Shown here in pieces: positions 1 to 64,000 of a DNA stretch of 64,000 nt. The notes beneath the pieces are model-generated. The model was given only the letters and a program-made list of their open reading frames with translations. It was not told the origin of the DNA and searched no databases. The stretch covers positions 1 through 64,000 of the forward strand of contig NZ_WPZL01000013.1 of the NCBI RefSeq assembly GCF_013031245.1, written 5' to 3'. A program made the position numbers and the translations under genes. This stretch comes from Ruegeria lacuscaerulensis. Its GTDB lineage: Bacteria; Pseudomonadota; Alphaproteobacteria; Rhodobacterales; Rhodobacteraceae. Each line of letters begins with the position of its first letter. The stretch's first letter is position 1.

Positions 1-51
1 GCCGAAGTCGCCGAACTCTGCGCCCGCTTCCCGATCTACCCGAACCTGTAA
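1..51 (+). CDS. glyA: Serine hydroxymethyltransferase, C-terminal end (partial)
   Basis: Only the last 16 codons and a TAA stop are present, ending in the peptide AELCARFPIYPNL. This resembles, from memory, the C-terminus of alphaproteobacterial serine hydroxymethyltransferases (CxRFPxY near the end). That enzyme interconverts serine and glycine with tetrahydrofolate in the cytoplasm. The next gene starts 18 bases downstream on the same strand, so the two are probably co-transcribed. The identification rests on a very short peptide and is tentative. Confidence 0.45.
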   Translation, partial: AEVAELCARFPIYPNL

Positions 52-69
52 GACGAAGGACCCTAAAAC

Positions 70-1047
70 ATGAGCTTTCATTCCATAGATCAAGCCCCCG
101 CCCGCCTGAACCGCAGCGAACTGGCTGTCCCCGGCAGCCAGCCGGGTATGTTCGAAAAGGCGGCAAAGTCGGATGTGGACGTCATCTTCCTCGATCTGGA
201 AGACGCCGTCGCGCCTGATGAAAAAGAACAGGCCCGCAAGAACATCATCGAGGCGCTGAACGACATCGACTGGGGCAGCAAGGCCATGTCGGTGCGGATC
301 AACGGACTGGACACGCATTACATGTATCGCGACGTGGTTGATGTGGTCGAACAGGCTGGCGAACGGCTGGACCTGATCATGATTCCAAAGGTTGGAACCG
401 CCGCCGACGTCTATGCCGTCGATATGCTGGTGACCCAGATCGAGGATGCCAAGGGCTACAAAAAGCGGATCGGGTTCGAACATATCATCGAAACGGCGCT
501 TGGCATGCAGAATGTCGGCGAGATAGCTGCCGCGTCGAAGCGTAATGAAAGCCTGCATTTCGGCGTTGCCGACTACGCGGCTTCGACGCGCGCGCGGACC
601 ACGATCATCGGTGGTGTAAACCCCGACTATTCCGTTCTGACGGATGCGGACGCCGACGGTGGTCGCCTGACCCATTGGGGCGATATGTGGCACTATGCGC
701 TGGCCCGCATGGTGGTCGCGGCCCGCGCGAATGGCCTGCGCCCGATTGACGGTCCGTTCGGCGACTTTCAGGATCCGGACGGATACCGGGCGGCGGCAAA
801 ACGTGCTGCGGTTCTGGGCTGCGAAGGCAAATGGGCCATCCACCCCAGCCAGATCGCACTGGCCAACGAGGTCATGTCTCCATCCGATGCAGAAGTGACC
901 AAGGCGCAGCGCATTCTGGTCGCAATGGCCGAAGCCGAAGCTTCCGGAAAAGGCGCTGTGTCGCTGGATGGCCGTCTGATCGATTATGCCTCGATCCGCC
1001 AGGCCGAGGTGCTGGTTGAAAAAGCCGGTCAGATCGCCGCGGCCTGA
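70..1047 (+). CDS. Malyl-CoA / beta-methylmalyl-CoA lyase-like protein (HpcH/HpaI, CitE-like family)
   Basis: This 325-residue protein belongs to the citrate lyase beta-like CoA-ester lyases. It carries the N-terminal segment VPGSQPGMFEKAAKSDVDV, the FLDLEDAVAP metal and substrate motif near residue 55, and RINGLDT near residue 99. KWAIHPSQ lies near residue 257. The layout closely follows Rhodobacter Mcl1, which cleaves malyl-CoA to acetyl-CoA and glyoxylate (and beta-methylmalyl-CoA) in the ethylmalonyl-CoA pathway and 3-hydroxypropionate metabolism. The start follows a GAAGGA ribosome site. It sits behind a probable glyA, which suggests a link between glyoxylate, glycine and serine metabolism. 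The precise substrate is not proven because several Roseobacter paralogues exist. Confidence 0.72.
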   Translation: MSFHSIDQAPARLNRSELAVPGSQPGMFEKAAKSDVDVIFLDLEDAVAPDEKEQARKNIIEALNDIDWGSKAMSVRINGLDTHYMYRDVVDVVEQAGERLDLIMIPKVGTAADVYAVDMLVTQIEDAKGYKKRIGFEHIIETALGMQNVGEIAAASKRNESLHFGVADYAASTRARTTIIGGVNPDYSVLTDADADGGRLTHWGDMWHYALARMVVAARANGLRPIDGPFGDFQDPDGYRAAAKRAAVLGCEGKWAIHPSQIALANEVMSPSDAEVTKAQRILVAMAEAEASGKGAVSLDGRLIDYASIRQAEVLVEKAGQIAAA

Positions 1048-1070
1048 TCCGCTGCTGACATATAAACGAG

Positions 1071-1105
1071 AATTGCGAGGCTATTCCGGCCTCGCAATTT
1101 CTTTC
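1071..1105 (+). terminator. Intrinsic terminator after the malyl-CoA lyase gene
   Basis: An 11-bp perfect stem (AATTGCGAGGC pairing with GCCTCGCAATT) encloses a 7-base loop and is followed by a T-rich run (TTCTTTCT). It lies 23 bases after the stop of the lyase gene and 30 bases beyond the end of convergent nosX, so it may work for both. Confidence 0.8.
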
Positions 1106-1136
1106 TACAGAAGAAATCTCCGACTGGCCCTGATGA

Positions 1137-2039
1137 TCAGATGCACATCTCAAGCCTGACCTCGGGAAAAGAAGCGATCACGGAGTTCACTTGTGATCTC
1201 GGAACCACGCACAAGGCCGTTGACAGACCATCGGCGATGGCTGCGCTGGGTGCGGAAACAGAGACGACAAGTTCCTGTCGGTTATCTCCCTTGGGGTTGA
1301 GGATGTGACCCTGCTCATCAGTAAGCATAACGCTGTTGGAGGCGGAGGTCGCAACGGCCCGGTCCCGAAGTTCAATGGTTTTATGAACTTTGCCCGCGGC
1401 TCCGGCCAGACCGACGCGCCAGTCCTGTCCGTCGCTGCGTCGCCCTCGGGCCGCGATTTCCCCCATGTTCACAAGCACATCGCGCAACCCATGTGAGGCA
1501 AGCAAAGCGCTGATGCGATCAGTAATGGCGCCTTGGGCGATACCGTTCAGGGTAAGCGCTGATTTACCCGGTTGGGGCAGGCGGATTTCACCGGTCAGAA
1601 CGGTGACGCGGCTCCAACTGACCGTACCTTCGGCAGTTCGGAGTTCAGCCGGGGTCGCACCGATTGCGAGCGCGCTCCAGACGGGCTGGATCGTTGGATC
1701 GAAAGCACCGCCTGAGGCCTTGTGCAGTGCGGTGCACAGACTGAGGACATTCAACAACTCGGGCGACGGAGCCGACAGGTGACCGTCACGGTTCAACCGG
1801 CTCAGTTCCGATTGCGGCCTGTACAGGCTGAAGATGTTCTCCAGACGGTTCACCTCAGCCTCGACCGCTGCAATGATCGGCGCAGCTTGTGCATCGGTCA
1901 GCCCTTCCAGCCGCAAACTGGCCGCTGCCCCCAGCGCGACCCCGCGCCAATGGGCGACCGGGGCGGGGGACGCACCGGCAGGAAAGGCCGCGCAGGCGGC
2001 AGACATGGTGAGGAACCGGCGGCGGGAGAGCAGAGTCAT
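1137..2039 (-). CDS. nosX: NosX, ApbE-type FAD:protein FMN transferase
   Basis: The 300-residue protein starts with a twin-arginine signal (SRRRFLTM) and is then an ApbE-like flavin transferase. In the nos system this periplasmic enzyme attaches FMN covalently to a threonine of NosR, which maintains electron flow to N2O reductase. It has the N-terminal LENIFSLYRPQSELSRLN segment, HKASGGAFDPTIQPVW, and the ALTLNGIAQGAITDRI region typical of ApbE. It is the last gene of the nos operon, and its start overlaps the end of nosL by four bases (ATGA). The length is normal for NosX. Confidence 0.93.
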   Translation of the reverse strand: MTLLSRRRFLTMSAACAAFPAGASPAPVAHWRGVALGAAASLRLEGLTDAQAAPIIAAVEAEVNRLENIFSLYRPQSELSRLNRDGHLSAPSPELLNVLSLCTALHKASGGAFDPTIQPVWSALAIGATPAELRTAEGTVSWSRVTVLTGEIRLPQPGKSALTLNGIAQGAITDRISALLASHGLRDVLVNMGEIAARGRRSDGQDWRVGLAGAAGKVHKTIELRDRAVATSASNSVMLTDEQGHILNPKGDNRQELVVSVSAPSAAIADGLSTALCVVPRSQVNSVIASFPEVRLEMCI

Positions 2040-2551
2040 GAGGGGGTCTCCAGTTTCAGGTCCAGATCGACGGGGCCCAGAACCTCGGTGTCGGGAATGT
2101 CGGAAAGTGGCAGGGAAGAGCCGCCGTATTGTTCGATGAAAGCCGTGGCATCGTCAGGATTGGCAAAGGGAACAACCTCGCGCGCGCCCATGCCGCCCGC
2201 GACATTGGCCCCAACGACAAAGGTTGCGCCGTCCGCGGCGATCCAGTTGGAGATGCCGGGTTGCCGCCAGTTGGGTGCGACACCCATATCGCTGACGTAG
2301 ACGGCAGTGATTTCGGCATCCCGTTCGGGGCTTTTGAGATAAGCCACCATGTCGCGCACCTGTGCAAAGAACAGCGGCACCGGGTAGCCCTCCAGATGAA
2401 TCTGCCCTTTTGGTCCGCCATGTTCTGCGATGTTCATCTGACAGAAGAAGCTCAGCGCGTCCGGGGTCAGATCGACCGGGTCGGGGGCGGCGATCTGTTC
2501 CTCTTTACAGGCCGACAGGGCAATCAGCGCGATCAGGGCAAAGCGCTTCAC
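2036..2551 (-). CDS. nosL: NosL copper-chaperone lipoprotein
   Basis: The 171-residue protein has a short lipoprotein signal (MKRFALIALIALSAC, lipobox LSAC). It also has the Cys-x-Met motif FFCQMNIAEHGG, which binds Cu(I) in NosL for delivery to NosZ apo-protein in the periplasm. The start is a GTG that overlaps the nosY stop (GTGA) and follows GGAGGG at good spacing. A longer open frame upstream lies inside nosY and was not used. The C-terminal part contains the NosL fold segment AEITAVYVSDMG. Confidence 0.92.
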   Translation of the reverse strand: MKRFALIALIALSACKEEQIAAPDPVDLTPDALSFFCQMNIAEHGGPKGQIHLEGYPVPLFFAQVRDMVAYLKSPERDAEITAVYVSDMGVAPNWRQPGISNWIAADGATFVVGANVAGGMGAREVVPFANPDDATAFIEQYGGSSLPLSDIPDTEVLGPVDLDLKLETPS

Positions 2552-3369
2552 GGCTCGACCCTCCGGAAAGCCAGGCGCGCAAGGGCAAAGCCCAGCACCG
2601 GCCAAATCAACAGCGACGCAGGCGCGGCCCAGACGGGCAGGGCCTGTGCGGCCCCAGTCATGCCGGACGCCATCGCGACGCCTTCGGTCGCGGCGATATT
2701 CCACAGACGGAATGCGTCGGCCGGGTTGGCTACCATCACCCATGGAAAGACGGATCGGGTGAAAGTGCCGCCCTCGTCCATGACGACAGCCCCCAACAGG
2801 CCCAGATCATAGAGGACGACAAAGACCAGCCAGAGCCCGGCCGACATACCTGCTGCCGCCGTGGCGCCCCTAGCCAGGGCAGACAGCAGGTATCCCAGCG
2901 CCAGAAACACGGCGCCAAGCAGGATGGAAGTCAGGATAAGGCGTAGCAGAGCAATCAGGCTTTCAGTGCCCGCTCCGCCGAACCATGCCGCCACCGCACC
3001 GGCGGTGCCGAAGCCGACAGTCATGGCAAAGGCGAGTGCGGCGAGATGGGCAGTGAACTTGCCCAACAGGATTTCCCCGCGCCCTGCGGGGTATGACAGC
3101 AGCAGCGACAGGCTGCCCCGGTCCACGTCGCCGGCGATGGCGTCGAAGGAAATCATCAACGCCAGCAGCGGGGCAAGGTAGACAGACAGGGTTGTCATCG
3201 AGGCGACCGAAACGGTCAGCATATCAACACCCAGTGTGCCGGTCGGTGCGCTGCCTGCGAAGGTCAGGGCCAAAGCAAACAGTACCATAATCAGTGTGAC
3301 CATCAGCAGCCAGCGGTTACGGCGCAGGATCAGCATCTCGGTGCGGGTGATGGCGAGGAAGCGGGTCAT
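2548..3369 (-). CDS. nosY: NosY, ABC transporter permease of the NosDFY complex
   Basis: The 273-residue integral membrane protein has about six hydrophobic segments (starting WLLMVTLIMVLFALALTF). It contains the ABC-2-type permease stretch SFDAIAGDVDRGSLSLLLSY, typical of NosY. It forms the membrane part of NosDFY, which works with NosL in building the CuZ cluster of NosZ. The ATG overlaps the nosF stop by four bases, and the TGA overlaps the GTG of nosL, indicating translational coupling. Confidence 0.93.
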   Translation of the reverse strand: MTRFLAITRTEMLILRRNRWLLMVTLIMVLFALALTFAGSAPTGTLGVDMLTVSVASMTTLSVYLAPLLALMISFDAIAGDVDRGSLSLLLSYPAGRGEILLGKFTAHLAALAFAMTVGFGTAGAVAAWFGGAGTESLIALLRLILTSILLGAVFLALGYLLSALARGATAAAGMSAGLWLVFVVLYDLGLLGAVVMDEGGTFTRSVFPWVMVANPADAFRLWNIAATEGVAMASGMTGAAQALPVWAAPASLLIWPVLGFALARLAFRRVEP

Positions 3370-4259
3370 TGCAAATCCTCCTGAGCGTAATGGCGATAGA
3401 GGTCTTCCAGCTTGGGCGGGGTCATTTCCACATCCGCCACAGCGTCGCCCATGTTGGCGATCCGTCGTAGGGCCTCCATCTTGTCGTCGGGGGTGCAGAG
3501 CAGTTCGACAGACGCGCCGTTGATCCGGTCGCCGCCAAGTTCGGCTGCCAGCGCTTCGGGATTAGTGCTGGCGCGGACACGCAGGCGGATCGGCAGGCCG
3601 GCCAAAGCCGACAGGTTGGTCAGCGTGTCGTCAGCCACCATCCGACCTTTGCGCATGATGGCGATCCGGTCCGTGCGGGCCTCGACCTCGGTCAGGGCGT
3701 GAGAGGCGATCAGAACCGCAGTGCCCTGAGCAGCCAGTTCGTCGATTATGGCATAGAGATCCTGCCGTGAAATCGGGTCCAGCCCTGAAGTCGGCTCGTC
3801 CAGCAGCGCCATTTTGGGATGGCCCAGCAGTACTTGTGCCAGACCCAGACGTTGCCGCATGCCCTTGGAATAAGCACCGATCCGGCGGTCCAGCGCGTCG
3901 CTGAGGCCAACACGATCCAGCAGGCCGGGCACATCGGCTTTGGTGCCTGACAGTTTTGCGAACAGGGTCAGCTGCTCGCGCCCCGTCAAGGCTGGGTGAA
4001 ACGACACGGCTTCGGGCAGATAGGCCGTCTCGCGCCGCGCCTGCGCGCTGCCGGGGGTGGCGTCGCCGATTCGAATGGCTCCGCCGTGGATCGGCGTCAG
4101 GCCGAGGATGGATTTGATCAGGGTCGACTTGCCCGCGCCGTTATGGCCCAGCAGCGCCACGCGCTGACCGGGGGCAAGGGACAGGGTGATATCGTCAAGA
4201 ACGCGGGTTTTTCCGCGATCCTTGCTGACGTGGTCGATAACTAGGGCCTTATCCGTCAT
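3366..4259 (-). CDS. nosF: NosF, ABC transporter ATP-binding protein
   Basis: The 297-residue ATPase has Walker A GHNGAGKST (residues about 38-46), the signature YSKGMRQRLGLAQ, and Walker B KMALLDEPTSGLDP. It energises the NosDFY complex on the cytoplasmic face. The start overlaps the end of nosD by 11 bases. The C-terminal region of about 80 residues beyond the nucleotide-binding domain is usual for NosF. Confidence 0.94.
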   Translation of the reverse strand: MTDKALVIDHVSKDRGKTRVLDDITLSLAPGQRVALLGHNGAGKSTLIKSILGLTPIHGGAIRIGDATPGSAQARRETAYLPEAVSFHPALTGREQLTLFAKLSGTKADVPGLLDRVGLSDALDRRIGAYSKGMRQRLGLAQVLLGHPKMALLDEPTSGLDPISRQDLYAIIDELAAQGTAVLIASHALTEVEARTDRIAIMRKGRMVADDTLTNLSALAGLPIRLRVRASTNPEALAAELGGDRINGASVELLCTPDDKMEALRRIANMGDAVADVEMTPPKLEDLYRHYAQEDLQ

Positions 4260-5505
4260 GAGGCACCTTTTTCATAGCTGGGGGTTCAGGGGCTTGCATC
4301 AATGGGTTGCTGTCCATCACGCCACCCGGCAGCAGGGCCGGGAAGGCGGATTGCGACCAGCGCACCAGTTGCACGGCGGGGGAGCCGAGCAGCAGTTTGG
4401 CTGAGGGTTGGGTCCACAGCACATGGTCCATACTGTCGTTGGGGCGATATGGAGCATCGGCGATGCCGTTGCCATCCACATCATAGGCGGCGAAATCGGA
4501 CCAGTAATTGCCGCGCCCGTCTTCGGACCACTCGACCCATTTGGTCGAGACGTATTTCACCTGTGTCCGGTTGCCGACAAAGGCGTTGCCAACGATGCGG
4601 TTGCGTTCGCTGCCGGCGGTAAAGTGGATGCCTATGCCGCATCCCTGGAACCAGTTATCGGTGAATTCGTTCTTGTTGGAGTTATAGAGGAAGGTGCATT
4701 TTTCCTTGGCACCTTTCACCACGTTGCCAGTGATGACGCTCTTGTTGGCATAGTTCAGCATCACACCATGTTCGCGGTCGCCAATTGAGACATTGTTGGC
4801 AACGGTCACATTGGTCGTGAACATCACCGCATAGCCCAGATCATTGCCGATTGAGACATTGTCGCTGACGACCGAGTCGTCGGCATACATGTAGTGCACG
4901 GCAAAGCGCAGATCGCGGAACAGGTTGCCTGTGAAGGTGTTTTTCTTGGACGAGTTCACAAAGATCCCGTCGCGGCCATAGCGGATCTCATTGTCTTCGA
5001 CCCGCGCACCCGGCGCGTTCCAGACGTAGACTCCGTTGCCGCGGTCGTTCATCCGCTGGTCCTGTCGCCCTTCGATCCGGTTGCCGCGTACGATGCTGTC
5101 CTTGGCTCCGTGAATGTCGATGCCATAGAGGTTGCCCAGCAACACGTTATCCTCGACCACCGGCGCTTTGGCCGTTTTGGTCAGCTGGATGCCACTGTCG
5201 ATCCCGTCATGGCTTGAGCCCGAGCCGATCACCGTCAGACCACGAACGGTCACGCCCGGCCCGGTCACGGTGATGACGCTGCCATTGCCTTGACCGTCGA
5301 TGGTAGCCTGTCCCAGCCCGTCGATGGTGACGGGCCGGTCCAGAATCAGTGTTTCGGTGTAAACACCGGGGCTCAGGCGGAGGGTGTCTCCATCCGCCGC
5401 CTGCACCAATATTTCATTGATGGCCCCCGCCCGGTTGGGCACATCCCAGTCCGCCGCCCAAAGGGGCGAGCCGAGCAGGAGCGGTACGAGCAGGGGCCAA
5501 CGCAT
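4249..5505 (-). CDS. nosD: NosD, periplasmic beta-helix protein for CuZ assembly
   Basis: The 418-residue protein has a Sec signal (MRWPLLVPLLLGSPLWAA) followed by right-handed beta-helix repeats of the N-x-(F/I)-x-G-N type (for example DNVLLGNLYGIDIHG and NTFTGNLF). This is the carbohydrate-binding/sugar-hydrolysis (CASH) fold of NosD. It is the periplasmic partner of NosFY and docks copper-loaded NosL and NosZ. It starts three bases after the nosZ stop codon. Confidence 0.94.
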   Translation of the reverse strand: MRWPLLVPLLLGSPLWAADWDVPNRAGAINEILVQAADGDTLRLSPGVYTETLILDRPVTIDGLGQATIDGQGNGSVITVTGPGVTVRGLTVIGSGSSHDGIDSGIQLTKTAKAPVVEDNVLLGNLYGIDIHGAKDSIVRGNRIEGRQDQRMNDRGNGVYVWNAPGARVEDNEIRYGRDGIFVNSSKKNTFTGNLFRDLRFAVHYMYADDSVVSDNVSIGNDLGYAVMFTTNVTVANNVSIGDREHGVMLNYANKSVITGNVVKGAKEKCTFLYNSNKNEFTDNWFQGCGIGIHFTAGSERNRIVGNAFVGNRTQVKYVSTKWVEWSEDGRGNYWSDFAAYDVDGNGIADAPYRPNDSMDHVLWTQPSAKLLLGSPAVQLVRWSQSAFPALLPGGVMDSNPLMQAPEPPAMKKVPHDG

Positions 5506-5508
5506 GGG

Positions 5509-7416
5509 TTATGCTCCCTGCGGTTCGACCAGCATCCGGCCGCGCATTTCCATGTGCAGCGCGTGGCAGAACCACTGGCAATAGAACCAGTGCACGCCCG
5601 GACGGTCAGCGGTGAAGGTGACCGAGGCGGTTGCCAGCGGTGCGACTTCCATCGCGATGCCGTAGTTGCCCAGGCAGAAGCCGTGGGTCACATCGTCCAC
5701 GTCATCCAGGTTGGTGATGTAGACCGTCACCTCGTCACCCTGTTTGACGGTGAACTTCTCAAGGCTGAAGGTCGGTGCCTGCGAAGTCATGTAGACCCGT
5801 ACCTTGTTGCCGTCACGGATGGGCTCTTCAGCACCTTCTTCCAGATCGATGCCATCGGCTTCGGCCTGTTTGCGGGCGTCTTCCCAGGTGACGTCGGCAC
5901 GATCCCAAACATTGACCGGGTTGACGATGTCGCTGCGAACGATGATCGAGTCATGCGGCTCGGCAAAGGTCGGACCGTCGTGAACCACTTTCATCTCGTT
6001 GGACGAGATGTCGATCAGCTGCTCGTTCTCGGGCTTCAGCGGGCCTACGTTCAGGAAGCGGTCTTTCGAGAACTTGTTCATCGAAATCAGCCACTTGCCG
6101 TCTGCATCCTTGGTTTCGCCCATGGAGGTCGAGTTGTGACCCGGCTGATAGTGCACGTCGACCTTCGAGATGATCGGGTCCACATCGGCGCCACCGTAAG
6201 CCTCGATTGCCTTTTCGATGTTCCACTTCACGATCTGGCTGTCCAGGAACAGCGTGGTGAACGCGTTGCCCTGACCGTCATAAGCGGTGTGAAGCGGGCC
6301 AAGACCCAGCTGCGGCTCACCCACGATGCAGGACCGCGGGTCGGCATCGCTTTCGAACAGGGCGTCCAGCTTGGTCACGTCCATGATCGAAACGGTCGGC
6401 GACAGCTTACCGTTGATGCAGACGTGCTTGCCGTCAGGCGCGGTGTTGATACCGTGCGGCGAGTTCGGGATCGGAATGTAGCGGGTGTAGTTCTTGTTCT
6501 GACCCTTACGGCCGTCCAGAACCTTGACGCCTTTCAGTTCCTGATAGTCACCGGCCTCGATACCTTTTTCGATTTCAGCAAGGTTGAAGACAACGACGTG
6601 GTCCAGCTCGTTCTCGGTCATCTCGGCCAGGTTCATACCCATTTCCGAGTTGTACGAGGTCGAATAGGCGTATTTGCCCTGATAGTCGCAGTCGGTGTTG
6701 TCGAGGTTGCCCGACACGATCACCTGCCATGCCACTTCCATGGTGTCGCCGTCCAGCGCGGTGAAGATGTTCACGTACTGCGACGGATCGTCCAGCACGG
6801 TGCCGTCATTGACCAGCGGAGTTTCGTCTTCACCGTTGGCAAATACATAGCCGGTGCGTGGGAATTTCTGCGGACGCAGACCGTGGATCGCCTTGGCGTT
6901 CGGGATCTCGGTGATCTTGTCGCATTTCATCACGTCGCAGCGCACGCGGGCGACGCGGGTGTTGGCCTTGTCGTTCATGAACAGGTAACGGCCATCATAG
7001 GTGCCGTCGGTGAACGACATATGCGGGTGGTGAAGGTCGCCGTTGTCGTAGGTTTTCATGCCGCGCTTGGCGAGAAACTCTTTGGTTTCCGGCAGCAGAC
7101 CGTCGGTCATGATTTTCAGCGACTCGTTGGTCTGACCCCAGCCGGTGGCCGAGCAGCGGTTGAACACCGGTACCCGCATCAGTTCGCGCATGGACGGGAA
7201 GCCCAGGATGCGCAATTCACCGGTCTGACCCGAGGACCAGAAGCCGTAATACTCGTCCAGTTCACCGGGCTGCAGATTGGCATTGGCCGCAGCGCTTGCC
7301 TCTTTCGCGGTCATCAGGGTCGAGCCCAGACCGGTCCCGGCAATCACGGCGCCGGTTGCGGTTGCACCCAGCATCCCGCGGCGTGTGATGTTCAGTTTGT
7401 TTTCGTTGTCCGACAT
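5509..7416 (-). CDS. nosZ: Nitrous oxide reductase NosZ (clade I, Tat-exported)
   Basis: The 635-residue periplasmic enzyme reduces N2O to N2. It starts with a twin-arginine signal ([14 protein letters not shown]). Histidines for the CuZ cluster lie in [16 protein letters not shown] and further beta-propeller motifs. A C-terminal cupredoxin domain carries the CuA site in [16 protein letters not shown] (two Cys, His, Met and a Trp). Length and Tat signal place it in clade I. It follows nosR after a 16-base gap with a strong AGGAGG-like site. Confidence 0.97.
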
Positions 7417-7432
7417 GATCGTTCCTCCTTTT

Positions 7433-9610
7433 TTAGGAAACGGATTGCGGTTTGGCGTTCGGATGGTTCGCCGGTGGTTGTCCGAGCGGGGTCTTTAGGT
7501 CGACCGACCCTGTCTTGGCCCGCCGTTTCAGCTGGCGGATGACGACGGGACATTTCGTCTCGGACTGGTAGAGCACCTGACAATGCAGGCAGGTGACGCA
7601 CTCGTTCGGGTTGATCTCACCGGTGGGGTGGATCGCCTGAACGGGGCATTCGTTGGCGCAGGTCTGACAGGGGGTGCCGCAATCCTTGTAGCGGCGCAGC
7701 CAGTCAAACATGCGGACACGGGCAGGGATTGCCAGCGCTCCGCCCAGCGGGCAGAGATAGCGGCAATAAAACCGTTCGATGAACAGCCCGATCCCCAGCA
7801 GGAGCAGCGCAAAGACCACGAAGGGCCAGTCGCGCATGAATTTCAGAATGATCGCGGTTTTGAACGGCTCGATCTCAGCATATTTTTCGGCCAGCGGGAT
7901 CGAGACGAAACTGAGGCCAAAAAGCCCAAGGAAGATCATGTATTTCGCCGGCCAGAGGCGTTCGTTCAGGCCCCAGGGCAGGGTCCATTGCGGCACTTTC
8001 AGCGCGCGGGCGATCTTGTTGGTCAGCTCTTGCAGCGCACCAAACGGGCACAGCCAGCCGCAATAGGCACCACGGCCCCAGAACAGCAGCGCGGCAGCCA
8101 CGGCGAACCATTGGATGAAAACAAGCGGGTCTAGCAGGAAGGCATCCCATGAGAACCCGGTGCGCAAGCTGCCGGCCAGCGCCATCAGGTTCACGACACT
8201 CAGCTGCGCATTGGCGTACCAGCCGATGAAGAACAGGGTCAAAGTCAGGTAGCCGATGCGGAACCAGTAGAAGACGCGCGCATTCATCGTGGCGTGGAAC
8301 TGGAAGAAGAAGGTCGCGGTCAGCACCAGAAGCATGACGCCCAGACCTGCAATCTCGAATGTGCGATCCTTCCAGATACGTTTCCACAGGGCGGCTTTGG
8401 CGGCGGCCTCGCCGGTGGCGTCATCGACAACGGTGGGGGCAGCAACCGGCAGCAAGTATTGCTCGGGTAGCTTGTAGCCCAGATCAAAGGTCAGAAAGGT
8501 CTTTTCAACCGCGCCAACGGCCCGTTGCACCAGCAGTTGCAGGCGGAACGGTTCGGTCGGGTCGAATTCCGCATCGGCGGGGATCTTGAAGATGTCCAGT
8601 TCGGTGAAACTGGGCGCATCAGAGGCTGCAACCTTGCCAAGGCGCTCTTGTTGCTTGTCAAAGAAGCGGACCGAGTTGTCGCCCTGGATCAACTGAATCC
8701 GGTCAAAAATACCCCCGCGCACATACCCTGAGCCTTTGAAGCTATATGCCCCGCGACCCAGCACCAAAATGGCCTGTTCGCCTTCGTCCAAACGGTTCAC
8801 GAGGTTCTGATATTCAGCTTCACCCAGCAGGGATTTCCCGATCGACGGGACCGAGACCAGCGCCATATGCATGTCGATGAAGGTATCATCCGGCTCACCC
8901 GGTTCCGGGCGTTTGATGGCACGCTGATCGCCCGTGGCCTCGAACGCGGCGTTGACCTGCCCGACATCCAGCGTCAGTCGCCGGATTGAGCCGTCGCCAG
9001 ACAGAGTGGTCCAGTCATAGAAGGCATTTTTAGCCATATCGACTTCGCGCTTCGGCCCATCGGCCTGCAACGGCGACAGGCCGCCCAGACCCAGTGCGCG
9101 GGACACTTTGATGCCGCCTCGCACAAGGCTGTCGTCTATCACCATGATCGTCACGGTGGCGCCGGAAATGATGTCGAGGTCATGCCCCTCACCCCCGGTT
9201 TCAGCTTCGCGCTTGAGGTCCAGGCCCGTGTAACCTTCGGTCAATTCGACCATCCGGGAATTGGGGATGCCGATCAGAACAATGGGCTCCGAGTGTTTGA
9301 CCAGTTTAACCCCGGTCAGAACGGCATCATCATCAATAGCGGCGACTACGTGGATTGGCTTGCCGGAATACCCGGTGGTGCCCACGAAATCCGAGGTTAG
9401 GAAAGCCCAGGCCAGGGTCTCGCCGCCCTTCAGAACAGGGGCGACGGGCACGTCATCGCGCACGGGACCAAAGGCGTCGGCCCCGGGGGCCAGATCGGCG
9501 GGAGTGATGTCGGGCAGGAAGCTGGCGAGGCTGTCGGCATGGGCACTGATCGCCATCAGGCAGGACAGGGTGAAGGCCAGTAGAAAGTGGATTGCGCGAC
9601 TTACGACCAT
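7433..9610 (-). CDS. nosR: NosR, membrane FMN/iron-sulfur electron donor and regulator for N2O reduction
   Basis: The 725-residue protein has a signal peptide and a periplasmic FMN-binding domain with the flavinylation motif SGATVT near residue 150. About six membrane segments follow from residue 410 on. It also has two CxxxCP motifs ([20 protein letters not shown]) and a C-terminal polyferredoxin region ([25 protein letters not shown]). NosR passes quinol-derived electrons toward NosZ, and NosX supplies its flavin. The start overlaps the end of nosC by ten bases. Confidence 0.96.
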
Positions 9611-10065
9611 GGCGCACCTCCGGGTATTTGGATTGACGCCATGGACGCGCGCTGGGCGCGTTCGATTCTGTTTTCGAGCGCGGCCGGGGGACCACGGGTT
9701 TCAGGCCAGAGCCAGACTGAATTGCTGGATCCGAACTGGCTGGGAACAACGGTTTGCATGGATTGCGCAAATTCGATCCGCGCCAATTCGGGCAGGTCAG
9801 GCACCGGGGCCGCTGCCGTTACTGCGCACAGGGCGCAGTCGGCACATTTCGGACAGGGCGCGGTTGGATCTTCAGTTCCCTCTTCGAGGTCTACTTGAAC
9901 CCAGACCGCCCCTGCCTCCGAGCAGATCTCCACCCACATACTTTGTCCGGGACTCGCCAGTGCCGGACCAAGCATTTGCGACAGCAGAAGAAGGATGCCT
10001 GCCAAGACACACACCGCGCGCGATGCGCGGTTAAGGAGCGTGTGCAGAAGGACAGGGGCAGGCAT
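9601..10065 (-). CDS. nosC: NosC-like small membrane-anchored cysteine-rich protein
   Basis: The 154-residue protein has an N-terminal hydrophobic segment (CVLAGILLLLSQMLGPALA) and a metal- or redox-type cluster of four cysteines spaced CPKCADCALC at residues 71-80. It precedes nosR as the first gene of the operon, matching the position of nosC in the nosCRZDFYLX order of Paracoccus denitrificans. That protein also has a CxxCxxC motif and an unknown function. The assignment relies on position and motif. The DNR-type box lies 57 bases upstream of its ATG. Confidence 0.68.
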   Translation of the reverse strand: MPAPVLLHTLLNRASRAVCVLAGILLLLSQMLGPALASPGQSMWVEICSEAGAVWVQVDLEEGTEDPTAPCPKCADCALCAVTAAAPVPDLPELARIEFAQSMQTVVPSQFGSSNSVWLWPETRGPPAALENRIERAQRASMASIQIPGGAPWS

Positions 10066-10122
10066 AGAGAATCCAACTCGGCGTTCTTTCCGGAGTCCTA
10101 CGGGATTCTCTCAGACGGATAC

Positions 10123-10136
10123 TTGACATAGGTCAG
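10123..10136 (-). promoter_or_regulatory. FNR/DNR-type box upstream of the nos operon
   Basis: The sequence TTGACATAGGTCAG has a TTGAC half-site, a 4-base spacer and GTCAG, differing from TTGAC-N4-GTCAA by one base. It lies 57 bases upstream of the nosC start, the right distance for class II activation near -41. Confidence 0.8.
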
Positions 10137-10155
10137 GTGTCGGCAAAATTGTGAC

Positions 10156-10419
10156 CTAGTCGTCAGCCTCATCCATCAAGCCGCGCACCCAGCGCCCGGC
10201 CAGCCAGGATGCGGGAACGCCCAGCGGTATCGACCACAGGATCGCGGTGACAGGTTCGATCACACCGAACCCCGCACTGTTGGCGATCAGGCCCACGAGA
10301 AAAAGGTTAATGGCCACGGTCAACGCCGTGGCCGGGTACAGCAAAATGGCCAGCTTCCAGACCGGCCATTTGCCCTCAGTGGCTGGTGCCTTCCGAGAAG
10401 GTGATTTTGTTCCAGACAT
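10156..10419 (-). CDS. Small two-TM membrane protein downstream of nirN
   Basis: This 87-residue protein has a basic N-terminus and two hydrophobic segments (ILLYPATALTVAINLFLVGLI and ILWSIPLGVPASWLAG). I chose the ATG at MSGTKSPS rather than an upstream one deep inside nirN. Even so, the first 44 bases overlap the end of nirN in another frame, which suggests translational coupling. It resembles small hydrophobic Rhodobacterales proteins of unknown role. As the last gene of the nir operon it may take part in cd1 maturation or simply ride along. Confidence 0.7.
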   Translation of the reverse strand: MSGTKSPSRKAPATEGKWPVWKLAILLYPATALTVAINLFLVGLIANSAGFGVIEPVTAILWSIPLGVPASWLAGRWVRGLMDEADD

Positions 10420-11929
10420 TGTATTTCCCCGAAGGTTTGCGCATCGGCAGGCGGCGGATCTCTTCCAGCGTCTGCGCATCATAGACGATCACTGCGCCGT
10501 CATCTTCCCAGATCGAGACCAGCGCGTGGCTGCCATCCTTGGTGAATTCCACATGGGCCACTGTCTTGCCGGGCGCGGGGCGCAGAGTCTTTACGATTTC
10601 AAGGCTTTGCTTGTCGATCACATGCATGGCGTCCTTGTTGGGGCCGAAGAACACATCAGCCCAGACATAGGGTGAGTTCTCGTGGCTGCGCATGAAGAAT
10701 CCCGGTCCTTCGGTCTTGATCCGTTTGACGGTTTCCCAGGTTTCCATGTCGATCACCGACACGGTGCCATCGGTCAGGTGCGGTGTGGCCATCACGGTCG
10801 TGTCGCCATGTTGCCACGTGATCCCCGATCCCAGATGTGGCATGCCCGGCAAATCCAGATCAGCCACTTTCTGGCCGATGACCAGATCAATCACCTGACC
10901 GCCCTTTCCGTCACGCGACGCGCCCATGACGTATTCATAACTCTGGTCGAAAAAGAAATCGTCCAGATAGTCGGGTGTGGTGATCTTGCGCACTGGGAAG
11001 GGGTCGGGGTTCTTGAACTGGCCTTCGATACGGAAGTCATGGCCCAACCCGGATTGAGGTGGGTTGTCGCCGTAAAAGACTTCCCAAATCTCGGGGACGT
11101 CTTTCAATGCAAGAACAAAGCTTTCACGCGGCGGTGCTTGGTATACCGCCGAAACGCGGCTGGGAACGCCCTTTTTGCTTTTGACTTCGACGACTTTCGC
11201 GACCGAGAGGTCTTCGGTCGACAGCAGGGTCAGGCTGTTGGGCAGGTAATTCGCCACGGCCACCCATTTGCCGTCGCCAGACATGGCGATGTTGCGGCTG
11301 TTCAGGCCCGCACGTACGCGACCCACCTGTTTCAGCGCCCAGATGTCGTACTTCTGGACCCAGCCATCGCGAGACATGATGAAGACATAGCGGCCATCGG
11401 GGCTGAATTTCGGACCGCCGTGGACAGCGAATGGAGTCTCGAACCGGTCCAGCACCTCGAACGTGTCGCCATCCAGAACGCTGACATGGTGGTCGCCGGT
11501 CTCAACAGCCAGCGTGATGTTCATCGGGTCGCTGGACCAGACAGGCGCGTCTACCGGGGCATAGTCGTCGTCCAGCGTGCGGCTGGCCATGATATCGGCC
11601 TCGCCCCATTCCGGGTCGGTCTCCAGCGGCGATTTCAGCCAGCCCGCCAGTTCCTCGATCTGCAATGCGTCCAACTCATGCGAAAACGCGGGCATCTGCG
11701 TGGCCGTACGGCCTTCGGCAATCACTGAAGCCACGCGCGGGCCGCGCATCCGTTTCAATGTCTCGGGGATCAGGGCCGGGCCGACGCCGCCCAGACGGTT
11801 CTCGCCGTGGCAGGAGGCGCAGTGTTCGGCATAATCTGACGGGGCATCCGCCCATGCGGTACCGGCCAGCAGCAGGGAACAGAGCGTACCGATTTTCAGG
11901 GTGTCAAAAGAACTGATGCGCCGGATCAT
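10376..11929 (-). CDS. nirN: NirN, dihydro-heme d1 dehydrogenase (cytochrome c / d1-propeller)
   Basis: This 517-residue paralogue of NirS has a signal peptide (ending GTAWA), a c-heme site [13 protein letters not shown] and an eight-bladed propeller-type C-terminal domain. NirN catalyses the last step of heme d1 synthesis, dehydrogenation of dihydro-d1, in the periplasm. The chosen ATG (MIRRISSF) follows a GGGGGA site and overlaps nirJ by 26 bases. A start 16 codons upstream was rejected because it disrupts the signal peptide. It lies directly after nirJ, as in other cd1 clusters. Confidence 0.9.
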
Positions 11930-13118
11930 GGCTTTTCCCCCGGAACGGCGTGACCTGCAAGCGCTCGCCCGCATCATCCACGCCGATTTCTTGGTTTGAC
12001 AGATAGCAGGCCGGATCTTCGGCCCAGGGATCGCCGGTCAGTTGCAAGGCCCGGATACGGGTATTGCCGCCGCAGACGTCCTTGAGCTGGCATGCACCGC
12101 AACGCCCTTTCAGCGGGCGCGGGCGGGTGCGCAGCATGGCCAGCATCGGGTCATCGCTGGTCCAGAGCTCGGAGAAGGGTTTGGTCTTCACATTGCCGAC
12201 CGTGTAATCGGACCAGTAGGTATCCGGATGAACTCGGCCCAGATTGTCGATATTGGCCACACCCAAACCGCTGGAATTTCCACCCCATGCGGCCAGATGT
12301 TCGCGCACATGGGCGGCTTTGTCGGCGTCGAAACGCGCGCGGATCCAATTCAGGAAATACCCCGCATCGGCATCATTGTTGCCGGTGACGATGTCCAGAG
12401 GGCGTCCGCCAGAGGCGGCCTCCCACGCGCGTTCCAGCAGCAGATCGAGGCCCTTACGGGTGCGCAGATGTTCGGCGTCTTCGCCCCGGTTTTTGTCACC
12501 GCGACCGGCGTAGACCAGGTGAGACAGGTAAAACTTGTCCACACCTTCGTCATCACAAAGCTGCAACAAGTCAGGCAGATGGTGTTGCGTGCCCTCGGTC
12601 AGGCAAAAGCGCAGACCAACCTTGATGCCGCGCTTTTTGCATTCCCGCACACCCCGCAGGGCGTCGGCAAAGGCACCTTCGACACCGCGGAACCAGTCAT
12701 TGGTGGCTCCGATCCCGTCAAGCGAAATGCCGACATAGTTGAACCCTACATCGGCAATCATGTCGGCGGTTTCGTCGTAAATCCGCGTGCCGTTGGTCGA
12801 CAGCGCCAGCATCGGCACCAGATCGCGGGCGCGTTTGGCGATATCGAAGAAATCGAACCGGTCCAGCGGTTCCCCACCCGAGAGGATCAGGGCCGGGACG
12901 CGAAATTGGCCCAGATCCTCAAGGGTTACCATGGCTTGCTCGTGACTGAGCTCACCCGGGAACGCCACATCCGCCGAGACGGTGTAACAATGGCGGCATT
13001 TCAGATTGCAGCGCCGCGTCAGGTTCCAGATCACCACCGGTTTTACTGGGCCGGGACGGCGTTTGCGCACCGGGGTCGGTTTGACCAGCTGGTGCATATA
13101 TTCGGTCAGGCGGAACAT
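11904..13118 (-). CDS. nirJ: NirJ, radical SAM enzyme of heme d1 synthesis
   Basis: The 404-residue cytoplasmic protein has the radical-SAM motif CNLKCRHC at residues 37-44, LSGGEPL near residue 100, and a C-terminal SPASM-type cysteine cluster ([13 protein letters not shown]). NirJ removes the two propionate side chains of 12,18-didecarboxysiroheme and leaves oxo groups. It begins four bases after nirH ends, in one polycistron. Confidence 0.95.
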
Positions 13119-13122
13119 GATC

Positions 13123-13605
13123 TCAGCCTTTCGCTTTCAGGCGCAGCCCGGTCTTTTTCAGGATGCGCGTGGAATAGAGGATGTCTTTGGCCCGGCAGGC
13201 ATCGCCCAGAATTGCAGTGATCTCGGCGCGCTTTTCTTCGACTTCGCCACGGTCTTTACCGTGGACCATGGCAAACAGGTTATAGGGCCATTCGGGCAGG
13301 GCGCGTGGACGCTCATAACAATGGGTGACAAAAGGCAGGGCACCAATTTGCGCTCCCAGTTCGGCAACGCGGTCGTCATCCACATCCCATACAGTCATTC
13401 CGTTCGACGTCATGCCCAGCTTGTAGTGGTTCGGAGCAGCTGCGATACGACGGATCACACCGCGCGACTTCAACTCTGCCAAACGGATTAGAAACGCATC
13501 TTCATCCATACCCAGATCTTCAGCCACCTGGGCATAGGGGGTAGGGGTCAGGGGCAATCCGCCCTGCAACGCCTCGATGATTTGTCTGTCTGATGCGTTG
13601 ATCAT
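13123..13605 (-). CDS. nirH: NirH, siroheme decarboxylase subunit
   Basis: The 160-residue protein has an N-terminal AsnC/Lrp-like winged helix ([26 protein letters not shown]) and an alpha-beta domain with the [22 protein letters not shown] motif expected for NirD/L/G/H. Together these proteins decarboxylate siroheme to 12,18-didecarboxysiroheme. The ATG overlaps the nirG stop by four bases. The subtype NirH is taken from gene order after nirG. Confidence 0.88.
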
Positions 13606-14051
13606 GCCGCCACCCGGAAGCCGATGAAAAATTCCTGCAGTTTGGGGAAACGGAGGACTTCAATCCCCGTTTCCCGTTCGATGGCATCGGCGGCGGCCTT
13701 GATCCCCTCGGGCGTTTCGGTGGCCAGCACGAACCACATGTTCAGCCGGTGCGTCCGTTCATAATTATGGGCAACTTCCGCATGCGCATTGACTTTGGTC
13801 AGGACGGTTTCGAATTTCTCGGCCGGAACCGCCATGGCGCACAGGCAAAACGCGCCGCCCATAGCTGCTGCGTCGAAAAACGGACCAAAGCGCGTGATCA
13901 CCCGCTCATCCTTCATCCGCGACAGCCGGTCCAAAAGATCACGTTCCGTGAGGCCCAGTTCTTCGGCGACAACGGCATAGGGGCGCGAGGTCAGCGGCAG
14001 GTCATTCTGCATCCGGTTCAGGATCGCGCGGTCAGTGGCGTCCAGTGTCAT
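13602..14051 (-). CDS. nirG: NirG, siroheme decarboxylase subunit
   Basis: The 149-residue Lrp-like protein is paralogous to NirH and NirDL. It has LPLTSRPYAVVAEELGLTERDLLDRL at the N-terminus and the active-site-type stretch HNYERTHRLNMWFVLATE. It acts with NirDL and NirH on siroheme in the cytoplasm. The ATG overlaps the nirDL stop by four bases, continuing the coupled series. Confidence 0.88.
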   Translation of the reverse strand: MTLDATDRAILNRMQNDLPLTSRPYAVVAEELGLTERDLLDRLSRMKDERVITRFGPFFDAAAMGGAFCLCAMAVPAEKFETVLTKVNAHAEVAHNYERTHRLNMWFVLATETPEGIKAAADAIERETGIEVLRFPKLQEFFIGFRVAA

Positions 14052-15037
14052 GCGGCGGCCTCCTTGGGTTGGATCAACGCGCCGGTCTGTTTGAAACAGC
14101 GGGTCGAAAACAGCACCTTGTGCCGCGCGCCTGACAATTCCGGCAGAGAGGTCGCGCCCGACAGAACCTCAAGCGCTTCACCGCGCGAACGGGCGTGGAT
14201 CATCGAATAAAGGCGATAGGGCCAGACGTCCTCAACCGGTCGTCGCTCGTAGCACAAGGTGACGCCGGGATGCGCGGCCAGCGCAGGTCCGGCGGTGCCA
14301 ACCTGTTCGGCGGGTATGTCCCAGACCACCATCGCGTTGGCTGACCAGCCCAATGCGCGATGACGCACAATAACGCCGAGGCGCGAGATGATTCCGGCGG
14401 CATGTAGGGCGGTGACCCGCTCCATTGCCACGGTTTCCTCCCACCCCAGAGAGCGGGCGAGATCGGCATAGGGATCGGCCACCAAAGGCAAGCCCGAGCT
14501 CAGAGCCTGCAACAGCGCGCGGTCGCCTTCCTGCATGGCCGAGCGGTCAATCCGGCGTGGTCGGGGCACGCTCTGGTTGCCACCAGACATGCGAAATCCC
14601 AGGTCGACGTTAAACGGGCGCACCAGCCGCAAGTCCAGAACGCGCAGGCCTGAGGCACGACTGATCCGCGCCAGTGTGTCGTTTACATGCGCCCGGTCCG
14701 GGCCGGTGGCGACAAACCAAAGGTTCCAGTCATCCTCGCGCTGGTAGTTGTGATTCACGCCCGGTTCGGCATCGATTATTGCCGCGATTTCTTCCAGCTG
14801 TTCTTCAGGTGCCGCGACGGCGGCCAATGTACTGGCCGAAACCGCGCCTGGCGCAATGGTGGCCCCAACGCGCGTGATCCGTCCGGTTGCGCGCATACGT
14901 GTCAGCCGATTGAGTACTTCCGACTCGTCCAGACCAAGCGAATTTGCCAGCACCTGAAAGGGACGTTCGGTAATGGGAAAGTCTCGCTGAAAATCATCTA
15001 ACAGGCGACAATCGATCGGGTCGGTGACGTGATGCAT
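14048..15037 (-). CDS. nirDL: NirD-NirL fusion, siroheme decarboxylase
   Basis: The 329-residue protein consists of two NirD/L-type units. The first covers residues about 1-150 (with HNYQREDDWNLWFVATG) and the second about 165-320 (with LCYERRPVEDVWPYRLYSMIHA). In Pseudomonas these are separate genes; a fused NirDL is known in some Proteobacteria. It ends three bases before the nirF start region and overlaps nirG by four bases. Both halves keep the Lrp-like helix-turn-helix plus decarboxylase domain. Confidence 0.9.
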   Translation of the reverse strand: MHHVTDPIDCRLLDDFQRDFPITERPFQVLANSLGLDESEVLNRLTRMRATGRITRVGATIAPGAVSASTLAAVAAPEEQLEEIAAIIDAEPGVNHNYQREDDWNLWFVATGPDRAHVNDTLARISRASGLRVLDLRLVRPFNVDLGFRMSGGNQSVPRPRRIDRSAMQEGDRALLQALSSGLPLVADPYADLARSLGWEETVAMERVTALHAAGIISRLGVIVRHRALGWSANAMVVWDIPAEQVGTAGPALAAHPGVTLCYERRPVEDVWPYRLYSMIHARSRGEALEVLSGATSLPELSGARHKVLFSTRCFKQTGALIQPKEAAA

Positions 15038-15040
15038 CGC

Positions 15041-16186
15041 TTACAATCCCGTTTTATGCGCTCGGGCGGTGAAAAAGATTCCCGAAGGGCTGTCCGCCTC
15101 GATTTCGCGCAGTTTCTCAAATGTTTGCGTGTCGTAGACCATGACTTTGTTGGCATCGCGCACGCTGAGCCACACCTCGTGCCCGCGCGGCGTGAATTCC
15201 ATGTGCAGCACAGCGGGGCCGGGTTGGAATTCGTGGATGATTTCTTTGCTGACGCTGTCGATCACCTGAATGGTGTCGTTCAAGGGGTGGGCGAAATTCA
15301 CCCAAACCTGCCGCCCATCCGGTCGGGCCATGGCAAAGACCGGCTGACCGTGGGTTTGGGTGCGCCCGGTCTCGGTCAGGGTGTCGGAATCAATCCAGAG
15401 AACTTCGTGATGACCTACGGCTGGCAGGACAAACTCGCGGCCCGTCAGCGCCCAGCCTTCCAGATGAGGCATCTTGTAGACGGGCATTTCTTCCTGCCCG
15501 CGCCCGTAATCGGGAAGCACGCGGATCGGTTCTGGCGTCTCGGACCACAGGTCCAGCGCGGTCAAACCGTCTTCGCCGAACAGGCCAGTGATATAGGTTC
15601 GGCCATTGGCGGTGATCAGTGCGTCATAGGGGTTCTTGCCCATGCCCGTGATCTTTGTGATCTCAGGTTCACCCTTGGCGAAATCGGCGATCCAGGTCTC
15701 GCCCGTGTCCCACATGGTGAACACGAAACGGCGGCCCGGTGCATCGACAAGACCGATGGTTTTGCTGCCGGTGGGGATGTCAGCGACCATGTCAAGCGTG
15801 TCGGCATCGAACACACGTACGCCGCCGGGTTCGTAGTTCGATACGGCCACCAGTTGACCGTCATCCGAAATTGCACCGCCGATGGCGTTACCGGCCTGCA
15901 CGACGCGATTTACAATCTGGCGGGTCACGATATCGACTTTGGTCAGCCCGCCATCGCGACCGAACACATAAGCAAAGCGTTCATCGGGGGAATAGACCAG
16001 CGAAGCATGGGACAGATCGCCCAGCCCGTCGATTCGTGCCAGTGCGGCCCGGTCGGATTGGTCGATCAGCAGGACCGAGCCTTTGGCGCGTTCGATCACC
16101 AGTCCCAGATCTCCGGTGGCGGTGGGTTCAGCGTATGCCGTTGTCATCATCAGGGCGGCCGCGAGGCCAAGGACGAGATGTTTCAT
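15041..16186 (-). CDS. nirF: NirF, periplasmic d1-propeller protein of heme d1 synthesis
   Basis: The 381-residue protein has a signal peptide (MKHLVLGLAAALMMTTAYA) and a cd1-like beta-propeller without a c-heme motif, as expected for NirF. NirF is thought to bind a late d1 precursor and works with NirN and NirS. I chose the ATG at MKHLVL, which overlaps the nirC stop by four bases. A 68-codon upstream extension within nirC was rejected. Confidence 0.92.
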   Translation of the reverse strand: MKHLVLGLAAALMMTTAYAEPTATGDLGLVIERAKGSVLLIDQSDRAALARIDGLGDLSHASLVYSPDERFAYVFGRDGGLTKVDIVTRQIVNRVVQAGNAIGGAISDDGQLVAVSNYEPGGVRVFDADTLDMVADIPTGSKTIGLVDAPGRRFVFTMWDTGETWIADFAKGEPEITKITGMGKNPYDALITANGRTYITGLFGEDGLTALDLWSETPEPIRVLPDYGRGQEEMPVYKMPHLEGWALTGREFVLPAVGHHEVLWIDSDTLTETGRTQTHGQPVFAMARPDGRQVWVNFAHPLNDTIQVIDSVSKEIIHEFQPGPAVLHMEFTPRGHEVWLSVRDANKVMVYDTQTFEKLREIEADSPSGIFFTARAHKTGL

Positions 16187-16533
16187 TGTGCCTCCGATTC
16201 CAGAAGGTAGCGGGCGATCCATTCGGCTTCTTCTTCGCTGATCAGTGGTCGCCAGGGGGGCATCGCGGTGTCGGGGATGCCGTCGAGGATGACACCGGTC
16301 AGGACGTCCGGATCGTAGTGTTGCAGGGTCTCGGACCTCAGATCGGGGCCGAGGCCACCTTTCAAAGACAACCCGTGGCATGAGCCGCAATCCTGATGGA
16401 CAAGCCGTTTCAGGGCGTTGGGATCGATGGCGTCAGCGGCAAAAGCCGATGTTGCCACCAGAACGGCAGTTGTCAGAACGGCGCGCGCCGTCCAGCCCGA
16501 ATGCCCGCCGTTCGTTTGCAAGATGCTAGCCAT
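16183..16533 (-). CDS. nirC: NirC, small periplasmic cytochrome c
   Basis: The 116-residue protein has a hydrophobic export signal (AVLTTAVLVATSAFAAD) and one c-type heme site, CGSCHGLSLKGGLG. An axial methionine is in DTAMPPW. NirC can pass electrons to NirS or serve d1 maturation. The ATG (MASILQ) overlaps the nirE stop by eight bases. A start 13 codons earlier lies deeper in nirE and was rejected. Confidence 0.9.
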   Translation of the reverse strand: MASILQTNGGHSGWTARAVLTTAVLVATSAFAADAIDPNALKRLVHQDCGSCHGLSLKGGLGPDLRSETLQHYDPDVLTGVILDGIPDTAMPPWRPLISEEEAEWIARYLLESEAQ

Positions 16534-17287
16534 GAGCCTGCTCCAGCAATTCCGACACAGGCCGATCCGCATACAGCGAAACCACCCGTCCGATGATAAA
16601 CAGCGTGGGGGCTTTCAGATCCGCCTCACGTACATCTGCAGCGAGTTGATCCAGTCGCGAGACAAGGCGGCGTTCATCCGGTGTGGTGGCCTTGCCGATG
16701 GCCAGAACAGGGGTGGAGCCGGGCAGGTTTTCGGTCATCAGGCCCATCGCGATCTGACCGATATTGGCCACACCCATATAAACCACCAGCGTCGAATCCG
16801 GATCGGCCAGACGTTTCCAGTCCAAGTCCAGAACCTTGTCTGCCTGCCGGTGTCCGGTGACATATTGCACCGAGGTTGCCAGCCCGCGATGGGTCAGCGG
16901 CACGCCGGTGGAACAGGACGCCCCCTGTGCCGCTGTGATGCCCGGCGCGTATTCAACAGCGATACCGTGAGAAATCAGATAAGCGGCTTCTTCCGAGCCC
17001 CGGCCAAAAATCATCGGATCTCCGCCCTTCAGCCGCGCCACGGTGTGACCGGCGCGTGCCTCTTCCAGCAGTATCTCGTTGATGCGGTCTTGAGGAACGG
17101 TGTGGCATTTGGGGGCTTTGCCGACAGGGATCATTCGCACGCCGTCGGTATGCATCGCGAGGATTTCATCCGAAACCAGACGGTCATAGACCACCACATC
17201 CGCCTCTTGCAGCATGCGCAGGGCGCGCAGGGTCATCAGTTCAGGGTCGCCGGGGCCAGCGCCAATCAGAAAAACCTTACCGCTCAT
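16526..17287 (-). CDS. nirE: NirE, uroporphyrinogen-III C-methyltransferase
   Basis: The 253-residue SAM-dependent enzyme makes precorrin-2 from uroporphyrinogen III, the first committed step toward heme d1. It has VFLIGAGPGDPELMTLRAL at the start, VVYDRLVS near residue 35, and ARLKGGDPMIFGRGSEE and the GVPLTHRG motif typical of SUMT. The ATG (MSGKVF) is preferred to a TTG six bases upstream. It is the first gene of the nirECF(DL)GHJN operon and has its own FNR/DNR-type box. Confidence 0.94.
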   Translation of the reverse strand: MSGKVFLIGAGPGDPELMTLRALRMLQEADVVVYDRLVSDEILAMHTDGVRMIPVGKAPKCHTVPQDRINEILLEEARAGHTVARLKGGDPMIFGRGSEEAAYLISHGIAVEYAPGITAAQGASCSTGVPLTHRGLATSVQYVTGHRQADKVLDLDWKRLADPDSTLVVYMGVANIGQIAMGLMTENLPGSTPVLAIGKATTPDERRLVSRLDQLAADVREADLKAPTLFIIGRVVSLYADRPVSELLEQAHG

Positions 17288-17418
17288 ATGCAAACTCGCT
17301 CGTTCTGAATGTCTTCGGAACCCGGTTTATCGACAGCTTCCACGCGCGAATATGGGACGTTGCTGGGTGAACCGGGCGTGTCATGAGGGCAGGTTGCCGC
17401 AATCGCAAACCAACCTCC

Positions 17419-17432
17419 TTGACATAAGTTAA
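17419..17432 (-). promoter_or_regulatory. FNR/DNR-type box upstream of nirE
   Basis: The sequence TTGACATAAGTTAA fits TTGAC-N4-GTTAA and abuts the terminator stem of the preceding cupredoxin gene. It lies 132 bases upstream of the nirE ATG, so a leader of roughly 100 bases is predicted if the site is centred near -41. Confidence 0.72.
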
Positions 17433-17463
17433 GGGGCGCGGAATTTGCTTCCGCGCCCCTTTG
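17433..17463 (-). terminator. Intrinsic terminator after the nirS-multiheme-cupredoxin unit
   Basis: A perfect 11-bp stem (GGGGCGCGGAA with TTCCGCGCCCC) encloses a 5-base loop. It lies just after the cupredoxin stop. It separates the nirS transcription unit from nirE, whose promoter box begins at the very base of the stem. Confidence 0.8.
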
Positions 17464-17486
17464 ATCTTGCCTGTTTTTGCCTCGGC

Positions 17487-17894
17487 TCAGGGTTCGACCG
17501 TGACCATTCCGATCATGTTCTGCGTTTCCCAATGCGGGCCGCACAGATAGTTTTGTGGCCCGGGTGTAAGGAAGGTCAGGTCAACCGTTTCCTCGGGGAA
17601 TAGCCGGTCGCTTTCAGGTTGGCTGCCATCTTTCAGCAGCACGCTGTGGCTGGTGCGTTTGTCCACGTTGACCCAGCGCACTGTGGTGCCCGCCTTGACC
17701 GTCAGTTCGGCAGGGCAGAAATTGTATTTGTACATCAGCACCACTTCGGCGTCCTCAACGGCTGAAGAAGGCTGACCGAACAGCTCGACATAGCGTTCTT
17801 CGGCCTCAGAGCAGATCGCAGTGGCGTCTTCATCGGCTGCCAGCGCTGGTGACGCCAGAAGCAGTAGTGCAGGAAGAAGGCGGTGGGTCTTCAT
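17487..17894 (-). CDS. Periplasmic cupredoxin (plastocyanin/pseudoazurin-like)
   Basis: The 135-residue protein has a Sec signal (MKTHRLLPALLLLASPALA) and one cupredoxin domain. Type-1 copper ligands are visible as the His of TSHSVLL and the C-terminal Cys-His-Met set in YLCGPHWETQNMIGM. It could carry electrons to NirS, a role known for pseudoazurin and azurin in denitrifiers, but this is inference from position. The start follows AAAGGAG. It is the third gene after nirS. Confidence 0.82.
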   Translation of the reverse strand: MKTHRLLPALLLLASPALAADEDATAICSEAEERYVELFGQPSSAVEDAEVVLMYKYNFCPAELTVKAGTTVRWVNVDKRTSHSVLLKDGSQPESDRLFPEETVDLTFLTPGPQNYLCGPHWETQNMIGMVTVEP

Positions 17895-17948
17895 GGTCCA
17901 TGTCTCCTTTCTGAAAAGGGTGGGGCCGGTTCACCCGGCCCCCATCCG

Positions 17949-19748
17949 TTATTGTTTTACCACATTGATATTCGCGCTGTCGTCGTCCAGCGCGAGGCTG
18001 GTGTTCAGCGTCACGTGGTGGAACCGCGCGGCGACAAAGTCGTCGTGGATCGCGAAACCGACCGTGTAGGTCTGACCCGGCTCCAGCGGCACATCCCCCG
18101 GCGCGCCGGAATTCAGCGGCCGCGAGAAGACGACGGTCCACACACCACCGGACAGATTGGCCGAGGCGGCGATCTCACCGTCATTGACCACGCGCTGTTC
18201 CAGCAGATAGCCGTTGCTGGCACTGCCGTCCGCGTAGACACGCATCAGGTCCAGATAGGTGCCGTCAGCCAGGTATTGCTCAATCTGAGCTTCGGCCTCC
18301 AGCTTGTCCCAACCACCCAGCGGAGCGCCACGGCGGCCTTTGGTGTCGACTTCGGTCCGGCTTTCGCTGATGTACTTGGTCACCGTATCCTGAGTGCTCA
18401 GGCGGGCTGCAACATCGCCATTGGCGGCAATCGCATCTGCCTCGGGCGCGAAGGGCATATAGGTGTTGTCGGCGTGGCACGAGGCCCAGCAGCCCACCTG
18501 ATCGCCCAGCTCAATGCCGGTTCCGGTGATCATCATGGCAACCTTGATCTGGTTATCCGGATCCATCTTGCCGCCGTCGACAAAGGGCGCAGGGTTGTGT
18601 CCCGCGTCCGGCCATTGCATGCGGATGTACAGATTCTCATCGTCATGCGCAGCCTGAACGGTCGCGTCGATCACGCCACGTTTGCCGGGGATCGGCGTTG
18701 GCTCCAGATCACCACCAGCAACGATCTTGTTGCCGATTGTGTCCAGTTCCTTTGCGTGACAGGTCGAACACTGATCGCCGCCCTTGGTCAGCGGACGGGC
18801 ACCGCCGTGGAACTTGCCGTTCTGCACCCATTCAAACGAGGCCTGACCGGGGTAGAACAGTTTCAGATCCGCGCTTGCCACGGAATTCCAGTCGATGTTG
18901 CCACCGACATCGCTGCCACCGCTGCCACCGCCTGCGCTTGCAGGGGCTGCGGCTTCTTCTCCGCTTGCCTTGGAGCGCTCTTCGGCCACGGCTGCGTCAA
19001 CAGCAGCGGCGATCTGGGCCTGTACGGCTTCTTGCTGGGCTTTCTTGGCGGCTTTTTCCGCCTCAGCCTCGGCAGCTTCCTTGGCTTCGATCTTCGCGAG
19101 GCTTGCCATGTATTCCGGCGGGATCGGGCGGATGAAGGCCGGGTTCGGTGCCTCAAGTTCTTCCAGATACTCCTCATCGGCCCGGTCACGGGCGTCCGAG
19201 TGTGCAATCCCCTTGTGACAGTCGATGCAGGTCTGTCCGATCTCCATCGCATTCAAGTGCTGTTGACGCGCACGCGGTTTCTGGAATTCGGGCATCATTG
19301 ATTCGAAGTCATGGCAATTGCGACATTCGCGCGAGTCGGAGGATTTCATCCGCTCCCATTCGTTCATCGCCAGATGCACACGCTTGGCTTCGAACTTCTC
19401 GCGGGTGTTGATGGTGCCGACCATCTTGCCATACAGTTCTTTGGACGCCTTGATCTTGCGGATCATCTTGTGGGTCCAGTCCTTGGGCACGTGGCAGTCT
19501 GAACAGACTGCGCCGACGCCCGAGCGGTTCACGTCGTGGATCGTGCCCGTGTATTCTTCGTAGACGAAATCGCGCATCTCGTGGCACGAGATACAGAAAT
19601 CCTTGGTGTTGGTCGCTTCCATGGCGGTGTTGAACCCGCCCCAGAAGATGATGCCGGCGGCAAAGGCCGCAGCAATGCCGGCCACGGGCATTCCCCACAG
19701 GAAATACCGGCGCCAGATCGGTTTTTTCTTTTCCGGTTCGGAAGTCAT
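17949..19748 (-). CDS. NapC/NirT-type tetraheme quinol dehydrogenase fused to a C-terminal heme-binding domain
   Basis: The 599-residue protein begins with a single membrane anchor (residues about 14-38) and a NapC/NirT domain with four c-heme sites (CISCH 52-56, CSDCH 82-86, CRNCH 142-146, CIDCH 174-178). Next is an Ala/Glu/Lys-rich, probably helical linker (about 217-275) and a Gly-rich stretch. The C-terminal domain resembles cytochrome c-552/ethylbenzene-dehydrogenase-type heme-binding domains and carries CSTCH at 327-331 and a CWASCH site (CxxxCH) at 420-425. It lies between nirS and a cupredoxin, so it is a likely quinol-to-periplasm electron route for nitrite reduction. The C-terminal assignment is from motif memory. 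Confidence 0.82.
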   Translation of the reverse strand: MTSEPEKKKPIWRRYFLWGMPVAGIAAAFAAGIIFWGGFNTAMEATNTKDFCISCHEMRDFVYEEYTGTIHDVNRSGVGAVCSDCHVPKDWTHKMIRKIKASKELYGKMVGTINTREKFEAKRVHLAMNEWERMKSSDSRECRNCHDFESMMPEFQKPRARQQHLNAMEIGQTCIDCHKGIAHSDARDRADEEYLEELEAPNPAFIRPIPPEYMASLAKIEAKEAAEAEAEKAAKKAQQEAVQAQIAAAVDAAVAEERSKASGEEAAAPASAGGGSGGSDVGGNIDWNSVASADLKLFYPGQASFEWVQNGKFHGGARPLTKGGDQCSTCHAKELDTIGNKIVAGGDLEPTPIPGKRGVIDATVQAAHDDENLYIRMQWPDAGHNPAPFVDGGKMDPDNQIKVAMMITGTGIELGDQVGCWASCHADNTYMPFAPEADAIAANGDVAARLSTQDTVTKYISESRTEVDTKGRRGAPLGGWDKLEAEAQIEQYLADGTYLDLMRVYADGSASNGYLLEQRVVNDGEIAASANLSGGVWTVVFSRPLNSGAPGDVPLEPGQTYTVGFAIHDDFVAARFHHVTLNTSLALDDDSANINVVKQ

Positions 19749-19822
19749 ATCCGGGCTCCGTTTTGGCTGTCTTGTCTGGCCCTGGGTGGCAGGCCGGTGA
19801 GTTTGGCTGAGTGGTCAAACGA

Positions 19823-19853
19823 GGAAAGGGCGGGCGAGGGGCCCGCCCTTTCC
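19823..19853 (-). promoter_or_regulatory. Strong intercistronic stem-loop after nirS
   Basis: A perfect 13-bp stem (GGAAAGGGCGGGC with GCCCGCCCTTTCC) with a 5-base loop lies 20 bases after the nirS stop. There is no clear T-tract on the minus strand. It may stabilise nirS mRNA or partly terminate before the multiheme gene, giving more NirS than downstream products. Confidence 0.7.
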
Positions 19854-19872
19854 GGTTTTGGCTGAGAACCCG

Positions 19873-21549
19873 TCAGGTGACGTGGTTCGAGCGGTTGTAG
19901 ACGTTGAACTTGCCGGTCGGAGCATAGAGCCCCTCAATGCGGCCGATTTCTTCCAGCGTCTTGGCGTCGAAGATCACGATCTGACCGTTGGGCTCTTTCG
20001 AGTCCGACAGGTTCCACTTGGAGACCCAGACCTCGGTCCCATCCGCGTTGAACTCGAAGTGAACGGCAGCGCTGCCTTCGTCTTCGGTGATCTGGATGGT
20101 TTTCACGATCTCGCCGGTCTCTTTCGAGATGACTTGTACCGACTGCTGAATTTCCGGTTCCGGATGCTTGGTCTGGTCAGCCCAGATATAGTCCGAATTC
20201 GGGTGGGTCCGTACAAACAGGCCGGGGCCATCGGTTTCCACTTCGTAGCAGGTCTTCCAAGCCTGATCCGGATGACCTTCCGGGTCGTTGCCCCAGACCG
20301 TCACGGTGCCAACACCAAGGTGGGTTGTGCCAGCGACCGGGCCGCAATTCGGGTCAACCCAGTTGGCGCCAGGGCCAGGGTGCGGCAGCGCGGCGGTGTC
20401 GATCATCGCCTCAAGCTTGTGAGTTTCGGTGTCGACGACAACCATCTTGTTCGACGCGTTTGCGGCGATCTGGAAGTAACGGCCTGTCGGGTCAAAGAAC
20501 CCGTCATGCAGGAACTTGGCCGAGTTGATCTTGTCGATCCGCAGGTTGTCGAGGTCGGTATAGTCAACTTGCCACAGCTGACCCAGCTCTTTCACTGCAA
20601 CGATCCAGGTGGGTTCGTTTGGCGTGGTGTAGATAGCGGCCACGCGGGCCTCTTCTACGTAGTCACCGTCCACGTTAACGCCGCGGGTCGATACGACCTT
20701 GACCGGCTCCATGGTCTGCGCATCAACGATCGCGAAGTGCGGCGGCCAGTAGCCACCACCGATGACGTATTTGCCGTCGCCGGAAACGGCAACGTCGCGG
20801 GCGTCATAGGCGATTTTGACTTCGGAAACCAACATCTTGTCCGGCGTCTGCCAGAGGTCGATCTTGGTCATCTTGCCGTCACGGCCCATGGTGTACCAGA
20901 AGCGGCCGGGGTTTTCCGGTTCGGTAATGCTGTGGTGCTCTGATGCTTTCAGAACGTGGACAGCATAACCGGTTGGGATGTGCGTCAGCACTTCCTTGGT
21001 GTCACCGTCGATAACGGCCACTTTACCCACGTCACGTTCGATGACGACGAAGAAGTTTTCCCAGTTGCGACCGTGCAGCGGCTCGGTCGGATAGTCGGCT
21101 TCTTCGACATAGACCTTGCGGGTCTCTTTCATCTGATCCAGCGACATCTCAGGCGGCTTGGGGGCCTCCATCTGGATATAGGTCGCCATATCCTTGATTT
21201 CCTGCTCGGTCATGATGTCCGAGAAGTTGTTCATCCCGCCTTCGGTACCCCAGGCAATGATTTTTTCAAGACGTTCCTGCCCGAGTGCAAGGGTTCCGCC
21301 TTCGGTCACAGTACCGTCGGCTGCGGTTTTCTTCCAATGTGGTTCAAGGCTCTTGCCGGTGGCGCCTTTGCGCAAAACGCCGTGGCAGCCTGCGCATTGT
21401 TCGAAATAGAGCTGCTTGGACGACTCAAATGCTTCGTCGCTAAGTGTTGGCTCTTCGGCAAAGGCTGGCGCGGCGACACTGCCCAGCAGCATTGCCAAAC
21501 CGGCCCCGAAGGCGCGGCCAGTTTTGTTGTAGCTGATTCCAAGTGACAT
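19873..21549 (-). CDS. nirS: Cytochrome cd1 nitrite reductase NirS
   Basis: The 558-residue periplasmic enzyme reduces nitrite to NO. It has a signal peptide ending in APAFA, a c-heme site CAGCHGVLRKGATG at residues 52-65 and an eight-bladed d1 propeller. Histidines for d1 chemistry are in LPHPGPGANW and TTHLGVG. The ATG at MSLGIS follows GGAGAG and is preferred to a GTG two codons earlier. A DNR-type box lies 63 bases upstream. NirS makes this a cd1-type denitrifier, with no nirK in the window. Confidence 0.97.
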   Translation of the reverse strand: MSLGISYNKTGRAFGAGLAMLLGSVAAPAFAEEPTLSDEAFESSKQLYFEQCAGCHGVLRKGATGKSLEPHWKKTAADGTVTEGGTLALGQERLEKIIAWGTEGGMNNFSDIMTEQEIKDMATYIQMEAPKPPEMSLDQMKETRKVYVEEADYPTEPLHGRNWENFFVVIERDVGKVAVIDGDTKEVLTHIPTGYAVHVLKASEHHSITEPENPGRFWYTMGRDGKMTKIDLWQTPDKMLVSEVKIAYDARDVAVSGDGKYVIGGGYWPPHFAIVDAQTMEPVKVVSTRGVNVDGDYVEEARVAAIYTTPNEPTWIVAVKELGQLWQVDYTDLDNLRIDKINSAKFLHDGFFDPTGRYFQIAANASNKMVVVDTETHKLEAMIDTAALPHPGPGANWVDPNCGPVAGTTHLGVGTVTVWGNDPEGHPDQAWKTCYEVETDGPGLFVRTHPNSDYIWADQTKHPEPEIQQSVQVISKETGEIVKTIQITEDEGSAAVHFEFNADGTEVWVSKWNLSDSKEPNGQIVIFDAKTLEEIGRIEGLYAPTGKFNVYNRSNHVT

Positions 21550-21611
21550 GATCACTCTCCATTTGCGTGGTGAGGCAAGCCTAAGGGTGAGGCATTGGAG
21601 CCGGGCACTCC

Positions 21612-21625
21612 TTGACCAAAGTCAA
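21612..21625 (-). promoter_or_regulatory. Perfect FNR/DNR-type box upstream of nirS
   Basis: TTGACCAAAGTCAA is an exact TTGAC-N4-GTCAA dyad 63 bases upstream of the nirS ATG. It is the most perfect of the boxes in this window and suits activation of nirS by the DNR/NnrR-like protein encoded at 29.9 kb. Confidence 0.88.
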
Positions 21626-21716
21626 CGGAAGGGGTGGAAACCGGGCTGCAGCAAGGGCGAAACGGCAAAAAAACTGCAGAAAAACCAATGTTTCAGGCTC
21701 ATGTTTTCCAATGGTT

Positions 21717-21730
21717 TTGATTTTGGTTAA
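21717..21730 (+). promoter_or_regulatory. FNR/DNR-type box upstream of nnrS
   Basis: TTGATTTTGGTTAA (TTGAT-N4-GTTAA) lies 55 bases before the nnrS ATG. This is the same spacing seen at nosC, norC and hemA, so nnrS probably has its own promoter rather than sharing the nirS box. Confidence 0.68.
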
Positions 21731-21784
21731 GTCGCGCGGACAGGAGGGCTGTTACGGCTGGCAAAACGGCCAAGGAGAGCAGCC

Positions 21785-22966
21785 ATGCCCGCAATAATCA
21801 CCCGCATACTGGGCGAAGGGTTCCGAGTCTTTTTTCTGTCCGCCGGTCTCTACGGCCTTTTTGTCGGGCTGGTCTGGGGTCTGTGGCTGGCGGTGCCGTA
21901 TATGGCGCCCGATTATGGCATTACGCCGCCTATGTGGCACGCGCATGAGATGATTTTCGGATATGCCACTGCGGCACTGGGAGGGTTCTTCCTGACCGCG
22001 GTGCCAAACTGGACCGGCGCACCAGATGCGCGTGCGCGATTCATTACCTTGGCCGCCGGGTTGTGGCTGGCCGGTCGAATGGCAATGTGGTTTTCGGGGA
22101 TGCTGCCGCCTGTTCTAGTGGCGCTGGTCGATCTGGCTTTTGTGCCGATTCTGGCCGCCAAGATTGCGACGCAGCTGATCCGCCGACCGAAACCCCAGAA
22201 CATGATATTCCTGCTGCTATTGACGTTCATCTGGGTGGCGGATCTGCTGACCCATCTGGAGTGGATCGGGGTCACAAACGACACTCTGCAATCCGGGCTG
22301 CGCTCGGGGTTGCTGTCGCTATGCGCCATGATTGCCATTCTGGGCGGGCGGATCACGCCGGCCTTTACCAGGAACGCAATGAAACGCGCGGGTGTGCCGG
22401 AGGCGGACTGGCCGGTCTCAGTGGCTGCTTTCGAAAAGGCCGGCATGGTGCTGGCCTTAATACTCCCACTGAGCGTGCTGGCTTTGGGCGTAGGGGCCGT
22501 GGCCGGGTTGGTGGCTCTGGTTCTGGGAGTTGTTCAGATCTTGCGTATGGCGCGTTGGCGCGCGCGCTGGGCTGCCCGTCAGCCGATTCTTCTTGCGCTG
22601 CACATGGGACTTGGGATGCTGGCGCTGGGGCTGATCCTTTGGGGGCTGGCGGTGCTGGGCATTGGTAATGAGGTTGCCGCACTGCATGTTCTGGGTATTG
22701 GTTGCGTGGGCGGCATGACCCTGGCGGTCATGAGCCGCGCCGCGCTTGGCCACAGCGGCCGTGCGCTTGTTGCACCCGGACCCATGGTTGTGGCCTATGG
22801 GCTGATGGCCGTAGCTGCTGTGTCCCGCTGGGTCGGGACGGATCTGAACGCGGGCTATTTGGTTGCGATGTTGCTGTCGGATGGTCTGTGGGTCAGCGCC
22901 TTTGCGCTATACCTGATCGCCATGTGGCCTGCGCTGACAGGTCCCCGGACGGAACGTTCGGCGTGA
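21785..22966 (+). CDS. nnrS: NnrS, heme-copper membrane protein for NO tolerance
   Basis: The 393-residue protein has about twelve hydrophobic segments. It has the NnrS signature histidines in PPMWHAHEMIFGYATAALGGF, TAVPNWTG, ILGGRITPAFTRNAM and ALHVLGIGCVGGMTLAVMSRA. NnrS proteins protect against NO-related stress and are co-regulated with NO reductase. It is divergent from nirS and upstream of norC, with an AGGAGAG ribosome site. Confidence 0.93.
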   Translation: MPAIITRILGEGFRVFFLSAGLYGLFVGLVWGLWLAVPYMAPDYGITPPMWHAHEMIFGYATAALGGFFLTAVPNWTGAPDARARFITLAAGLWLAGRMAMWFSGMLPPVLVALVDLAFVPILAAKIATQLIRRPKPQNMIFLLLLTFIWVADLLTHLEWIGVTNDTLQSGLRSGLLSLCAMIAILGGRITPAFTRNAMKRAGVPEADWPVSVAAFEKAGMVLALILPLSVLALGVGAVAGLVALVLGVVQILRMARWRARWAARQPILLALHMGLGMLALGLILWGLAVLGIGNEVAALHVLGIGCVGGMTLAVMSRAALGHSGRALVAPGPMVVAYGLMAVAAVSRWVGTDLNAGYLVAMLLSDGLWVSAFALYLIAMWPALTGPRTERSA

Positions 22967-22988
22967 ATTTCATTTCATTGCGCAAGTC

Positions 22989-23002
22989 TTGACTTTCGTT
23001 AA
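22989..23002 (+). promoter_or_regulatory. FNR/DNR-type box upstream of norC
   Basis: TTGACTTTCGTTAA (TTGAC-N4-GTTAA) lies 63 bases before the norC ATG in the 99-base nnrS-norC gap, positioned for class II activation of the nor operon. Confidence 0.82.
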
Positions 23003-23065
23003 GGCGACACCATGGCCCACCCGTCATGTTGATCAGACTAGCTAATCTGCGCAAAGGAGAGCGCA

Positions 23066-23515
23066 ATGCGAGAAGTCATGACCAAGAGCATGGCTCGCAA
23101 TATATTCTATGGCGGGTCACTGTTCTTTATTCTTATCTTTTTGGCCCTGTCGGCCCATTCCCACTGGTATATCGTCAATTCCGAGAATGCGGCGAAACTC
23201 GATGACAGCGTGGTCCGGGGCAAGCACGTCTGGGAAAAACACGCCTGCGTCAACTGTCACTCGATCCTGGGTGAAGGCGCCTATTTCGCCCCCGAGGTAG
23301 GCAACGTGATGACGCGTTGGGGTGTGCTGGACGACCCGGAATCAGCCTTTGAATCCCTCAAGGGCTGGATGGAGGCGCAGCCGACTGGCATTCCCGGTCG
23401 TCGACAGATGCCCAATTTCAACCTCAGCGACGAAGAAATCCGCGACCTGACCAACTTCCTGATCTGGACGGACAATATCGACGCTCAGGACTGGCCGCCC
23501 AACGAGGCGGGCTGA
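23066..23515 (+). CDS. norC: NO reductase subunit C, NorC
   Basis: The 149-residue protein has one membrane anchor (residues about 12-32) and a periplasmic cytochrome c with CVNCHSILGEGAYFAPEV (C61-H65) and an axial methionine in RRQMPNFNLS. It feeds electrons to NorB. The start follows AAAGGAG. norB begins 15 bases after its stop. Confidence 0.97.
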   Translation: MREVMTKSMARNIFYGGSLFFILIFLALSAHSHWYIVNSENAAKLDDSVVRGKHVWEKHACVNCHSILGEGAYFAPEVGNVMTRWGVLDDPESAFESLKGWMEAQPTGIPGRRQMPNFNLSDEEIRDLTNFLIWTDNIDAQDWPPNEAG

Positions 23516-23530
23516 GAAGGGAACGGAGAA

Positions 23531-24931
23531 ATGAAATACGAATCCCAAAAAGTGGCCTACGCCTATTTTGCCGTGGCAATGGCCCTGTTCGCGATCCAGG
23601 TAACCGGCGGTCTGATAGCCGGCTGGATCTACGTGTCGCCCAATTTCCTGAGTGAGCTGCTGCCGTTCAACATTGTACGGATGCTGCACACCAACGCACT
23701 GATCGTCTGGCTGATCCTGGGCTTCTTCGGCGCGGCATACTTCCTGATCCCGGAAGAGTCCGAGCGCGAGTTGCACTCGACCAAGCTGGCGTATCTGCAA
23801 TTGCTGATCCTTGTGGTCGGTACGCTGGGCGCAGTGCTTACCTACACATTCAACCTGTTCGAAGGTAACTGGTTGTTGGGCAAAGAGGGACGCGAGTTCC
23901 TTGAACAACCCAAATGGGTCAAGGCGGGCATTGTCGTTGCCGCGCTGATCTTCCTCTACAACATCTCGATGACGGTGCTGAAGGGCAAGAAGACCGCGAT
24001 CTCGAACATCCTGCTTCTGGGCCTCTGGGGTCTGGCGCTGCTGTTCCTGTTCGCCTTCTACAACCCAGGCAACCTGTCCCTCGACAAACAATACTGGTGG
24101 TATGTTGTCCACCTGTGGGTTGAAGGTGTGTGGGAACTGATCATGGCTTCGATCCTGGCCTATCTGATGCTGAAGCTGACAGGTGTTGACCGTGAGGTGG
24201 TCGAGAAATGGCTTTACGTTATCGTTGCTGCCGCACTGTTCTCGGGCATCCTGGGTACAGGCCACCACTACTACTGGATCGGTACGCCTGCGTACTGGCA
24301 GTGGATCGGTTCGATCTTCTCGAGCCTTGAGGTGATCCCGTTCTTCGCGATGATGGCCTTTGCTTTCGTCATGGTCTGGAAAGGTCGCCGAGACCACCCC
24401 AACAAGGCCGCACTGCTGTGGTCGCTGGGCTGTGCCACGCTGGCGTTCTTTGGCGCGGGCGTCTGGGGCTTCCTGCATACGCTGCACGGGGTGAACTACT
24501 ATACCCACGGCACGCAGATCACGGCTGCCCACGGTCACCTGGCCTTCTACGGTGCTTATGTCTGCCTCAACCTGGCGATCTTCACCTATGCGATGCCGAT
24601 CCTGAAGAACCGTGATCCGTACAATCAGGTGCTGAACATGGCGTCCTTCTGGCTGATGACTGGCGGTATGGTCTTCATGACCTTCGTGCTGACCTTTGCC
24701 GGAACCGTGCAAACGCACATGCAGCGTGTGGTCGGAGACTACTTCATGGATGTGCAGGATCAGGTCGCGATCTTCTACTGGATGCGCTTCGGTGCCGGTC
24801 TGGTCGTGGTCATCGGTGCCCTGCTGTTCATCTACTCGATCTGGGTTCCGCGCAAAGAAGTGCTCGAACCTGGCCCGGTCGAGCGTGAACGTCTGGACAA
24901 CGATCCTGATCACGTAGCGACGGAGTCATGA
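23531..24931 (+). CDS. norB: NO reductase catalytic subunit, NorB
   Basis: The 466-residue heme-copper-oxidase relative has twelve predicted membrane helices. Conserved histidines for heme b, heme b3 and FeB lie in VRMLHTNALIVW, GTGHHYYWIG and TAAHGHLAFYGAY. It reduces two NO to N2O in the inner membrane using electrons from NorC (cNOR type, no quinol-oxidase extension). The stop overlaps the norQ ATG (ATGA). Confidence 0.97.
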   Translation: MKYESQKVAYAYFAVAMALFAIQVTGGLIAGWIYVSPNFLSELLPFNIVRMLHTNALIVWLILGFFGAAYFLIPEESERELHSTKLAYLQLLILVVGTLGAVLTYTFNLFEGNWLLGKEGREFLEQPKWVKAGIVVAALIFLYNISMTVLKGKKTAISNILLLGLWGLALLFLFAFYNPGNLSLDKQYWWYVVHLWVEGVWELIMASILAYLMLKLTGVDREVVEKWLYVIVAAALFSGILGTGHHYYWIGTPAYWQWIGSIFSSLEVIPFFAMMAFAFVMVWKGRRDHPNKAALLWSLGCATLAFFGAGVWGFLHTLHGVNYYTHGTQITAAHGHLAFYGAYVCLNLAIFTYAMPILKNRDPYNQVLNMASFWLMTGGMVFMTFVLTFAGTVQTHMQRVVGDYFMDVQDQVAIFYWMRFGAGLVVVIGALLFIYSIWVPRKEVLEPGPVERERLDNDPDHVATES

Positions 24932-25743
24932 TCATGGACGGCTCCATGAAACTGGGAACGGGGGCGGCTGACGCCCCCTTCTACCTGCCCCAAGGCGATG
25001 AATGCGACGTGTTCGCCGCCGCTTATACGAATAACCTGCCGGTTCTGCTGAAAGGGCCGACGGGCTGCGGCAAGACCCGCTTTGTGTCTCATATGGCCGC
25101 CAGCCTTGGCCGCCCGCTTTATACTGTAGCCTGCCACGACGACCTGGCCGCCGCTGACCTGATCGGCCGCTATCTGCTGAAAGGAGGCGAGACCGTTTGG
25201 GTTGATGGCCCCCTGACACGTGCGGTGCGCGAAGGCGCGATCTGTTACCTCGACGAGGTAGTCGAGGCCCGCAAGGACGTCACCGTCGTGTTGCACCCGC
25301 TGACCGACGACCGGCGCATCCTGCCGATCGACCGCACCGGAGAAGAGCTTGAGGCCGCTCCCGGTTTCATGCTGGTGGCCTCGTACAACCCCGGTTATCA
25401 GAATATCCTGAAAACCCTGAAACCCTCGACCCGGCAACGGTTCATCTCGCTCGAGTTCGACTTCCCGTCGCCCGAGATGGAGGCCGAGGTTGTCGCCCAG
25501 GAAAGCGGGCTGGCGCTGGAGCGCTGCAAGCCGCTGATCCGGTTGGCGAACAAGCTGCGCGGGCTCAAGGGTCAGGATCTTGAGGAAGGCGTTTCCACCC
25601 GTCTGGTTGTTTATGCCGCGACGCTGATCGCACAGGGCATGTCGACCGACCGCGCCATCCTTGCCGCTATGATCGAACCTCTGACCGATGACGAGGATAT
25701 CAAACGCGGGCTCCTCGATCTTGTCACGGCTGTCTTTGGGTGA
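24928..25743 (+). CDS. norQ: NorQ, AAA+ MoxR-type ATPase for NorCB activation
   Basis: The 271-residue cytoplasmic ATPase has Walker A GPTGCGKT (residues 43-50), Walker B-like ICYLDEVVEA and sensor SYNPGYQN. NorQ with NorD assembles or activates NorCB, including insertion of FeB. The first ATG overlaps the norB stop. A second ATG six bases later has better spacing from GGAG and may be the real start. Confidence 0.94.
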   Translation: MIMDGSMKLGTGAADAPFYLPQGDECDVFAAAYTNNLPVLLKGPTGCGKTRFVSHMAASLGRPLYTVACHDDLAAADLIGRYLLKGGETVWVDGPLTRAVREGAICYLDEVVEARKDVTVVLHPLTDDRRILPIDRTGEELEAAPGFMLVASYNPGYQNILKTLKPSTRQRFISLEFDFPSPEMEAEVVAQESGLALERCKPLIRLANKLRGLKGQDLEEGVSTRLVVYAATLIAQGMSTDRAILAAMIEPLTDDEDIKRGLLDLVTAVFG

Positions 25744-25752
25744 GGCCGGCCG

Positions 25753-27675
25753 ATGGTCAAGATCGACTTTGAGCCATGGGAACCCGAAGAAACGATCGGG
25801 AAACTGTGGCACACCCTTGCCAGCCGCCTCGATGCACCTGAGGTGCATGTTGGAGCCGCGGTCGACCTCTCAGAGGTCGCGGGGCGGCTGGCAGTCCTCT
25901 TTCGGGGACTTGGGGGTAGTCCGGGCGTCGAGTTGCGCCCGGTCTCACCCGAGGTTTCGCGCCATCGCCTGAGCTGGCGCCGCCGTCTGGCGACCGAGGT
26001 CGAGCAACTTCCGCGTGCGTCTTTCGATGGCGAGGTTTTGCGCCTGCCCGACCGGTTGGCAGTCTTTCCCGCTCGAGAAGCCAATGGCGCGCTTTATGTC
26101 TGGCTTGCTGCAGCGGCTGCTCACGCCGGAACACGGATTGACGAAGACGACCCGCTGCGTGCCGATCTGCGCGCGCTGACCGCCGCGCAGGAAATGGTCG
26201 AGGCGACGCTTGACGACGCCCCTGGCCTGCGCCCGCTTTACACCGAACTTTGCAAAGGCCTGTTGCATCATCGCGACGTTCCGCCTCTGCCGCCTGTCGA
26301 AGCAGCCGTCGAAGAGCTTGTCCGCAACATGCTGGGCGCTCCCGAGTCGCTTTCGGCCAAAGCCGAGCAACTTTTGACACTGGCGGACGATCTGACCGCC
26401 CCGCGCGGGTACCAGAATTTTAGACCGGTTCCGCTGTGGCCAGAGCTGCGCGCTGTCAGTTTTTCGGAACATACCGAGGTCGAAAGCCGCGACACAGAAG
26501 GTCCGCCTGAGGAATCGAGCGAGAAGACCCACCGCGCGCGCCGCCGCAAATCCGATCAGGCAGAGCGGAACGACAGTCTGATCCTGCACAAATTCGAAGC
26601 CATCCTCAGTTGGGCTGAGTTCCTGAACCTGAACCGCCGAATCGATGATGACGATCCCGACAACGCCAAGAAAGCCGCCGACGATCAGGATGAAATCGGG
26701 CTGGGTCAGATCTCGAAAGCACCGCCGACACGGTTGAAACTGCATCTCGACCTGGCGCCCGAAGATGTGAACCGCGAGCGTCTGTCGGGCCGTATTCTTT
26801 ATCCGGAATGGGACGTGCGCACCGGTAAGTACTTGCCCGATCACGTCAATGTTCTGGTGTCGGACGCCGACATCCGCGACGACGCCGCCGAGTTTGGCAA
26901 AGACCCTGCAACCGCCCGCCGCATCCGCGCCGTCAAACGCCAGTTCGAGGCGCTGCGCCCCGGGCGTGTGATGACCAGAGGCCACCTGGACGGTGATCAG
27001 TTGGACATCGAAGCCGCCGTGCGCGCCGAAACCGACCGACATGCCAGCGGCGAAGGCAATGAGCGCATCTGGATGCAATCCCGGCCCGAGGCCCGCGATC
27101 TGGCGGTTTCGATCCTGCTGGATGTCAGCCGCTCGACCGAAAGCGCCGTCACCGGGCGAGCTGTGATCGACATCGAACGCGAGGCTTTGGCCGCGCTCGC
27201 CTGGGGCCTGAATGCCTGTGGCGACGATTTCGCCATCCATGCATTCAGCTCGCTGAAACGCCAGCGCGTCTATGTACAGCGGTGCAAACGGTTTGATGAG
27301 CCGATGGGCGGAACGGTCGAACAGCGCATCGCGTCTTTGCGGCCGGGACATTACACGCGGCTTGGGGCGGCGATCCGCCACTGTTCAGCCGATCTGGCGG
27401 CGCAGACGCGCAAGCGCCGGCTGCTGCTGGTGATCACCGATGGCAAGCCCAACGATCTGGATCACTACGAAGGCCGCCACGGCATCGAAGATACCTGCAT
27501 GGCCGTCCGCGAGGCGCGCCGGGCCGGACAATCCGTCTTTGGTGTCACCATCGACAAGACCGGCAAAAGCTGGTTCCCGCGTATGTTCGGGCAGGGCGGT
27601 TTCGCGGTTATCCCAGACCCACATCGCCTGACCATGGCTTTGCCGCAGATCTACCGACAACTGGTCGGCGCATGA
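25753..27675 (+). CDS. norD: NorD, von Willebrand factor A-domain protein
   Basis: The 640-residue protein has a C-terminal vWA domain with a MIDAS motif (LLDVSRSTES) near residue 457, and a polar, acidic middle (IDDDDPDNAKKAADD). It partners the NorQ ATPase in maturing NO reductase. It ends four bases into norE (ATGA), so translation is coupled. Confidence 0.94.
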   Translation: MVKIDFEPWEPEETIGKLWHTLASRLDAPEVHVGAAVDLSEVAGRLAVLFRGLGGSPGVELRPVSPEVSRHRLSWRRRLATEVEQLPRASFDGEVLRLPDRLAVFPAREANGALYVWLAAAAAHAGTRIDEDDPLRADLRALTAAQEMVEATLDDAPGLRPLYTELCKGLLHHRDVPPLPPVEAAVEELVRNMLGAPESLSAKAEQLLTLADDLTAPRGYQNFRPVPLWPELRAVSFSEHTEVESRDTEGPPEESSEKTHRARRRKSDQAERNDSLILHKFEAILSWAEFLNLNRRIDDDDPDNAKKAADDQDEIGLGQISKAPPTRLKLHLDLAPEDVNRERLSGRILYPEWDVRTGKYLPDHVNVLVSDADIRDDAAEFGKDPATARRIRAVKRQFEALRPGRVMTRGHLDGDQLDIEAAVRAETDRHASGEGNERIWMQSRPEARDLAVSILLDVSRSTESAVTGRAVIDIEREALAALAWGLNACGDDFAIHAFSSLKRQRVYVQRCKRFDEPMGGTVEQRIASLRPGHYTRLGAAIRHCSADLAAQTRKRRLLLVITDGKPNDLDHYEGRHGIEDTCMAVREARRAGQSVFGVTIDKTGKSWFPRMFGQGGFAVIPDPHRLTMALPQIYRQLVGA

Positions 27676-28220
27676 GCGATGTCTCTTTGATCGACGAGCT
27701 TCCCGGCGAATTGCTGATGTGGGTGCTCATCATCTCAGAGTTGCTGGTCTTCGGCGCTGGGATGATCGCCTTCATGGGCGTTCGCCTCACCGATCCTGTT
27801 GGCTTTGCCGAGGCTCAGTCGCATCTGCACCGCACCGGTGCGGCTTTCAACACCGCAGTACTCGTCACGTCGGGCTATCTGGCAGCACTGGCCTTGAAAT
27901 GGCGCGAGGCTGCCCGCCGAGGCGCAGCGCGGTTGGCTTTGGTGGCATCGGCAAGTCTGGGCGTGGTGTTTCTGATCATCAAGGGGGTGGAGTATACCGA
28001 CAAAGCAGCGCAAGGGATCGGTTTTGAAACACACCCGTTCTTTCTGTTCTACTACCTGCTGACCGGCTTTCACGCCGCGCATGTGCTGGCCGGGGTCGGC
28101 ATCCTACTGCTGGTCGCGTGGCGCGACGATCCCCGCAATATTGAGGCCGGGGCGCAGTTCTGGCACATGGTCGACATGGTCTGGATCATGTTGTTCCCCG
28201 TCATCTATCTGCTGGGATGA
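27672..28220 (+). CDS. norE: NorE, cytochrome c oxidase subunit III-like membrane protein
   Basis: The 182-residue protein has five hydrophobic segments and subunit III features (PGELLMWVLIISELLVFG, HPFFLFYYLLTGFHAAHVLAG, QFWHMVDMVWI). NorE is an accessory protein that helps reach full NO reductase activity. It overlaps norD by four bases and norF by four bases. Confidence 0.9.
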   Translation: MSDVSLIDELPGELLMWVLIISELLVFGAGMIAFMGVRLTDPVGFAEAQSHLHRTGAAFNTAVLVTSGYLAALALKWREAARRGAARLALVASASLGVVFLIIKGVEYTDKAAQGIGFETHPFFLFYYLLTGFHAAHVLAGVGILLLVAWRDDPRNIEAGAQFWHMVDMVWIMLFPVIYLLG

Positions 28221-28474
28221 GGGCAATGAGTGAAAACACTCTGACACGTGCCTGGCTCGCCCTTCTGGGCCTCAGTTTCGGGTCGGCTCTGCTGACCATG
28301 ATACCCGCACCACCTGCGGTGCTGGGCGGTGGTATACTGTTGCTGGCATTAGTGAAAACGCGCGTGATCCTGGCGCGGTATCTCGATCTTGCGGAAAGCC
28401 CGGCCTGGTTACGTGGCTTTTCCATGGTACTCACGGGGTTCGCCGTAATTATCTTTGGCCTTTACCTGATCTGA
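28217..28474 (+). CDS. norF: NorF, small accessory membrane protein of NO reductase
   Basis: The 85-residue protein has two to three hydrophobic stretches (LALLGLSFGSALLTMI, VLGGGILLLALVKT, FSMVLTGFAVIIFGLYLI), like subunit IV-type NorF. The first ATG overlaps the norE stop. An ATG nine bases later follows GAGGG and may be the true start, giving 82 residues. It ends the nor operon just before a terminator. Confidence 0.85.
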   Translation: MRAMSENTLTRAWLALLGLSFGSALLTMIPAPPAVLGGGILLLALVKTRVILARYLDLAESPAWLRGFSMVLTGFAVIIFGLYLI

Positions 28475-28481
28475 CATCATC

Positions 28482-28510
28482 AAAAAAAAACGCCGCTCTG
28501 AAGAGCGGCG
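28482..28510 (-). terminator. Terminator between convergent norF and hemA
   Basis: An 8-bp stem CGCCGCTC/GAGCGGCG with a TGAA loop has a run of nine A on its left side, which is a T9 tract for minus-strand transcripts. It thus fits hemA termination best, and the stem could also stop nor transcripts. Confidence 0.85.
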
Positions 28511-28536
28511 AGTTTCCAAGCAAAGGGGTGCTTTGG

Positions 28537-29760
28537 TTATTGGGCGGCCATCGGCATTCGCGCAATCTGGCAGCGCTGCCAAAGAGCCGACAAGGCGCCG
28601 ACCAGATGATCTATGTCCTCATCCGTGTGCACGGGCGAAGGCGTGATCCGCAGGCGCTCGGTTCCTTTGGGAACGGTGGGGTAGTTGATCGGCTGGATAT
28701 AAATGCCGAATTCCTCAAGCAGAGTGTCCGAGATGAATTTGCATTTCACCGGATCGCCAACCATCACCGGAATAATGTGGCTGGGGTTGGGTAAATGCGG
28801 GATGCCTTCAGCGTCCAGGCGGGCGCGCACCTGTGCCACGCGGGCCTTTTGCAGATCGCGTTCGGCATTCGACTGTTTCAGGTGCCGGATCGAGGCGGCG
28901 GCGCCGGCGGCAATCGACGGCGGCAGGGCGGTTGTGAAGATGAAACCGCTGGCAAAGCTGCGTACGAAATCACACAGGGCGGCGGATGCGGCGATATACC
29001 CGCCGACTACGCCAAAAGCCTTGCCCAGCGTGCCTTCGATCACTGTCAGGCGATCCATTAGGTCTTCGCGCTCGGCAATACCGCCGCCGCGCGGACCATA
29101 GAGGCCAACGGCGTGCACTTCGTCCAGATAGGTCATCGCGCCGTACTTGTCGGCCAGATCGCAAATCTCTTTGATGGGTGCGATATCGCCATCCATCGAA
29201 TAAACCGACTCAAATGCGATCATTTTGGGGGCATCGGGATCGGCGGCGGCCAGTTTCGCCTCGAGGTCGTCCAGATCGTTATGTTTCCAGATCACCTTTT
29301 GCGCCCGCGAGTGGCGGATGCCTTCGATCATCGAGGCATGGTTCAGCGCATCGGAGAATACAATCAAACCCGGGATTTTAGCGGCCAGCGTGCCCAGGGC
29401 CGCCCAGTTCGACACATAGCCCGAGGTGAACAGAAGCGCGGCCTCCTTTCCATGCAAATCGGCCAGTTCGGATTCCAGCAATACATGGTCATGGGTGGTG
29501 CCCGAGATGTTCCGCGTGCCGCCCGCGCCGGCACCGCAGCGGTCCAACGCGTCATGCATGGCCGAGATGACAGCGGGGTGCTGGCCCATGCCCAGATAGT
29601 CGTTAGAACACCAGATACGCACGTCCCGCTGCACGGACCCATCGGTCTGACGTGCATTCGGGAATGAGCCGCAGCGGCGTTGCAGGTCGATGAAAACACG
29701 GTAATTTCCTTCGTCCCGCAGGTCGTCCAGGCTCTGGGTAAAAAATCGCTCGTAGTCCAT
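28537..29760 (-). CDS. hemA: 5-aminolevulinate synthase (Shemin pathway)
   Basis: The 407-residue PLP enzyme condenses glycine and succinyl-CoA to 5-aminolevulinate, the heme precursor in Alphaproteobacteria. It starts [23 protein letters not shown]. It has [22 protein letters not shown], the [18 protein letters not shown] loop and the PLP-lysine segment [10 protein letters not shown]. Its place next to a DNR-type box and regulator suggests raised heme supply for c, b and d1 hemes during denitrification. Confidence 0.97.
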
Positions 29761-29821
29761 CTTACTTGCTCCCCGGATTACTGGCTTTGGGGAAGATTAG
29801 GCGTGGGGCCGGGTCGGTGAA

Positions 29822-29835
29822 ATGACAATTGTCAA
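29822..29835. promoter_or_regulatory. FNR/DNR-type box shared by hemA and the regulator gene
   Basis: ATGACAATTGTCAA contains a perfect 12-base palindrome (TGACAATTGTCA) and matches TTGAC-N4-GTCAA with one mismatch. It lies 62 bases upstream of hemA on one side and 104 bases upstream of the regulator GTG on the other. It could serve both promoters and give autoregulation. Confidence 0.75.
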
Positions 29836-29938
29836 GTTGGGTGCAGGAAAAGACTGGTGCGCGGTACTCAGCTTTGGCATAGGCTGGGCAAAGCAGATGT
29901 ACCAACCGGGAAACCGGCAAGGGAAAAGGGGAACATTC

Positions 29939-30631
29939 GTGGCGCATGAGGCACAAAAGGCGATCGCCCGGCAATCGCTGTTGCTGAAAAGCATGCCGGA
30001 ACAGCACATCGACACCTTGCTGAGCCACGCAATCTGGCGGCAGTACGACCGGGGTGAGACGATTTTCCTGCAAGAGGAAGAGGCCAAGGCCGTGCACGTC
30101 GTACTGGCTGGCTGGGTCAAGCTGTTTCGCATGTCCCCCACCGGAGCCGAAGCTGTCGTCAGCGTCTTTACCCGTGGCGAAAGCTTTGGTGAGGCCGTCG
30201 CGCTGCGCAATGTCCCTTATCCCGTGTCCGCCGAGGCCGTGTCTGCTTGTGATGTGATGCACATCCCGAGCCCGGTGCTGTTGTCGTTGATGCGTGAAGA
30301 TCCGGAAATCGGCGTGTCAATCCTGGCGGCTACTTTTACGCATTTGCATTCGCTGGTCGCCCAACTCGAACAACTCAAGGCTCAGACCGGTGCGCAAAGG
30401 GTTGCAGAGTTTCTTTTGACACTGTGCGATTCAGAAACAGATGGCTGTGATGTGGCGTTGCCGTATGACAAGATGCTGATCGCAGGTCGTTTGGGTATGA
30501 AGCCGGAAAGCCTGAGCCGGGCATTCTCGCGTCTGAAAACAGTTGGTGTGAAGATCATTCGCAACCATGCGGTGATATCCGATATTGAAGGGCTGCGGGA
30601 CTACGCCGAAAGCGACCCGACTGAGAAGTGA
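29939..30631 (+). CDS. Crp/Fnr-family regulator, DNR/NnrR-like
   Basis: The 230-residue protein has a cyclic-nucleotide-type sensor domain (GETIFLQEEEAKAVHVVLAG, RGESFGEAVAL) and a C-terminal winged helix. The recognition helix is KPESLSRAFSRL; its E-S-x-S-R pattern is that of FNR-type proteins, which read TTGAT/TTGAC sites. It lacks the N-terminal cysteine cluster of FNR, so an NO-responsive DNR/NnrR role is likely. I chose GTG at 29939 (after AAGGGG) because an upstream in-frame ATG lies inside the palindromic box and would add 39 atypical residues. It is probably the master regulator of the neighbouring nir, nor and nos genes. Confidence 0.88.
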   Translation: MAHEAQKAIARQSLLLKSMPEQHIDTLLSHAIWRQYDRGETIFLQEEEAKAVHVVLAGWVKLFRMSPTGAEAVVSVFTRGESFGEAVALRNVPYPVSAEAVSACDVMHIPSPVLLSLMREDPEIGVSILAATFTHLHSLVAQLEQLKAQTGAQRVAEFLLTLCDSETDGCDVALPYDKMLIAGRLGMKPESLSRAFSRLKTVGVKIIRNHAVISDIEGLRDYAESDPTEK

Positions 30632-31059
30632 CCGAAACAGGCACTGTTCCTGACACGGGCGCGAGGTCGAGTTTCTCTCAAAATCAGGCTCGTACGGCCA
30701 GCGGCGCAAAGAGGTTACTGTCTATCGGGAAGCGATACATCCGGGACATCATCAATTAAGTAATGTCGGCAGGTTTCAATTCACCGTCGATCAGCGCTAA
30801 TGGTGCCACGTTTTCCAGATAACGCCCCTCGGAACCGAGCAATCCATAATGATTTGAGATTTGACATCCGGTCCACGTCGTCACTGAACCGGATGAAGGC
30901 GACGAAGCACAAATCGCTAATGACAAAGCGTCCTCGGGCGCTGCGGGGCCGGCGCAAGTCGCAAATCTGTCGGTTCTGAAGCCAATTCTGTCCGAAACAA
31001 CATCTGCAAATTGCACCATTGTGCGCGCAAATTGAGGGCTGTAACGAACAGGAGCCTTC
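30632..31059. other. Intergenic region upstream of soxB
   Basis: This stretch of about 430 bases separates the regulator from the sarcosine oxidase operon. It contains a 101-codon open frame on the minus strand that lacks a recognisable domain and was not accepted. No strong promoter or operator could be assigned by eye. The soxB ribosome site AGGAG is at its right edge. Confidence 0.5.
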
Positions 31060-32310
31060 ATGCGTTATTCAGCTCTGAGGATCTTCAAAGAGGCGGTGAC
31101 CGGGCACAAGGGTTGGACCCCGCAATGGCGTGACGCCACGCCAGCGGAAGCCTATGACTATGTGATTATCGGCGGCGGCGGTCACGGATTGGCCACAGCC
31201 TACTACCTTGCCAAGGAATTCGATGCGGCACGTATTGCGGTTCTGGAAAAGGGTTGGATCGGCGGAGGCAATGTTGGCCGGAACACAACAATTATCCGGT
31301 CGAACTATTTGCTGGACGGGAACGAGCCGTTCTATGAATTCTCGTTGAAACTCTGGGAAAACCTGGAACAGGATTTCAATTACAATGCGATGGTCAGCCA
31401 GCGCGGCATTCTGAACCTCGTGCATTCGGACGCGCAGCGCGACGCAGCGCGGCGCCGGGGCAATGCGATGATCCTGAACGGATCAGATGCCGAGCTGCTG
31501 GATACCGACGGTGTCCGGGCCATGTATCCGTTCCTCAATTTCAACGACGCGCGATTCCCGATCAAGGGCGGGTTGCTGCACCGTCGCGGCGGAACTGTTC
31601 GACATGACGCAGTGGCATGGGGTTATGCCCGTGGTGCGGATATGCGCGGCGTGGACATCATTCAGAACTGCGAGGTCACCGGGTTCCGTATCGAAAACGG
31701 CGCAGTTCAGGGCGTCGAGACAACACGCGGATTTATCGGGGCCCGTAAAGTCGGCGTTTCGGTTGCGGGCAATTCCAGCCGGGTGATGGCAATGGCCGGA
31801 ATGCGCCTTCCGATCGAAAGCCACGTGTTGCAGGCCTTTGTCTCAGAAGGGTTGAAGCCGTTCATCCCCGGCGTGATCACCTATGGCGCGGGGCATTTCT
31901 ATTGCAGCCAGTCCGACAAGGGTGGGCTGGTGTTCGGCGGCGATATCGACAGTTACAATACGTATGCTCAACGCGGCAATCTGCCGGTCGTCGAGGATGT
32001 GATCGAAAGCGGAATGTCCCTGATCCCGGCGCTCGGACGCGCGCGCCTTCTGCGCAGTTGGGGCGGGATCATGGATATGTCCATGGACGGTTCACCCTTC
32101 ATCGACAAGACCCATATAAACGGTCTCTATTTCAATGGCGGCTGGTGCTATGGCGGGTTCAAGGCAACGCCCGCGTCGGGCTACTGCTTTGCCCATCTTC
32201 TGAAAACCGACCGCCCGCATGAGACTGCGACGGCCTACAGGCTGGATCGCTTCATGAGCGGTCACATGATCGACGAAAAAGGGCAGGGTGCCCAGCCGAA
32301 CCTGCATTGA
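31060..32310 (+). CDS. soxB: Sarcosine oxidase beta subunit family
   Basis: The 416-residue flavoprotein has the dinucleotide-binding motif DYVIIGGGGHGLATAYYL near residue 31 and the beta-subunit features GGNVGRNTTIIRSNYL and WGGIMDMSMDGSPFI. In heterotetrameric sarcosine oxidase this subunit oxidises sarcosine to glycine and transfers the methyl to tetrahydrofolate or formaldehyde with the alpha subunit. The order soxB-D-A-G is canonical. The substrate could be another N-methyl amino acid, as Roseobacters often have several such operons. Confidence 0.92.
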   Translation: MRYSALRIFKEAVTGHKGWTPQWRDATPAEAYDYVIIGGGGHGLATAYYLAKEFDAARIAVLEKGWIGGGNVGRNTTIIRSNYLLDGNEPFYEFSLKLWENLEQDFNYNAMVSQRGILNLVHSDAQRDAARRRGNAMILNGSDAELLDTDGVRAMYPFLNFNDARFPIKGGLLHRRGGTVRHDAVAWGYARGADMRGVDIIQNCEVTGFRIENGAVQGVETTRGFIGARKVGVSVAGNSSRVMAMAGMRLPIESHVLQAFVSEGLKPFIPGVITYGAGHFYCSQSDKGGLVFGGDIDSYNTYAQRGNLPVVEDVIESGMSLIPALGRARLLRSWGGIMDMSMDGSPFIDKTHINGLYFNGGWCYGGFKATPASGYCFAHLLKTDRPHETATAYRLDRFMSGHMIDEKGQGAQPNLH

Positions 32311-32322
32311 GAGGCTAACCAG

Positions 32323-32619
32323 ATGATTATCGACCATCCTTTGCTTGGCCCGCGCGACGCGCAGGAGTTCACCTATCTGGGTGATGCCTCCCTCATCAAT
32401 CGGCCCGACTGGCAATCGGAAAACGCGCTGAGCGAGTTCCACGACTATCTGTATCTGCGTGACAACCCTGCGGGCGAACATCGCGAACTTTGGTATCACG
32501 AACAGGGCGACCGCTCGTGGCTGGTCGTTACGCGGAACACCACCACCCATGAAATTCTGAATGTTGAATTGGCCCATGACGTTGCGAAAGCGGCTGCGGC
32601 GGAAAGGTCTGCACAATGA
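32323..32619 (+). CDS. soxD: Sarcosine oxidase delta subunit, lacking zinc cysteines
   Basis: The 98-residue protein matches SoxD in length, position and the segments LGPRDAQEFTYLGD, YLYLRDNPAGEHRELWYHEQG and TRNTTTHEI. Usual SoxD has an N-terminal CPxCGPR and a GCRRW-like Cys that, with a histidine, bind zinc. Here the corresponding positions read HPLLGPR and GDRSW and the protein contains no cysteine. It overlaps soxA by four bases. Confidence 0.88.
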   Translation: MIIDHPLLGPRDAQEFTYLGDASLINRPDWQSENALSEFHDYLYLRDNPAGEHRELWYHEQGDRSWLVVTRNTTTHEILNVELAHDVAKAAAAERSAQ

Positions 32620-35570
32620 CGAATGGCAATCGTTTGAAAGGCGGCCTGGTTGACCGCAACACCAGCCTGAACTTCCGGTTCGACGGTAATAACTATAGCG
32701 GGTATCAGGGCGACACGCTTGCCTCGGCGTTGCTGGCCAATGGCGTGCGACTGATGGGTCGCTCGTTCAAGTACCACCGGCCGCGGGGCGTGTTGACCGC
32801 GGGCAGCGAAGAACCCAACGCGCTGGTCGAGCTGCGCTCGGGCGGTCGGCAGGAACCCAACACCCGCGCCACGGTTGCCGAGCTGTATGACGGGCTCGAT
32901 GCAAATTCGCAAAACCGCTGGCCGTCGCTTGAACGTGATTTCATGGCGATCAACGACCGGTTTTCAAACTTTCTGACGGCGGGGTTCTACTACAAGACCT
33001 TCATGTGGCCGAAAGCGTTCTGGGAGAAATTGTACGAACCGATTATCCGCAGGGCCGCTGGATTGGGCAGTCTGACGGGGGAACACGATCCGGACCTTTA
33101 TGACAAGGGTTTCCTGCACTGTGATCTGCTGGTGATCGGCGCGGGCCCTGCCGGACTGGCGGCGGCGCTGACAGCCGGGCGCGCTGGCGCGCAGGTCATT
33201 CTGGCCGAGGAAGATTTCCATATGGGTGGGCGTCTGATCGCCGAGTCAGGTGCCTTGGCCGATATCTCGGGCACTGACTGGGTTGCGCAGATTCAGGCCG
33301 AATTGTCGGGCATGGGCAATGTGCGCCTGATGCCCCGGACCACTGTGTTCGGAGCTTATGACCACGGGATTTACGGCGCGGTTGAGCGCAATGCAGATCA
33401 TCTGGCCGCGCCCGCCGAGGGCAAGCCGCGTCAGACGTTGTGGCGCATTTATTCAAAACGAGCGCTGATTGCTACGGGCGCAATCGAACGGCCCATCGCA
33501 TTTGAGAACAATGACCGCCCAGGGATAATGCTGGCCGGTGCGGTTCGCGCTTATGTCAATCGCTGGGCATCGACACCTGCACAATCCGTTGTCGTCTTTG
33601 CCAACAATGACGACGCGCATCAGACGGCGCGTGACCTGATGGCCCAGGAGGTTGAGGTTCCGGCCATCATCGATACGCGGCCCGATGCACCGGATGTCGA
33701 GGGGACCGAGGTTCTGAAAGGGGCCGAGATCGTAAACACGTCCGGACGTCTGGGCCTGACCTCGGTGCAGGTCAGGGTTTCCAAAGGTTACACGCGCGAT
33801 CTGCATTGTGAAGCCTTGGCGATGTCCGGTGGCTGGAATCCGAACCTCGGCCTGACCTGTCATCAGCGGGGCCGACCGGTCTGGAACACGGATATCCATG
33901 CCTTTGTTCCGGGCGAGGGCCTGCCCGTCGGTCAGACCGTGGCCGGAGCCGCCAAGGGTGAGTTGACAACGGACGCCGCCCTGCAGGGGGGAGCCGCCGC
34001 AGCGGTTTCCGCGCTGGCCGATCTGGGGATCACCGCGACTCAGGCTGATTTGCCCGCCGCGCAGGATGCTCCCGTCTCACTGTCGCCGTTTTGGCACGTG
34101 AAAGACGCAAAACGGGCCTGGCTGGATTTCCAGAATGATGTGACCGTCAAGGATGTGAAACTGGCGCATCAGGAAAATTTCACTTCGGTCGAGCATCTCA
34201 AGCGTTACACGACGCTGGGCATGGCCACCGATCAGGGCAAGACCTCGAACGTCGGCGCGCTGGCTGTGATGGCCGAACTGACCGGCAAGTCGATCCCTGA
34301 AACCGGTACCACCATCTTTCGTCCGCCCTATACGCCTGTGGCGATGGGGGCTCTGGCGGGTCGTGCGGTCGGCAAGGAGTTCCACCCGACCCGCCTGACC
34401 CCCAGCCACAAATGGGCCGAAGAGCAGGGCGCCGTGTTCGTCGAGGTCGGCAACTGGTTGCGGGCTCAGTGGTTCCCGCGCAAAGGTGAAACGCATTGGC
34501 GCCAGTCGGTGGATCGCGAGGTTCTTCAGACCCGCAATTCGGTCGGTGTCTGCGATGTGACGACACTGGGCAAGATCGACGTTCAGGGCGCGGATGCCGC
34601 GGCATTCCTGAACATGATGTACGCCAATGGCTTTGCCAAGCTGCCGGTCGGCAAAGTGCGCTATGGCCTGATGTTGCGCGAGGACGGGGTGGCCTATGAT
34701 GACGGCACCGCCGCGCGTCTGGCCGAGGACCATTTCGTCGTGACGACCACCACCGCCAATGCGGTTCTGGTGTATCGCAATATGGAGTTTGTGCGTCAGT
34801 GCCTGTGTCCGGATATGGATGTGCAGCTGATTTCAACCACCGAGGCCTGGGCGCAATACGCGGTTGCCGGTCCGAACAGCCGTAAACTGCTGCAAAAAAT
34901 CGTCGATCCCGAATTCGATATCTCGAACGAGGCATTTCCCTTCATGGCCTGCGGTGAGATCACCGTCTGCGGCGGGTTGCGTGCGCGATTGTTCCGGATC
35001 TCGTTCTCGGGTGAGCTGGCTTACGAAATTGCCGTGCCCACTCGCTATGGCGATGCAATGATGCGGGCTTTGATGGAAGCAGGTGAAGAGTTCGACGTGG
35101 TTCCATACGGCACTGAGGCGCTGGGCGTCATGCGAATCGAAAAGGGCCACGCTGCGGGCAATGAGCTGAACGGGACGACGACCGCACTGAACCTTGGCCT
35201 AGGACGCATGGTCAGCACCAAGAAAGACTGTATCGGCAACGTGCTCAGCCGTCGCGACGGGATGAACGCTGCGGATGCGCTGGCTCTGGTCGGCCTGAAA
35301 CCCGTCAATGCCAAGGACACCCTGCCTGCAGGTGGGCATCTGATGAACATGACCGGGCCGATCGATGCCGCAAACGATCAGGGATATGTCACTTCGGCGG
35401 CTTATTCGCCGATCCTGAACACCTCCATCGCGCTGGGCTTTGTCAAAGGCGGGTTCGACCGCAAGGGTGAGCAGTTGCGCCTGGTCAACCCGCTGGAAGG
35501 TCAGGAGATCATGGTGGAAATTGTCAGCGCTCATTTTGTGGACCCGGAGGGGGAGAAGCTTCGTGCATAA
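32616..35570 (+). CDS. soxA: Sarcosine oxidase alpha subunit family
   Basis: The 984-residue protein has an N-terminal 2Fe-2S-like domain without cysteines (GDTLASALLANGV, GRSFKYHRPRG) and an NAD(P)-binding domain (LLVIGAGPAGLAAALTAGRAGA near residue 168). The C-terminal aminomethyltransferase (GcvT) part starts near residue 590 and binds folate. This is the usual SoxA architecture and length. It carries the methyl group to tetrahydrofolate in the cytoplasm. Confidence 0.93.
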   Translation: MTNGNRLKGGLVDRNTSLNFRFDGNNYSGYQGDTLASALLANGVRLMGRSFKYHRPRGVLTAGSEEPNALVELRSGGRQEPNTRATVAELYDGLDANSQNRWPSLERDFMAINDRFSNFLTAGFYYKTFMWPKAFWEKLYEPIIRRAAGLGSLTGEHDPDLYDKGFLHCDLLVIGAGPAGLAAALTAGRAGAQVILAEEDFHMGGRLIAESGALADISGTDWVAQIQAELSGMGNVRLMPRTTVFGAYDHGIYGAVERNADHLAAPAEGKPRQTLWRIYSKRALIATGAIERPIAFENNDRPGIMLAGAVRAYVNRWASTPAQSVVVFANNDDAHQTARDLMAQEVEVPAIIDTRPDAPDVEGTEVLKGAEIVNTSGRLGLTSVQVRVSKGYTRDLHCEALAMSGGWNPNLGLTCHQRGRPVWNTDIHAFVPGEGLPVGQTVAGAAKGELTTDAALQGGAAAAVSALADLGITATQADLPAAQDAPVSLSPFWHVKDAKRAWLDFQNDVTVKDVKLAHQENFTSVEHLKRYTTLGMATDQGKTSNVGALAVMAELTGKSIPETGTTIFRPPYTPVAMGALAGRAVGKEFHPTRLTPSHKWAEEQGAVFVEVGNWLRAQWFPRKGETHWRQSVDREVLQTRNSVGVCDVTTLGKIDVQGADAAAFLNMMYANGFAKLPVGKVRYGLMLREDGVAYDDGTAARLAEDHFVVTTTTANAVLVYRNMEFVRQCLCPDMDVQLISTTEAWAQYAVAGPNSRKLLQKIVDPEFDISNEAFPFMACGEITVCGGLRARLFRISFSGELAYEIAVPTRYGDAMMRALMEAGEEFDVVPYGTEALGVMRIEKGHAAGNELNGTTTALNLGLGRMVSTKKDCIGNVLSRRDGMNAADALALVGLKPVNAKDTLPAGGHLMNMTGPIDAANDQGYVTSAAYSPILNTSIALGFVKGGFDRKGEQLRLVNPLEGQEIMVEIVSAHFVDPEGEKLRA

Positions 35571-36126
35571 ACTGAAACCCATCACCCCTTTGGGGGGCAA
35601 CACGCCCCGTCAGGACGTCATAGGCACGATCACCATCACCGAGGTGGCGGATCAGGCACTGGCCTCGGTCGCGGCCCGCAGGGGACAGGCCAATGTTGTT
35701 AGGCAAAAGCTGTCCGATCAGATCGGATTGTCGTTGCCGGACGTGGGCAACGCCGCAGATGCCGCACCCTTTTCCGCCTTCTGGACGGGCCCCGATCAAT
35801 GGATGATCACGGCCCCGCATGAAAGCCACGAATTGCTGGCCTCCGAGTTAAAGAAAACCCTAGGTGACAGCGCCTCGGTGGTCGAGCAGACCGACGGCTG
35901 GTGCCGGTTTGATGTGGCCGGGGCGGGTTTGTGCGATCTTTTTGAGCGTCTGAGCAACGCGCCGGTGCGCACGATGGCATCGGGTACGGCGATCCGCACG
36001 ACGGCTGAGCATCTGGGCGTTTTCCTGTGGCGACTGGCCGAGGAGCGTATCGCGGTTATCGCCCCCCGGTCTTCCGCCGGTTCCTTACACCACGGCCTGC
36101 TGGCGGCGGCGAAGTCGATCGCCTGA
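35563..36126 (+). CDS. soxG: Sarcosine oxidase gamma subunit
   Basis: The 187-residue protein has SoxG features such as FWTGPDQWMITAP, VVEQTDGWCRFDVAG and ERLSNAP. I chose the GTG at 35563, which follows GGAGGGGGAG and overlaps the soxA stop by eight bases. The upstream in-frame extension lies wholly within soxA. It completes the soxBDAG operon. Confidence 0.88.
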   Translation: MHKLKPITPLGGNTPRQDVIGTITITEVADQALASVAARRGQANVVRQKLSDQIGLSLPDVGNAADAAPFSAFWTGPDQWMITAPHESHELLASELKKTLGDSASVVEQTDGWCRFDVAGAGLCDLFERLSNAPVRTMASGTAIRTTAEHLGVFLWRLAEERIAVIAPRSSAGSLHHGLLAAAKSIA

Positions 36127-36200
36127 CGTCAGCCCGAAGGCAGCGCGCCGTCGCTGCCAACGTGCCTCGGGCGGAACCGGGCAACCAAGCCAAGTTGCAT

Positions 36201-37616
36201 TTACAGTGCCGCGCCGGGTCTCCGGGCGCGCCCGGTTGAGGTATTTTCGATGCATTCGCAAATGGGGAGTTCAATAAAAAACTCCGTACCTTTTCCAAGT
36301 GTACTTTTATAGTCAATCGTACCGCCAAAATGTTCGACAATTTCCCTGGAAATATTCATCCCAAGACCGGTACCTCCCGCATGGCGCTCATCAGATGAAT
36401 CAATTTGCGAAAATCGGTCGAATACTTTGTCCCGGCAGCCCTTGGGAATCCCGATACCTTTGTCCTTTACGAAAATGCGCACGCGGGGACCGGTTTTCTT
36501 GCACCCGACAGTGACTTCACCGCCATCAAAGGAGAATTTGGCAGCGTTGGATATCATGTTGGTCAAAACCTGAAGAAGACGAGATGCGTCGCCTTTGATG
36601 AACACGTCGCTTTTGCCGCGGATGTCTTCTGCTATTTCCACATTGTGGGCGCTTGCATATCCCAGATTGCAGGAAATCGCCTCTCGAACCAGCGCATGAA
36701 CGTCTATTGTTCCCTCACGATAGCTCATTTCACCGGCTTCCATTTTTTGAATGTCCAAAACATCGTTAATCAGCGAAGCAAGGCGTTCACTGTTCTTACT
36801 TGCCAGGTGAACAAGGTTTTCCATTTTATCGGGAATTTCACCCAGCGCACCGGAGTTTATTAAATCAAGCGAACCTTTGATTGATGTCAAAGGTGTCCGC
36901 AGCTCATGACTGACTGTGGAAATGAATTGAGTTTTCGCAATGTAAGCGGCTTTGGTTCTTTCGTGCTCTTCTTTGAGTTTCTCCAGTTGCTCCAGATTCT
37001 TCCGGTAAAGCCTGAGAAACACCAGCGAGCAGTCGATCAGGAAGTACATGACAAAAATGACTGTAAAGAAATGCAGCCAAAGGTCCGACGAAAGCTCGGG
37101 CCGTTCAATCCAAATGTCCTTTACGACAATCACCATGAACGAAACGCCATACATGGACAGACGGACTATCATAGCCCAGACAAACTGGTGGTTGTTCATG
37201 GCCGCAAACAACGCGGCGGCAAACAAGAAGAACAAAGGGGTGAAGTGCCCGCCGGTTGGCTGTTTAAAGGCCACTGAAACGGCATATAAACAAATCGCAG
37301 TTGAGCTGAGTATCGTATTCAGCAGTATCCAAACGACCATCATTGCAATTGCCTTGCGCTGGTCTGGATTCAGACGGGGCACGCGTCTGGCGAGTATCAA
37401 ATCCTGCACTTCGCAAATGAGGATCGTCCCATAAAACAACAAAGCGTTGATTGGATCGAAAAAGAATCCGGTCAGGATCGTTGTGGCCAAAAATATTGCC
37501 TGCCGCTGCCACAAGAGCGCAAAGCTCATGGCAGTGTAATCCTTGATGTTTTGCAGAAGCCGGTCTTCCTGTGCTCCGGTATCCCGGTCCGTCTGCGTCG
37601 CTTCGATGACTGTCAT
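36201..37616 (-). CDS. Multi-TM sensor histidine kinase
   Basis: The 471-residue membrane kinase has five to six hydrophobic segments in residues about 30-200, with no large periplasmic domain. A coiled linker (YRKNLEQLEKLKEEHERTKAAYIAK) follows. The HisKA box is SHELRTPL with phospho-accepting H237, and a HATPase domain has MISNAAKFS, DKGIGIP and GTGLGMNISREIVEHFGG. No receiver domain is present. It is convergent with soxG and divergent from the P450 gene. Two orphan response regulators without a dedicated kinase lie 2-6 kb away and are plausible partners. Confidence 0.88.
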   Translation of the reverse strand: MTVIEATQTDRDTGAQEDRLLQNIKDYTAMSFALLWQRQAIFLATTILTGFFFDPINALLFYGTILICEVQDLILARRVPRLNPDQRKAIAMMVVWILLNTILSSTAICLYAVSVAFKQPTGGHFTPLFFLFAAALFAAMNNHQFVWAMIVRLSMYGVSFMVIVVKDIWIERPELSSDLWLHFFTVIFVMYFLIDCSLVFLRLYRKNLEQLEKLKEEHERTKAAYIAKTQFISTVSHELRTPLTSIKGSLDLINSGALGEIPDKMENLVHLASKNSERLASLINDVLDIQKMEAGEMSYREGTIDVHALVREAISCNLGYASAHNVEIAEDIRGKSDVFIKGDASRLLQVLTNMISNAAKFSFDGGEVTVGCKKTGPRVRIFVKDKGIGIPKGCRDKVFDRFSQIDSSDERHAGGTGLGMNISREIVEHFGGTIDYKSTLGKGTEFFIELPICECIENTSTGRARRPGAAL

Positions 37617-37906
37617 CCCAAAGATTTCATTGCTCGCACTCTCAGCATGTCTTTATCCGAACAATGAGGACGTAGTTGGTCGGAAATGGGTTCACAGTTT
37701 GGCAATAATTCCTCAGTCCGCCGCGCAATTGTTGAGTAGATCAGGGAAGCTCTCGACGAACAAAGGCCGCTATTCGCCACAGCGTATGTGCAAAACCAAT
37801 TTCCAAAAAATCGACGATCTCGTTGCTAAGTTAGACTTTTTCCACATAAATGATCCTAAAGACTGGAGAGGAAACTCGAGGGGACCATGGTTTGACCGCT
37901 GTTGGA

Positions 37907-39262
37907 ATGGCGAAAATGAGACAGTTCGACGTCACCCCTGTTTCGGCAAAACTTGCGGAAAAGCCGGTATCCTTACTTCAGTTTGCAAGGTCTGCCGGCC
38001 GCAACATGCTGGAAGTCATACCGGCAGAGACTTTGCGCCAGACCTATGTTCGCGGTCCGTTGAATATTCACTATATTTGCGACCCGGAAATGATCACCGA
38101 ATTGCTTGTGGGGCAAGGCCGTGCTTTTCCCAAGGCCAAGTTCACAAAGGATATTATCGGGTCAGCGGTGGGTAACGGCCTGATCCTTTCCGAAGGTGAA
38201 AAATGGCGCCAGCAAAGGCGCAGGTATTCCCCTTTGTTTGCGGCCAGAAACCTTCCGGTTCTCGCCCGACACTTTGCTGAAACGGGTGCCGAGGTCGCGA
38301 AATCTTTGGCGGAACACGAAGGTCCTGTAGACGTTGCGCAAGTTGCGCCGGCATCGACTTTGACAAACATTTCCAGAGTGATCTTTTCAGGCAACGAAGA
38401 AGTTAGCTCAGAACAAATTCGTGTGGGGCTGATCGCGTATTTCAACTATATTTCGGATATTTCGCTATTCGACTTGATGGGTTTGCCGAAATGGTTGCCA
38501 CGCAAAAAGTGGCTAATCAGCAAGGCACCAGTCACAGATATGCGCGACCTGGCCCGGCAGGTCATCGCACAACGTCGGTCTGAAAACCGTAGCGAACCGC
38601 AGGACTTCCTGGATTTTATGATTGAGGCCCTGAAAACGGATTTCGAGGACGAAGAGACAACCGTCGACAATCTGTTGACCTTTGTTGTTGCTGGCCATGA
38701 AACCTCGGCCAATGCATTGGCTTGGGGGTATTACCTGCTGGCGTTGAACCCGGATATGCAGAACAGAATTCGCAGTGAGATTCTGTCTGTTCGCCCCCGG
38801 GGGCCAGTGGAATTTGCCGATCTTGAGTCCATGCCGCTGTTGCGGGCGCACATTAAGGAAACACTGCGTCTTTATCCATCAGCCGCATTTTTTGCCAGGG
38901 ATGCGGCTGAAGACATCGAAATCAAGGGTGTAAAGATCGAAAAAGGCGATGCGCTGTTTTATCCTGTCTACTCTTTGCACAGAAACGAGAAGCTGTGGGA
39001 TGCCCCCGCGCAATACCGGCCGGAACGTTTTCTGAATGGTCCTCTGCCTCGGGGCCAGTATATCCCATTTGGAGATGGCCCCAGGATTTGCATCGGCGCC
39101 CAGTACGCCGAGACGGAAATCATGGTTTTGATGGCGTCAGTGCTCCGTCGTATCAACTTTTCATTTGCAGATGCGCAAATGCCGGAACCGGTTTTGACAT
39201 TTACGATGCGCACCAGCGGACCACTCATACTTAACGCTGAACGAGTTCCGGAAGGTTTGTGA
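37907..39262 (+). CDS. Cytochrome P450 (fatty-acid/terpenoid hydroxylase-like)
   Basis: The 451-residue protein has the P450 I-helix motif AGHETSA (near residue 262), the K-helix ExxR in KETLRLYPSA (near 317), and the heme-thiolate loop FGDGPRICIG (Cys near 393). Features such as RDAAEDIEIKGVKIEKG resemble CYP4/CYP102/CYP110-like monooxygenases that act on fatty chains; this is inference. A longer frame back to 37850 is open but has no ribosome site, and the exact start is unclear. No ferredoxin or reductase gene is adjacent. It sits in the signalling patch with a LuxI-type synthase, which raises the idea of signal or acyl-chain modification. Confidence 0.86.
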   Translation: MAKMRQFDVTPVSAKLAEKPVSLLQFARSAGRNMLEVIPAETLRQTYVRGPLNIHYICDPEMITELLVGQGRAFPKAKFTKDIIGSAVGNGLILSEGEKWRQQRRRYSPLFAARNLPVLARHFAETGAEVAKSLAEHEGPVDVAQVAPASTLTNISRVIFSGNEEVSSEQIRVGLIAYFNYISDISLFDLMGLPKWLPRKKWLISKAPVTDMRDLARQVIAQRRSENRSEPQDFLDFMIEALKTDFEDEETTVDNLLTFVVAGHETSANALAWGYYLLALNPDMQNRIRSEILSVRPRGPVEFADLESMPLLRAHIKETLRLYPSAAFFARDAAEDIEIKGVKIEKGDALFYPVYSLHRNEKLWDAPAQYRPERFLNGPLPRGQYIPFGDGPRICIGAQYAETEIMVLMASVLRRINFSFADAQMPEPVLTFTMRTSGPLILNAERVPEGL

Positions 39263-39313
39263 GGTCACAACTGTCGCGCCCGGCGCAATGTAAGTGTCAC
39301 GTTTTAGCGTAGC

Positions 39314-40447
39314 CTATTGTTTGTCCAGATAAGTGCTTTCGCCATAAAGCTCGCGCATTACTGTGTCGAACAATCTTCCAGCACCCTTTTCTTTTTGGAT
39401 GGGCTCCGGCGCGGAACACAAACCGGATTGGGGTGCTGCATGCATTCTGGTTGCTCCCTCTCGATTGCTTAATCCGTCGATGGCTTTTTTAAAGGCAGCG
39501 AACGCGCCAGCTTTCGTAATTGAGCGCATCGACACCGGAGCACTCACCAACGCCTTGAGAGGCACCGACCCGCAATGGTTGCCGAGGACCGTTCTTAACT
39601 TCAGGTTGAGACGATGTTCGGTCGGGAGCATGTCCGTGCAATCCCGTCCATGTGTGACAACAAGAAAAACACCGCTTCCACGGTAAGAGAACACTGCCCT
39701 GGCTTTCTTCGAAGTCCTTTCTATGCACTCCGCAACATCCGAAATGACACGTCGAAAGTTACCAAAGCCATTCAGATCGTAGTGGTAGTCAGCGTTCTGA
39801 AGTTTGACAGCCGTAACCCAGGAATCACACCGACAGCTCCTTGAGAGCTGCTCGACGTAATTGTCGAATTCGATATATCGCAAACACCGGTCCAGCCCGT
39901 CGATAGACAGCGGATCTTCAAAGCTGAACTGCTGATGAAAATCCAATTCTTCGCGAAGGTTTTTTATCGAGGCAGAAGATGTCTGCGTCCTGATGCGTTC
40001 CATCATCAGCAGATGAGCCGCATTCATGCGACTACGCAGTTCGAAAAAATCAAAGGGCTTTGTGATGTAGTCGAAAGCACCTTCTAAAAAGGCCTCTTCG
40101 ATGTATTTTCGGTCGTCCATTGCCGTCAGCATTATCACCGGCGTTTCCAGATTTCCTGGCATGCTTCGAATTTGCCTAAGTAACTGAATACCGCTGGTTT
40201 CAGGCATCTGAATGTCCACCAGCAGACAGTCGAACGGGGCTTCCGCGGCCTCGATCTGTCTGAGCGCTTCGGAGGCTGAATCGGCGACCGAAACGTAGCA
40301 GTTTTCGAGCTCGGGAAGCGCCGACTGGAGTAAATTGAGAATGCTTGGATCGTCATCGACGGCCAGTACATTAAGCGTCGCCCTTCTGAGAGCACGCATT
40401 TCCAACTTGCTTTGGAATCGATCATTTCCGGGGTTGGAATGTTTCAT
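39314..40447 (-). CDS. Response regulator with degenerate GGDEF-like output domain (RR1)
   Basis: The 377-residue protein has a complete receiver domain (acidic DDD at 31-33, phospho-Asp D78 in LLVDIQMP, T108, K130). After a helical linker comes a domain of about 170 residues that looks like a decayed diguanylate cyclase. The GG(D/E)EF site reads RGSGVF (256-261), preceded by ARAVFSY. It lacks the catalytic acidic residue. It is clearly paralogous to the regulator at 42164. A later ATG at MRALRR (residue 17) is also possible. It may bind another protein or a nucleotide without making c-di-GMP. Confidence 0.82.
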   Translation of the reverse strand: MKHSNPGNDRFQSKLEMRALRRATLNVLAVDDDPSILNLLQSALPELENCYVSVADSASEALRQIEAAEAPFDCLLVDIQMPETSGIQLLRQIRSMPGNLETPVIMLTAMDDRKYIEEAFLEGAFDYITKPFDFFELRSRMNAAHLLMMERIRTQTSSASIKNLREELDFHQQFSFEDPLSIDGLDRCLRYIEFDNYVEQLSRSCRCDSWVTAVKLQNADYHYDLNGFGNFRRVISDVAECIERTSKKARAVFSYRGSGVFLVVTHGRDCTDMLPTEHRLNLKLRTVLGNHCGSVPLKALVSAPVSMRSITKAGAFAAFKKAIDGLSNREGATRMHAAPQSGLCSAPEPIQKEKGAGRLFDTVMRELYGESTYLDKQ

Positions 40448-40856
40448 GACTGATGAACCGCTTTTGATCCGTTTAACGGAGCCAGCCTAGGAAACGAGTA
40501 GGACGAAACAGCGGCATAAAAGAAGAAAAACCACATGGAATTGGGTTTTTTCTTGACCTTATTTTGACGTTATTGACCATTAAGCCAATTATATTCTTTC
40601 AGAAGTTCCGTTTTATTCACACCGAGTTTCGGACATGTATTGTGTCATCTGATTGGTTTTGAAGACCGCAGCGCGTAACCAAAACAACGTTGTGGCTATG
40701 ACAAGAGCAGGACCGAAAAGAGTGTTCCTCGCCCCTCGTGTCATCAAGAACCATTTCGACATTTCGGCCAAGTTGCGCCAAATACGCCAAACTGTAAGAA
40801 CAACTCATCGTATAGGAGTTTGATTGGGACTGGAGGTTGGGCAACTTTCAGACGCG
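40448..40856. promoter_or_regulatory. AT-rich intergenic region upstream of RR1 with three phased TTGAC repeats
   Basis: This region of 409 bases is strikingly AT-rich in 40500-40620. It holds three TTGAC pentamers starting at 40553, 40564 and 40573, spaced 11 and 9 bases, that is, about one helical turn apart. They lie 106-130 bases upstream of RR1. A 75-codon minus-strand frame at 40617-40844 has no recognisable feature. The repeats could be a regulator-binding array, but no factor can be named. Confidence 0.4.
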
Positions 40857-41606
40857 TTAGCCTGTCTGATTATTGATGTTGAACAAAACCGACTGACTTA
40901 CGGTACCATCAATCGAGAATTTTGCTCCAACGGGCGAGGCCCCAACGCCTAGTCGCCGGGACCATCGCGCCCAGACGGAAGGAACGATTCCGAGTATTCT
41001 GGAGGCTCCACCTTGTTTCGCAGCAACAGTCATTTGGTGAAACAATTCCTGCTGAACGACGAGCCTGCGTGCAGAAGAAACTCCGCCCGTCACAAAAAAC
41101 CGCGAAGCTTCCCAGATACTCGGTTTAACCGGTGCGTCAAAATACAGAATATCGGTTGGCATTCCCCTGAGAATGCCTCTCTGCGCGTCGCGCAACATGT
41201 AACTGTATACGCCGCATCGCGCAGTGCTTGGCAGCAGACGCACCCCGCCAAGTATCTCACCGAATTCATGAAGCACGACCCACTGACATGCCGGAGTATC
41301 GTATTGGTCGAATTCCATCCCGTCGGCTTCGCCAACCTGCCACTTTAAGCGATCTATAAATATGGACTTTCGCGTCTCAAGATATTTGGCAAGCAGCGTG
41401 CCGTGCTCATGAATGTTTCGAAAGCTCATGGTGGTCGCGCGAATATCGCCAAGCTCGCCCCGAGGCGCTGACAGTTCGCGCTCGAGTGTAAACAGCTTGG
41501 GTTGCACCAATGAATTTGGCGCAGTTGGTGCATCGTTGGCAGGGTTCAGGTCCGGAATAACTTCCGGCACTGAGAACGCCTGGTCGTACCTGAGTGGTCG
41601 GTCCAT
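40857..41606 (-). CDS. LuxI-type acyl-homoserine-lactone synthase
   Basis: The 249-residue protein keeps the invariant LuxI residues with normal spacing: R79, F83 and W89 (ETRKSIFIDRLKW), D100 and D103 (EFDQYDTP), R123 (GVRLLPST), and E166 and R169 (IWEASRF). It should make an N-acyl-homoserine lactone from SAM and acyl-ACP or acyl-CoA. A 60-residue N-terminal extension precedes the usual start region. An internal ATG at 41429 would give a standard 190-residue LuxI but has no ribosome site. No LuxR-type receptor gene is adjacent. It lies between two paralogous response regulators. Confidence 0.87.
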   Translation of the reverse strand: MDRPLRYDQAFSVPEVIPDLNPANDAPTAPNSLVQPKLFTLERELSAPRGELGDIRATTMSFRNIHEHGTLLAKYLETRKSIFIDRLKWQVGEADGMEFDQYDTPACQWVVLHEFGEILGGVRLLPSTARCGVYSYMLRDAQRGILRGMPTDILYFDAPVKPSIWEASRFFVTGGVSSARRLVVQQELFHQMTVAAKQGGASRILGIVPSVWARWSRRLGVGASPVGAKFSIDGTVSQSVLFNINNQTG

Positions 41607-42163
41607 ATTTTACTCATATATTCGCCACACTTATGACAAGATTCAACTCATCGAGTCTACAACCTTATGCAGTAGTCTTCAGAATTGCCGGATAAGTGTG
41701 TCCAATTCACATCCCTCAAACAGACATGGCTGAAGGGGGGGCTGACCCTTTCATTTATCTGCGGGCTTGTTTCCGCCACTGGCAGTTCTTCCAATATCCG
41801 ACCCAGCTTTCAACGCGTTGAAAAATTTTATCTATTGATCATTTCCTCCGGATAAGCGTTTAGGTTGTCTAACCTCCCGCTATTGGATCAAAAACGAGTG
41901 CAGCTTTTTGTGCTGTGCGAAACAAAGCGGTTTCAGCGCCATGTAAATCAGAGAAACCCTGCGTTCGACGCGCCGGGTTGCCACTGGCAAATTGATTGAA
42001 TGCAAAAATAATGCGCAGACATAAGGAGGCCCCTCTTAGGCCACCCTTTTGCCGCCTTTTTCCGGCAACATGGAAAAATCCTGAGAGTTTACGCACCAAT
42101 CAACCGTTGCTCTTTGTCTGCAATGCCCAGCGGTTTTTTGGTGTCAAAGGTTGGTGAATAGTT
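41607..42163. other. Long intergenic region between the LuxI-type gene and RR2
   Basis: This gap of 557 bases between divergent genes should hold both promoters. Visible elements are a 9-bp inverted repeat (CACACTTAT at 41626 and ATAAGTGTG at 41692) near the synthase start and a dyad AGGTT-GTCT-AACCT at 41862-41875. Short frames here have no coding support. No canonical 20-bp lux box was recognised by eye. Confidence 0.45.
41626..41700. repeat. 9-bp inverted repeat upstream of the LuxI-type gene
   Basis: CACACTTAT (41626-41634) and ATAAGTGTG (41692-41700) are exact inverted copies separated by 57 bases. They lie 20-94 bases upstream of the synthase ATG. They could be paired operator half-sites; a hairpin is also possible but the loop is long. 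Confidence 0.45.
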
Positions 42164-43090
42164 ATGCGTATACTTGCTGTAGACGACGACCCCAGCATCC
42201 TGGAACTGCTAGACAGTGTTCTGGCTGCGTTCGGGTACAAAGATGTCGTCACCGCACGAAGCGGCCGCGAAGCCCTTCAGATCCTGTCAGAACCGACAGA
42301 AGCATTCGACTGTTTGCTTCTTGATGTGCAGATGCCGCAGATGAACGGAATTAATCTGTGCGAAGAAGCCCGCAAGATTCCTGGCTACCTGTACACGCCT
42401 ATAATCATGGTCACCGCCATGGTGCAGAAACAGTACATTGACGAAGCATTCGAAGCGGGTGCGACAGACTATGTCACAAAGCCTTTTGAATTTTCTGATC
42501 TGAAGCAAAGGCTTTCGGACGCTTACAGGATGGCAGCGGAACGCAGAGCCGCGATCGAGGTGATGGAAGCTGATGAGCACGCGTGGCAGGATGCAGAGGC
42601 CAATCAAGACCTTCTTCTGAGTGACCCGTTTTACTTAGGAGATTTGCCCGGATGCATTGGATTGGCCGAGTTCGAGAACTACGTAATTCAGCTTTCGACG
42701 ATGCATGCGACGGCTTCGAAAATCGTGGCGGTAAAAGTCACTGACATCGAGCAAATCTACAAGTCGGGCAGTTCCGGCGAATTTCGTGACTCCCTGGCGT
42801 CGGCTGGAACCGCGCTCCTCTCGGCTACTCAGGAAGGACGCAAGGTCGCGACGTATTGGGGCAATGGCGTATTCCTGCTTGTCCACGACAATCAAAAGGA
42901 ATTTAGCGCAGAAAAGGCCCTAAACCCGTTGCCAGGAAATCCAAAAGAAGTTGGCGAAAGTGCTATTGCTTGCCAAGTAGGGGAAGAAGTTGTCCTGAAT
43001 GCCACCTCCAAAATGGAAGCATTGTTTTTGATCGACAAGGCTGTGGAATTGGCCGAAACCCGCGACGCCCAAGTTGCCAGGTTTGGCTAA
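42164..43090 (+). CDS. Response regulator with degenerate GGDEF-like output domain (RR2)
   Basis: The 308-residue protein has an intact receiver domain (DDD at 7-9, phospho-Asp D54 in LLLDVQMP, T84, K106). Its C-terminal domain is paralogous to that of RR1. The GGDEF-site position reads WGNGVF (232-237), and the end ALFLIDKAVELAETRDAQV recalls the last helix of GGDEF domains. The catalytic acidic residues are missing. It is divergent from the LuxI-type gene. The partner kinase is unknown; the kinase at 36.2 kb is the nearest candidate. Confidence 0.82.
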   Translation: MRILAVDDDPSILELLDSVLAAFGYKDVVTARSGREALQILSEPTEAFDCLLLDVQMPQMNGINLCEEARKIPGYLYTPIIMVTAMVQKQYIDEAFEAGATDYVTKPFEFSDLKQRLSDAYRMAAERRAAIEVMEADEHAWQDAEANQDLLLSDPFYLGDLPGCIGLAEFENYVIQLSTMHATASKIVAVKVTDIEQIYKSGSSGEFRDSLASAGTALLSATQEGRKVATYWGNGVFLLVHDNQKEFSAEKALNPLPGNPKEVGESAIACQVGEEVVLNATSKMEALFLIDKAVELAETRDAQVARFG

Positions 43091-43256
43091 ATAAAATCGG
43101 CGTCAGTCGTATGGAAACCAACCTCTAGCGGGATCCAATTCTTCGGCACCGCCTGCATCTATGGCGTTCGATTGAGGCAGGCGTCCGCAATGGAAGCCAG
43201 CCAAACTGTCCTTCTTTGTCGCCCCATCAATCCTGATTTCTTGCGGTTCAGAGGCA

Positions 43257-44267
43257 CTAACTCAGGAGCGCTTCGATTTTATCCAGCGTCGCGGTACTGA
43301 CCGCAACGCCTTCGGTTGCGGCCAGAATGCGTTTCGCGCGCCGGCCGTCACCCGGCAGATGCGCTCCGTTCTGAGAACGGATTTCGTCGACCAGTGTGTT
43401 GAGACCAGTTGCAAACGCGTCATCGGCTGTCGCGGTGGGATCAATCGCGATAAAGAACTGCCCTGTGCGGGGTGGCCCACCTGCGGTGCCGGAAAAGGGC
43501 GACGCGTTCAGGCCCAATGTGGCGCCGGTTAAGGCGGCGGCCATGATCTCAGTCAAAAGGGCTATTCCGACACCTTTGTAACCGCCCGACGGGGCCATCG
43601 ATCCCTTGAGGCCGACATTCGGGTCGGTGGTGGGGTTGCCATCTTCGTCCAAAGCCCAGCCAACCGGGATTGGTTTACCTTCGCGGGCGTGTTTCATCAC
43701 TTCGCTTTTGGCGATGGTGCTGGCGCTTTGGTCGATCAGCAGGGCGGGCTGGCCATCGGTTCCCGGAGCTGCGATCGAGAAGGGATTGGTGCCGACGACT
43801 GGCTTTGCGCCTCCCGAAGGGGCGATGGAGGCTGGTGCGTTGGTAAACCCAAGCCCAACCAGCCCGGCTTGAGCCAGCCGGAATGTATGATACCCGAGGA
43901 CGCCGCAGTTGTAGCTGTTGCGGATTGCCAGCGCGGCAATGCCTTGACCGCGCGCAGCACAGATCAGGGCTTCGAACCCCAGATCGATGGCGGAGTGTGC
44001 AAAGCCGGTTGCCGCGTCCACATTCACCACGCCGGGGCGGGGTTGAGACAGGGTTGGTTGCGCTGAACCGTCCACCTTACCGCACTGAACATGTTCGCAG
44101 TATATCGGTATGTAGGCCAGACCGTGGCTGGCAACACCGTCCGCTTCTGTTGCAGCCGTGGCAACGGCCAGCGGGCGGGCATTGGTCTCGGTCGTGCCGG
44201 CGGCAACGAGCGCGCGAAAGGCCAGGTCTTCAATTTCAGCAAGGGTCAGGGTGCGGGTTTCAACCAT
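43257..44267 (-). CDS. Ldh2/malate dehydrogenase-family NAD(P) oxidoreductase
   Basis: The 336-residue protein belongs to the malate/L-lactate/sulfolactate/ureidoglycolate (Ldh2) family. It shows ATEADGVASHGLAYIPIY near residue 40, AIRNSYNCGVLGYHTFRLA and VGTNPFSIAAPG. Members reduce 2-oxoacids or cyclic imines such as delta1-pyrroline-2-carboxylate. The ketoglutarate-semialdehyde-type dehydrogenase in the same operon makes a proline-derivative pathway possible, but the substrate is not certain. It is the last gene of the five-gene operon and starts 10 bases after the previous stop. Confidence 0.85.
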   Translation of the reverse strand: MVETRTLTLAEIEDLAFRALVAAGTTETNARPLAVATAATEADGVASHGLAYIPIYCEHVQCGKVDGSAQPTLSQPRPGVVNVDAATGFAHSAIDLGFEALICAARGQGIAALAIRNSYNCGVLGYHTFRLAQAGLVGLGFTNAPASIAPSGGAKPVVGTNPFSIAAPGTDGQPALLIDQSASTIAKSEVMKHAREGKPIPVGWALDEDGNPTTDPNVGLKGSMAPSGGYKGVGIALLTEIMAAALTGATLGLNASPFSGTAGGPPRTGQFFIAIDPTATADDAFATGLNTLVDEIRSQNGAHLPGDGRRAKRILAATEGVAVSTATLDKIEALLS

Positions 44268-44277
44268 TTTGATCTCT

Positions 44278-44907
44278 TCAGTCGTTGTCTGACAGGCCCG
44301 ATCCGGCCCCGCGCAGGCGGGATTCCTCGGTAGCGGGAGCGTAAGTACGGTGTGCGAATTGGTTCAGGGCAGCCCAAACGAGCGGATCGGGAATCGCACG
44401 GGATCGGGGCGAAGTCGTCTCGGCAAGGGTTCCGCCAAGACCAATGGAAACGAGTTGCGCGTGATCCGGCACAGCAGTTGCCAGTGTCAGGGAATAACCG
44501 TCTGTGATGGCTACTGTTCCGTCATATTCAATCGTCGCACAAGCTTTAAGCAGCCGTGCGGCATTGGCCGCGAAAGGCAAAAGCAGGGTGGGAACTGCTA
44601 CGTCTTTCAGAGAGATGGCAGCTTCGTTCAGCTGTAGTGCGCAGTCCGATAGCGCCGCCCCGGCCATCAAAGGGCAAAGCGCTTTTTGCCCGGCCCAGAT
44701 GCACTCATTCGTATTGGGAGCGTGGCTTTCAGGCGACGCAGTCAGGTTTTGATTCAGTAGACGTTCCAGAGCACCAGTGCCGTCCAGACCCTGCGCACAT
44801 AGCCAGCGCGTTGCTTTTGCAGCCTCTTCGGCATGTCCCCAGCTATATCCTGCGCCTCGGGCAGCTCGTTTGGCGGTGGCCTCGACCTCGTTAAGTGAAA
44901 AGTTCAT
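44278..44907 (-). CDS. DUF3726-like protein of unknown function
   Basis: The 209-residue soluble protein starts MNFSLNEVEATAKRAARGAGYSWG and resembles DUF3726 proteins, from memory of the N-terminal motif. No enzyme signature, signal peptide or membrane segment is seen. The chosen ATG overlaps the stop of the 561-residue gene by four bases, while an upstream start eight codons earlier is deeper in that gene. Gene order suggests a catabolic role with the flanking dehydrogenases. Confidence 0.7.
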   Translation of the reverse strand: MNFSLNEVEATAKRAARGAGYSWGHAEEAAKATRWLCAQGLDGTGALERLLNQNLTASPESHAPNTNECIWAGQKALCPLMAGAALSDCALQLNEAAISLKDVAVPTLLLPFAANAARLLKACATIEYDGTVAITDGYSLTLATAVPDHAQLVSIGLGGTLAETTSPRSRAIPDPLVWAALNQFAHRTYAPATEESRLRGAGSGLSDND

Positions 44908-46589
44908 TCCGCAGGCTCCGGATAGACCCACAAATCTGCCCTGTCTTCTGTCAGTTCTTCGGGGTAGGGGGCGCCGGCATACATGCAGATCCGCACCCAG
45001 CGGTCCGAGCGAGGGTCGAAATGCGTTGCGCCAAAAAAGGACAGTTTGGCGCGCAGCATGTCGATAGGCATGACGCTGGCGCTGATCGTGTTGTCGCGAA
45101 TCTCGCTATAGGGGGCGACGCGGCCGATCTGCGCACGTCGGATCGTGTGGCGGTGTTCCGGGTGACGCAGCATGAATTCGGCAATTCGCGTGTCGTCTTG
45201 CCATTGCGCGAGTGCCGTGTGAGCGGCCGCGGCATCCCGCGCCGGTGCCAGCGGTTGTTCGTAATCGGCAATCGGCTCCTCGAACCGTTCGCCAAGCCGC
45301 GGTTCGAGTTTCTCCTCAGAAACATACCAGGCGCGGGCGCAGTTTTTCTCGGTGGTCCAGTCCAGATCCAACGCCCATTCAAAGGTGTTTTGGATCAGGG
45401 TGCGTACCTCTACCACTGTCATGGACCCGTCAATGATCTGCGCGTGTGCGTTGCCGTCAGCCATGCAACCGGTCAGCCCATCCACCATGTCGCCAAATGG
45501 TTCCAGGATCAGTGAGGCGAGCAGTTCCTGCCCCTCTTCACTAAGTGCTTCCTCGGACCAGCGTATCAGCCTGTCCCATGGATGGTCTTGTGTCAGATTG
45601 TTCTGAGTTAAGTACCCTGAAATAGCCTGAAGATCGGCGTTCAGGGACGAAAGCTTTTCAACCTGGATCGGGTGTTCGGACCGCCACCACGACATCGACA
45701 ATTTACTGCGGTCAAAGATGTCACGGAACGTCTGGGCCTCGTCTTCCGACGCCGTTGCCAGGGACCGCACGCGCGAGATTGCTTCCTCGCGGGCCATGAT
45801 CCAGTTGTTAAACAGGATCGGATGGTTCACGATGAACGGAGCCATGCCCAGCCCGGTGGAGTTGCCGATGCCCAGCCAACGGGCAATGGCGGGATCGAGC
45901 TCTGCAGTGTGGTCGCCACCTTTGGCGCGCGCCATGTGCTGTACGAGATCGCGCACGAAGGTACGGGTCAGGTATACGGACAACATTTCGGCCTGAAACG
46001 GGGCGTTCAATTCCGCCCGGTCACAGGTTTTTTCACGGTCCGCCGCACCGAACTTGCCCGAACCGTAAACGGCAGTGGTGCGCATCAGGTAGCCGACCTG
46101 ATAAATCTGATCCAGATCGGGCTGATGGCCAGCAGCGAGGCTGTCGACCACATGCGCCCACAGGCGGACAGAGCGGTTCGCGCGGGAAAGGGACAACTCG
46201 CTTTCGCTGACGCGCCCGGCCTCTTGCAGCGGGACGTTTTGCGAAAGGCGCCGGATGTCCTGCGCCGTCGGGATGCCATCAAACAGGGTAAAGGTTGCAT
46301 CCCATGCCTCGGCGATGACCCGGTCCGAGCGTTGCTCGGGTGGCAGGTCATGTGCGAAGGCCACCAGCGAGTAGGCGTGTTCCGGGCCGTGCGCGGTATA
46401 GACGGCGTGGCCTACACCGTTTTCGTCAACGTCAAAGACGGGGCGGGTGAAGGTCCAGCCCTCCTGTGCCATGCGGCGAGTCAGCTGCCGCATAAAGCTG
46501 AGCCGGCATTGATGCAGCGACCCCAGCCTGGACAGGCGCATCACCTGCGCGGGGTCGCGTCGCGGGATATGAGCGCTGGCTTGGGTCAT
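44904..46589 (-). CDS. Conserved protein of unknown function, 561 residues
   Basis: I do not recognise a characterised family. The protein is soluble and acidic. It begins RRDPAQVMRLSRLGSLHQCRLSFMRQLTRRMAQEGW and has the possible core motifs YGSGKFGAADRE and ARWLGIGNSTGLGMAPFIVNHP. The glycine-rich GSGKFG is not a normal P-loop. It overlaps both neighbours by four bases, which places it firmly in the dipeptidase-like/aldehyde dehydrogenase operon. A role in handling the same substrate is likely. Confidence 0.75.
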   Translation of the reverse strand: MTQASAHIPRRDPAQVMRLSRLGSLHQCRLSFMRQLTRRMAQEGWTFTRPVFDVDENGVGHAVYTAHGPEHAYSLVAFAHDLPPEQRSDRVIAEAWDATFTLFDGIPTAQDIRRLSQNVPLQEAGRVSESELSLSRANRSVRLWAHVVDSLAAGHQPDLDQIYQVGYLMRTTAVYGSGKFGAADREKTCDRAELNAPFQAEMLSVYLTRTFVRDLVQHMARAKGGDHTAELDPAIARWLGIGNSTGLGMAPFIVNHPILFNNWIMAREEAISRVRSLATASEDEAQTFRDIFDRSKLSMSWWRSEHPIQVEKLSSLNADLQAISGYLTQNNLTQDHPWDRLIRWSEEALSEEGQELLASLILEPFGDMVDGLTGCMADGNAHAQIIDGSMTVVEVRTLIQNTFEWALDLDWTTEKNCARAWYVSEEKLEPRLGERFEEPIADYEQPLAPARDAAAAHTALAQWQDDTRIAEFMLRHPEHRHTIRRAQIGRVAPYSEIRDNTISASVMPIDMLRAKLSFFGATHFDPRSDRWVRICMYAGAPYPEELTEDRADLWVYPEPAE

Positions 46590-47563
46590 GTGGATTGCGG
46601 TCCGAAGTTTTCAGCGAAGAAACGGTACCAGTTTCCCCCCATGATTCCCGAGATTTCCTCGGCGTTCATGCCAACGGCGCGCAAACCGGCTTCGATGTTG
46701 CCAAAGTCACGGTTGTCCTGGAACCAGCCCGGCATCGGGGGAAAGCCGGGATTGCTTGCGGAGCCTTCGCCAAAGTCAATCTCCTTGGTCCAGCGACCGA
46801 CGCGCATCCATTCGACCACGCTGTCTGGCTGGTCCTGACACAGGTCAGTGCCGATCCCCAGATGCTGCGCCCCATATGTGTCGGCCGCGCGGGCGATCAT
46901 CTCGCAGAAACTTCCCAGCGTGCAGGCGGATTTGTCCTTCAGGTGATGAGGGTAGACCGAAAAGCCCAGCATCCCACCGTCTTGAGTGACGGCCCGGATC
47001 ACCTCGTCTCGCTTGTTGCGCAGCGCAGGGGCCCATTCGTGGGGATTGGCGTGGGTGATGGCGATCGGGCGTTCCGAGATGTTGGCGGCCTCGATGGTCG
47101 AGCGGTCCGCCGAATGGCTCATGTCGACGACAAGGCCGACACGGTTCATCTCTTTGATGACCTGTTTGCCCATGCGGGTGATGCCGGTGTCTTCGTCCTC
47201 ATAGCAGCCCGTCGCCAGCAGGGACTGGTTGTTATAAGTCAGTTGCATGAACCGCGCGCCCAGATCGTGTAGGATTTCCACCAGCCCGATATCATCTTCG
47301 ATGGGCGAGGGGTTTTGGAAGCCGAAGAATACCGCCGTCCGCCCGGTTTCGCGGGCGATGTCGATATCGCTGGCCCAGCGGCCTTTCATGATCAGATCGG
47401 GGTACTGCTCAAACCAGCGGTTCCACTTTTCAAAGTTCAGGACGGTTTCGCGGAAGTTCTCGTGATACGAGATGGTGACGTGGATCGCATCCACGCCGCC
47501 TTCGCGCAGTTGGCGGAAAATCTTTTCCGACCAGTTGGCGTATTGAAGCCCGTCGATCCGCAT
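46586..47563 (-). CDS. Peptidase M19 (renal dipeptidase)-like protein with altered metal site
   Basis: The 325-residue TIM-barrel-type protein shows the M19 features VVDMSHSADRS (His), ITHANPHEW (His) and LGIGTDLCQ (Asp). The N-terminal HxD motif normally found in IDGHND is replaced by IDGLQYANW, and the usual bridging Glu region reads FFGFQNPSP. Similar HxD-less proteins occur, from memory, beside glycine-betaine/dimethylglycine catabolism genes in Pseudomonas. It may use one metal or another chemistry. Its ATG overlaps the aldehyde dehydrogenase TGA by one base. Confidence 0.8.
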   Translation of the reverse strand: MRIDGLQYANWSEKIFRQLREGGVDAIHVTISYHENFRETVLNFEKWNRWFEQYPDLIMKGRWASDIDIARETGRTAVFFGFQNPSPIEDDIGLVEILHDLGARFMQLTYNNQSLLATGCYEDEDTGITRMGKQVIKEMNRVGLVVDMSHSADRSTIEAANISERPIAITHANPHEWAPALRNKRDEVIRAVTQDGGMLGFSVYPHHLKDKSACTLGSFCEMIARAADTYGAQHLGIGTDLCQDQPDSVVEWMRVGRWTKEIDFGEGSASNPGFPPMPGWFQDNRDFGNIEAGLRAVGMNAEEISGIMGGNWYRFFAENFGPQST

Positions 47564-49026
47564 CAGACCGGGGTTCCGGCGCTGATATAGGCGGTTTTGA
47601 CGGTGGTGTAGAACTCTGCCGCCGCCTTGCCCTGTTCGCGCGGACCGTAAGAACTGTCACCACGGCCACCGAAGGGCACGTGATAATCGGTGCCCGCCGT
47701 CGGCAGGTTGACGGTAACAACCCCGGTGCGCGCATTGCGGCGGAAATGGGTCGCGCGGGCGAGACTCTGTGTGACGATGCCCGAGGTCAGGCCGAAATTG
47801 GTGTCGTTGACCACGCTCAGCGCCTCATCATAGCTGCCAACCTTGATGACGCTGGTCAGCGGCGCGAACATCTCTTCGCGGTTGATGCGCATATTGTTGT
47901 TGGTGTTCAGGAACACGCCCGGGGACATGTAGAACCCGTCATGCGGCATCTCGAGCCGCTGGCCGCCACAGGCCAGTTCAGCGCCTTCGGATTTGCCCAG
48001 ATCGACATAGGCCAGGTTTTCCTGCAATTGCTGTTGGCTGACCACCGGCCCCATCTGGGTGCCATCCTCCAGCGCGTGCCCGACCTTCATCGCCTGCGCA
48101 CCGGCTACGAGTTTTTCCACAAACGCATCATGCACCCCGGCATGGACGACCAGTCGCGACGACGCCGTACATTTCTGCCCGGTGCCACCGAACGCGCCAC
48201 CAAGGGCCAGTGTCACCGCCAGATCCAGATCGGCGTCGTCCATCACGGCCAGCGCGTTTTTCGACCCCATTTCCATCTGAACCTTGGTCAGATTCTGGAT
48301 CGCGGCGGCGGCGATGCCTTTGCCCACCGGAACCGACCCGGTGAAGGAAATTGCATTGATCTTGGGGCTCTCCACAAGGCGTTGACCAATCGACCGGCCC
48401 GAGCCCATGACGAGGCTGAAGAGGCCCTTGGGAATGTCCTGCCGTTCGATGATCTCGGTCAGGGCAACGGCAGAGGCCGGGGTGATGTTCGCGGGTTTCC
48501 AAACAACCGCGTTGCCGTAGCACAGTGCCGGAGCGATCTTCCACGAAGCGGTGGCCGTCGGGAAGTTCCACGGGCTGATGATCGCCACCACGCCCACGGC
48601 CTCGCGCCGCACGTCGATCTCGACGCCGGGCCGAACGCTGTCGGCATTCTCACCGATCTGGCGCAGACACTCGGCGGCGTAATAGGTAAAGAACTGACCA
48701 GCGCGGTAGACCTCGCCTTTACCTTCGGCCTGCGGTTTGCCCTCTTCGCGGGACAGCAATGTGCCCAGCTCTTCGGCGCGGGACATCAATTCGTTGCCGA
48801 TGTTCATCAGAACGGCTTGTTTGCGCTCGGGGCCATAGGCCGCCCATTCGGCTTGTGCAACGCTCGCCTGATCCAATGTCGCATCCAGCTGATCTGCGCT
48901 GGCCTGAGTGAAAAGGCCGACCAGATCGCTCAGGTCCGACGGGTTGCGGTTTTCAATCTCGGCCTCGCCTGCCAGCCATTCGCCAGCGATCAGGTTCAAT
49001 TTGGTCACGATACGCCCCAGAGTCAT
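47563..49026 (-). CDS. Aldehyde dehydrogenase, alpha-ketoglutaric-semialdehyde-type
   Basis: The 487-residue NAD(P)-dependent enzyme has SPWNFPTATASWKIAPAL, the nucleotide loop SFTGSVPVG, the catalytic Glu in EMGSKNAL and the catalytic Cys in GGTGQKCTASSR. The end SSYGPREQGKAAAEFYTTVKTAYI is typical of 2,5-dioxovalerate (ketoglutaric semialdehyde) dehydrogenases of hydroxyproline and sugar-acid pathways. The ATG at 49026 gives a normal length; a TTG at 49077 would add 17 residues. It heads the operon and is divergent from a LysR gene. Confidence 0.86.
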   Translation of the reverse strand: MTLGRIVTKLNLIAGEWLAGEAEIENRNPSDLSDLVGLFTQASADQLDATLDQASVAQAEWAAYGPERKQAVLMNIGNELMSRAEELGTLLSREEGKPQAEGKGEVYRAGQFFTYYAAECLRQIGENADSVRPGVEIDVRREAVGVVAIISPWNFPTATASWKIAPALCYGNAVVWKPANITPASAVALTEIIERQDIPKGLFSLVMGSGRSIGQRLVESPKINAISFTGSVPVGKGIAAAAIQNLTKVQMEMGSKNALAVMDDADLDLAVTLALGGAFGGTGQKCTASSRLVVHAGVHDAFVEKLVAGAQAMKVGHALEDGTQMGPVVSQQQLQENLAYVDLGKSEGAELACGGQRLEMPHDGFYMSPGVFLNTNNNMRINREEMFAPLTSVIKVGSYDEALSVVNDTNFGLTSGIVTQSLARATHFRRNARTGVVTVNLPTAGTDYHVPFGGRGDSSYGPREQGKAAAEFYTTVKTAYISAGTPV

Positions 49027-49109
49027 GGATTTGTCCGGGGCAGGATGGAATCTTTCTGCGATATCAGTCAAACTCAAACTAATTAAGTAAATTTCAGGAA
49101 AATTGAAGT

Positions 49110-49982
49110 ATGGCTATCAAGATCGAAACGCTGCGATGCTTTTGCACGGTTGCCCAAACCGGCAATCTGGTTGAGGCCGCCGACAGGCTGGGGCGGACGC
49201 AATCCGCTGTTTCCATGACCCTGAAGCAGTTTGAGGACCATCTGGGTAAAAAACTGTTCGAGGGTGAGAGGAAAAACCGACTGTCTCATTTGGGGCAACA
49301 AGTGTTTGAGATCGCCCTGAAACAAGTGCGCCAGTTCGATCAGTCCGTTCTGAACATTGAGGCGGCGGCGAATGCTGAGCACGGCCTGCTGCGGATCGTG
49401 TCCGTACCTTCGGTTGCCGCACTCGTGTTTCCGAAAGTACTGGCACATATGACGCGCCGCTTTCCCGGCCTAAAGATCGAACTGCGCGACACCGACACGC
49501 AGCAGGTTCTGGATGCGCTTGTAGAAGGTAAAGCGGATATCGGGCTCGCTTCGGGACACCACGCGTTGAATGGCGTCAGGGCCATTCCTTTGTTTGAAGA
49601 CCGGTTCGGCCTGGTCTGTGCTTCAGAGCACCACCTGATTACCCGTCCCGCAGCACCAACGCTTGAGGATGTTGGAGAGGTTCCTTTCATTCGCAACGCG
49701 CTCTGCGACCTCATACAGTCCCCGCGATTTCATGAGACCATCGCTGCGGCTGACGTTACCGTCCATAATACGCATTCCTTGATTACGATGGTGCGGACAG
49801 GCGATTGGGTAACCGTTCTGCCGCAAACAGTTGCCGAGTTTATCCCCGAGGCAACCGCTTTTCGACCTATTGCCGATCTCACGGACCGGCGGCAGGTCTA
49901 TCTCTATGTCAGTGAGAGATCCCGATTCCAGTCCCTCGCTGATGAGGCCGCCGAATATATTCTGGCAAATGGCCATGAATAA
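49110..49982 (+). CDS. LysR-type regulator (divergent from the aldehyde dehydrogenase operon)
   Basis: The 290-residue protein has an N-terminal winged helix (LRCFCTVAQTGNLVEAADRLGRTQSAVSMTLKQFE) and a substrate-binding co-inducer domain (GLLRIVSVPSVAALVFPKVLAHM). It lies 83 bases from the ALDH ATG in divergent orientation, the classic layout for control of the neighbouring operon. The gap contains TTCA-N7-TGAA at 49093-49107, which overlaps its own ribosome site AGGA and could be an autoregulatory site. Confidence 0.9.
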   Translation: MAIKIETLRCFCTVAQTGNLVEAADRLGRTQSAVSMTLKQFEDHLGKKLFEGERKNRLSHLGQQVFEIALKQVRQFDQSVLNIEAAANAEHGLLRIVSVPSVAALVFPKVLAHMTRRFPGLKIELRDTDTQQVLDALVEGKADIGLASGHHALNGVRAIPLFEDRFGLVCASEHHLITRPAAPTLEDVGEVPFIRNALCDLIQSPRFHETIAAADVTVHNTHSLITMVRTGDWVTVLPQTVAEFIPEATAFRPIADLTDRRQVYLYVSERSRFQSLADEAAEYILANGHE

Positions 49983-50258
49983 TAGATCAACCAGGCCTTT
50001 TCTCTGCATGTGAAATCGGCCTCGAATCGCAAAAAGCAGAAACAAAATTACGATAATTTCGCATATTTGATTTGGTTCTTATGTAATTCTTGATGGGCAG
50101 CGTGCTCGCATGTTTGAGTTTTCTGGTCGGTCGGGCCTGTCGAGCCGCTGACCAATAAACCGGGAGGCACCGGCTTCCCGACATTGTTTGAAAGGTGCTC
50201 CGCTACCCCCTGCGGTAAGAAGAATGCGCACCACAAACACCCAACATGGAGTTGCCAA
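49983..50258. promoter_or_regulatory. Leader/promoter region of proX with an AT dyad
   Basis: The 276-base gap before proX contains an exact dyad AAATTA-CGA-TAATTT at 50045-50059 in an AT-rich setting (50040-50095), a likely promoter/operator zone. The rest of the leader is about 160 bases and is otherwise unremarkable. Confidence 0.45.
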
Positions 50259-51209
50259 ATGAAAAAACTAGCCACGTTACTGGGAGGCGCGTCCGCTGTG
50301 GTCGCCGGGCCAGCCCTTGCTGCAGATATCGTGATCGGAGTGCCAAACTGGCCATCAGTGAATGCCACTGCTCATATTTTGAAAGTTGCGATTGAGCAGA
50401 ATCTCGGTCTTGAAGTTGAGTTGCAGAATGGGACCAATCCGATCGTGTTTGAAGCGATGGATTCCGGTGCCATGCATGTGCATCCCGAGGTTTGGATGCC
50501 AAACCAGCAGAACTTGCACGACACATACGTGAAAGATAAGGGTACCGTTGCGATCAACCCCAACGGCGTCGAAGCGTTTCAGGGCATGTGCGTAGATAAG
50601 GCGACCGCCGAAGCCCATGGTATTACTTCTATCGAAGACCTGACCAATCCGGACAACGCGGCGTTGTTTGACAGCAACGGGGACGGGCAGGGTGAACTGT
50701 GGATCGGTGCGCCTGGGTGGGCCTCGACCAATGTCGAAAAGATCCGCGCGAAGTCCTATGGCTATGACCAGGTTTTTGAACTGACGGAAATTGACGAGAC
50801 GGTGGCTTATGCGAACCTCGATAACGCGATCAAAGCCGGTGAGCCTTGGGTCGGGTTCTGCTACACGCCGCATTACGTGTTTGCTCTGCATGACATGCAG
50901 ATTCTCGAAGAACCGGCCTATGACGCGTCCAAATGGAACGTTCTGCAGCCCACGGACGATCCGGACTGGCTGGAGAAATCAGAAGCCGGCGTTGCCTGGG
51001 ACCTTGCCTATCTGCACCTTCATTACGCCAAGTCGCTCGAAGACGAATTCCCTGAAGTGGCTACTCTGCTGTCCAACATGAAGCTGGATACTGACACGGT
51101 GTCGGCCATGACCTTTGCGCTTGTGATCGAAGGCAAAGAACCGGCGGCTTACGCCGAGGAATGGGTCGGTGCGAACGAAGATGCCGTTCTGGGTTGGATG
51201 TCCGAGTGA
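50259..51209 (+). CDS. proX: Glycine-betaine/proline-betaine-type ABC substrate-binding protein
   Basis: The 316-residue protein has a Sec signal (MKKLATLLGGASAVVAGPALA) and an OpuAC/ProX-type ligand-binding domain. Trp and Tyr residues suited to a quaternary-amine cage lie in VPNWPSVNATAHI, PEVWMPNQQN, IGAPGWAST and EPWVGFCYTPHYVFAL. It captures a betaine-like compound in the periplasm for ProVW. The ATG at MKKLA is used; a frame 25 codons longer lacks a signal. The adjoining MttB-like and dimethylglycine-dehydrogenase-type genes suggest catabolism rather than osmoprotection. Confidence 0.87.
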   Translation: MKKLATLLGGASAVVAGPALAADIVIGVPNWPSVNATAHILKVAIEQNLGLEVELQNGTNPIVFEAMDSGAMHVHPEVWMPNQQNLHDTYVKDKGTVAINPNGVEAFQGMCVDKATAEAHGITSIEDLTNPDNAALFDSNGDGQGELWIGAPGWASTNVEKIRAKSYGYDQVFELTEIDETVAYANLDNAIKAGEPWVGFCYTPHYVFALHDMQILEEPAYDASKWNVLQPTDDPDWLEKSEAGVAWDLAYLHLHYAKSLEDEFPEVATLLSNMKLDTDTVSAMTFALVIEGKEPAAYAEEWVGANEDAVLGWMSE

Positions 51210-51239
51210 TTGACGTCGACCGGAACTGAAACATGGACA

Positions 51240-51270
51240 GGCCGTCGGGATCGCCCGGCGGCCTGTTTTG
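51240..51270 (+). promoter_or_regulatory. Stem-loop between proX and proV
   Basis: A 10-bp stem (GGCCGTCGGG with CCCGGCGGCC, one G-U pair) has an ATCG tetraloop and is followed by TGTTTTG. It lies 30 bases after the proX stop. It probably protects proX mRNA or attenuates, giving more binding protein than transporter. Confidence 0.75.
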
Positions 51271-51286
51271 CTTCAAAGGGACAAAC

Positions 51287-52324
51287 ATGACCGAAACAGT
51301 CGTTAAACTGACGGATGTCTGGAAGATCTTTGGCGCACGGGCCGAAGAAGCAATGGCCGCCGTCCGGAGTGAAGGCATAGGCAAGCCTGAAGTACTTGAA
51401 AGATTCCATTGCGTGGTCGGCGTGCAGGGCGCGTCCTTCGAAGTACCGCGGGGCGAGATTTTCTGCATCATGGGCTTGTCGGGCTCAGGGAAATCGACGC
51501 TGGTGCGACACGTCAACCGCCTGATCGAACCGACTGCGGGCAAGATCGAAATTCTGGGGCATGATGTGTCCAAGATTTCCGAAGCCGAGCTTCGTCGTAT
51601 ACGGGCGCAGCAAATCGGGATGGTGTTTCAGCATATGGCGCTGATGCCGCACCGTTCGGTCCGCGATAACGTGGCCTATCCACTTGAAATTCGCAAAGTG
51701 TCCAAATCCAAGCGCTGGGCCGTATCCGACCACGCATTGGGGCTGGTGGATCTGACAGGATATGAGGATCGCCTGCCGAAGGAACTGTCCGGTGGTATGC
51801 AGCAGCGGGTCGGGATTGCCCGAGCACTGGCATCTGACCCTGAGATTCTCTTGATGGACGAGCCGTTCTCGGCACTTGATCCACTGATCCGGCTACAGTT
51901 GCAGGATCAGTTCAAGGCTCTGGTGGCGCAGCTGCAAAAGACCACGTTGTTCATCACTCATGACCTCGATGAAGCCATCCGCATCGGCCACCGCATCGCC
52001 ATCATGAAGGACGGCGTGATCGTGCAGATAGGTACGCCCGAAGACATCGTCATGAACCCGGCCGACGACTATGTGCGCGAGTTTGTGCAGGGCATTTCCA
52101 AGCTCAAACTGGTCAAGGCGCATTCGATCATGGAGCCGATCGAAAGTTACTCCGGCCCGACCGATGGTGCTCCGCGCGCGGATGAGGGGGCCGATCTGGA
52201 TCAGTTGATCGACCTTGCCGTGAACACGGAAATGCCCGTCATCATCACAGATTCAGGCAGTGATGTCGGGGTTGTCACAAAGCCGCGCCTGCTGCGCGGT
52301 ATTCAGGGGGGCAAAAATGACTGA
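51287..52324 (+). CDS. proV: Quaternary-amine ABC transporter ATP-binding protein
   Basis: The 345-residue ATPase has Walker A GLSGSGKST, Q-loop FQHMALMPHRSV, signature LSGGMQQRVG and Walker B ILLMDEPFSALDP. Its N-terminal part (VWKIFGARAEEAMAAV) is typical of ProV. The C-terminus has only one short CBS-like segment (IDLAVNTEMPVIITDSGSDVG), less than the tandem CBS pair of E. coli ProV. The ATG follows AAAGGG, and a frame 18 codons longer runs through the stem-loop and was rejected. Confidence 0.93.
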   Translation: MTETVVKLTDVWKIFGARAEEAMAAVRSEGIGKPEVLERFHCVVGVQGASFEVPRGEIFCIMGLSGSGKSTLVRHVNRLIEPTAGKIEILGHDVSKISEAELRRIRAQQIGMVFQHMALMPHRSVRDNVAYPLEIRKVSKSKRWAVSDHALGLVDLTGYEDRLPKELSGGMQQRVGIARALASDPEILLMDEPFSALDPLIRLQLQDQFKALVAQLQKTTLFITHDLDEAIRIGHRIAIMKDGVIVQIGTPEDIVMNPADDYVREFVQGISKLKLVKAHSIMEPIESYSGPTDGAPRADEGADLDQLIDLAVNTEMPVIITDSGSDVGVVTKPRLLRGIQGGKND

Positions 52325-53906
52325 TGCAACAATGGAACTGAAAGTCACTGCCGCCTCGGATATCGAAGTGGATCGCGAAGAGCTGGACAACTCGATCCAT
52401 GAGTTTGTCGGCCCGAGCGGGGACTACTACGTCAAGGCGTTTCACAAGATCCACGATGCGACAAGCGCCGTTCCGAATACGTTCAACCTGTGGGCCGCCG
52501 TGCTGGGGCCGTTCTGGTCGGCGTCTCGTGCAATCTGGGGGATGTTCTGGACCTTTCTGATCCTTGAAATCATCGCCTGGGTACAGATCGGGCGGGGCGC
52601 GTGGGGCAACCCCGGCGCTGATCTGGCCGAACGGGCCGAACGTCAGCAAGGCCGCGCGAACGAGTTGCTGGAGCGCGCGGCGGCGGCCACCGAAAAAGAT
52701 GAAATAGACCGGTTTACCAAGCTGGCCGAGAACATCCAGAAAGCTGCCGATTCCAGTTTTGAAAAAGCGGCGGCGGCGCAGTCCGAAGCCTTTGGGATCA
52801 TGGTCACCGGCTTACTGATGCTGTTGGTATTCAAGCTGGCGCAGGGGTTCTACGCAGATCGCGTCTATGAAAAACAGTATTCAAAATGGCGGATCGACCC
52901 GAACAGCACAGAAAGCGGAAGATCCACGCGGAATATCGTTCTGGGCGCCGTGCTGATCGCGGCGATCGGGCCATTGATCGTGTACAAATTCACCGTGAAT
53001 GCCTCATTTCCTCTGTTGGATGCGTTCCCCGAGCAGGCAGTGTCCGAGATGATCTTGGGGGAAGGTAGCGGGACGCTGTTTTCAACTCTGGCAAGCTGGA
53101 TGGAGGCGCAGATCGACGCCGCAGCCGCAGCGGGGGGCGACGTTTTCGACGGGATCGTGGCTGGCGTGCGTTCTGTTCTGGATGCACTGACAGTTGCCCT
53201 GATCGGGTCTCCGTGGCCGGTTGTAATGCTGGTGATCTGCGTGACTGCATGGCGCGCGGCAGGGCCGAGGGTGGCAATTTTCACCGCGTCCTCGTTGGCT
53301 TATATCGCTCTGCTGGGGTACTGGGATGTGGCCATGGAGACCGTGGCGCTTGTGGGCGCAGCAGTGCTGCTATGCGTTGTCTTCGGCATCCCGCTGGGCA
53401 TCTGGTTCGGTAAATCCCAGCGGGCCTATCGCGCCGCCGAACCGGTTCTGGATCTGATGCAGACGCTTCCGGCCTTCGTCTACCTGATTCCGATCATTGC
53501 CTTCTTTGGCACCGGTAACCCGCCGGGCATTCTGGCCACGATCATCTTTGGTATGCCGCCGGTGATCCGCCTGACCGCGCTGGGAATGCGAGGGGTACCG
53601 GATAGTATCAAAGAGGCTGCCGTGGCCTTTGGAGCCTCGAAATGGCAATTGCTGAAGGATGTCGAAATTCCATTAGCCCTGCCGTCGATCATGACCGGCG
53701 TGAACCAGACTATCCTGATGTGTCTGTCGATGGTGGTGATCATCTCACTGATCGGCGGTGGCGGGTTGGGCAAGGAAATCCTGGAGGCGCTGCAATACGC
53801 AGCCAAGGGTCCAGGCCTGCTGGGCGGCTTTGCCATTCTGTTCCTTGCTATGGTCATGGACCGCATCGTTCAGGGCGCCTTCCGGCGAGAAGACGAGAAA
53901 ATCTGA
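52317..53906 (+). CDS. proW: Quaternary-amine ABC permease with long N-terminal extension
   Basis: The 529-residue protein has a ProW-type permease core in its last 280 residues, with the EAA-like loop SIKEAAVAFGASKWQLLKDVEIPLALPSI. The N-terminal 250 residues are extra. They contain a segment resembling DUF2628 (YYVKAFHKI followed by NTFNLWAAVLGPFWSASRAIWG), a charged, probably coiled-coil part (residues about 102-165) and membrane spans. The ATG overlaps the proV stop by eight bases. The domain reading of the N-terminus is inference. Confidence 0.88.
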   Translation: MTDATMELKVTAASDIEVDREELDNSIHEFVGPSGDYYVKAFHKIHDATSAVPNTFNLWAAVLGPFWSASRAIWGMFWTFLILEIIAWVQIGRGAWGNPGADLAERAERQQGRANELLERAAAATEKDEIDRFTKLAENIQKAADSSFEKAAAAQSEAFGIMVTGLLMLLVFKLAQGFYADRVYEKQYSKWRIDPNSTESGRSTRNIVLGAVLIAAIGPLIVYKFTVNASFPLLDAFPEQAVSEMILGEGSGTLFSTLASWMEAQIDAAAAAGGDVFDGIVAGVRSVLDALTVALIGSPWPVVMLVICVTAWRAAGPRVAIFTASSLAYIALLGYWDVAMETVALVGAAVLLCVVFGIPLGIWFGKSQRAYRAAEPVLDLMQTLPAFVYLIPIIAFFGTGNPPGILATIIFGMPPVIRLTALGMRGVPDSIKEAAVAFGASKWQLLKDVEIPLALPSIMTGVNQTILMCLSMVVIISLIGGGGLGKEILEALQYAAKGPGLLGGFAILFLAMVMDRIVQGAFRREDEKI

Positions 53907-53912
53907 CCCCCC

Positions 53913-53945
53913 ACGCCTCCGGTTCCGACCGGGGGCGTTTTTTTT
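53913..53945 (+). terminator. Intrinsic terminator after proW
   Basis: An 11-bp stem (ACGCCTCCGGT with ACCGGGGGCGT, one T-G pair) and a TCCG loop are followed by eight T, only 6 bases after the proW stop. The ureohydrolase gene follows closely, so read-through may be partial. Confidence 0.88.
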
Positions 53946-53959
53946 GAACGGGAGCAATC

Positions 53960-54937
53960 ATGACCGACCGCTACGAACAATCAATGATGGACAATCTTTA
54001 TTGGTGGGGTGTGCCGACGCTGTTCCGCTGCCCCAATGTCGGGCCCAAAGAGCAGAATATCGCGCTGGTTGGCGTGCCACATTCAACCGGCAATGGCACC
54101 ACCGAAAGGGATCAGCATCTGGGGCCACGTGCTTTGCGGCACGTTTCGGCGGTACAGCGCCGCGTGCATTCCGTGTTCGGGATCGACCCGTGGAACAGCG
54201 CGCGGATTGCGGATGTGGGCGATGTGCCGTTCCCCCGCGCAAACGATAACGAGGATTGCATTGAACGTATCACCGCCTTTTACAAGGATATCGACGCAGC
54301 CGGTGCGCGCCCCGTTTCCGTCGGCGGCGACCATTCCATAACAGGCGGGATCGTACAGGCGCTGGGCCGTGGTAAATTGGCGAGCGGGCAACCGGTCAGT
54401 TTTCTGCATCTGGATGCGCATACGGATGTTTTCACCAAGGTCGATCATTTTCTGGGCGCCAAGAAGTCCGCGGCCCATTGGGGGGCCTATCTGGTGGATC
54501 AGGGGCAGGTCGACCCGGCGCGATCCATGCAAATTGGGTTGCGGGGTCATCCGCGCAGTCTGGACTGGCTGCAGCCCTCATACGACTATGGCTACAACAT
54601 CGTCACCATGCGCGAATTCCGCCAACGCGGGTTGGAAGATGTCGTGGCGCAAACCAAAGAGGTTCTCGGTGATCGCCCAGTCTATATCACCTTTGATCTG
54701 GACTGCCTTGATCCAACAGTCGCGCCGGCCGTGTCCAATCTGGAGCCCGGCGAAAAGGGGTTCGATATTGACGAAGCCGTCGGCATCCTGCGCGCGGCGC
54801 GCGGGCTGAATATCGTGGGAGGTGACGTGGTTTGCATGATGCCCACCAAGGACAGTCCGAACAATATCACCGCCCTGACGGCAGCGGCGGTGATGTTCGA
54901 GATGATCTCGATGATTGCCGAGAATGTCGCTGGTTAG
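53960..54937 (+). CDS. Ureohydrolase (agmatinase/arginase family), copy A
   Basis: The 325-residue enzyme has the dinuclear-metal ligands H125 (GGDHS), D152/H154/D156 (LDAHTD) and D246/D248 (FDLDCLDP). It should cleave a guanidino compound to urea and an amine. The usual agmatinase HGTxFRRA loop is replaced by AAHWGAYLVD, so the substrate is likely not agmatine. It begins 14 bases after the T-tract of the proW terminator. Its stop overlaps that of copy B on the other strand. Confidence 0.88.
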   Translation: MTDRYEQSMMDNLYWWGVPTLFRCPNVGPKEQNIALVGVPHSTGNGTTERDQHLGPRALRHVSAVQRRVHSVFGIDPWNSARIADVGDVPFPRANDNEDCIERITAFYKDIDAAGARPVSVGGDHSITGGIVQALGRGKLASGQPVSFLHLDAHTDVFTKVDHFLGAKKSAAHWGAYLVDQGQVDPARSMQIGLRGHPRSLDWLQPSYDYGYNIVTMREFRQRGLEDVVAQTKEVLGDRPVYITFDLDCLDPTVAPAVSNLEPGEKGFDIDEAVGILRAARGLNIVGGDVVCMMPTKDSPNNITALTAAAVMFEMISMIAENVAG

Positions 54938-55905
54938 CTGCGTCGCGCGTCGACGGCCTGCGCCAGAACGCAAAGCAGCTCGAACATCAGTGAGATACCC
55001 AGCCATGCAGTGCCTCCGTAGGCGTCGAACGGTGGCGAGACCTCGACCAGATCGGCTCCAACCAGATTCACGCCGGACATCCGGCGGATGACCTGCTGCG
55101 CCTGAAAACTGTTCGGCCCGCCGATTTCCGGCGTGCCGGTGCCGGGCGCGAAGGTCGGATCGACGAAATCGATGTCATAGGTGCAATAGGTCGGTGACGT
55201 TCCGACAATGCTGCGCACCTCCGTCAAAACATCGTCAATGCCCCGGTCGAACAATTCCTCAACACGGATGATGCGGATGCCCTGCGCTTCGCCCCATTCA
55301 ATGTCCTCGGTGTTGTAGGCGGTTCCGCGAATGCCAATCTGAACAAAGCGTTTTGGGTCGACCAGCCCCTCTTCGACTGCACGACGGAACGGGGTGCCGT
55401 GAGTGAACTTGTGACCTCCGAAATAGCTGTCGAACAGGTCCGTGTGACTGTCGAACTGGATCAACCCCAGCGGACCCGAAGCAGCGAGGGCGCGCAGTAC
55501 GGGCAGGGTCGTCAGGTGATCTCCTCCGGCTGTAAGCGGTGCAATGCCACGCTTGTGCAGTTCAGTGTAGAAACCCGTGACCCGATTCAGCGTGTCTTCG
55601 ATATCGACCGGATTGGGTGCGACATCACCCAGATCCGCACAATTGACCAGCGAAAATGGTGCCACACCTGTAACCGGGTTCATCGCCCGGATCATGGTGG
55701 AATAATCGCGCAACTGCCGTGGACCATGCCGCGCACCGGGGCGGTTTGTAGTCCCGCCATCCCAGGGAATGCCCACAAGGCCCAGTTCGACCTCAGCAAT
55801 TCGATCATGGTCCAGTGTCAGGCTGGGAAGGCGCATGAAAGTCGGCACACCGGCAAAACGTGCAAGCTCCATAGCCGACACCGGCTGAAAAAAAGAATTG
55901 GTCAT
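54934..55905 (-). CDS. Ureohydrolase (agmatinase family), copy B
   Basis: The 323-residue enzyme has GGDHL, FDSHTD and YDIDFVDP metal motifs and keeps the agmatinase-like HGTPFRRAVEEG loop. Agmatinase, guanidinobutyrase and guanidinopropionase are possible activities. The ATG (MTNSFF) follows GGGGAGCAC and is preferred to an upstream start. It is convergent with copy A and divides the same genes' neighbourhood with the MttB homologue, which lies 74 bases upstream in the same direction. Confidence 0.89.
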   Translation of the reverse strand: MTNSFFQPVSAMELARFAGVPTFMRLPSLTLDHDRIAEVELGLVGIPWDGGTTNRPGARHGPRQLRDYSTMIRAMNPVTGVAPFSLVNCADLGDVAPNPVDIEDTLNRVTGFYTELHKRGIAPLTAGGDHLTTLPVLRALAASGPLGLIQFDSHTDLFDSYFGGHKFTHGTPFRRAVEEGLVDPKRFVQIGIRGTAYNTEDIEWGEAQGIRIIRVEELFDRGIDDVLTEVRSIVGTSPTYCTYDIDFVDPTFAPGTGTPEIGGPNSFQAQQVIRRMSGVNLVGADLVEVSPPFDAYGGTAWLGISLMFELLCVLAQAVDARRS

Positions 55906-55979
55906 GTGCTCCCCTTGCTCTGCAGTTTTCCTTGAAGACCCTAGCGTTTCGACTGTGGCTTGGGAATGCGCCGCCACGC

Positions 55980-57500
55980 TCAGATCAGAATGCGAAACCG
56001 CCTGCGAATTTCTGCGTCCTGCTCGTCAGTCAGGTATTTAGGATGATGCGTGGCTAGAATCTTTTTCACCCGATCACGCGCGACAGACCAGGCGTCCACC
56101 GCGCCTTCCGTTTCCCATGTACGCGGCTCGTTTCGATCTGCCAGCGCGGGATAAAAGTAATCCCGCTCCATTGCCGCATAAGTATGAGCACTGCCCAGAA
56201 AATGCCCGTCCCCCAAAACCGACTGGCATATCGCGTCAAAGCCGAGGTTTTCCTCGGTCACTTCGATCCCGCGCAACGCCCGATAGGTGTGCGAGTGCAT
56301 TTCATTGTCCAGCACAAAAGCCTCGAAACTGGCGCCCAGCAGGGACGCGGTCATGCCTGAGCTTTCATAAATCAGGTTGCCTCCGGCCAGAGCTGCCGCA
56401 AGAGAAGTTATGCCTTTCTCAGCCCCATATTGCGCGTCGATGGCCTTGGCATCGGTCATGGATGAGGCCACGCCGGACGGCAGACATAGCCAGTTGGTGA
56501 TCTGCGCCGAGGCAGCGTTCAGGATGGCGGTTTCGCCGCTGCCCCCGGCAAAGGAACCAGTGCGCAGATCGACGATGAAGGGCCAGTTTGAAAACACCAT
56601 CGGAAAGCCGGGTTTTATCGTGTTGACCATCACGAGGCTGGCCAGCGTCTCGGCCAGAGATTGCGCCAGAAAACCGGCCAGCGTCGCCGGTGCACTCGCC
56701 CCCGCCTGCGCGGCGGTGATGCAGGACATGGGGATGTTGTGCGTGATACATTTATAGACAACGTCCACCGCATCCTCGCCATAGCGCAGCGGGGAAATCA
56801 CCGGGCTGATATGGGCTTTCAGAAACGGTCGTTTGGCGAACTCACCCGGCCCTCCGGCCACGATGTCCAGCATTTCGACAATGGGCGCGACGTGCTCTGC
56901 CAGCGTGAACGAGGTCGCGATCGGTTTAGTCGTGTTGCTGACCAGCGCGTAAACCGTGTTGACGTCCAGATCGAATACATCGGGCAGGTCCGTCGCCACG
57001 CAGCAGCGAGTGAACCAGCTGACATTGGCCAGCGTATCCTGCAGCCGTGTGAAATCATGCAGATCGGCGAGTGTGGACGGTCGGTATAGCCCGCTGTCTA
57101 TGTCCAGCGTCTGTACGGCAGCGCCTCCGGTGCCAAAGAACACGCGGTCGCCACCTACTTCGATGGAACGGGTTTTGTCCCTTCCATGGAAGGTAAATGT
57201 CTTCGCAGCCGATGTGACGACCCGTTCCACCATCTCGCGTGGAAACACCAACCGGTCTGGCTCACCGGGTTGTGCCCCTGCCGCCCTAAGGTCGGCGGCC
57301 AGCCTGTCCGGGACATTGCCCATACCCAAAGTCTCCAAAAGGCGGAGGGCAGTGTCATAAATCTGCTCAATCTCAGGTTGGGTCAACGGTTTGAACGCCC
57401 CGCCGGTCTGGCCGGGCGGGCAGGGATCAACCACCGGCTTGGCCGCACGCTGCGCGTGCCGGGCCCGACGGCCGCTTCGCCTTGCTCCTTCGAATGACAT
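55980..57500 (-). CDS. MttB-superfamily (trimethylamine methyltransferase-like) protein, non-pyrrolysine
   Basis: The 506-residue protein matches MttB-family corrinoid methyltransferases (ETLGMGNVP, VFFGTGGAAVQTLD, HISPVISPLRYGEDAVDVVYKC, GFLAQSLAETLASLVMVN). The frame is open throughout, with no in-frame amber codon, so it is a non-Pyl member. Characterised non-Pyl members demethylate glycine betaine, proline betaine or carnitine. No corrinoid protein gene is adjacent. The C-terminus (SAHTYAAMERDYFYPALADR) is of the usual type. It is divergent from the flavoprotein gene. Confidence 0.88.
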   Translation of the reverse strand: MSFEGARRSGRRARHAQRAAKPVVDPCPPGQTGGAFKPLTQPEIEQIYDTALRLLETLGMGNVPDRLAADLRAAGAQPGEPDRLVFPREMVERVVTSAAKTFTFHGRDKTRSIEVGGDRVFFGTGGAAVQTLDIDSGLYRPSTLADLHDFTRLQDTLANVSWFTRCCVATDLPDVFDLDVNTVYALVSNTTKPIATSFTLAEHVAPIVEMLDIVAGGPGEFAKRPFLKAHISPVISPLRYGEDAVDVVYKCITHNIPMSCITAAQAGASAPATLAGFLAQSLAETLASLVMVNTIKPGFPMVFSNWPFIVDLRTGSFAGGSGETAILNAASAQITNWLCLPSGVASSMTDAKAIDAQYGAEKGITSLAAALAGGNLIYESSGMTASLLGASFEAFVLDNEMHSHTYRALRGIEVTEENLGFDAICQSVLGDGHFLGSAHTYAAMERDYFYPALADRNEPRTWETEGAVDAWSVARDRVKKILATHHPKYLTDEQDAEIRRRFRILI

Positions 57501-57683
57501 CCATTCCCTCTCCTGTGACCCTTTCTCGCACCGTAAGGGTCAATTTGCACGCATCGCAAAGGTGAACTGAGATTATCAGAATCCTCAATCGCAGTTTCGA
57601 TTTTTCAATACAGGCAACCGTCCTGTTGTCGGCCAAACCGGTAATTCCGCAAGACTGAGCCCATGAAAGAGGGAGCAGTGCCA

Positions 57684-60119
57684 ATGAAGTCGCGCACCAA
57701 AGTTGTTGTGATCGGCGGCGGGATCGCCGGATGTTCGACGCTGTACCACCTGACACAGGAGGGGTGGACAGATGTGGTTCTGGTCGAGCGGAATGAACTG
57801 ACTTCGGGCACCACCTGGCATTCCGCCGCGCAGGTGACGAATTTTGGCATGAACCAGACGATGGTGGGGCTGAAATCCCACTCGATCCATTTGTACAAGG
57901 AATTGGCTGAAGACCCGGACTACCCGATCAACTACCACCATGGCGATGGCGGCATCCGTCTGGCCAACACCGAAGCGCAGATGCAGGGCTATCGCCATTT
58001 CGCGTCGATGGCCAGGGGGATGGAAGTCCATTTCGAAGTGATCGATGCCGAAGAATGTGCCCGTCGTCATCCGCTGATCTCGACCGAGAACCTGATCGGC
58101 GGTTTGTGGGATCCGCTGGATGGCGATATCGACCCCGCGCAGCTGTGTCAGGCGTTGGCTCGTCGGGCGCGGAGGGCAGGGGCCGAGGTCTATCGCAACA
58201 CTCCGGTAACAGAGCTGACGCAGCACGGCGACGATACCTGGACCGTTCACACACAACTTGGAGACATCGATTGCGACATCGTGGTCAACGCTTGCGGGTA
58301 CCGGGTCAATGAAGTCGGTGCGATGATGGGCGTGCATCATCCGGTCTCGTCCATGGAGCACCAGTATTTTCTGACAGAAGAGATTGCGGCCATTCGGGAT
58401 GCGGGCCACAGGATGCCTCTGCTGCGGTGCCCGATCAGCGATTACTATTGTCGGCAGGAAAAGAACGGCCTGTTGCTGGGGTTTTACGAGCAGGACTGCA
58501 AGACCTGGGGCATGGACGGGATCGACCCAAACTTCGTCAATGCCCTGTGCCCGGATGATCTGGATCGCGTTACGGATGTTCTGGAAGGCGCTTTCGCCCG
58601 GATGCCCGCTCTGATGGAGGTCGGGATTCATACCGTAGTCAACGGTCCGATCACTTACACAATCGACGGGGCACCACTGGTCGGGCAGATACCAGGCAAG
58701 CGCAACGCGTTCTGCATCATCGGTCTGCGGGCCGGTTTGGGCGAAGGTGGCGGCCACGGATGGCTGCTGGCCCAGCAGATCGTGCATGGTGAGGCGTGCT
58801 ATGACACATGGTGCCTCGACCCCCGGCGGTTTGCGGCTCATGCAAATGTGGAACTGACAGCGCTGAAGGCGATTGAGGACTATCAAAACGAGTTCCGGTT
58901 CCATTTCCCGCACGAACACCGGCCTGCAGGGCGACCGGCCAAAACGACCCCTCTGACACCTGTATTGGCGGCGGAAGGGGCCGAGTTCACTGTGGTCAAC
59001 GGATGGGAGAGGGTGGATTACATCAAGCCCAACACTAGTTTTTCACCCACTCTCAGTTTCGATTTTGACGAAACCTTCGATCTGGTCGCGGCCGAGGTCG
59101 CGAATGTTCAGACCGGCGTCGGGCTGGCCGAGGTTAACGGGTTCAATCGGATTGAGATCACAGGGGCAGATAGGCGCACTTTTCTGGACCGGATGTTCTG
59201 CGGTACTGTCATCCGGCGCGACGGCCGGGTGGGGTTGGGCTATCTGCTGAACCATCACGGGATGGTCAAAGCCGAGGCGACCATTGCAAACCTTCCTGCC
59301 AGCGACCGGGGACCGGCCCGGCTGTGGTATGGCTCTGCCGCGGCCAGCGAATTTCACGACATGGACTGGCTGGGCCAACACCTGAGGGCGGATGAAGACG
59401 TTCACCTGCGCAGCCTGACCAACGATCAGACCATCCTGATCCTTGCAGGTCCCAAAGCGCGTGATGTTTTGTCTGCCTGCGCCCGGGGGAATTGGTCCGC
59501 TGGCGCGTTTCCATGGCTCAGCGTTCGGGAGTGCTTTGTCGGTATTGCTCCGGCCACGGTCATGAGTGTCAGTTTTTCGGGCGAAATGGCCTATGAAATC
59601 CACGTTCCCAATGCGTCGCTCTATGCGGCCTACCTTGCGTTGCGGCAGGCAGGGGAGGAGCACGGCTTAAAACTGTTCGGCGCGCGGGCGGTAGAGTCCA
59701 TGCGGATGGAGAAGAGCTTTCTGCATTGGAAGGCCGATCTGATTACCGAGTTTGATCCGTTCGAGACTGGATTGGATCGGTTCGTCAAGTTGGGTAAAGG
59801 CGAATTCGTTGGGCGCGATGCTCTGATGAAGCGCCAGTCAGAAGGCCCGCGAAAAAAGCTGATTGCATTGCAAATCGGTATGGCGCAACGACCCGCGCAT
59901 CCGGGGGCGTCCCTGATGCTGGGCGAAAAAGTTATTGGCACAATCACTTCGGGCGATTGGGGGCATCGCACCGGCCTAAACCTGGCGCATGGGTATGTTG
60001 ATCCCGGGCTGGCTGACGTGGGATGCGAAATGGAGTTGGATTCCTGTGGGCAACGCGCCCGTGCCTTGGTCATACCGCCGTCGCCCTATGATCCGGATTT
60101 TGAACGGTTGCGAATGTGA
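57684..60119 (+). CDS. Dimethylglycine/sarcosine dehydrogenase-type FAD protein with C-terminal GcvT domain
   Basis: The 811-residue protein has the FAD motif VVVIGGGIAGCSTLYHL at its start and a covalent-flavin-type region (SGTTWHSAAQVTNFG). The C-terminal folate-binding aminomethyltransferase domain starts near residue 450 (FLDRMFCGTVIRRDGRVGLGYLLN, YEIHVPNASLYAAYLALRQAG). Such enzymes oxidatively demethylate N-methyl amines and load the one-carbon unit on tetrahydrofolate. The ATG at MKSRTK follows GAGGGAG; one seven codons earlier is also open. It is divergent from the MttB gene. Confidence 0.88.
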   Translation: MKSRTKVVVIGGGIAGCSTLYHLTQEGWTDVVLVERNELTSGTTWHSAAQVTNFGMNQTMVGLKSHSIHLYKELAEDPDYPINYHHGDGGIRLANTEAQMQGYRHFASMARGMEVHFEVIDAEECARRHPLISTENLIGGLWDPLDGDIDPAQLCQALARRARRAGAEVYRNTPVTELTQHGDDTWTVHTQLGDIDCDIVVNACGYRVNEVGAMMGVHHPVSSMEHQYFLTEEIAAIRDAGHRMPLLRCPISDYYCRQEKNGLLLGFYEQDCKTWGMDGIDPNFVNALCPDDLDRVTDVLEGAFARMPALMEVGIHTVVNGPITYTIDGAPLVGQIPGKRNAFCIIGLRAGLGEGGGHGWLLAQQIVHGEACYDTWCLDPRRFAAHANVELTALKAIEDYQNEFRFHFPHEHRPAGRPAKTTPLTPVLAAEGAEFTVVNGWERVDYIKPNTSFSPTLSFDFDETFDLVAAEVANVQTGVGLAEVNGFNRIEITGADRRTFLDRMFCGTVIRRDGRVGLGYLLNHHGMVKAEATIANLPASDRGPARLWYGSAAASEFHDMDWLGQHLRADEDVHLRSLTNDQTILILAGPKARDVLSACARGNWSAGAFPWLSVRECFVGIAPATVMSVSFSGEMAYEIHVPNASLYAAYLALRQAGEEHGLKLFGARAVESMRMEKSFLHWKADLITEFDPFETGLDRFVKLGKGEFVGRDALMKRQSEGPRKKLIALQIGMAQRPAHPGASLMLGEKVIGTITSGDWGHRTGLNLAHGYVDPGLADVGCEMELDSCGQRARALVIPPSPYDPDFERLRM

Positions 60120-60175
60120 TACCTCCGCGTCCCGTACAACTTCACCATTGCCGCAAGTGCAAATTTTTGCTTCGC

Positions 60176-60198
60176 TTGTTTCGATCCAATCGAAACAA
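60176..60198. promoter_or_regulatory. Perfect dyad operator candidate before the LysR-type gene
   Basis: A TTGTTTCGAT half-site and its exact inverted copy ATCGAAACAA are separated by CCA, ending 12 bases before the LysR ATG. The half-site core GTTTCGAT recurs at 57594-57601 in the MttB/flavoprotein divergent promoter region. The palindrome is likely the binding site of the LysR protein or of a related regulator. Confidence 0.7.
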
Positions 60199-60210
60199 TG
60201 GGCGTCCAAG

Positions 60211-61182
60211 ATGTCAAAATCTCTGAGCCTGCGTTGGCTGGAAGTGTTCCGGCTGGTTGCCAAGTCAGGGTCGATCCAGAAAGTCGCATCCGAAACGGGG
60301 CTGTCCATCAGCACCGTTTCAAACCACCTGCGCAGTCTGGAGGCCGCGCTGGGCATTGACCTTGTCGATCATGGACGTCGCCCAATGGGGTTGACGCCCG
60401 CAGGCGAAGTTTTCGCGCGCTATGTTCGCGACGGTCTGACAGTTCTCAAACGAGGCGAGGCCGAAATTCGTTCGGGAAACTGGCGCCATGCGACAGACCT
60501 GCGGTTGGCATTGATCGATGATTTCGACAATCAGATCGCACCTGATCTGTTCCGATTTCTGGCCCATGCTCTGCCGCGGTGTAATTTCCGACACTATACG
60601 CGCCCGAGCCATGAGATCATCGCAAAACTGCAGGAACACAAGCTGGACGCCGGGGTCGCCACCCGTCCGTCCGAACGAACGGTGGGCCTGATCGAATACC
60701 CACTGATGCGTGACCCGTTTGTGGTGATATTGCCCAATTCGTTCGAGGGCGATCCCGAAGGACTTTTCACACCGGATTCCGATCTGCCCCTGCTGAGATA
60801 TTCGCGGGATTACATGATCGGCAAGCAGATCGAAATCCAGCTTACGCGCAACAAATACAACTTGCCCAACCGGTTTGAGTTGGAATGCAACCAATCCATT
60901 ACCGGCCTCGTCGCCGAAGGCAGTGGTTGGGCGATCACCACGGCGGCTTGTTTCCATCGTGCCCAAAGGTTTCATGACAGTGTCAAAGTCATACCGTTTC
61001 CGGGCAGAAATTTCGTTCGAACGGTGTCACTGTTCACGACCGAGGTTTATCCGGAAACCACCTCGAAACTAATCCAGAAGGTCATGGTAAATCTGATCCG
61101 GCAGCACTTTACCGATCCGATGTGCAAAGCACATTTTTGGCTGAAGGACGAATTCGTTACGCTGGAAGCCGAAGGTACCTAG
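60211..61182 (+). CDS. LysR-type regulator
   Basis: The 323-residue protein has a helix-turn-helix at residues about 8-45 (LVAKSGSIQKVASETGLSISTVSNHLRSLEA) and a LysR substrate domain (ATDLRLALIDDFDNQIAPDLFRFLAHAL). The ATG at MSKSLS was chosen because the dyad operator lies just before it, while a longer open frame would run through the flavoprotein gene end. It is convergent with the LacI gene (4-base overlap of stops). It probably controls the MttB/flavoprotein/ureohydrolase genes. Confidence 0.9.
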   Translation: MSKSLSLRWLEVFRLVAKSGSIQKVASETGLSISTVSNHLRSLEAALGIDLVDHGRRPMGLTPAGEVFARYVRDGLTVLKRGEAEIRSGNWRHATDLRLALIDDFDNQIAPDLFRFLAHALPRCNFRHYTRPSHEIIAKLQEHKLDAGVATRPSERTVGLIEYPLMRDPFVVILPNSFEGDPEGLFTPDSDLPLLRYSRDYMIGKQIEIQLTRNKYNLPNRFELECNQSITGLVAEGSGWAITTAACFHRAQRFHDSVKVIPFPGRNFVRTVSLFTTEVYPETTSKLIQKVMVNLIRQHFTDPMCKAHFWLKDEFVTLEAEGT

Positions 61183-62204
61183 GCATGGGCCGGCCGCCCA
61201 AGGGACTGGCGCTCAACGATCTTTGTATCCAGTCTCAGCCCTGCGCTAATCGCCTTGTTTTCGACCATTTCAACCAACTCCAATGCAGCCTGCCGACCCA
61301 TTTCCCGATGCGGGACATGTACGGTCGTCAGACCAGGGGAGGCGATCCGCGCCAGTTCAATATCGTCGAACCCGGTGATGGAGATATCCTCAGGCACTTT
61401 CAGGCCCATTTCCTGGGCTCGGCGCACAGCACCGACTGCCAGAACATCGTTACCGCACAGGATTGCTGTTGGCGGTGTCTCCTGTGACATCAGTTGGGTA
61501 AAAGCTTCGGCGCCGTTGTCGATATCATAGGGAGTTTCGATGATTGTAAGGTTCGAAGGTGTCATGTCGTTCTGGCTGATTGCATCCCGAACGCCTTCGA
61601 TCCGAAGGTACGCACGGTCATTGCCCGCGCTGACGCCGGATATCATGCCGATTTGCCTGTGGCCGAGCCCAATGACATGGTTCGCCAGTTCAAACATCGC
61701 CGCGCGGTTGTCAAAGCCAACTGAGGGAATCTGCGCGTCAGGCTGAAAAGACCACGCAACAAGTACCGGAATTTTGCGCTGTTCAAGATAGTCGTAGATA
61801 TGCGGGTCGCGGTCGTGGCCGATCAGCAGCAACCCGTCGGCCCCTCGCGCTACCAGAGTGCGAATTTGTTCATCCTCAATGTCGGGTTTGTATGCAGAAC
61901 TTGAAACCAGCAGCGTATAGCCGTGTTGGTGCAGTTCTTCCTGAAACGCCTGCAGGCCACGCGCAAAAATGGCGTTTTCCATGGTTGGAATAATCGCACC
62001 GATTGTGGATGACCGTTTGGCGGCCATGACCCGGGCGGCAAAGTTGGGTGTGTACCCCAGCGCATCCACCGCCGTCAGAACGCGCTGGCGCGTTGCTTCG
62101 ACTACCCTGTCGGGATTGTTCAGGCAGCGCGATACGGTTGCCGTCGAAACACCGGCCATTTTGGCCACATCATCCAGTGTCGGCACTGATCCAAGTTTCG
62201 ACAT
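61179..62204 (-). CDS. LacI-family regulator of the TRAP transporter operon
   Basis: The 341-residue protein has the LacI headpiece (PTLDDVAKMAGVSTATVSRCLNNPDRV, hinge YTPNFAARVMAA) and a periplasmic-binding-type effector domain with a RipA-like core. It is divergent from the TRAP operon, and two LacI-type operators lie in between. The ATG is preferred to a TTG two codons upstream. The effector is unknown; a carboxylate or sugar acid is plausible for a TRAP system. Confidence 0.92.
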   Translation of the reverse strand: MSKLGSVPTLDDVAKMAGVSTATVSRCLNNPDRVVEATRQRVLTAVDALGYTPNFAARVMAAKRSSTIGAIIPTMENAIFARGLQAFQEELHQHGYTLLVSSSAYKPDIEDEQIRTLVARGADGLLLIGHDRDPHIYDYLEQRKIPVLVAWSFQPDAQIPSVGFDNRAAMFELANHVIGLGHRQIGMISGVSAGNDRAYLRIEGVRDAISQNDMTPSNLTIIETPYDIDNGAEAFTQLMSQETPPTAILCGNDVLAVGAVRRAQEMGLKVPEDISITGFDDIELARIASPGLTTVHVPHREMGRQAALELVEMVENKAISAGLRLDTKIVERQSLGRPAHA

Positions 62205-62270
62205 TTCCAAATCCGCAATTCACCTTTGCCTATAAGTCTAAACGCAACCGCACCTCAAGGAAAGCAGATA

Positions 62271-62284
62271 TGTAAGCGCTTGCA
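62271..62284. promoter_or_regulatory. LacI-type operator 1
   Basis: TGTAAGCGCTTGCA is a LacI-family operator with one mismatch from the perfect palindrome. Its centre is 21 bases from that of operator 2, so both lie on the same face of the helix. It is 67 bases upstream of the lacI start. Confidence 0.85.
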
Positions 62285-62291
62285 TTTCTCA

Positions 62292-62305
62292 TGTAAGCGC
62301 TTACA
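62292..62305. promoter_or_regulatory. LacI-type operator 2
   Basis: TGTAAGCGCTTACA is a perfect 14-base palindrome with the AAGCGCTT core common for LacI-family proteins. It lies 36 bases before the first gene of the TRAP operon and so could block its promoter. Confidence 0.88.
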
Positions 62306-62340
62306 AATGGCATTGGACTGATTCCAAGGGAGTCCGGGAA

Positions 62341-62526
62341 ATGTATCTGACCGCATCCATCATCGTGTTTGCCATCTACTTTGCGAACGTGGCGCTGGGG
62401 GCGTTTGCCAGCAGCGCATTTCTTGGGGACGTAGGAGAAATGTTGGTCCTGTTCGCGGCGTCGATCCTGTTCGTTGTCGCAATTCTGAAAAAGGAGGCTG
62501 ACCGCGACGCAGAAAGCGACAGCTGA
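62341..62526 (+). CDS. Small membrane protein heading the TRAP operon
   Basis: This 61-residue protein has two hydrophobic stretches (ASIIVFAIYFANVALGAFA and MLVLFAASILFVVAIL) and a charged C-terminus (KKEADRDAESDS). It follows GGGAG and is 22 bases before dctP. I know no function. Its position suggests a role with the transporter, or it may be an ordinary accessory membrane peptide. Confidence 0.75.
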   Translation: MYLTASIIVFAIYFANVALGAFASSAFLGDVGEMLVLFAASILFVVAILKKEADRDAESDS

Positions 62527-62548
62527 ATTTTGCTTGGGAGGGCAATTG

Positions 62549-63694
62549 ATGAACAACGACAAAAGTGAACTGGCGTCAGAAGAGCGCCGTAATTTTCTGA
62601 AGCTTAGCGCCAGTGGCGCATTCACCGCAGCATTGGTCGCGGGGGCAAGCGGCGTACTTTGGTCATCCGAAGCCGTGGCACAGACCGCCAAGGAAGAGAA
62701 GGAACGTGAGAGCGCGGCTGACCACGTCATGACTGTTGCGACCGCTTACGTACTGGGCGCATCGCGCAGCTACCCGATCATGCAACTGGATCTGAAAGAG
62801 AACATCCAGAACGCAACAAATGGCAAAGTCTACGTCAAGCTGGCTCCGGGCGGGCAATTGGGGGCAGGTGGTGCTTTGGTACAGAAGGTTCAGGGCGGTA
62901 CGATCCAGGCCGCACAACACTCGCTGTCGAACTTTGCGCCATTTGCATCGACTGTTGACCTGATCAACATGCCGTATCTGTGCGGTTCGAATCAGCGGTT
63001 CACCAATCTGGTGCATTCGGACGCGTGGAAAAACGAAGTCCATCCAAAAGTCGAAGCCGCCGGATTCAAGGCACTGTTCTATGTGGTGATTGACCCGCGG
63101 GTTGTAGCGGTTCGCCAGGGTGGCAATGCCATCGTCACTCCGGGCGACATGAGCGGCGTGAAGTTCCGCGTGCCCGGCTCGAAGATGCTGCAGCAATACT
63201 ACCGCATGGTCGGTGCGAACCCGACACCGGTGGCGTGGGGCGAGACGCCTTCGGCGATCAAACAAGGTGTGGCCGATGCGCTCGATCCCTCGGTTGGTGC
63301 GCTCTATGTCTTTGGCTTCAAGGATATCCTCAGCCACGTGACCTTTACTCAGGCCGTACCGGACAGTCAGGTCTATTCCTGTAACCTCGAATGGTTCAAT
63401 TCGATGCCTGCGGACGTGCAGGAAGGCATCATGTGGGGGGCAGAGATGACCAGCCATCAGAACCTGTCCAAAGTGCCTTCGGCCCGGGCTTATGCCATGG
63501 CCGAATTAAACAGGGCGGGCGTGCAGTTCCAGTCGCTGAACGACGATCAGTTGGCGGAATGGCAGGACGTTGGCGGCTATCAGCGCTCGGAATGGGATCC
63601 GTTCAAGACTGAGCTGGCCGGATCGATGGACAACTTCGAAAAGCTGGTCGAGGCGGCTGGAACGCAAGGCAAGTACTTCGTCCACGACGCATAA
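62549..63694 (+). CDS. TRAP transporter substrate-binding protein (DctP family)
   Basis: The 381-residue protein has a twin-arginine-like signal (ERRNFLKLSASGAFTAALVAG) and a DctP-type solute-binding domain (NATNGKVYVKLAPGGQLG, GGTIQAAQHS, the GMKFRVPGS-like GVKFRVPGSKML, and PTPVAWGETPSAIKQGVADA). It binds an organic acid or similar ligand in the periplasm and hands it to DctQM. The ATG at MNNDKS follows GGGAGG. It is co-directional with a partial dctQ. Confidence 0.93.
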   Translation: MNNDKSELASEERRNFLKLSASGAFTAALVAGASGVLWSSEAVAQTAKEEKERESAADHVMTVATAYVLGASRSYPIMQLDLKENIQNATNGKVYVKLAPGGQLGAGGALVQKVQGGTIQAAQHSLSNFAPFASTVDLINMPYLCGSNQRFTNLVHSDAWKNEVHPKVEAAGFKALFYVVIDPRVVAVRQGGNAIVTPGDMSGVKFRVPGSKMLQQYYRMVGANPTPVAWGETPSAIKQGVADALDPSVGALYVFGFKDILSHVTFTQAVPDSQVYSCNLEWFNSMPADVQEGIMWGAEMTSHQNLSKVPSARAYAMAELNRAGVQFQSLNDDQLAEWQDVGGYQRSEWDPFKTELAGSMDNFEKLVEAAGTQGKYFVHDA

Positions 63695-63737
63695 TACCAA
63701 GCCGACGGGTGCAACCAATTTGCCCGCGATCTTCCTT

Positions 63738-63792
63738 AGCAGTCAGGTCTGAACCGGCCCGTGACAGAAGGCCAACGCCTGACTGCTCTTTT
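63738..63792 (+). promoter_or_regulatory. Stem-loop between dctP and dctQ
   Basis: A 10-bp perfect stem (AGCAGTCAGG with CCTGACTGCT) encloses 30 bases that themselves can pair (GGCC copies), followed by CTTTTG. It is well placed to reduce read-through so that the binding protein is made in excess of the permease. Confidence 0.72.
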
Positions 63793-63805
63793 GCCGAGGG
63801 ATAAG

Positions 63806-64000
63806 ATGACCGTTCTTCAAAACATAGACCGCAATGCCGAACGCTGGCTGCTGCTGGTGTTCTACGTGATGCTGGTCATTACGATGGCCATCGAGGTTCT
63901 GCGGCGGGAAATATTTGCGTTTTCCTCGATCTGGGGCGAGGAAATTGTCCGCTATTCTTTCATATACCTTGCGTGGATCGGGGCCGCAGCTGCGGTCAAG
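63806..64000 (+). CDS. TRAP transporter small permease DctQ, N-terminal part (partial)
   Basis: The first 65 codons are present and the gene runs off the window end. The N-terminus MTVLQNIDRNAERWLLLVFYVMLVI, with EVLRRE and SIWGEEIVRYSFIYLAWIGAAAAV, is typical of DctQ-type small permease subunits (WxEExxRYxFxW motif). The start follows GAGGGATAAG. Confidence 0.9.
   Translation, partial: MTVLQNIDRNAERWLLLVFYVMLVITMAIEVLRREIFAFSSIWGEEIVRYSFIYLAWIGAAAAVK

Follow-up and report, generated by a model that had tools for sequence, protein, structure and literature searches.

A segment of the Ruegeria lacuscaerulensis genome is a genuine gene cassette, and on balance it probably encodes an acyl-signal circuit that is independent of LuxR, with a histidine kinase (HK) as the predicted reader. 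Within the window (the whole 64-kb stretch of DNA analysed), positions 36201-43090 house HK, a cytochrome P450, a LuxI-family synthase of acyl-homoserine lactone (AHL) and two receiver-domain proteins, RR1 and RR2 (Table 1), as found by an ORF check and Pfam searches of the window proteins. In the proposed circuit LuxI would make an AHL, which the multi-transmembrane HK would sense in or at the membrane; HK would then control the phosphorylation of RR1 and RR2, whose output would most likely run through a GGDEF-like fold that binds a nucleotide or a protein partner, not DNA. In part of the family only, the P450 would oxidise the signal, or its precursor, on the acyl chain. An earlier note on this DNA had named these five genes and suggested a kinase-read AHL system: all five ORFs are in place and their Pfam domains agree, and the suggested system gains partial support, from conserved co-occurrence, while not being wholly undescribed.

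Table 1. Features of the cassette (positions in the 64-kb window)
Feature	Position	Strand	Basis
HK, 471 aa	36201-37616	-	Pfam HisKA and HATPase_c, hydropathy
Cytochrome P450, 470 aa	37850-39262	+	Pfam P450
RR1: receiver and putative degenerate GGDEF-like output domain	39314-40447	-	Pfam Response_reg; output by alignment
LuxI-family AHL synthase, N-terminal extension	40857-41606	-	Pfam Autoind_synth, 58.6 bits (cut-off 24)
Divergent luxI/RR2 intergenic region	41607-42163		Sequence alignment
RR2: receiver and putative degenerate GGDEF-like output domain, RR1 paralogue	42164-43090	+	Pfam Response_reg; output by alignment

The cassette has a GC content of ∼0.50 and the remainder of the window 0.594, in keeping with the lower GC that had been noticed before; of all 6.9-kb segments of the window, taken in 100-base steps, the one starting at 36201 has the lowest GC. 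CtrA-type sites (TTAA-N7-TTAA) are absent between 36001 and 43300. The low GC, and the flanking genes that differ between genomes, could be taken for a chance neighbourhood or a recent AT-rich island of unrelated genes; this is extremely improbable, given that the same families recur, in rearranged order, in over 20 genera, and that the cassette genes lie below the flanking ORFs in GC in 51 of the 51 testable loci (of 80). Because the difference is so constant, low GC is no mark of recent arrival, and the reading as a recent island was rejected.

Clustering of 932 ORFs from 80 loci found through LuxI gave LuxI (65 loci), HK (57), RR (45 loci, 68 members) and P450 (24) as the most common families; the fifth was present in only 9 of the 80. 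The HK sensor occurs in 39 of 295 genomes of the family, and a class-wide search found the kinase in two of 385 genomes: that of the window and one other of the same family. An unusual REC-output family is found in all 39 HK genomes versus 31 of the 256 others (Fisher 1e-29, which overstates independence because loci and genomes are related; with up to 11 candidates scored per genome, RR absence in the non-HK genomes may also be overstated). Conservation of the neighbourhood, which the earlier note had proposed as a check, thus passed strongly, with HK at 86 of 109 LuxI loci. R. conchae and R. atlantica are among the Ruegeria that carry the cassette. Seen from the kinase, LuxI lies ≤6 kb away in 27 of 42 HK places and a FeeM-type gene adjoins HK in six more; neither was seen near HK in the other nine, seven of which were examined. 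The 15 places without a nearby LuxI were examined in 13 cases (all but G159 and G212). No RR was found in the available stretch at 14 of 69 HK loci in one locus set, and none is annotated in the examined plasmid stretches of S. pontiacus, S. faviae and OXR-159.

HK and LuxR are mutually exclusive at loci of this LuxI family: HK only is present at 86 of the 109 loci, LuxR only at 15, neither at 8 and both at none (L007 and L009 count as ‘neither’ here and carry an HK label in the LuxI tree). A profile built from 21 seeds was used to look for hidden LuxR genes at the 86 HK-LuxI loci, and its sole match was marginal (L099, E 9e-4) and more than 4 kb away. In the window itself, tblastn with six LuxR queries from the same genome found no LuxR, so the missing LuxR-type receptor of the earlier note is borne out. 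The LuxR-paired synthases fall mostly within one clade of the LuxI tree (112 rows with identical proteins included, 103 different proteins; L034 was left out for a stop inside the translated stretch).

This exclusion bears on an alternative in which HK and the RRs act upstream, sensing some other cue and setting the expression of luxI or feeM, and a solo LuxR encoded elsewhere reads the AHL. Three LuxRs of the same genome do not adjoin any luxI (C30, C22, C43), LuxR-type genes lie near HK at two loci without LuxI (L128, L130), and a conserved element precedes luxI, all of which would suit such an arrangement; at a third locus of this kind (L121), only a GerE domain is recognised in a gene near HK. 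Upstream control does not predict that LuxR and HK would exclude each other, whereas they occur together at none of the 109 loci and LuxR accompanies the same LuxI family only where HK is lacking, and we regard it as rather unlikely.

Nine LuxI residues, R79, F83, W89, E98, D100, D103, R123, E166 and R169, are identical in all lettered rows of a 109-row alignment; we take these to be the active-site residues, consistent with an alignment to solved synthases, and judged by them the window LuxI keeps an intact active site. Its product is probably a long-chain AHL, by analogy with other roseobacters. Upstream of the gene, AAGTGTG is found 26 nt from luxI in 14 of 15 aligned Ruegeria-type sequences, the window among them, and this heptamer has just two copies in the window, CACACTT (41626-41632) and AAGTGTG (41694-41700), which form facing arms. 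Across 52 loci the LuxI and HK distances are correlated (r = 0.90), an observation not counted as evidence because shared species history would yield the same.

The predicted receptor consists of a ∼207 aa sensor, N-terminal to HisKA and HATPase_c, with five clear hydrophobic segments by hydropathy and likely a sixth. His237 and the N/G-box residues are invariant across 38 aligned kinases. The sensor has no significant Pfam match, and its profile shows no significant relation to solved structures, with one chance match (E 0.53). In Vibrio, the LuxM/LuxN and AinS/AinR pairs provide the precedent for an AHL read by a multi-transmembrane membrane kinase and not by LuxR. The window cassette resembles LuxN and AinR in that a multi-transmembrane sensor kinase adjoins an AHL synthase, but HK is not a hybrid, as Pfam finds HisKA and HATPase_c and no receiver domain in it, and the synthase is LuxI-type (Autoind_synth), unlike LuxM and AinS. 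Compared with LuxI/LuxR quorum sensing, the cassette has the LuxI-type synthase with its apparently intact active site but lacks the linked LuxR.

RR1 and RR2 are 34% identical, in agreement with the paralogy claimed for them in the earlier note. The earlier note also describes them as degenerate GGDEF proteins. Pfam reports no GGDEF domain on either window protein, and a weak GGDEF match appears in only 3 of 33 aligned output domains (best E 0.0053). A search of solved structures with the output profile gave six matches, three of them diguanylate cyclase/GGDEF chains at E 0.14-1.2 and the rest chance; hhalign was chosen on account of these weak values, and aligned the profile with GGDEF at P = 1.3e-4 over 123 columns, but with a probability of only 54% (P = 0.38 for a membrane-domain control). 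In both proteins YxGxGVFL replaces the GGDEF motif, and neither has the GG(D/E)EF catalytic motif of an active diguanylate cyclase. The output is proposed to bind a nucleotide or protein partner because the putative GGDEF-like fold has lost this motif. A comparable grouping is that of Lqs (LqsA/LqsS/LqsR) and PhcX, for which PMC10653808 describes a clustered signal synthase, membrane kinase and response regulator with a degenerate GGDEF fold. The architecture of RR1 and RR2 fits the LqsR type if their putative output domain is taken as a degenerate GGDEF, whereas LqsA is a PLP-dependent synthase and the window has a LuxI-type one.

Read from its sequence, the window P450 contains the haem-binding and ExxR motifs. 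Its subfamily, defined at 58% identity or more, occurs in 8 of 295 genomes of the family, and 8 of 8 have HK (Fisher 5e-8, again overstated by relatedness), which makes tailoring of the signal by the P450 plausible. The gene is close to HK in four genomes (G000, G031, G062, G165), 11 kb off in G092, 2.2 Mb away in G104 and on another contig in G277 and G087; a Sulfitobacter pontiacus plasmid, the one examined of seven matches of this type, carries LuxI, HK and P450 together. The confinement to HK genomes would also fit a module for metabolic signalling: the P450 would produce the molecule that is sensed, an oxidised lipid or fatty acid, and the LuxI product would be a separate output. We consider this improbable, as 31 of the 39 HK genomes are without this P450 and HK is more often partnered by LuxI or FeeM (33 of 42 places).

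In 6 of the 13 examined HK loci that lack this LuxI, a FeeM-type N-acyl amino acid synthase adjoins HK. All six pass PF21926 (116-139 bits, cut-off 27) and each adjoins a methyltransferase, of the class I SAM-dependent type in one lineage and of a PEMT/ICMT-like membrane type in the other; the FeeM partner appears on the HK tree in two separate places. FeeM and a neighbouring methyltransferase are encoded, for example, by KBK07_RS17075 and KBK07_RS17080 on plasmid plas2 of Loktanella salsilacus. In other genomes FeeM and a methyltransferase occupy the place of LuxI next to a kinase of this family, whereas the window itself has LuxI, and we predict that the HK-adjacent FeeM genes are tied to the roseobacter NAMEs discussed in PMC6296433, PMC11580390 and PMC9654057. 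Roseovarius tolerans EL-164, Roseovarius sp. D12_1.68 and Loktanella F13, F14 and D3 are known to produce NAMEs. The seventh FeeM of the 295 genomes (G010) is followed by a methyltransferase-like ORF (E 3e-11) and has no HK or RR nearby, and therefore speaks against an exclusive FeeM-HK link. It is possible, though short of probable, that the whole HK family comprises putative membrane receptors of the acyl-amide signals that LuxI-like enzymes produce, with LuxI giving way to FeeM and methyltransferase at the two points of the tree, and that in the window the AHL is oxidised by the P450 and HK passes the signal on through a pair of GGDEF regulators that have lost catalysis.

The central idea is not a new one, because an orphan luxI (I-delta) adjoining a histidine kinase, in topologies H, I and J of roseobacters, was published with a two-component, LuxN-like hypothesis by Cude and Buchan in 2013 (PMC3824088). 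The luxI-HK pairing is shared with those topologies in Ruegeria, Sulfitobacter, Roseovarius and others, as matched by arrangement and not by locus tags; our locus L045 is Ruegeria conchae TW15, and the 2013 paper assigns ‘Ruegeria sp. TW15’ to topology J. Their kinases are ≤26% identical to LuxN. That study covers 38 genomes and its main text contains P450 0 times; its sections concerned with these genes have, unlike the present analysis, neither the exclusion test nor the FeeM swap. The legend of its figure 2 has labels that include HK/REC and HK/RR, so that the figure may show some neighbouring regulators. Hydroxylation of the AHL chain by a P450 was proposed in 2017 (PMC5479921). The statement in the earlier note that no such system had been described was only partly right. 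A literature search, which left many subscription papers outside its reach, found no later test of orphan luxI-HK pairs and no paper joining FeeM, luxI, quorum sensing and response regulator; in one paper, PMC8776678, the term ‘N-acyl amino acid synthase’ occurs together with ‘histidine kinase’. What is new here is the exclusion of LuxR, the pseudo-GGDEF regulators and the P450 as parts of the cassette, and the swap of the synthase.

The role of a dead GGDEF output is the same question as that posed for LqsR (PMC10653808). If HK does read the LuxI product, roseobacters, which are abundant marine bacteria, would possess an acyl-signal pathway that works without LuxR, and this would account for a group of orphan luxI genes. 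The FeeM swap may in addition help to locate the missing genes behind a class of marine metabolites that is known but has gone unexplained.

The positions of the five cassette genes, encoding a membrane histidine kinase (HK), a P450, the regulator RR1, the AHL synthase LuxI and the regulator RR2, are as the earlier note gave them, as are their identities (by Pfam) and the lower GC of the cassette, about 0.50 against 0.594 in the remaining window. The host genome (Rhodobacteraceae, 5.27 Mb) holds four LuxI-type genes. Among 80 LuxI loci the window LuxI is closest to that of Ruegeria, where R. atlantica HKCCD6218 reaches 81%, and, as had been noticed, has no LuxR-type receptor beside it, whereas each of the other three lies no more than 0.5 kb from a LuxR (measured between domains); three more LuxRs lack an adjoining luxI. 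The arms CACACTT and AAGTGTG face each other upstream of the window luxI, with no other copies in the 64 kb, and AAGTGTG stands at -26 in 14 of 15 Ruegeria-type sequences. A second HK copy in this genome (L121; 34% in the sensor) is accompanied by its own pseudo-GGDEF regulator; near the end of its 8.8-kb contig, on which no synthase was seen, lies a LuxR-like gene with GerE as the only domain recognised.

Coordinates of the loci and features discussed
Feature	Source	Position
Five-gene cassette	window	36201-43090
Facing arms upstream of luxI	window	41607-41714
Second HK copy, L121	G000:C71	1889-8604
Flank-like genes near cassette, L086	Lutimaribacter saemankumensis	about 10452-13700
Paired LuxI genes	G114:C247	1694-3629
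Paired LuxI genes	G191:C11	437819-439764
FeeM without kinase, L178/L182	G010:C12	33508-33972
FeeM-family gene between two methyltransferases, adjoining kinase, L186	Loktanella salsilacus plasmid plas2	6444-8178
Response regulator and Hpt-domain protein upstream of FeeM cassette, L186	Loktanella salsilacus plasmid plas2	1-638

The proposed route would carry the signal to the HK and from there to a response regulator. Judged from sequence, this is chemically possible, because the relevant residues of LuxI, the HK and both regulators are kept: those of LuxI, presumably catalytic, are identical in all aligned rows and align with solved AHL synthases, the HK has its phosphoacceptor His and ATP-binding boxes, and both regulators retain the phosphoacceptor Asp and conserved Lys (D54 and K106 in RR2). 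Pfam reports no GGDEF on RR1 or RR2 and recognises no DNA-binding domain in them, and their C-terminal output domain, conserved in an alignment of 33 relatives, has only two invariant residues, the glycines of YxGxGVFL. The earlier description of this domain as a degenerate GGDEF thus lacks a Pfam match and draws weak support from three of the 33 relatives, which give weak GGDEF matches when scanned singly, and from hhalign against 18 GGDEF domains, where 123 columns align collinearly with P = 1.3e-4, although the probability is 54%. As a rough control, the kinase sensor yields P = 0.38. For the output, the nearest published parallel is LqsR, described in the parts of PMC10653808 consulted as having a degenerate GGDEF fold without detected cyclase activity.

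Conservation of the neighbourhood in other genomes, a point marked beforehand for checking, is borne out by the recurrence of the same families across the 80 loci found with the window LuxI (up to 7 kb taken per side). Clustering of 932 ORFs places LuxI (65 loci), HK (57), RR (45, with 68 members) and P450 (24) first, the next family reaching nine loci, and a direct sensor search finds HK in 69 of the 80. The set stays together without a fixed operon, since gene spacing and orientation vary between loci. The window's flank genes (sarcosine oxidase, Ldh2, DUF3726 and a 561-aa protein) were not found in the 80 loci apart from L096, with a weak sarcosine-oxidase match only, and L086, where the last three lie near the cassette as in the window; this suggests a shared insertion neighbourhood. 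Two same-orientation LuxI genes of the window family, less than 1 kb apart, are found in both G114 and G191 and are probably tandem duplicates; one G191 copy contains two stops.

In the full table of 109 LuxI loci (the 80 and 29 further), 86 have HK without LuxR, 15 have LuxR without HK, eight have neither and none has both (Fisher 5e-13, a descriptive value that ignores the relatedness of loci). Five of the eight are short or one-sided stretches; at L007 and L009 an HK lies just outside the stretch examined, and at L036 the flanks are complete but carry neither gene. A LuxR profile (21 seeds, all ORFs) agrees with the table, its single match at HK loci being marginal (L099, E 9e-4, more than 4 kb off). 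On the LuxI tree, which was built by a quick method and has several weakly supported branches, parsimony needs three partner changes, and one clade holds 14 LuxR-paired members, three HK-paired ones and two without an assigned partner. The exclusion is limited to LuxI loci; at L128 and L130, both without LuxI, LuxR-type genes occur close to the kinase and complicate a simple LuxR/kinase alternative.

In a set of 295 genomes of the family, with close to one per genus, the window LuxI family occurs in 149, the HK sensor in 39 and the RR output profile in at least 70. The RR family accompanies the HK in every one of the 39 genomes, against at least 31 of the 256 others, absences being less sure than presences because no more than 11 candidates per genome were scored. 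The LuxI family is present in 34 of the 39 and 115 of the 256, which is what a LuxI family with two partner types would show; PF00765 matches exceed the cut-off in all 39, although other GNATs may account for some of the weak matches. Across the class, two of the 385 genomes searched carry the HK: the one that contains the window and another member of its family.

Window-family LuxI lies within 6 kb of the HK in 27 of 42 HK places (two G212 fragments taken as one). At six of the 13 examined among the other 15 (all but G159 and G212), the HK adjoins a FeeM-family N-acyl amino acid synthase (PF21926). FeeM is a single-copy gene in seven of the 295 genomes: these six and G010, which lacks an HK. 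On the HK tree, the kinases with a FeeM partner branch at two separate places among those paired with LuxI. A methyltransferase stands next to FeeM in all six: class I SAM-dependent by Pfam at L126 and L130, class I by homology to these at L124 and L127, in an open frame shared with FeeM, and, at L122 and L123, a membrane enzyme between HK and FeeM that passes the PEMT cut-off and falls just under that for ICMT. At E 1e-20 a search for these methyltransferases in the 80 LuxI loci and seven other HK loci found none. Downstream of the G010 FeeM comes an ORF resembling methyltransferases (E 3e-11), and some 3 kb further on one that matches Trp_halogenase (E 2e-16).

Loktanella salsilacus plasmids carry HK, methyltransferase, FeeM, SAM methyltransferase, TetR and efflux genes, and are not independent of G006, since the FeeMs are 99.4% identical. 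The FeeM is annotated there as an 'acyl-homoserine-lactone synthase', which by sequence is likely wrong, L186 being a candidate NAME locus; the Hpt-domain protein and response regulator upstream hint at a phosphorelay. In Sulfitobacter faviae and Sulfitobacter sp. OXR-159 a methyltransferase, a GNAT 58-61% identical to the L126 FeeM and an HK lie together, in this order. According to the parts of PMC6296433 consulted, strains of Roseovarius and Loktanella produce NAMEs (glycine esters in Loktanella), one NAME bears a terminal hydroxylation, and AHL receptors are not activated by NAMEs; the text seen of PMC11580390 states that no candidate NAME synthase gene had been found.

The P450 subfamily (at least 58% identity) is present in eight of the 295 genomes, every one with HK, and the remaining matches, among those listed, reach at most 40%. 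P450 and HK are close in four genomes, 11 kb apart in G092, 2.2 Mb apart in G104 and on separate contigs in G277 and G087. A Sulfitobacter pontiacus plasmid has the order LuxI, HK, P450 (60% identical to the window's); none of the genes annotated up to 7 kb away is a response regulator. The best solved relatives, which do not fix the substrate, include a putative P450, a plant carotene hydroxylase (LUTEIN DEFICIENT 5), cholesterol 24-hydroxylase, CYP3A enzymes and BM3. That the P450 may oxidise the acyl chain of the signal is a reasonable guess, because a P450 is proposed, in the text seen of PMC5479921, as the cause of the poly-hydroxylated AHLs of Rhodobacteraceae strain MOLA 401; the step would be optional, since 31 of the 39 HK genomes lack this P450.

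The earlier claim that no such system had been described holds in part. Novelty is limited because orphan luxI genes next to kinases had already been described, and a LuxN-like circuit proposed for them (Cude and Buchan 2013, PMC3824088, as far as its text was seen). As far as searches show, the P450 and pseudo-GGDEF parts go beyond the text seen of that paper, and the exclusion of LuxR and the exchange of LuxI for FeeM with a methyltransferase go beyond the literature searched.
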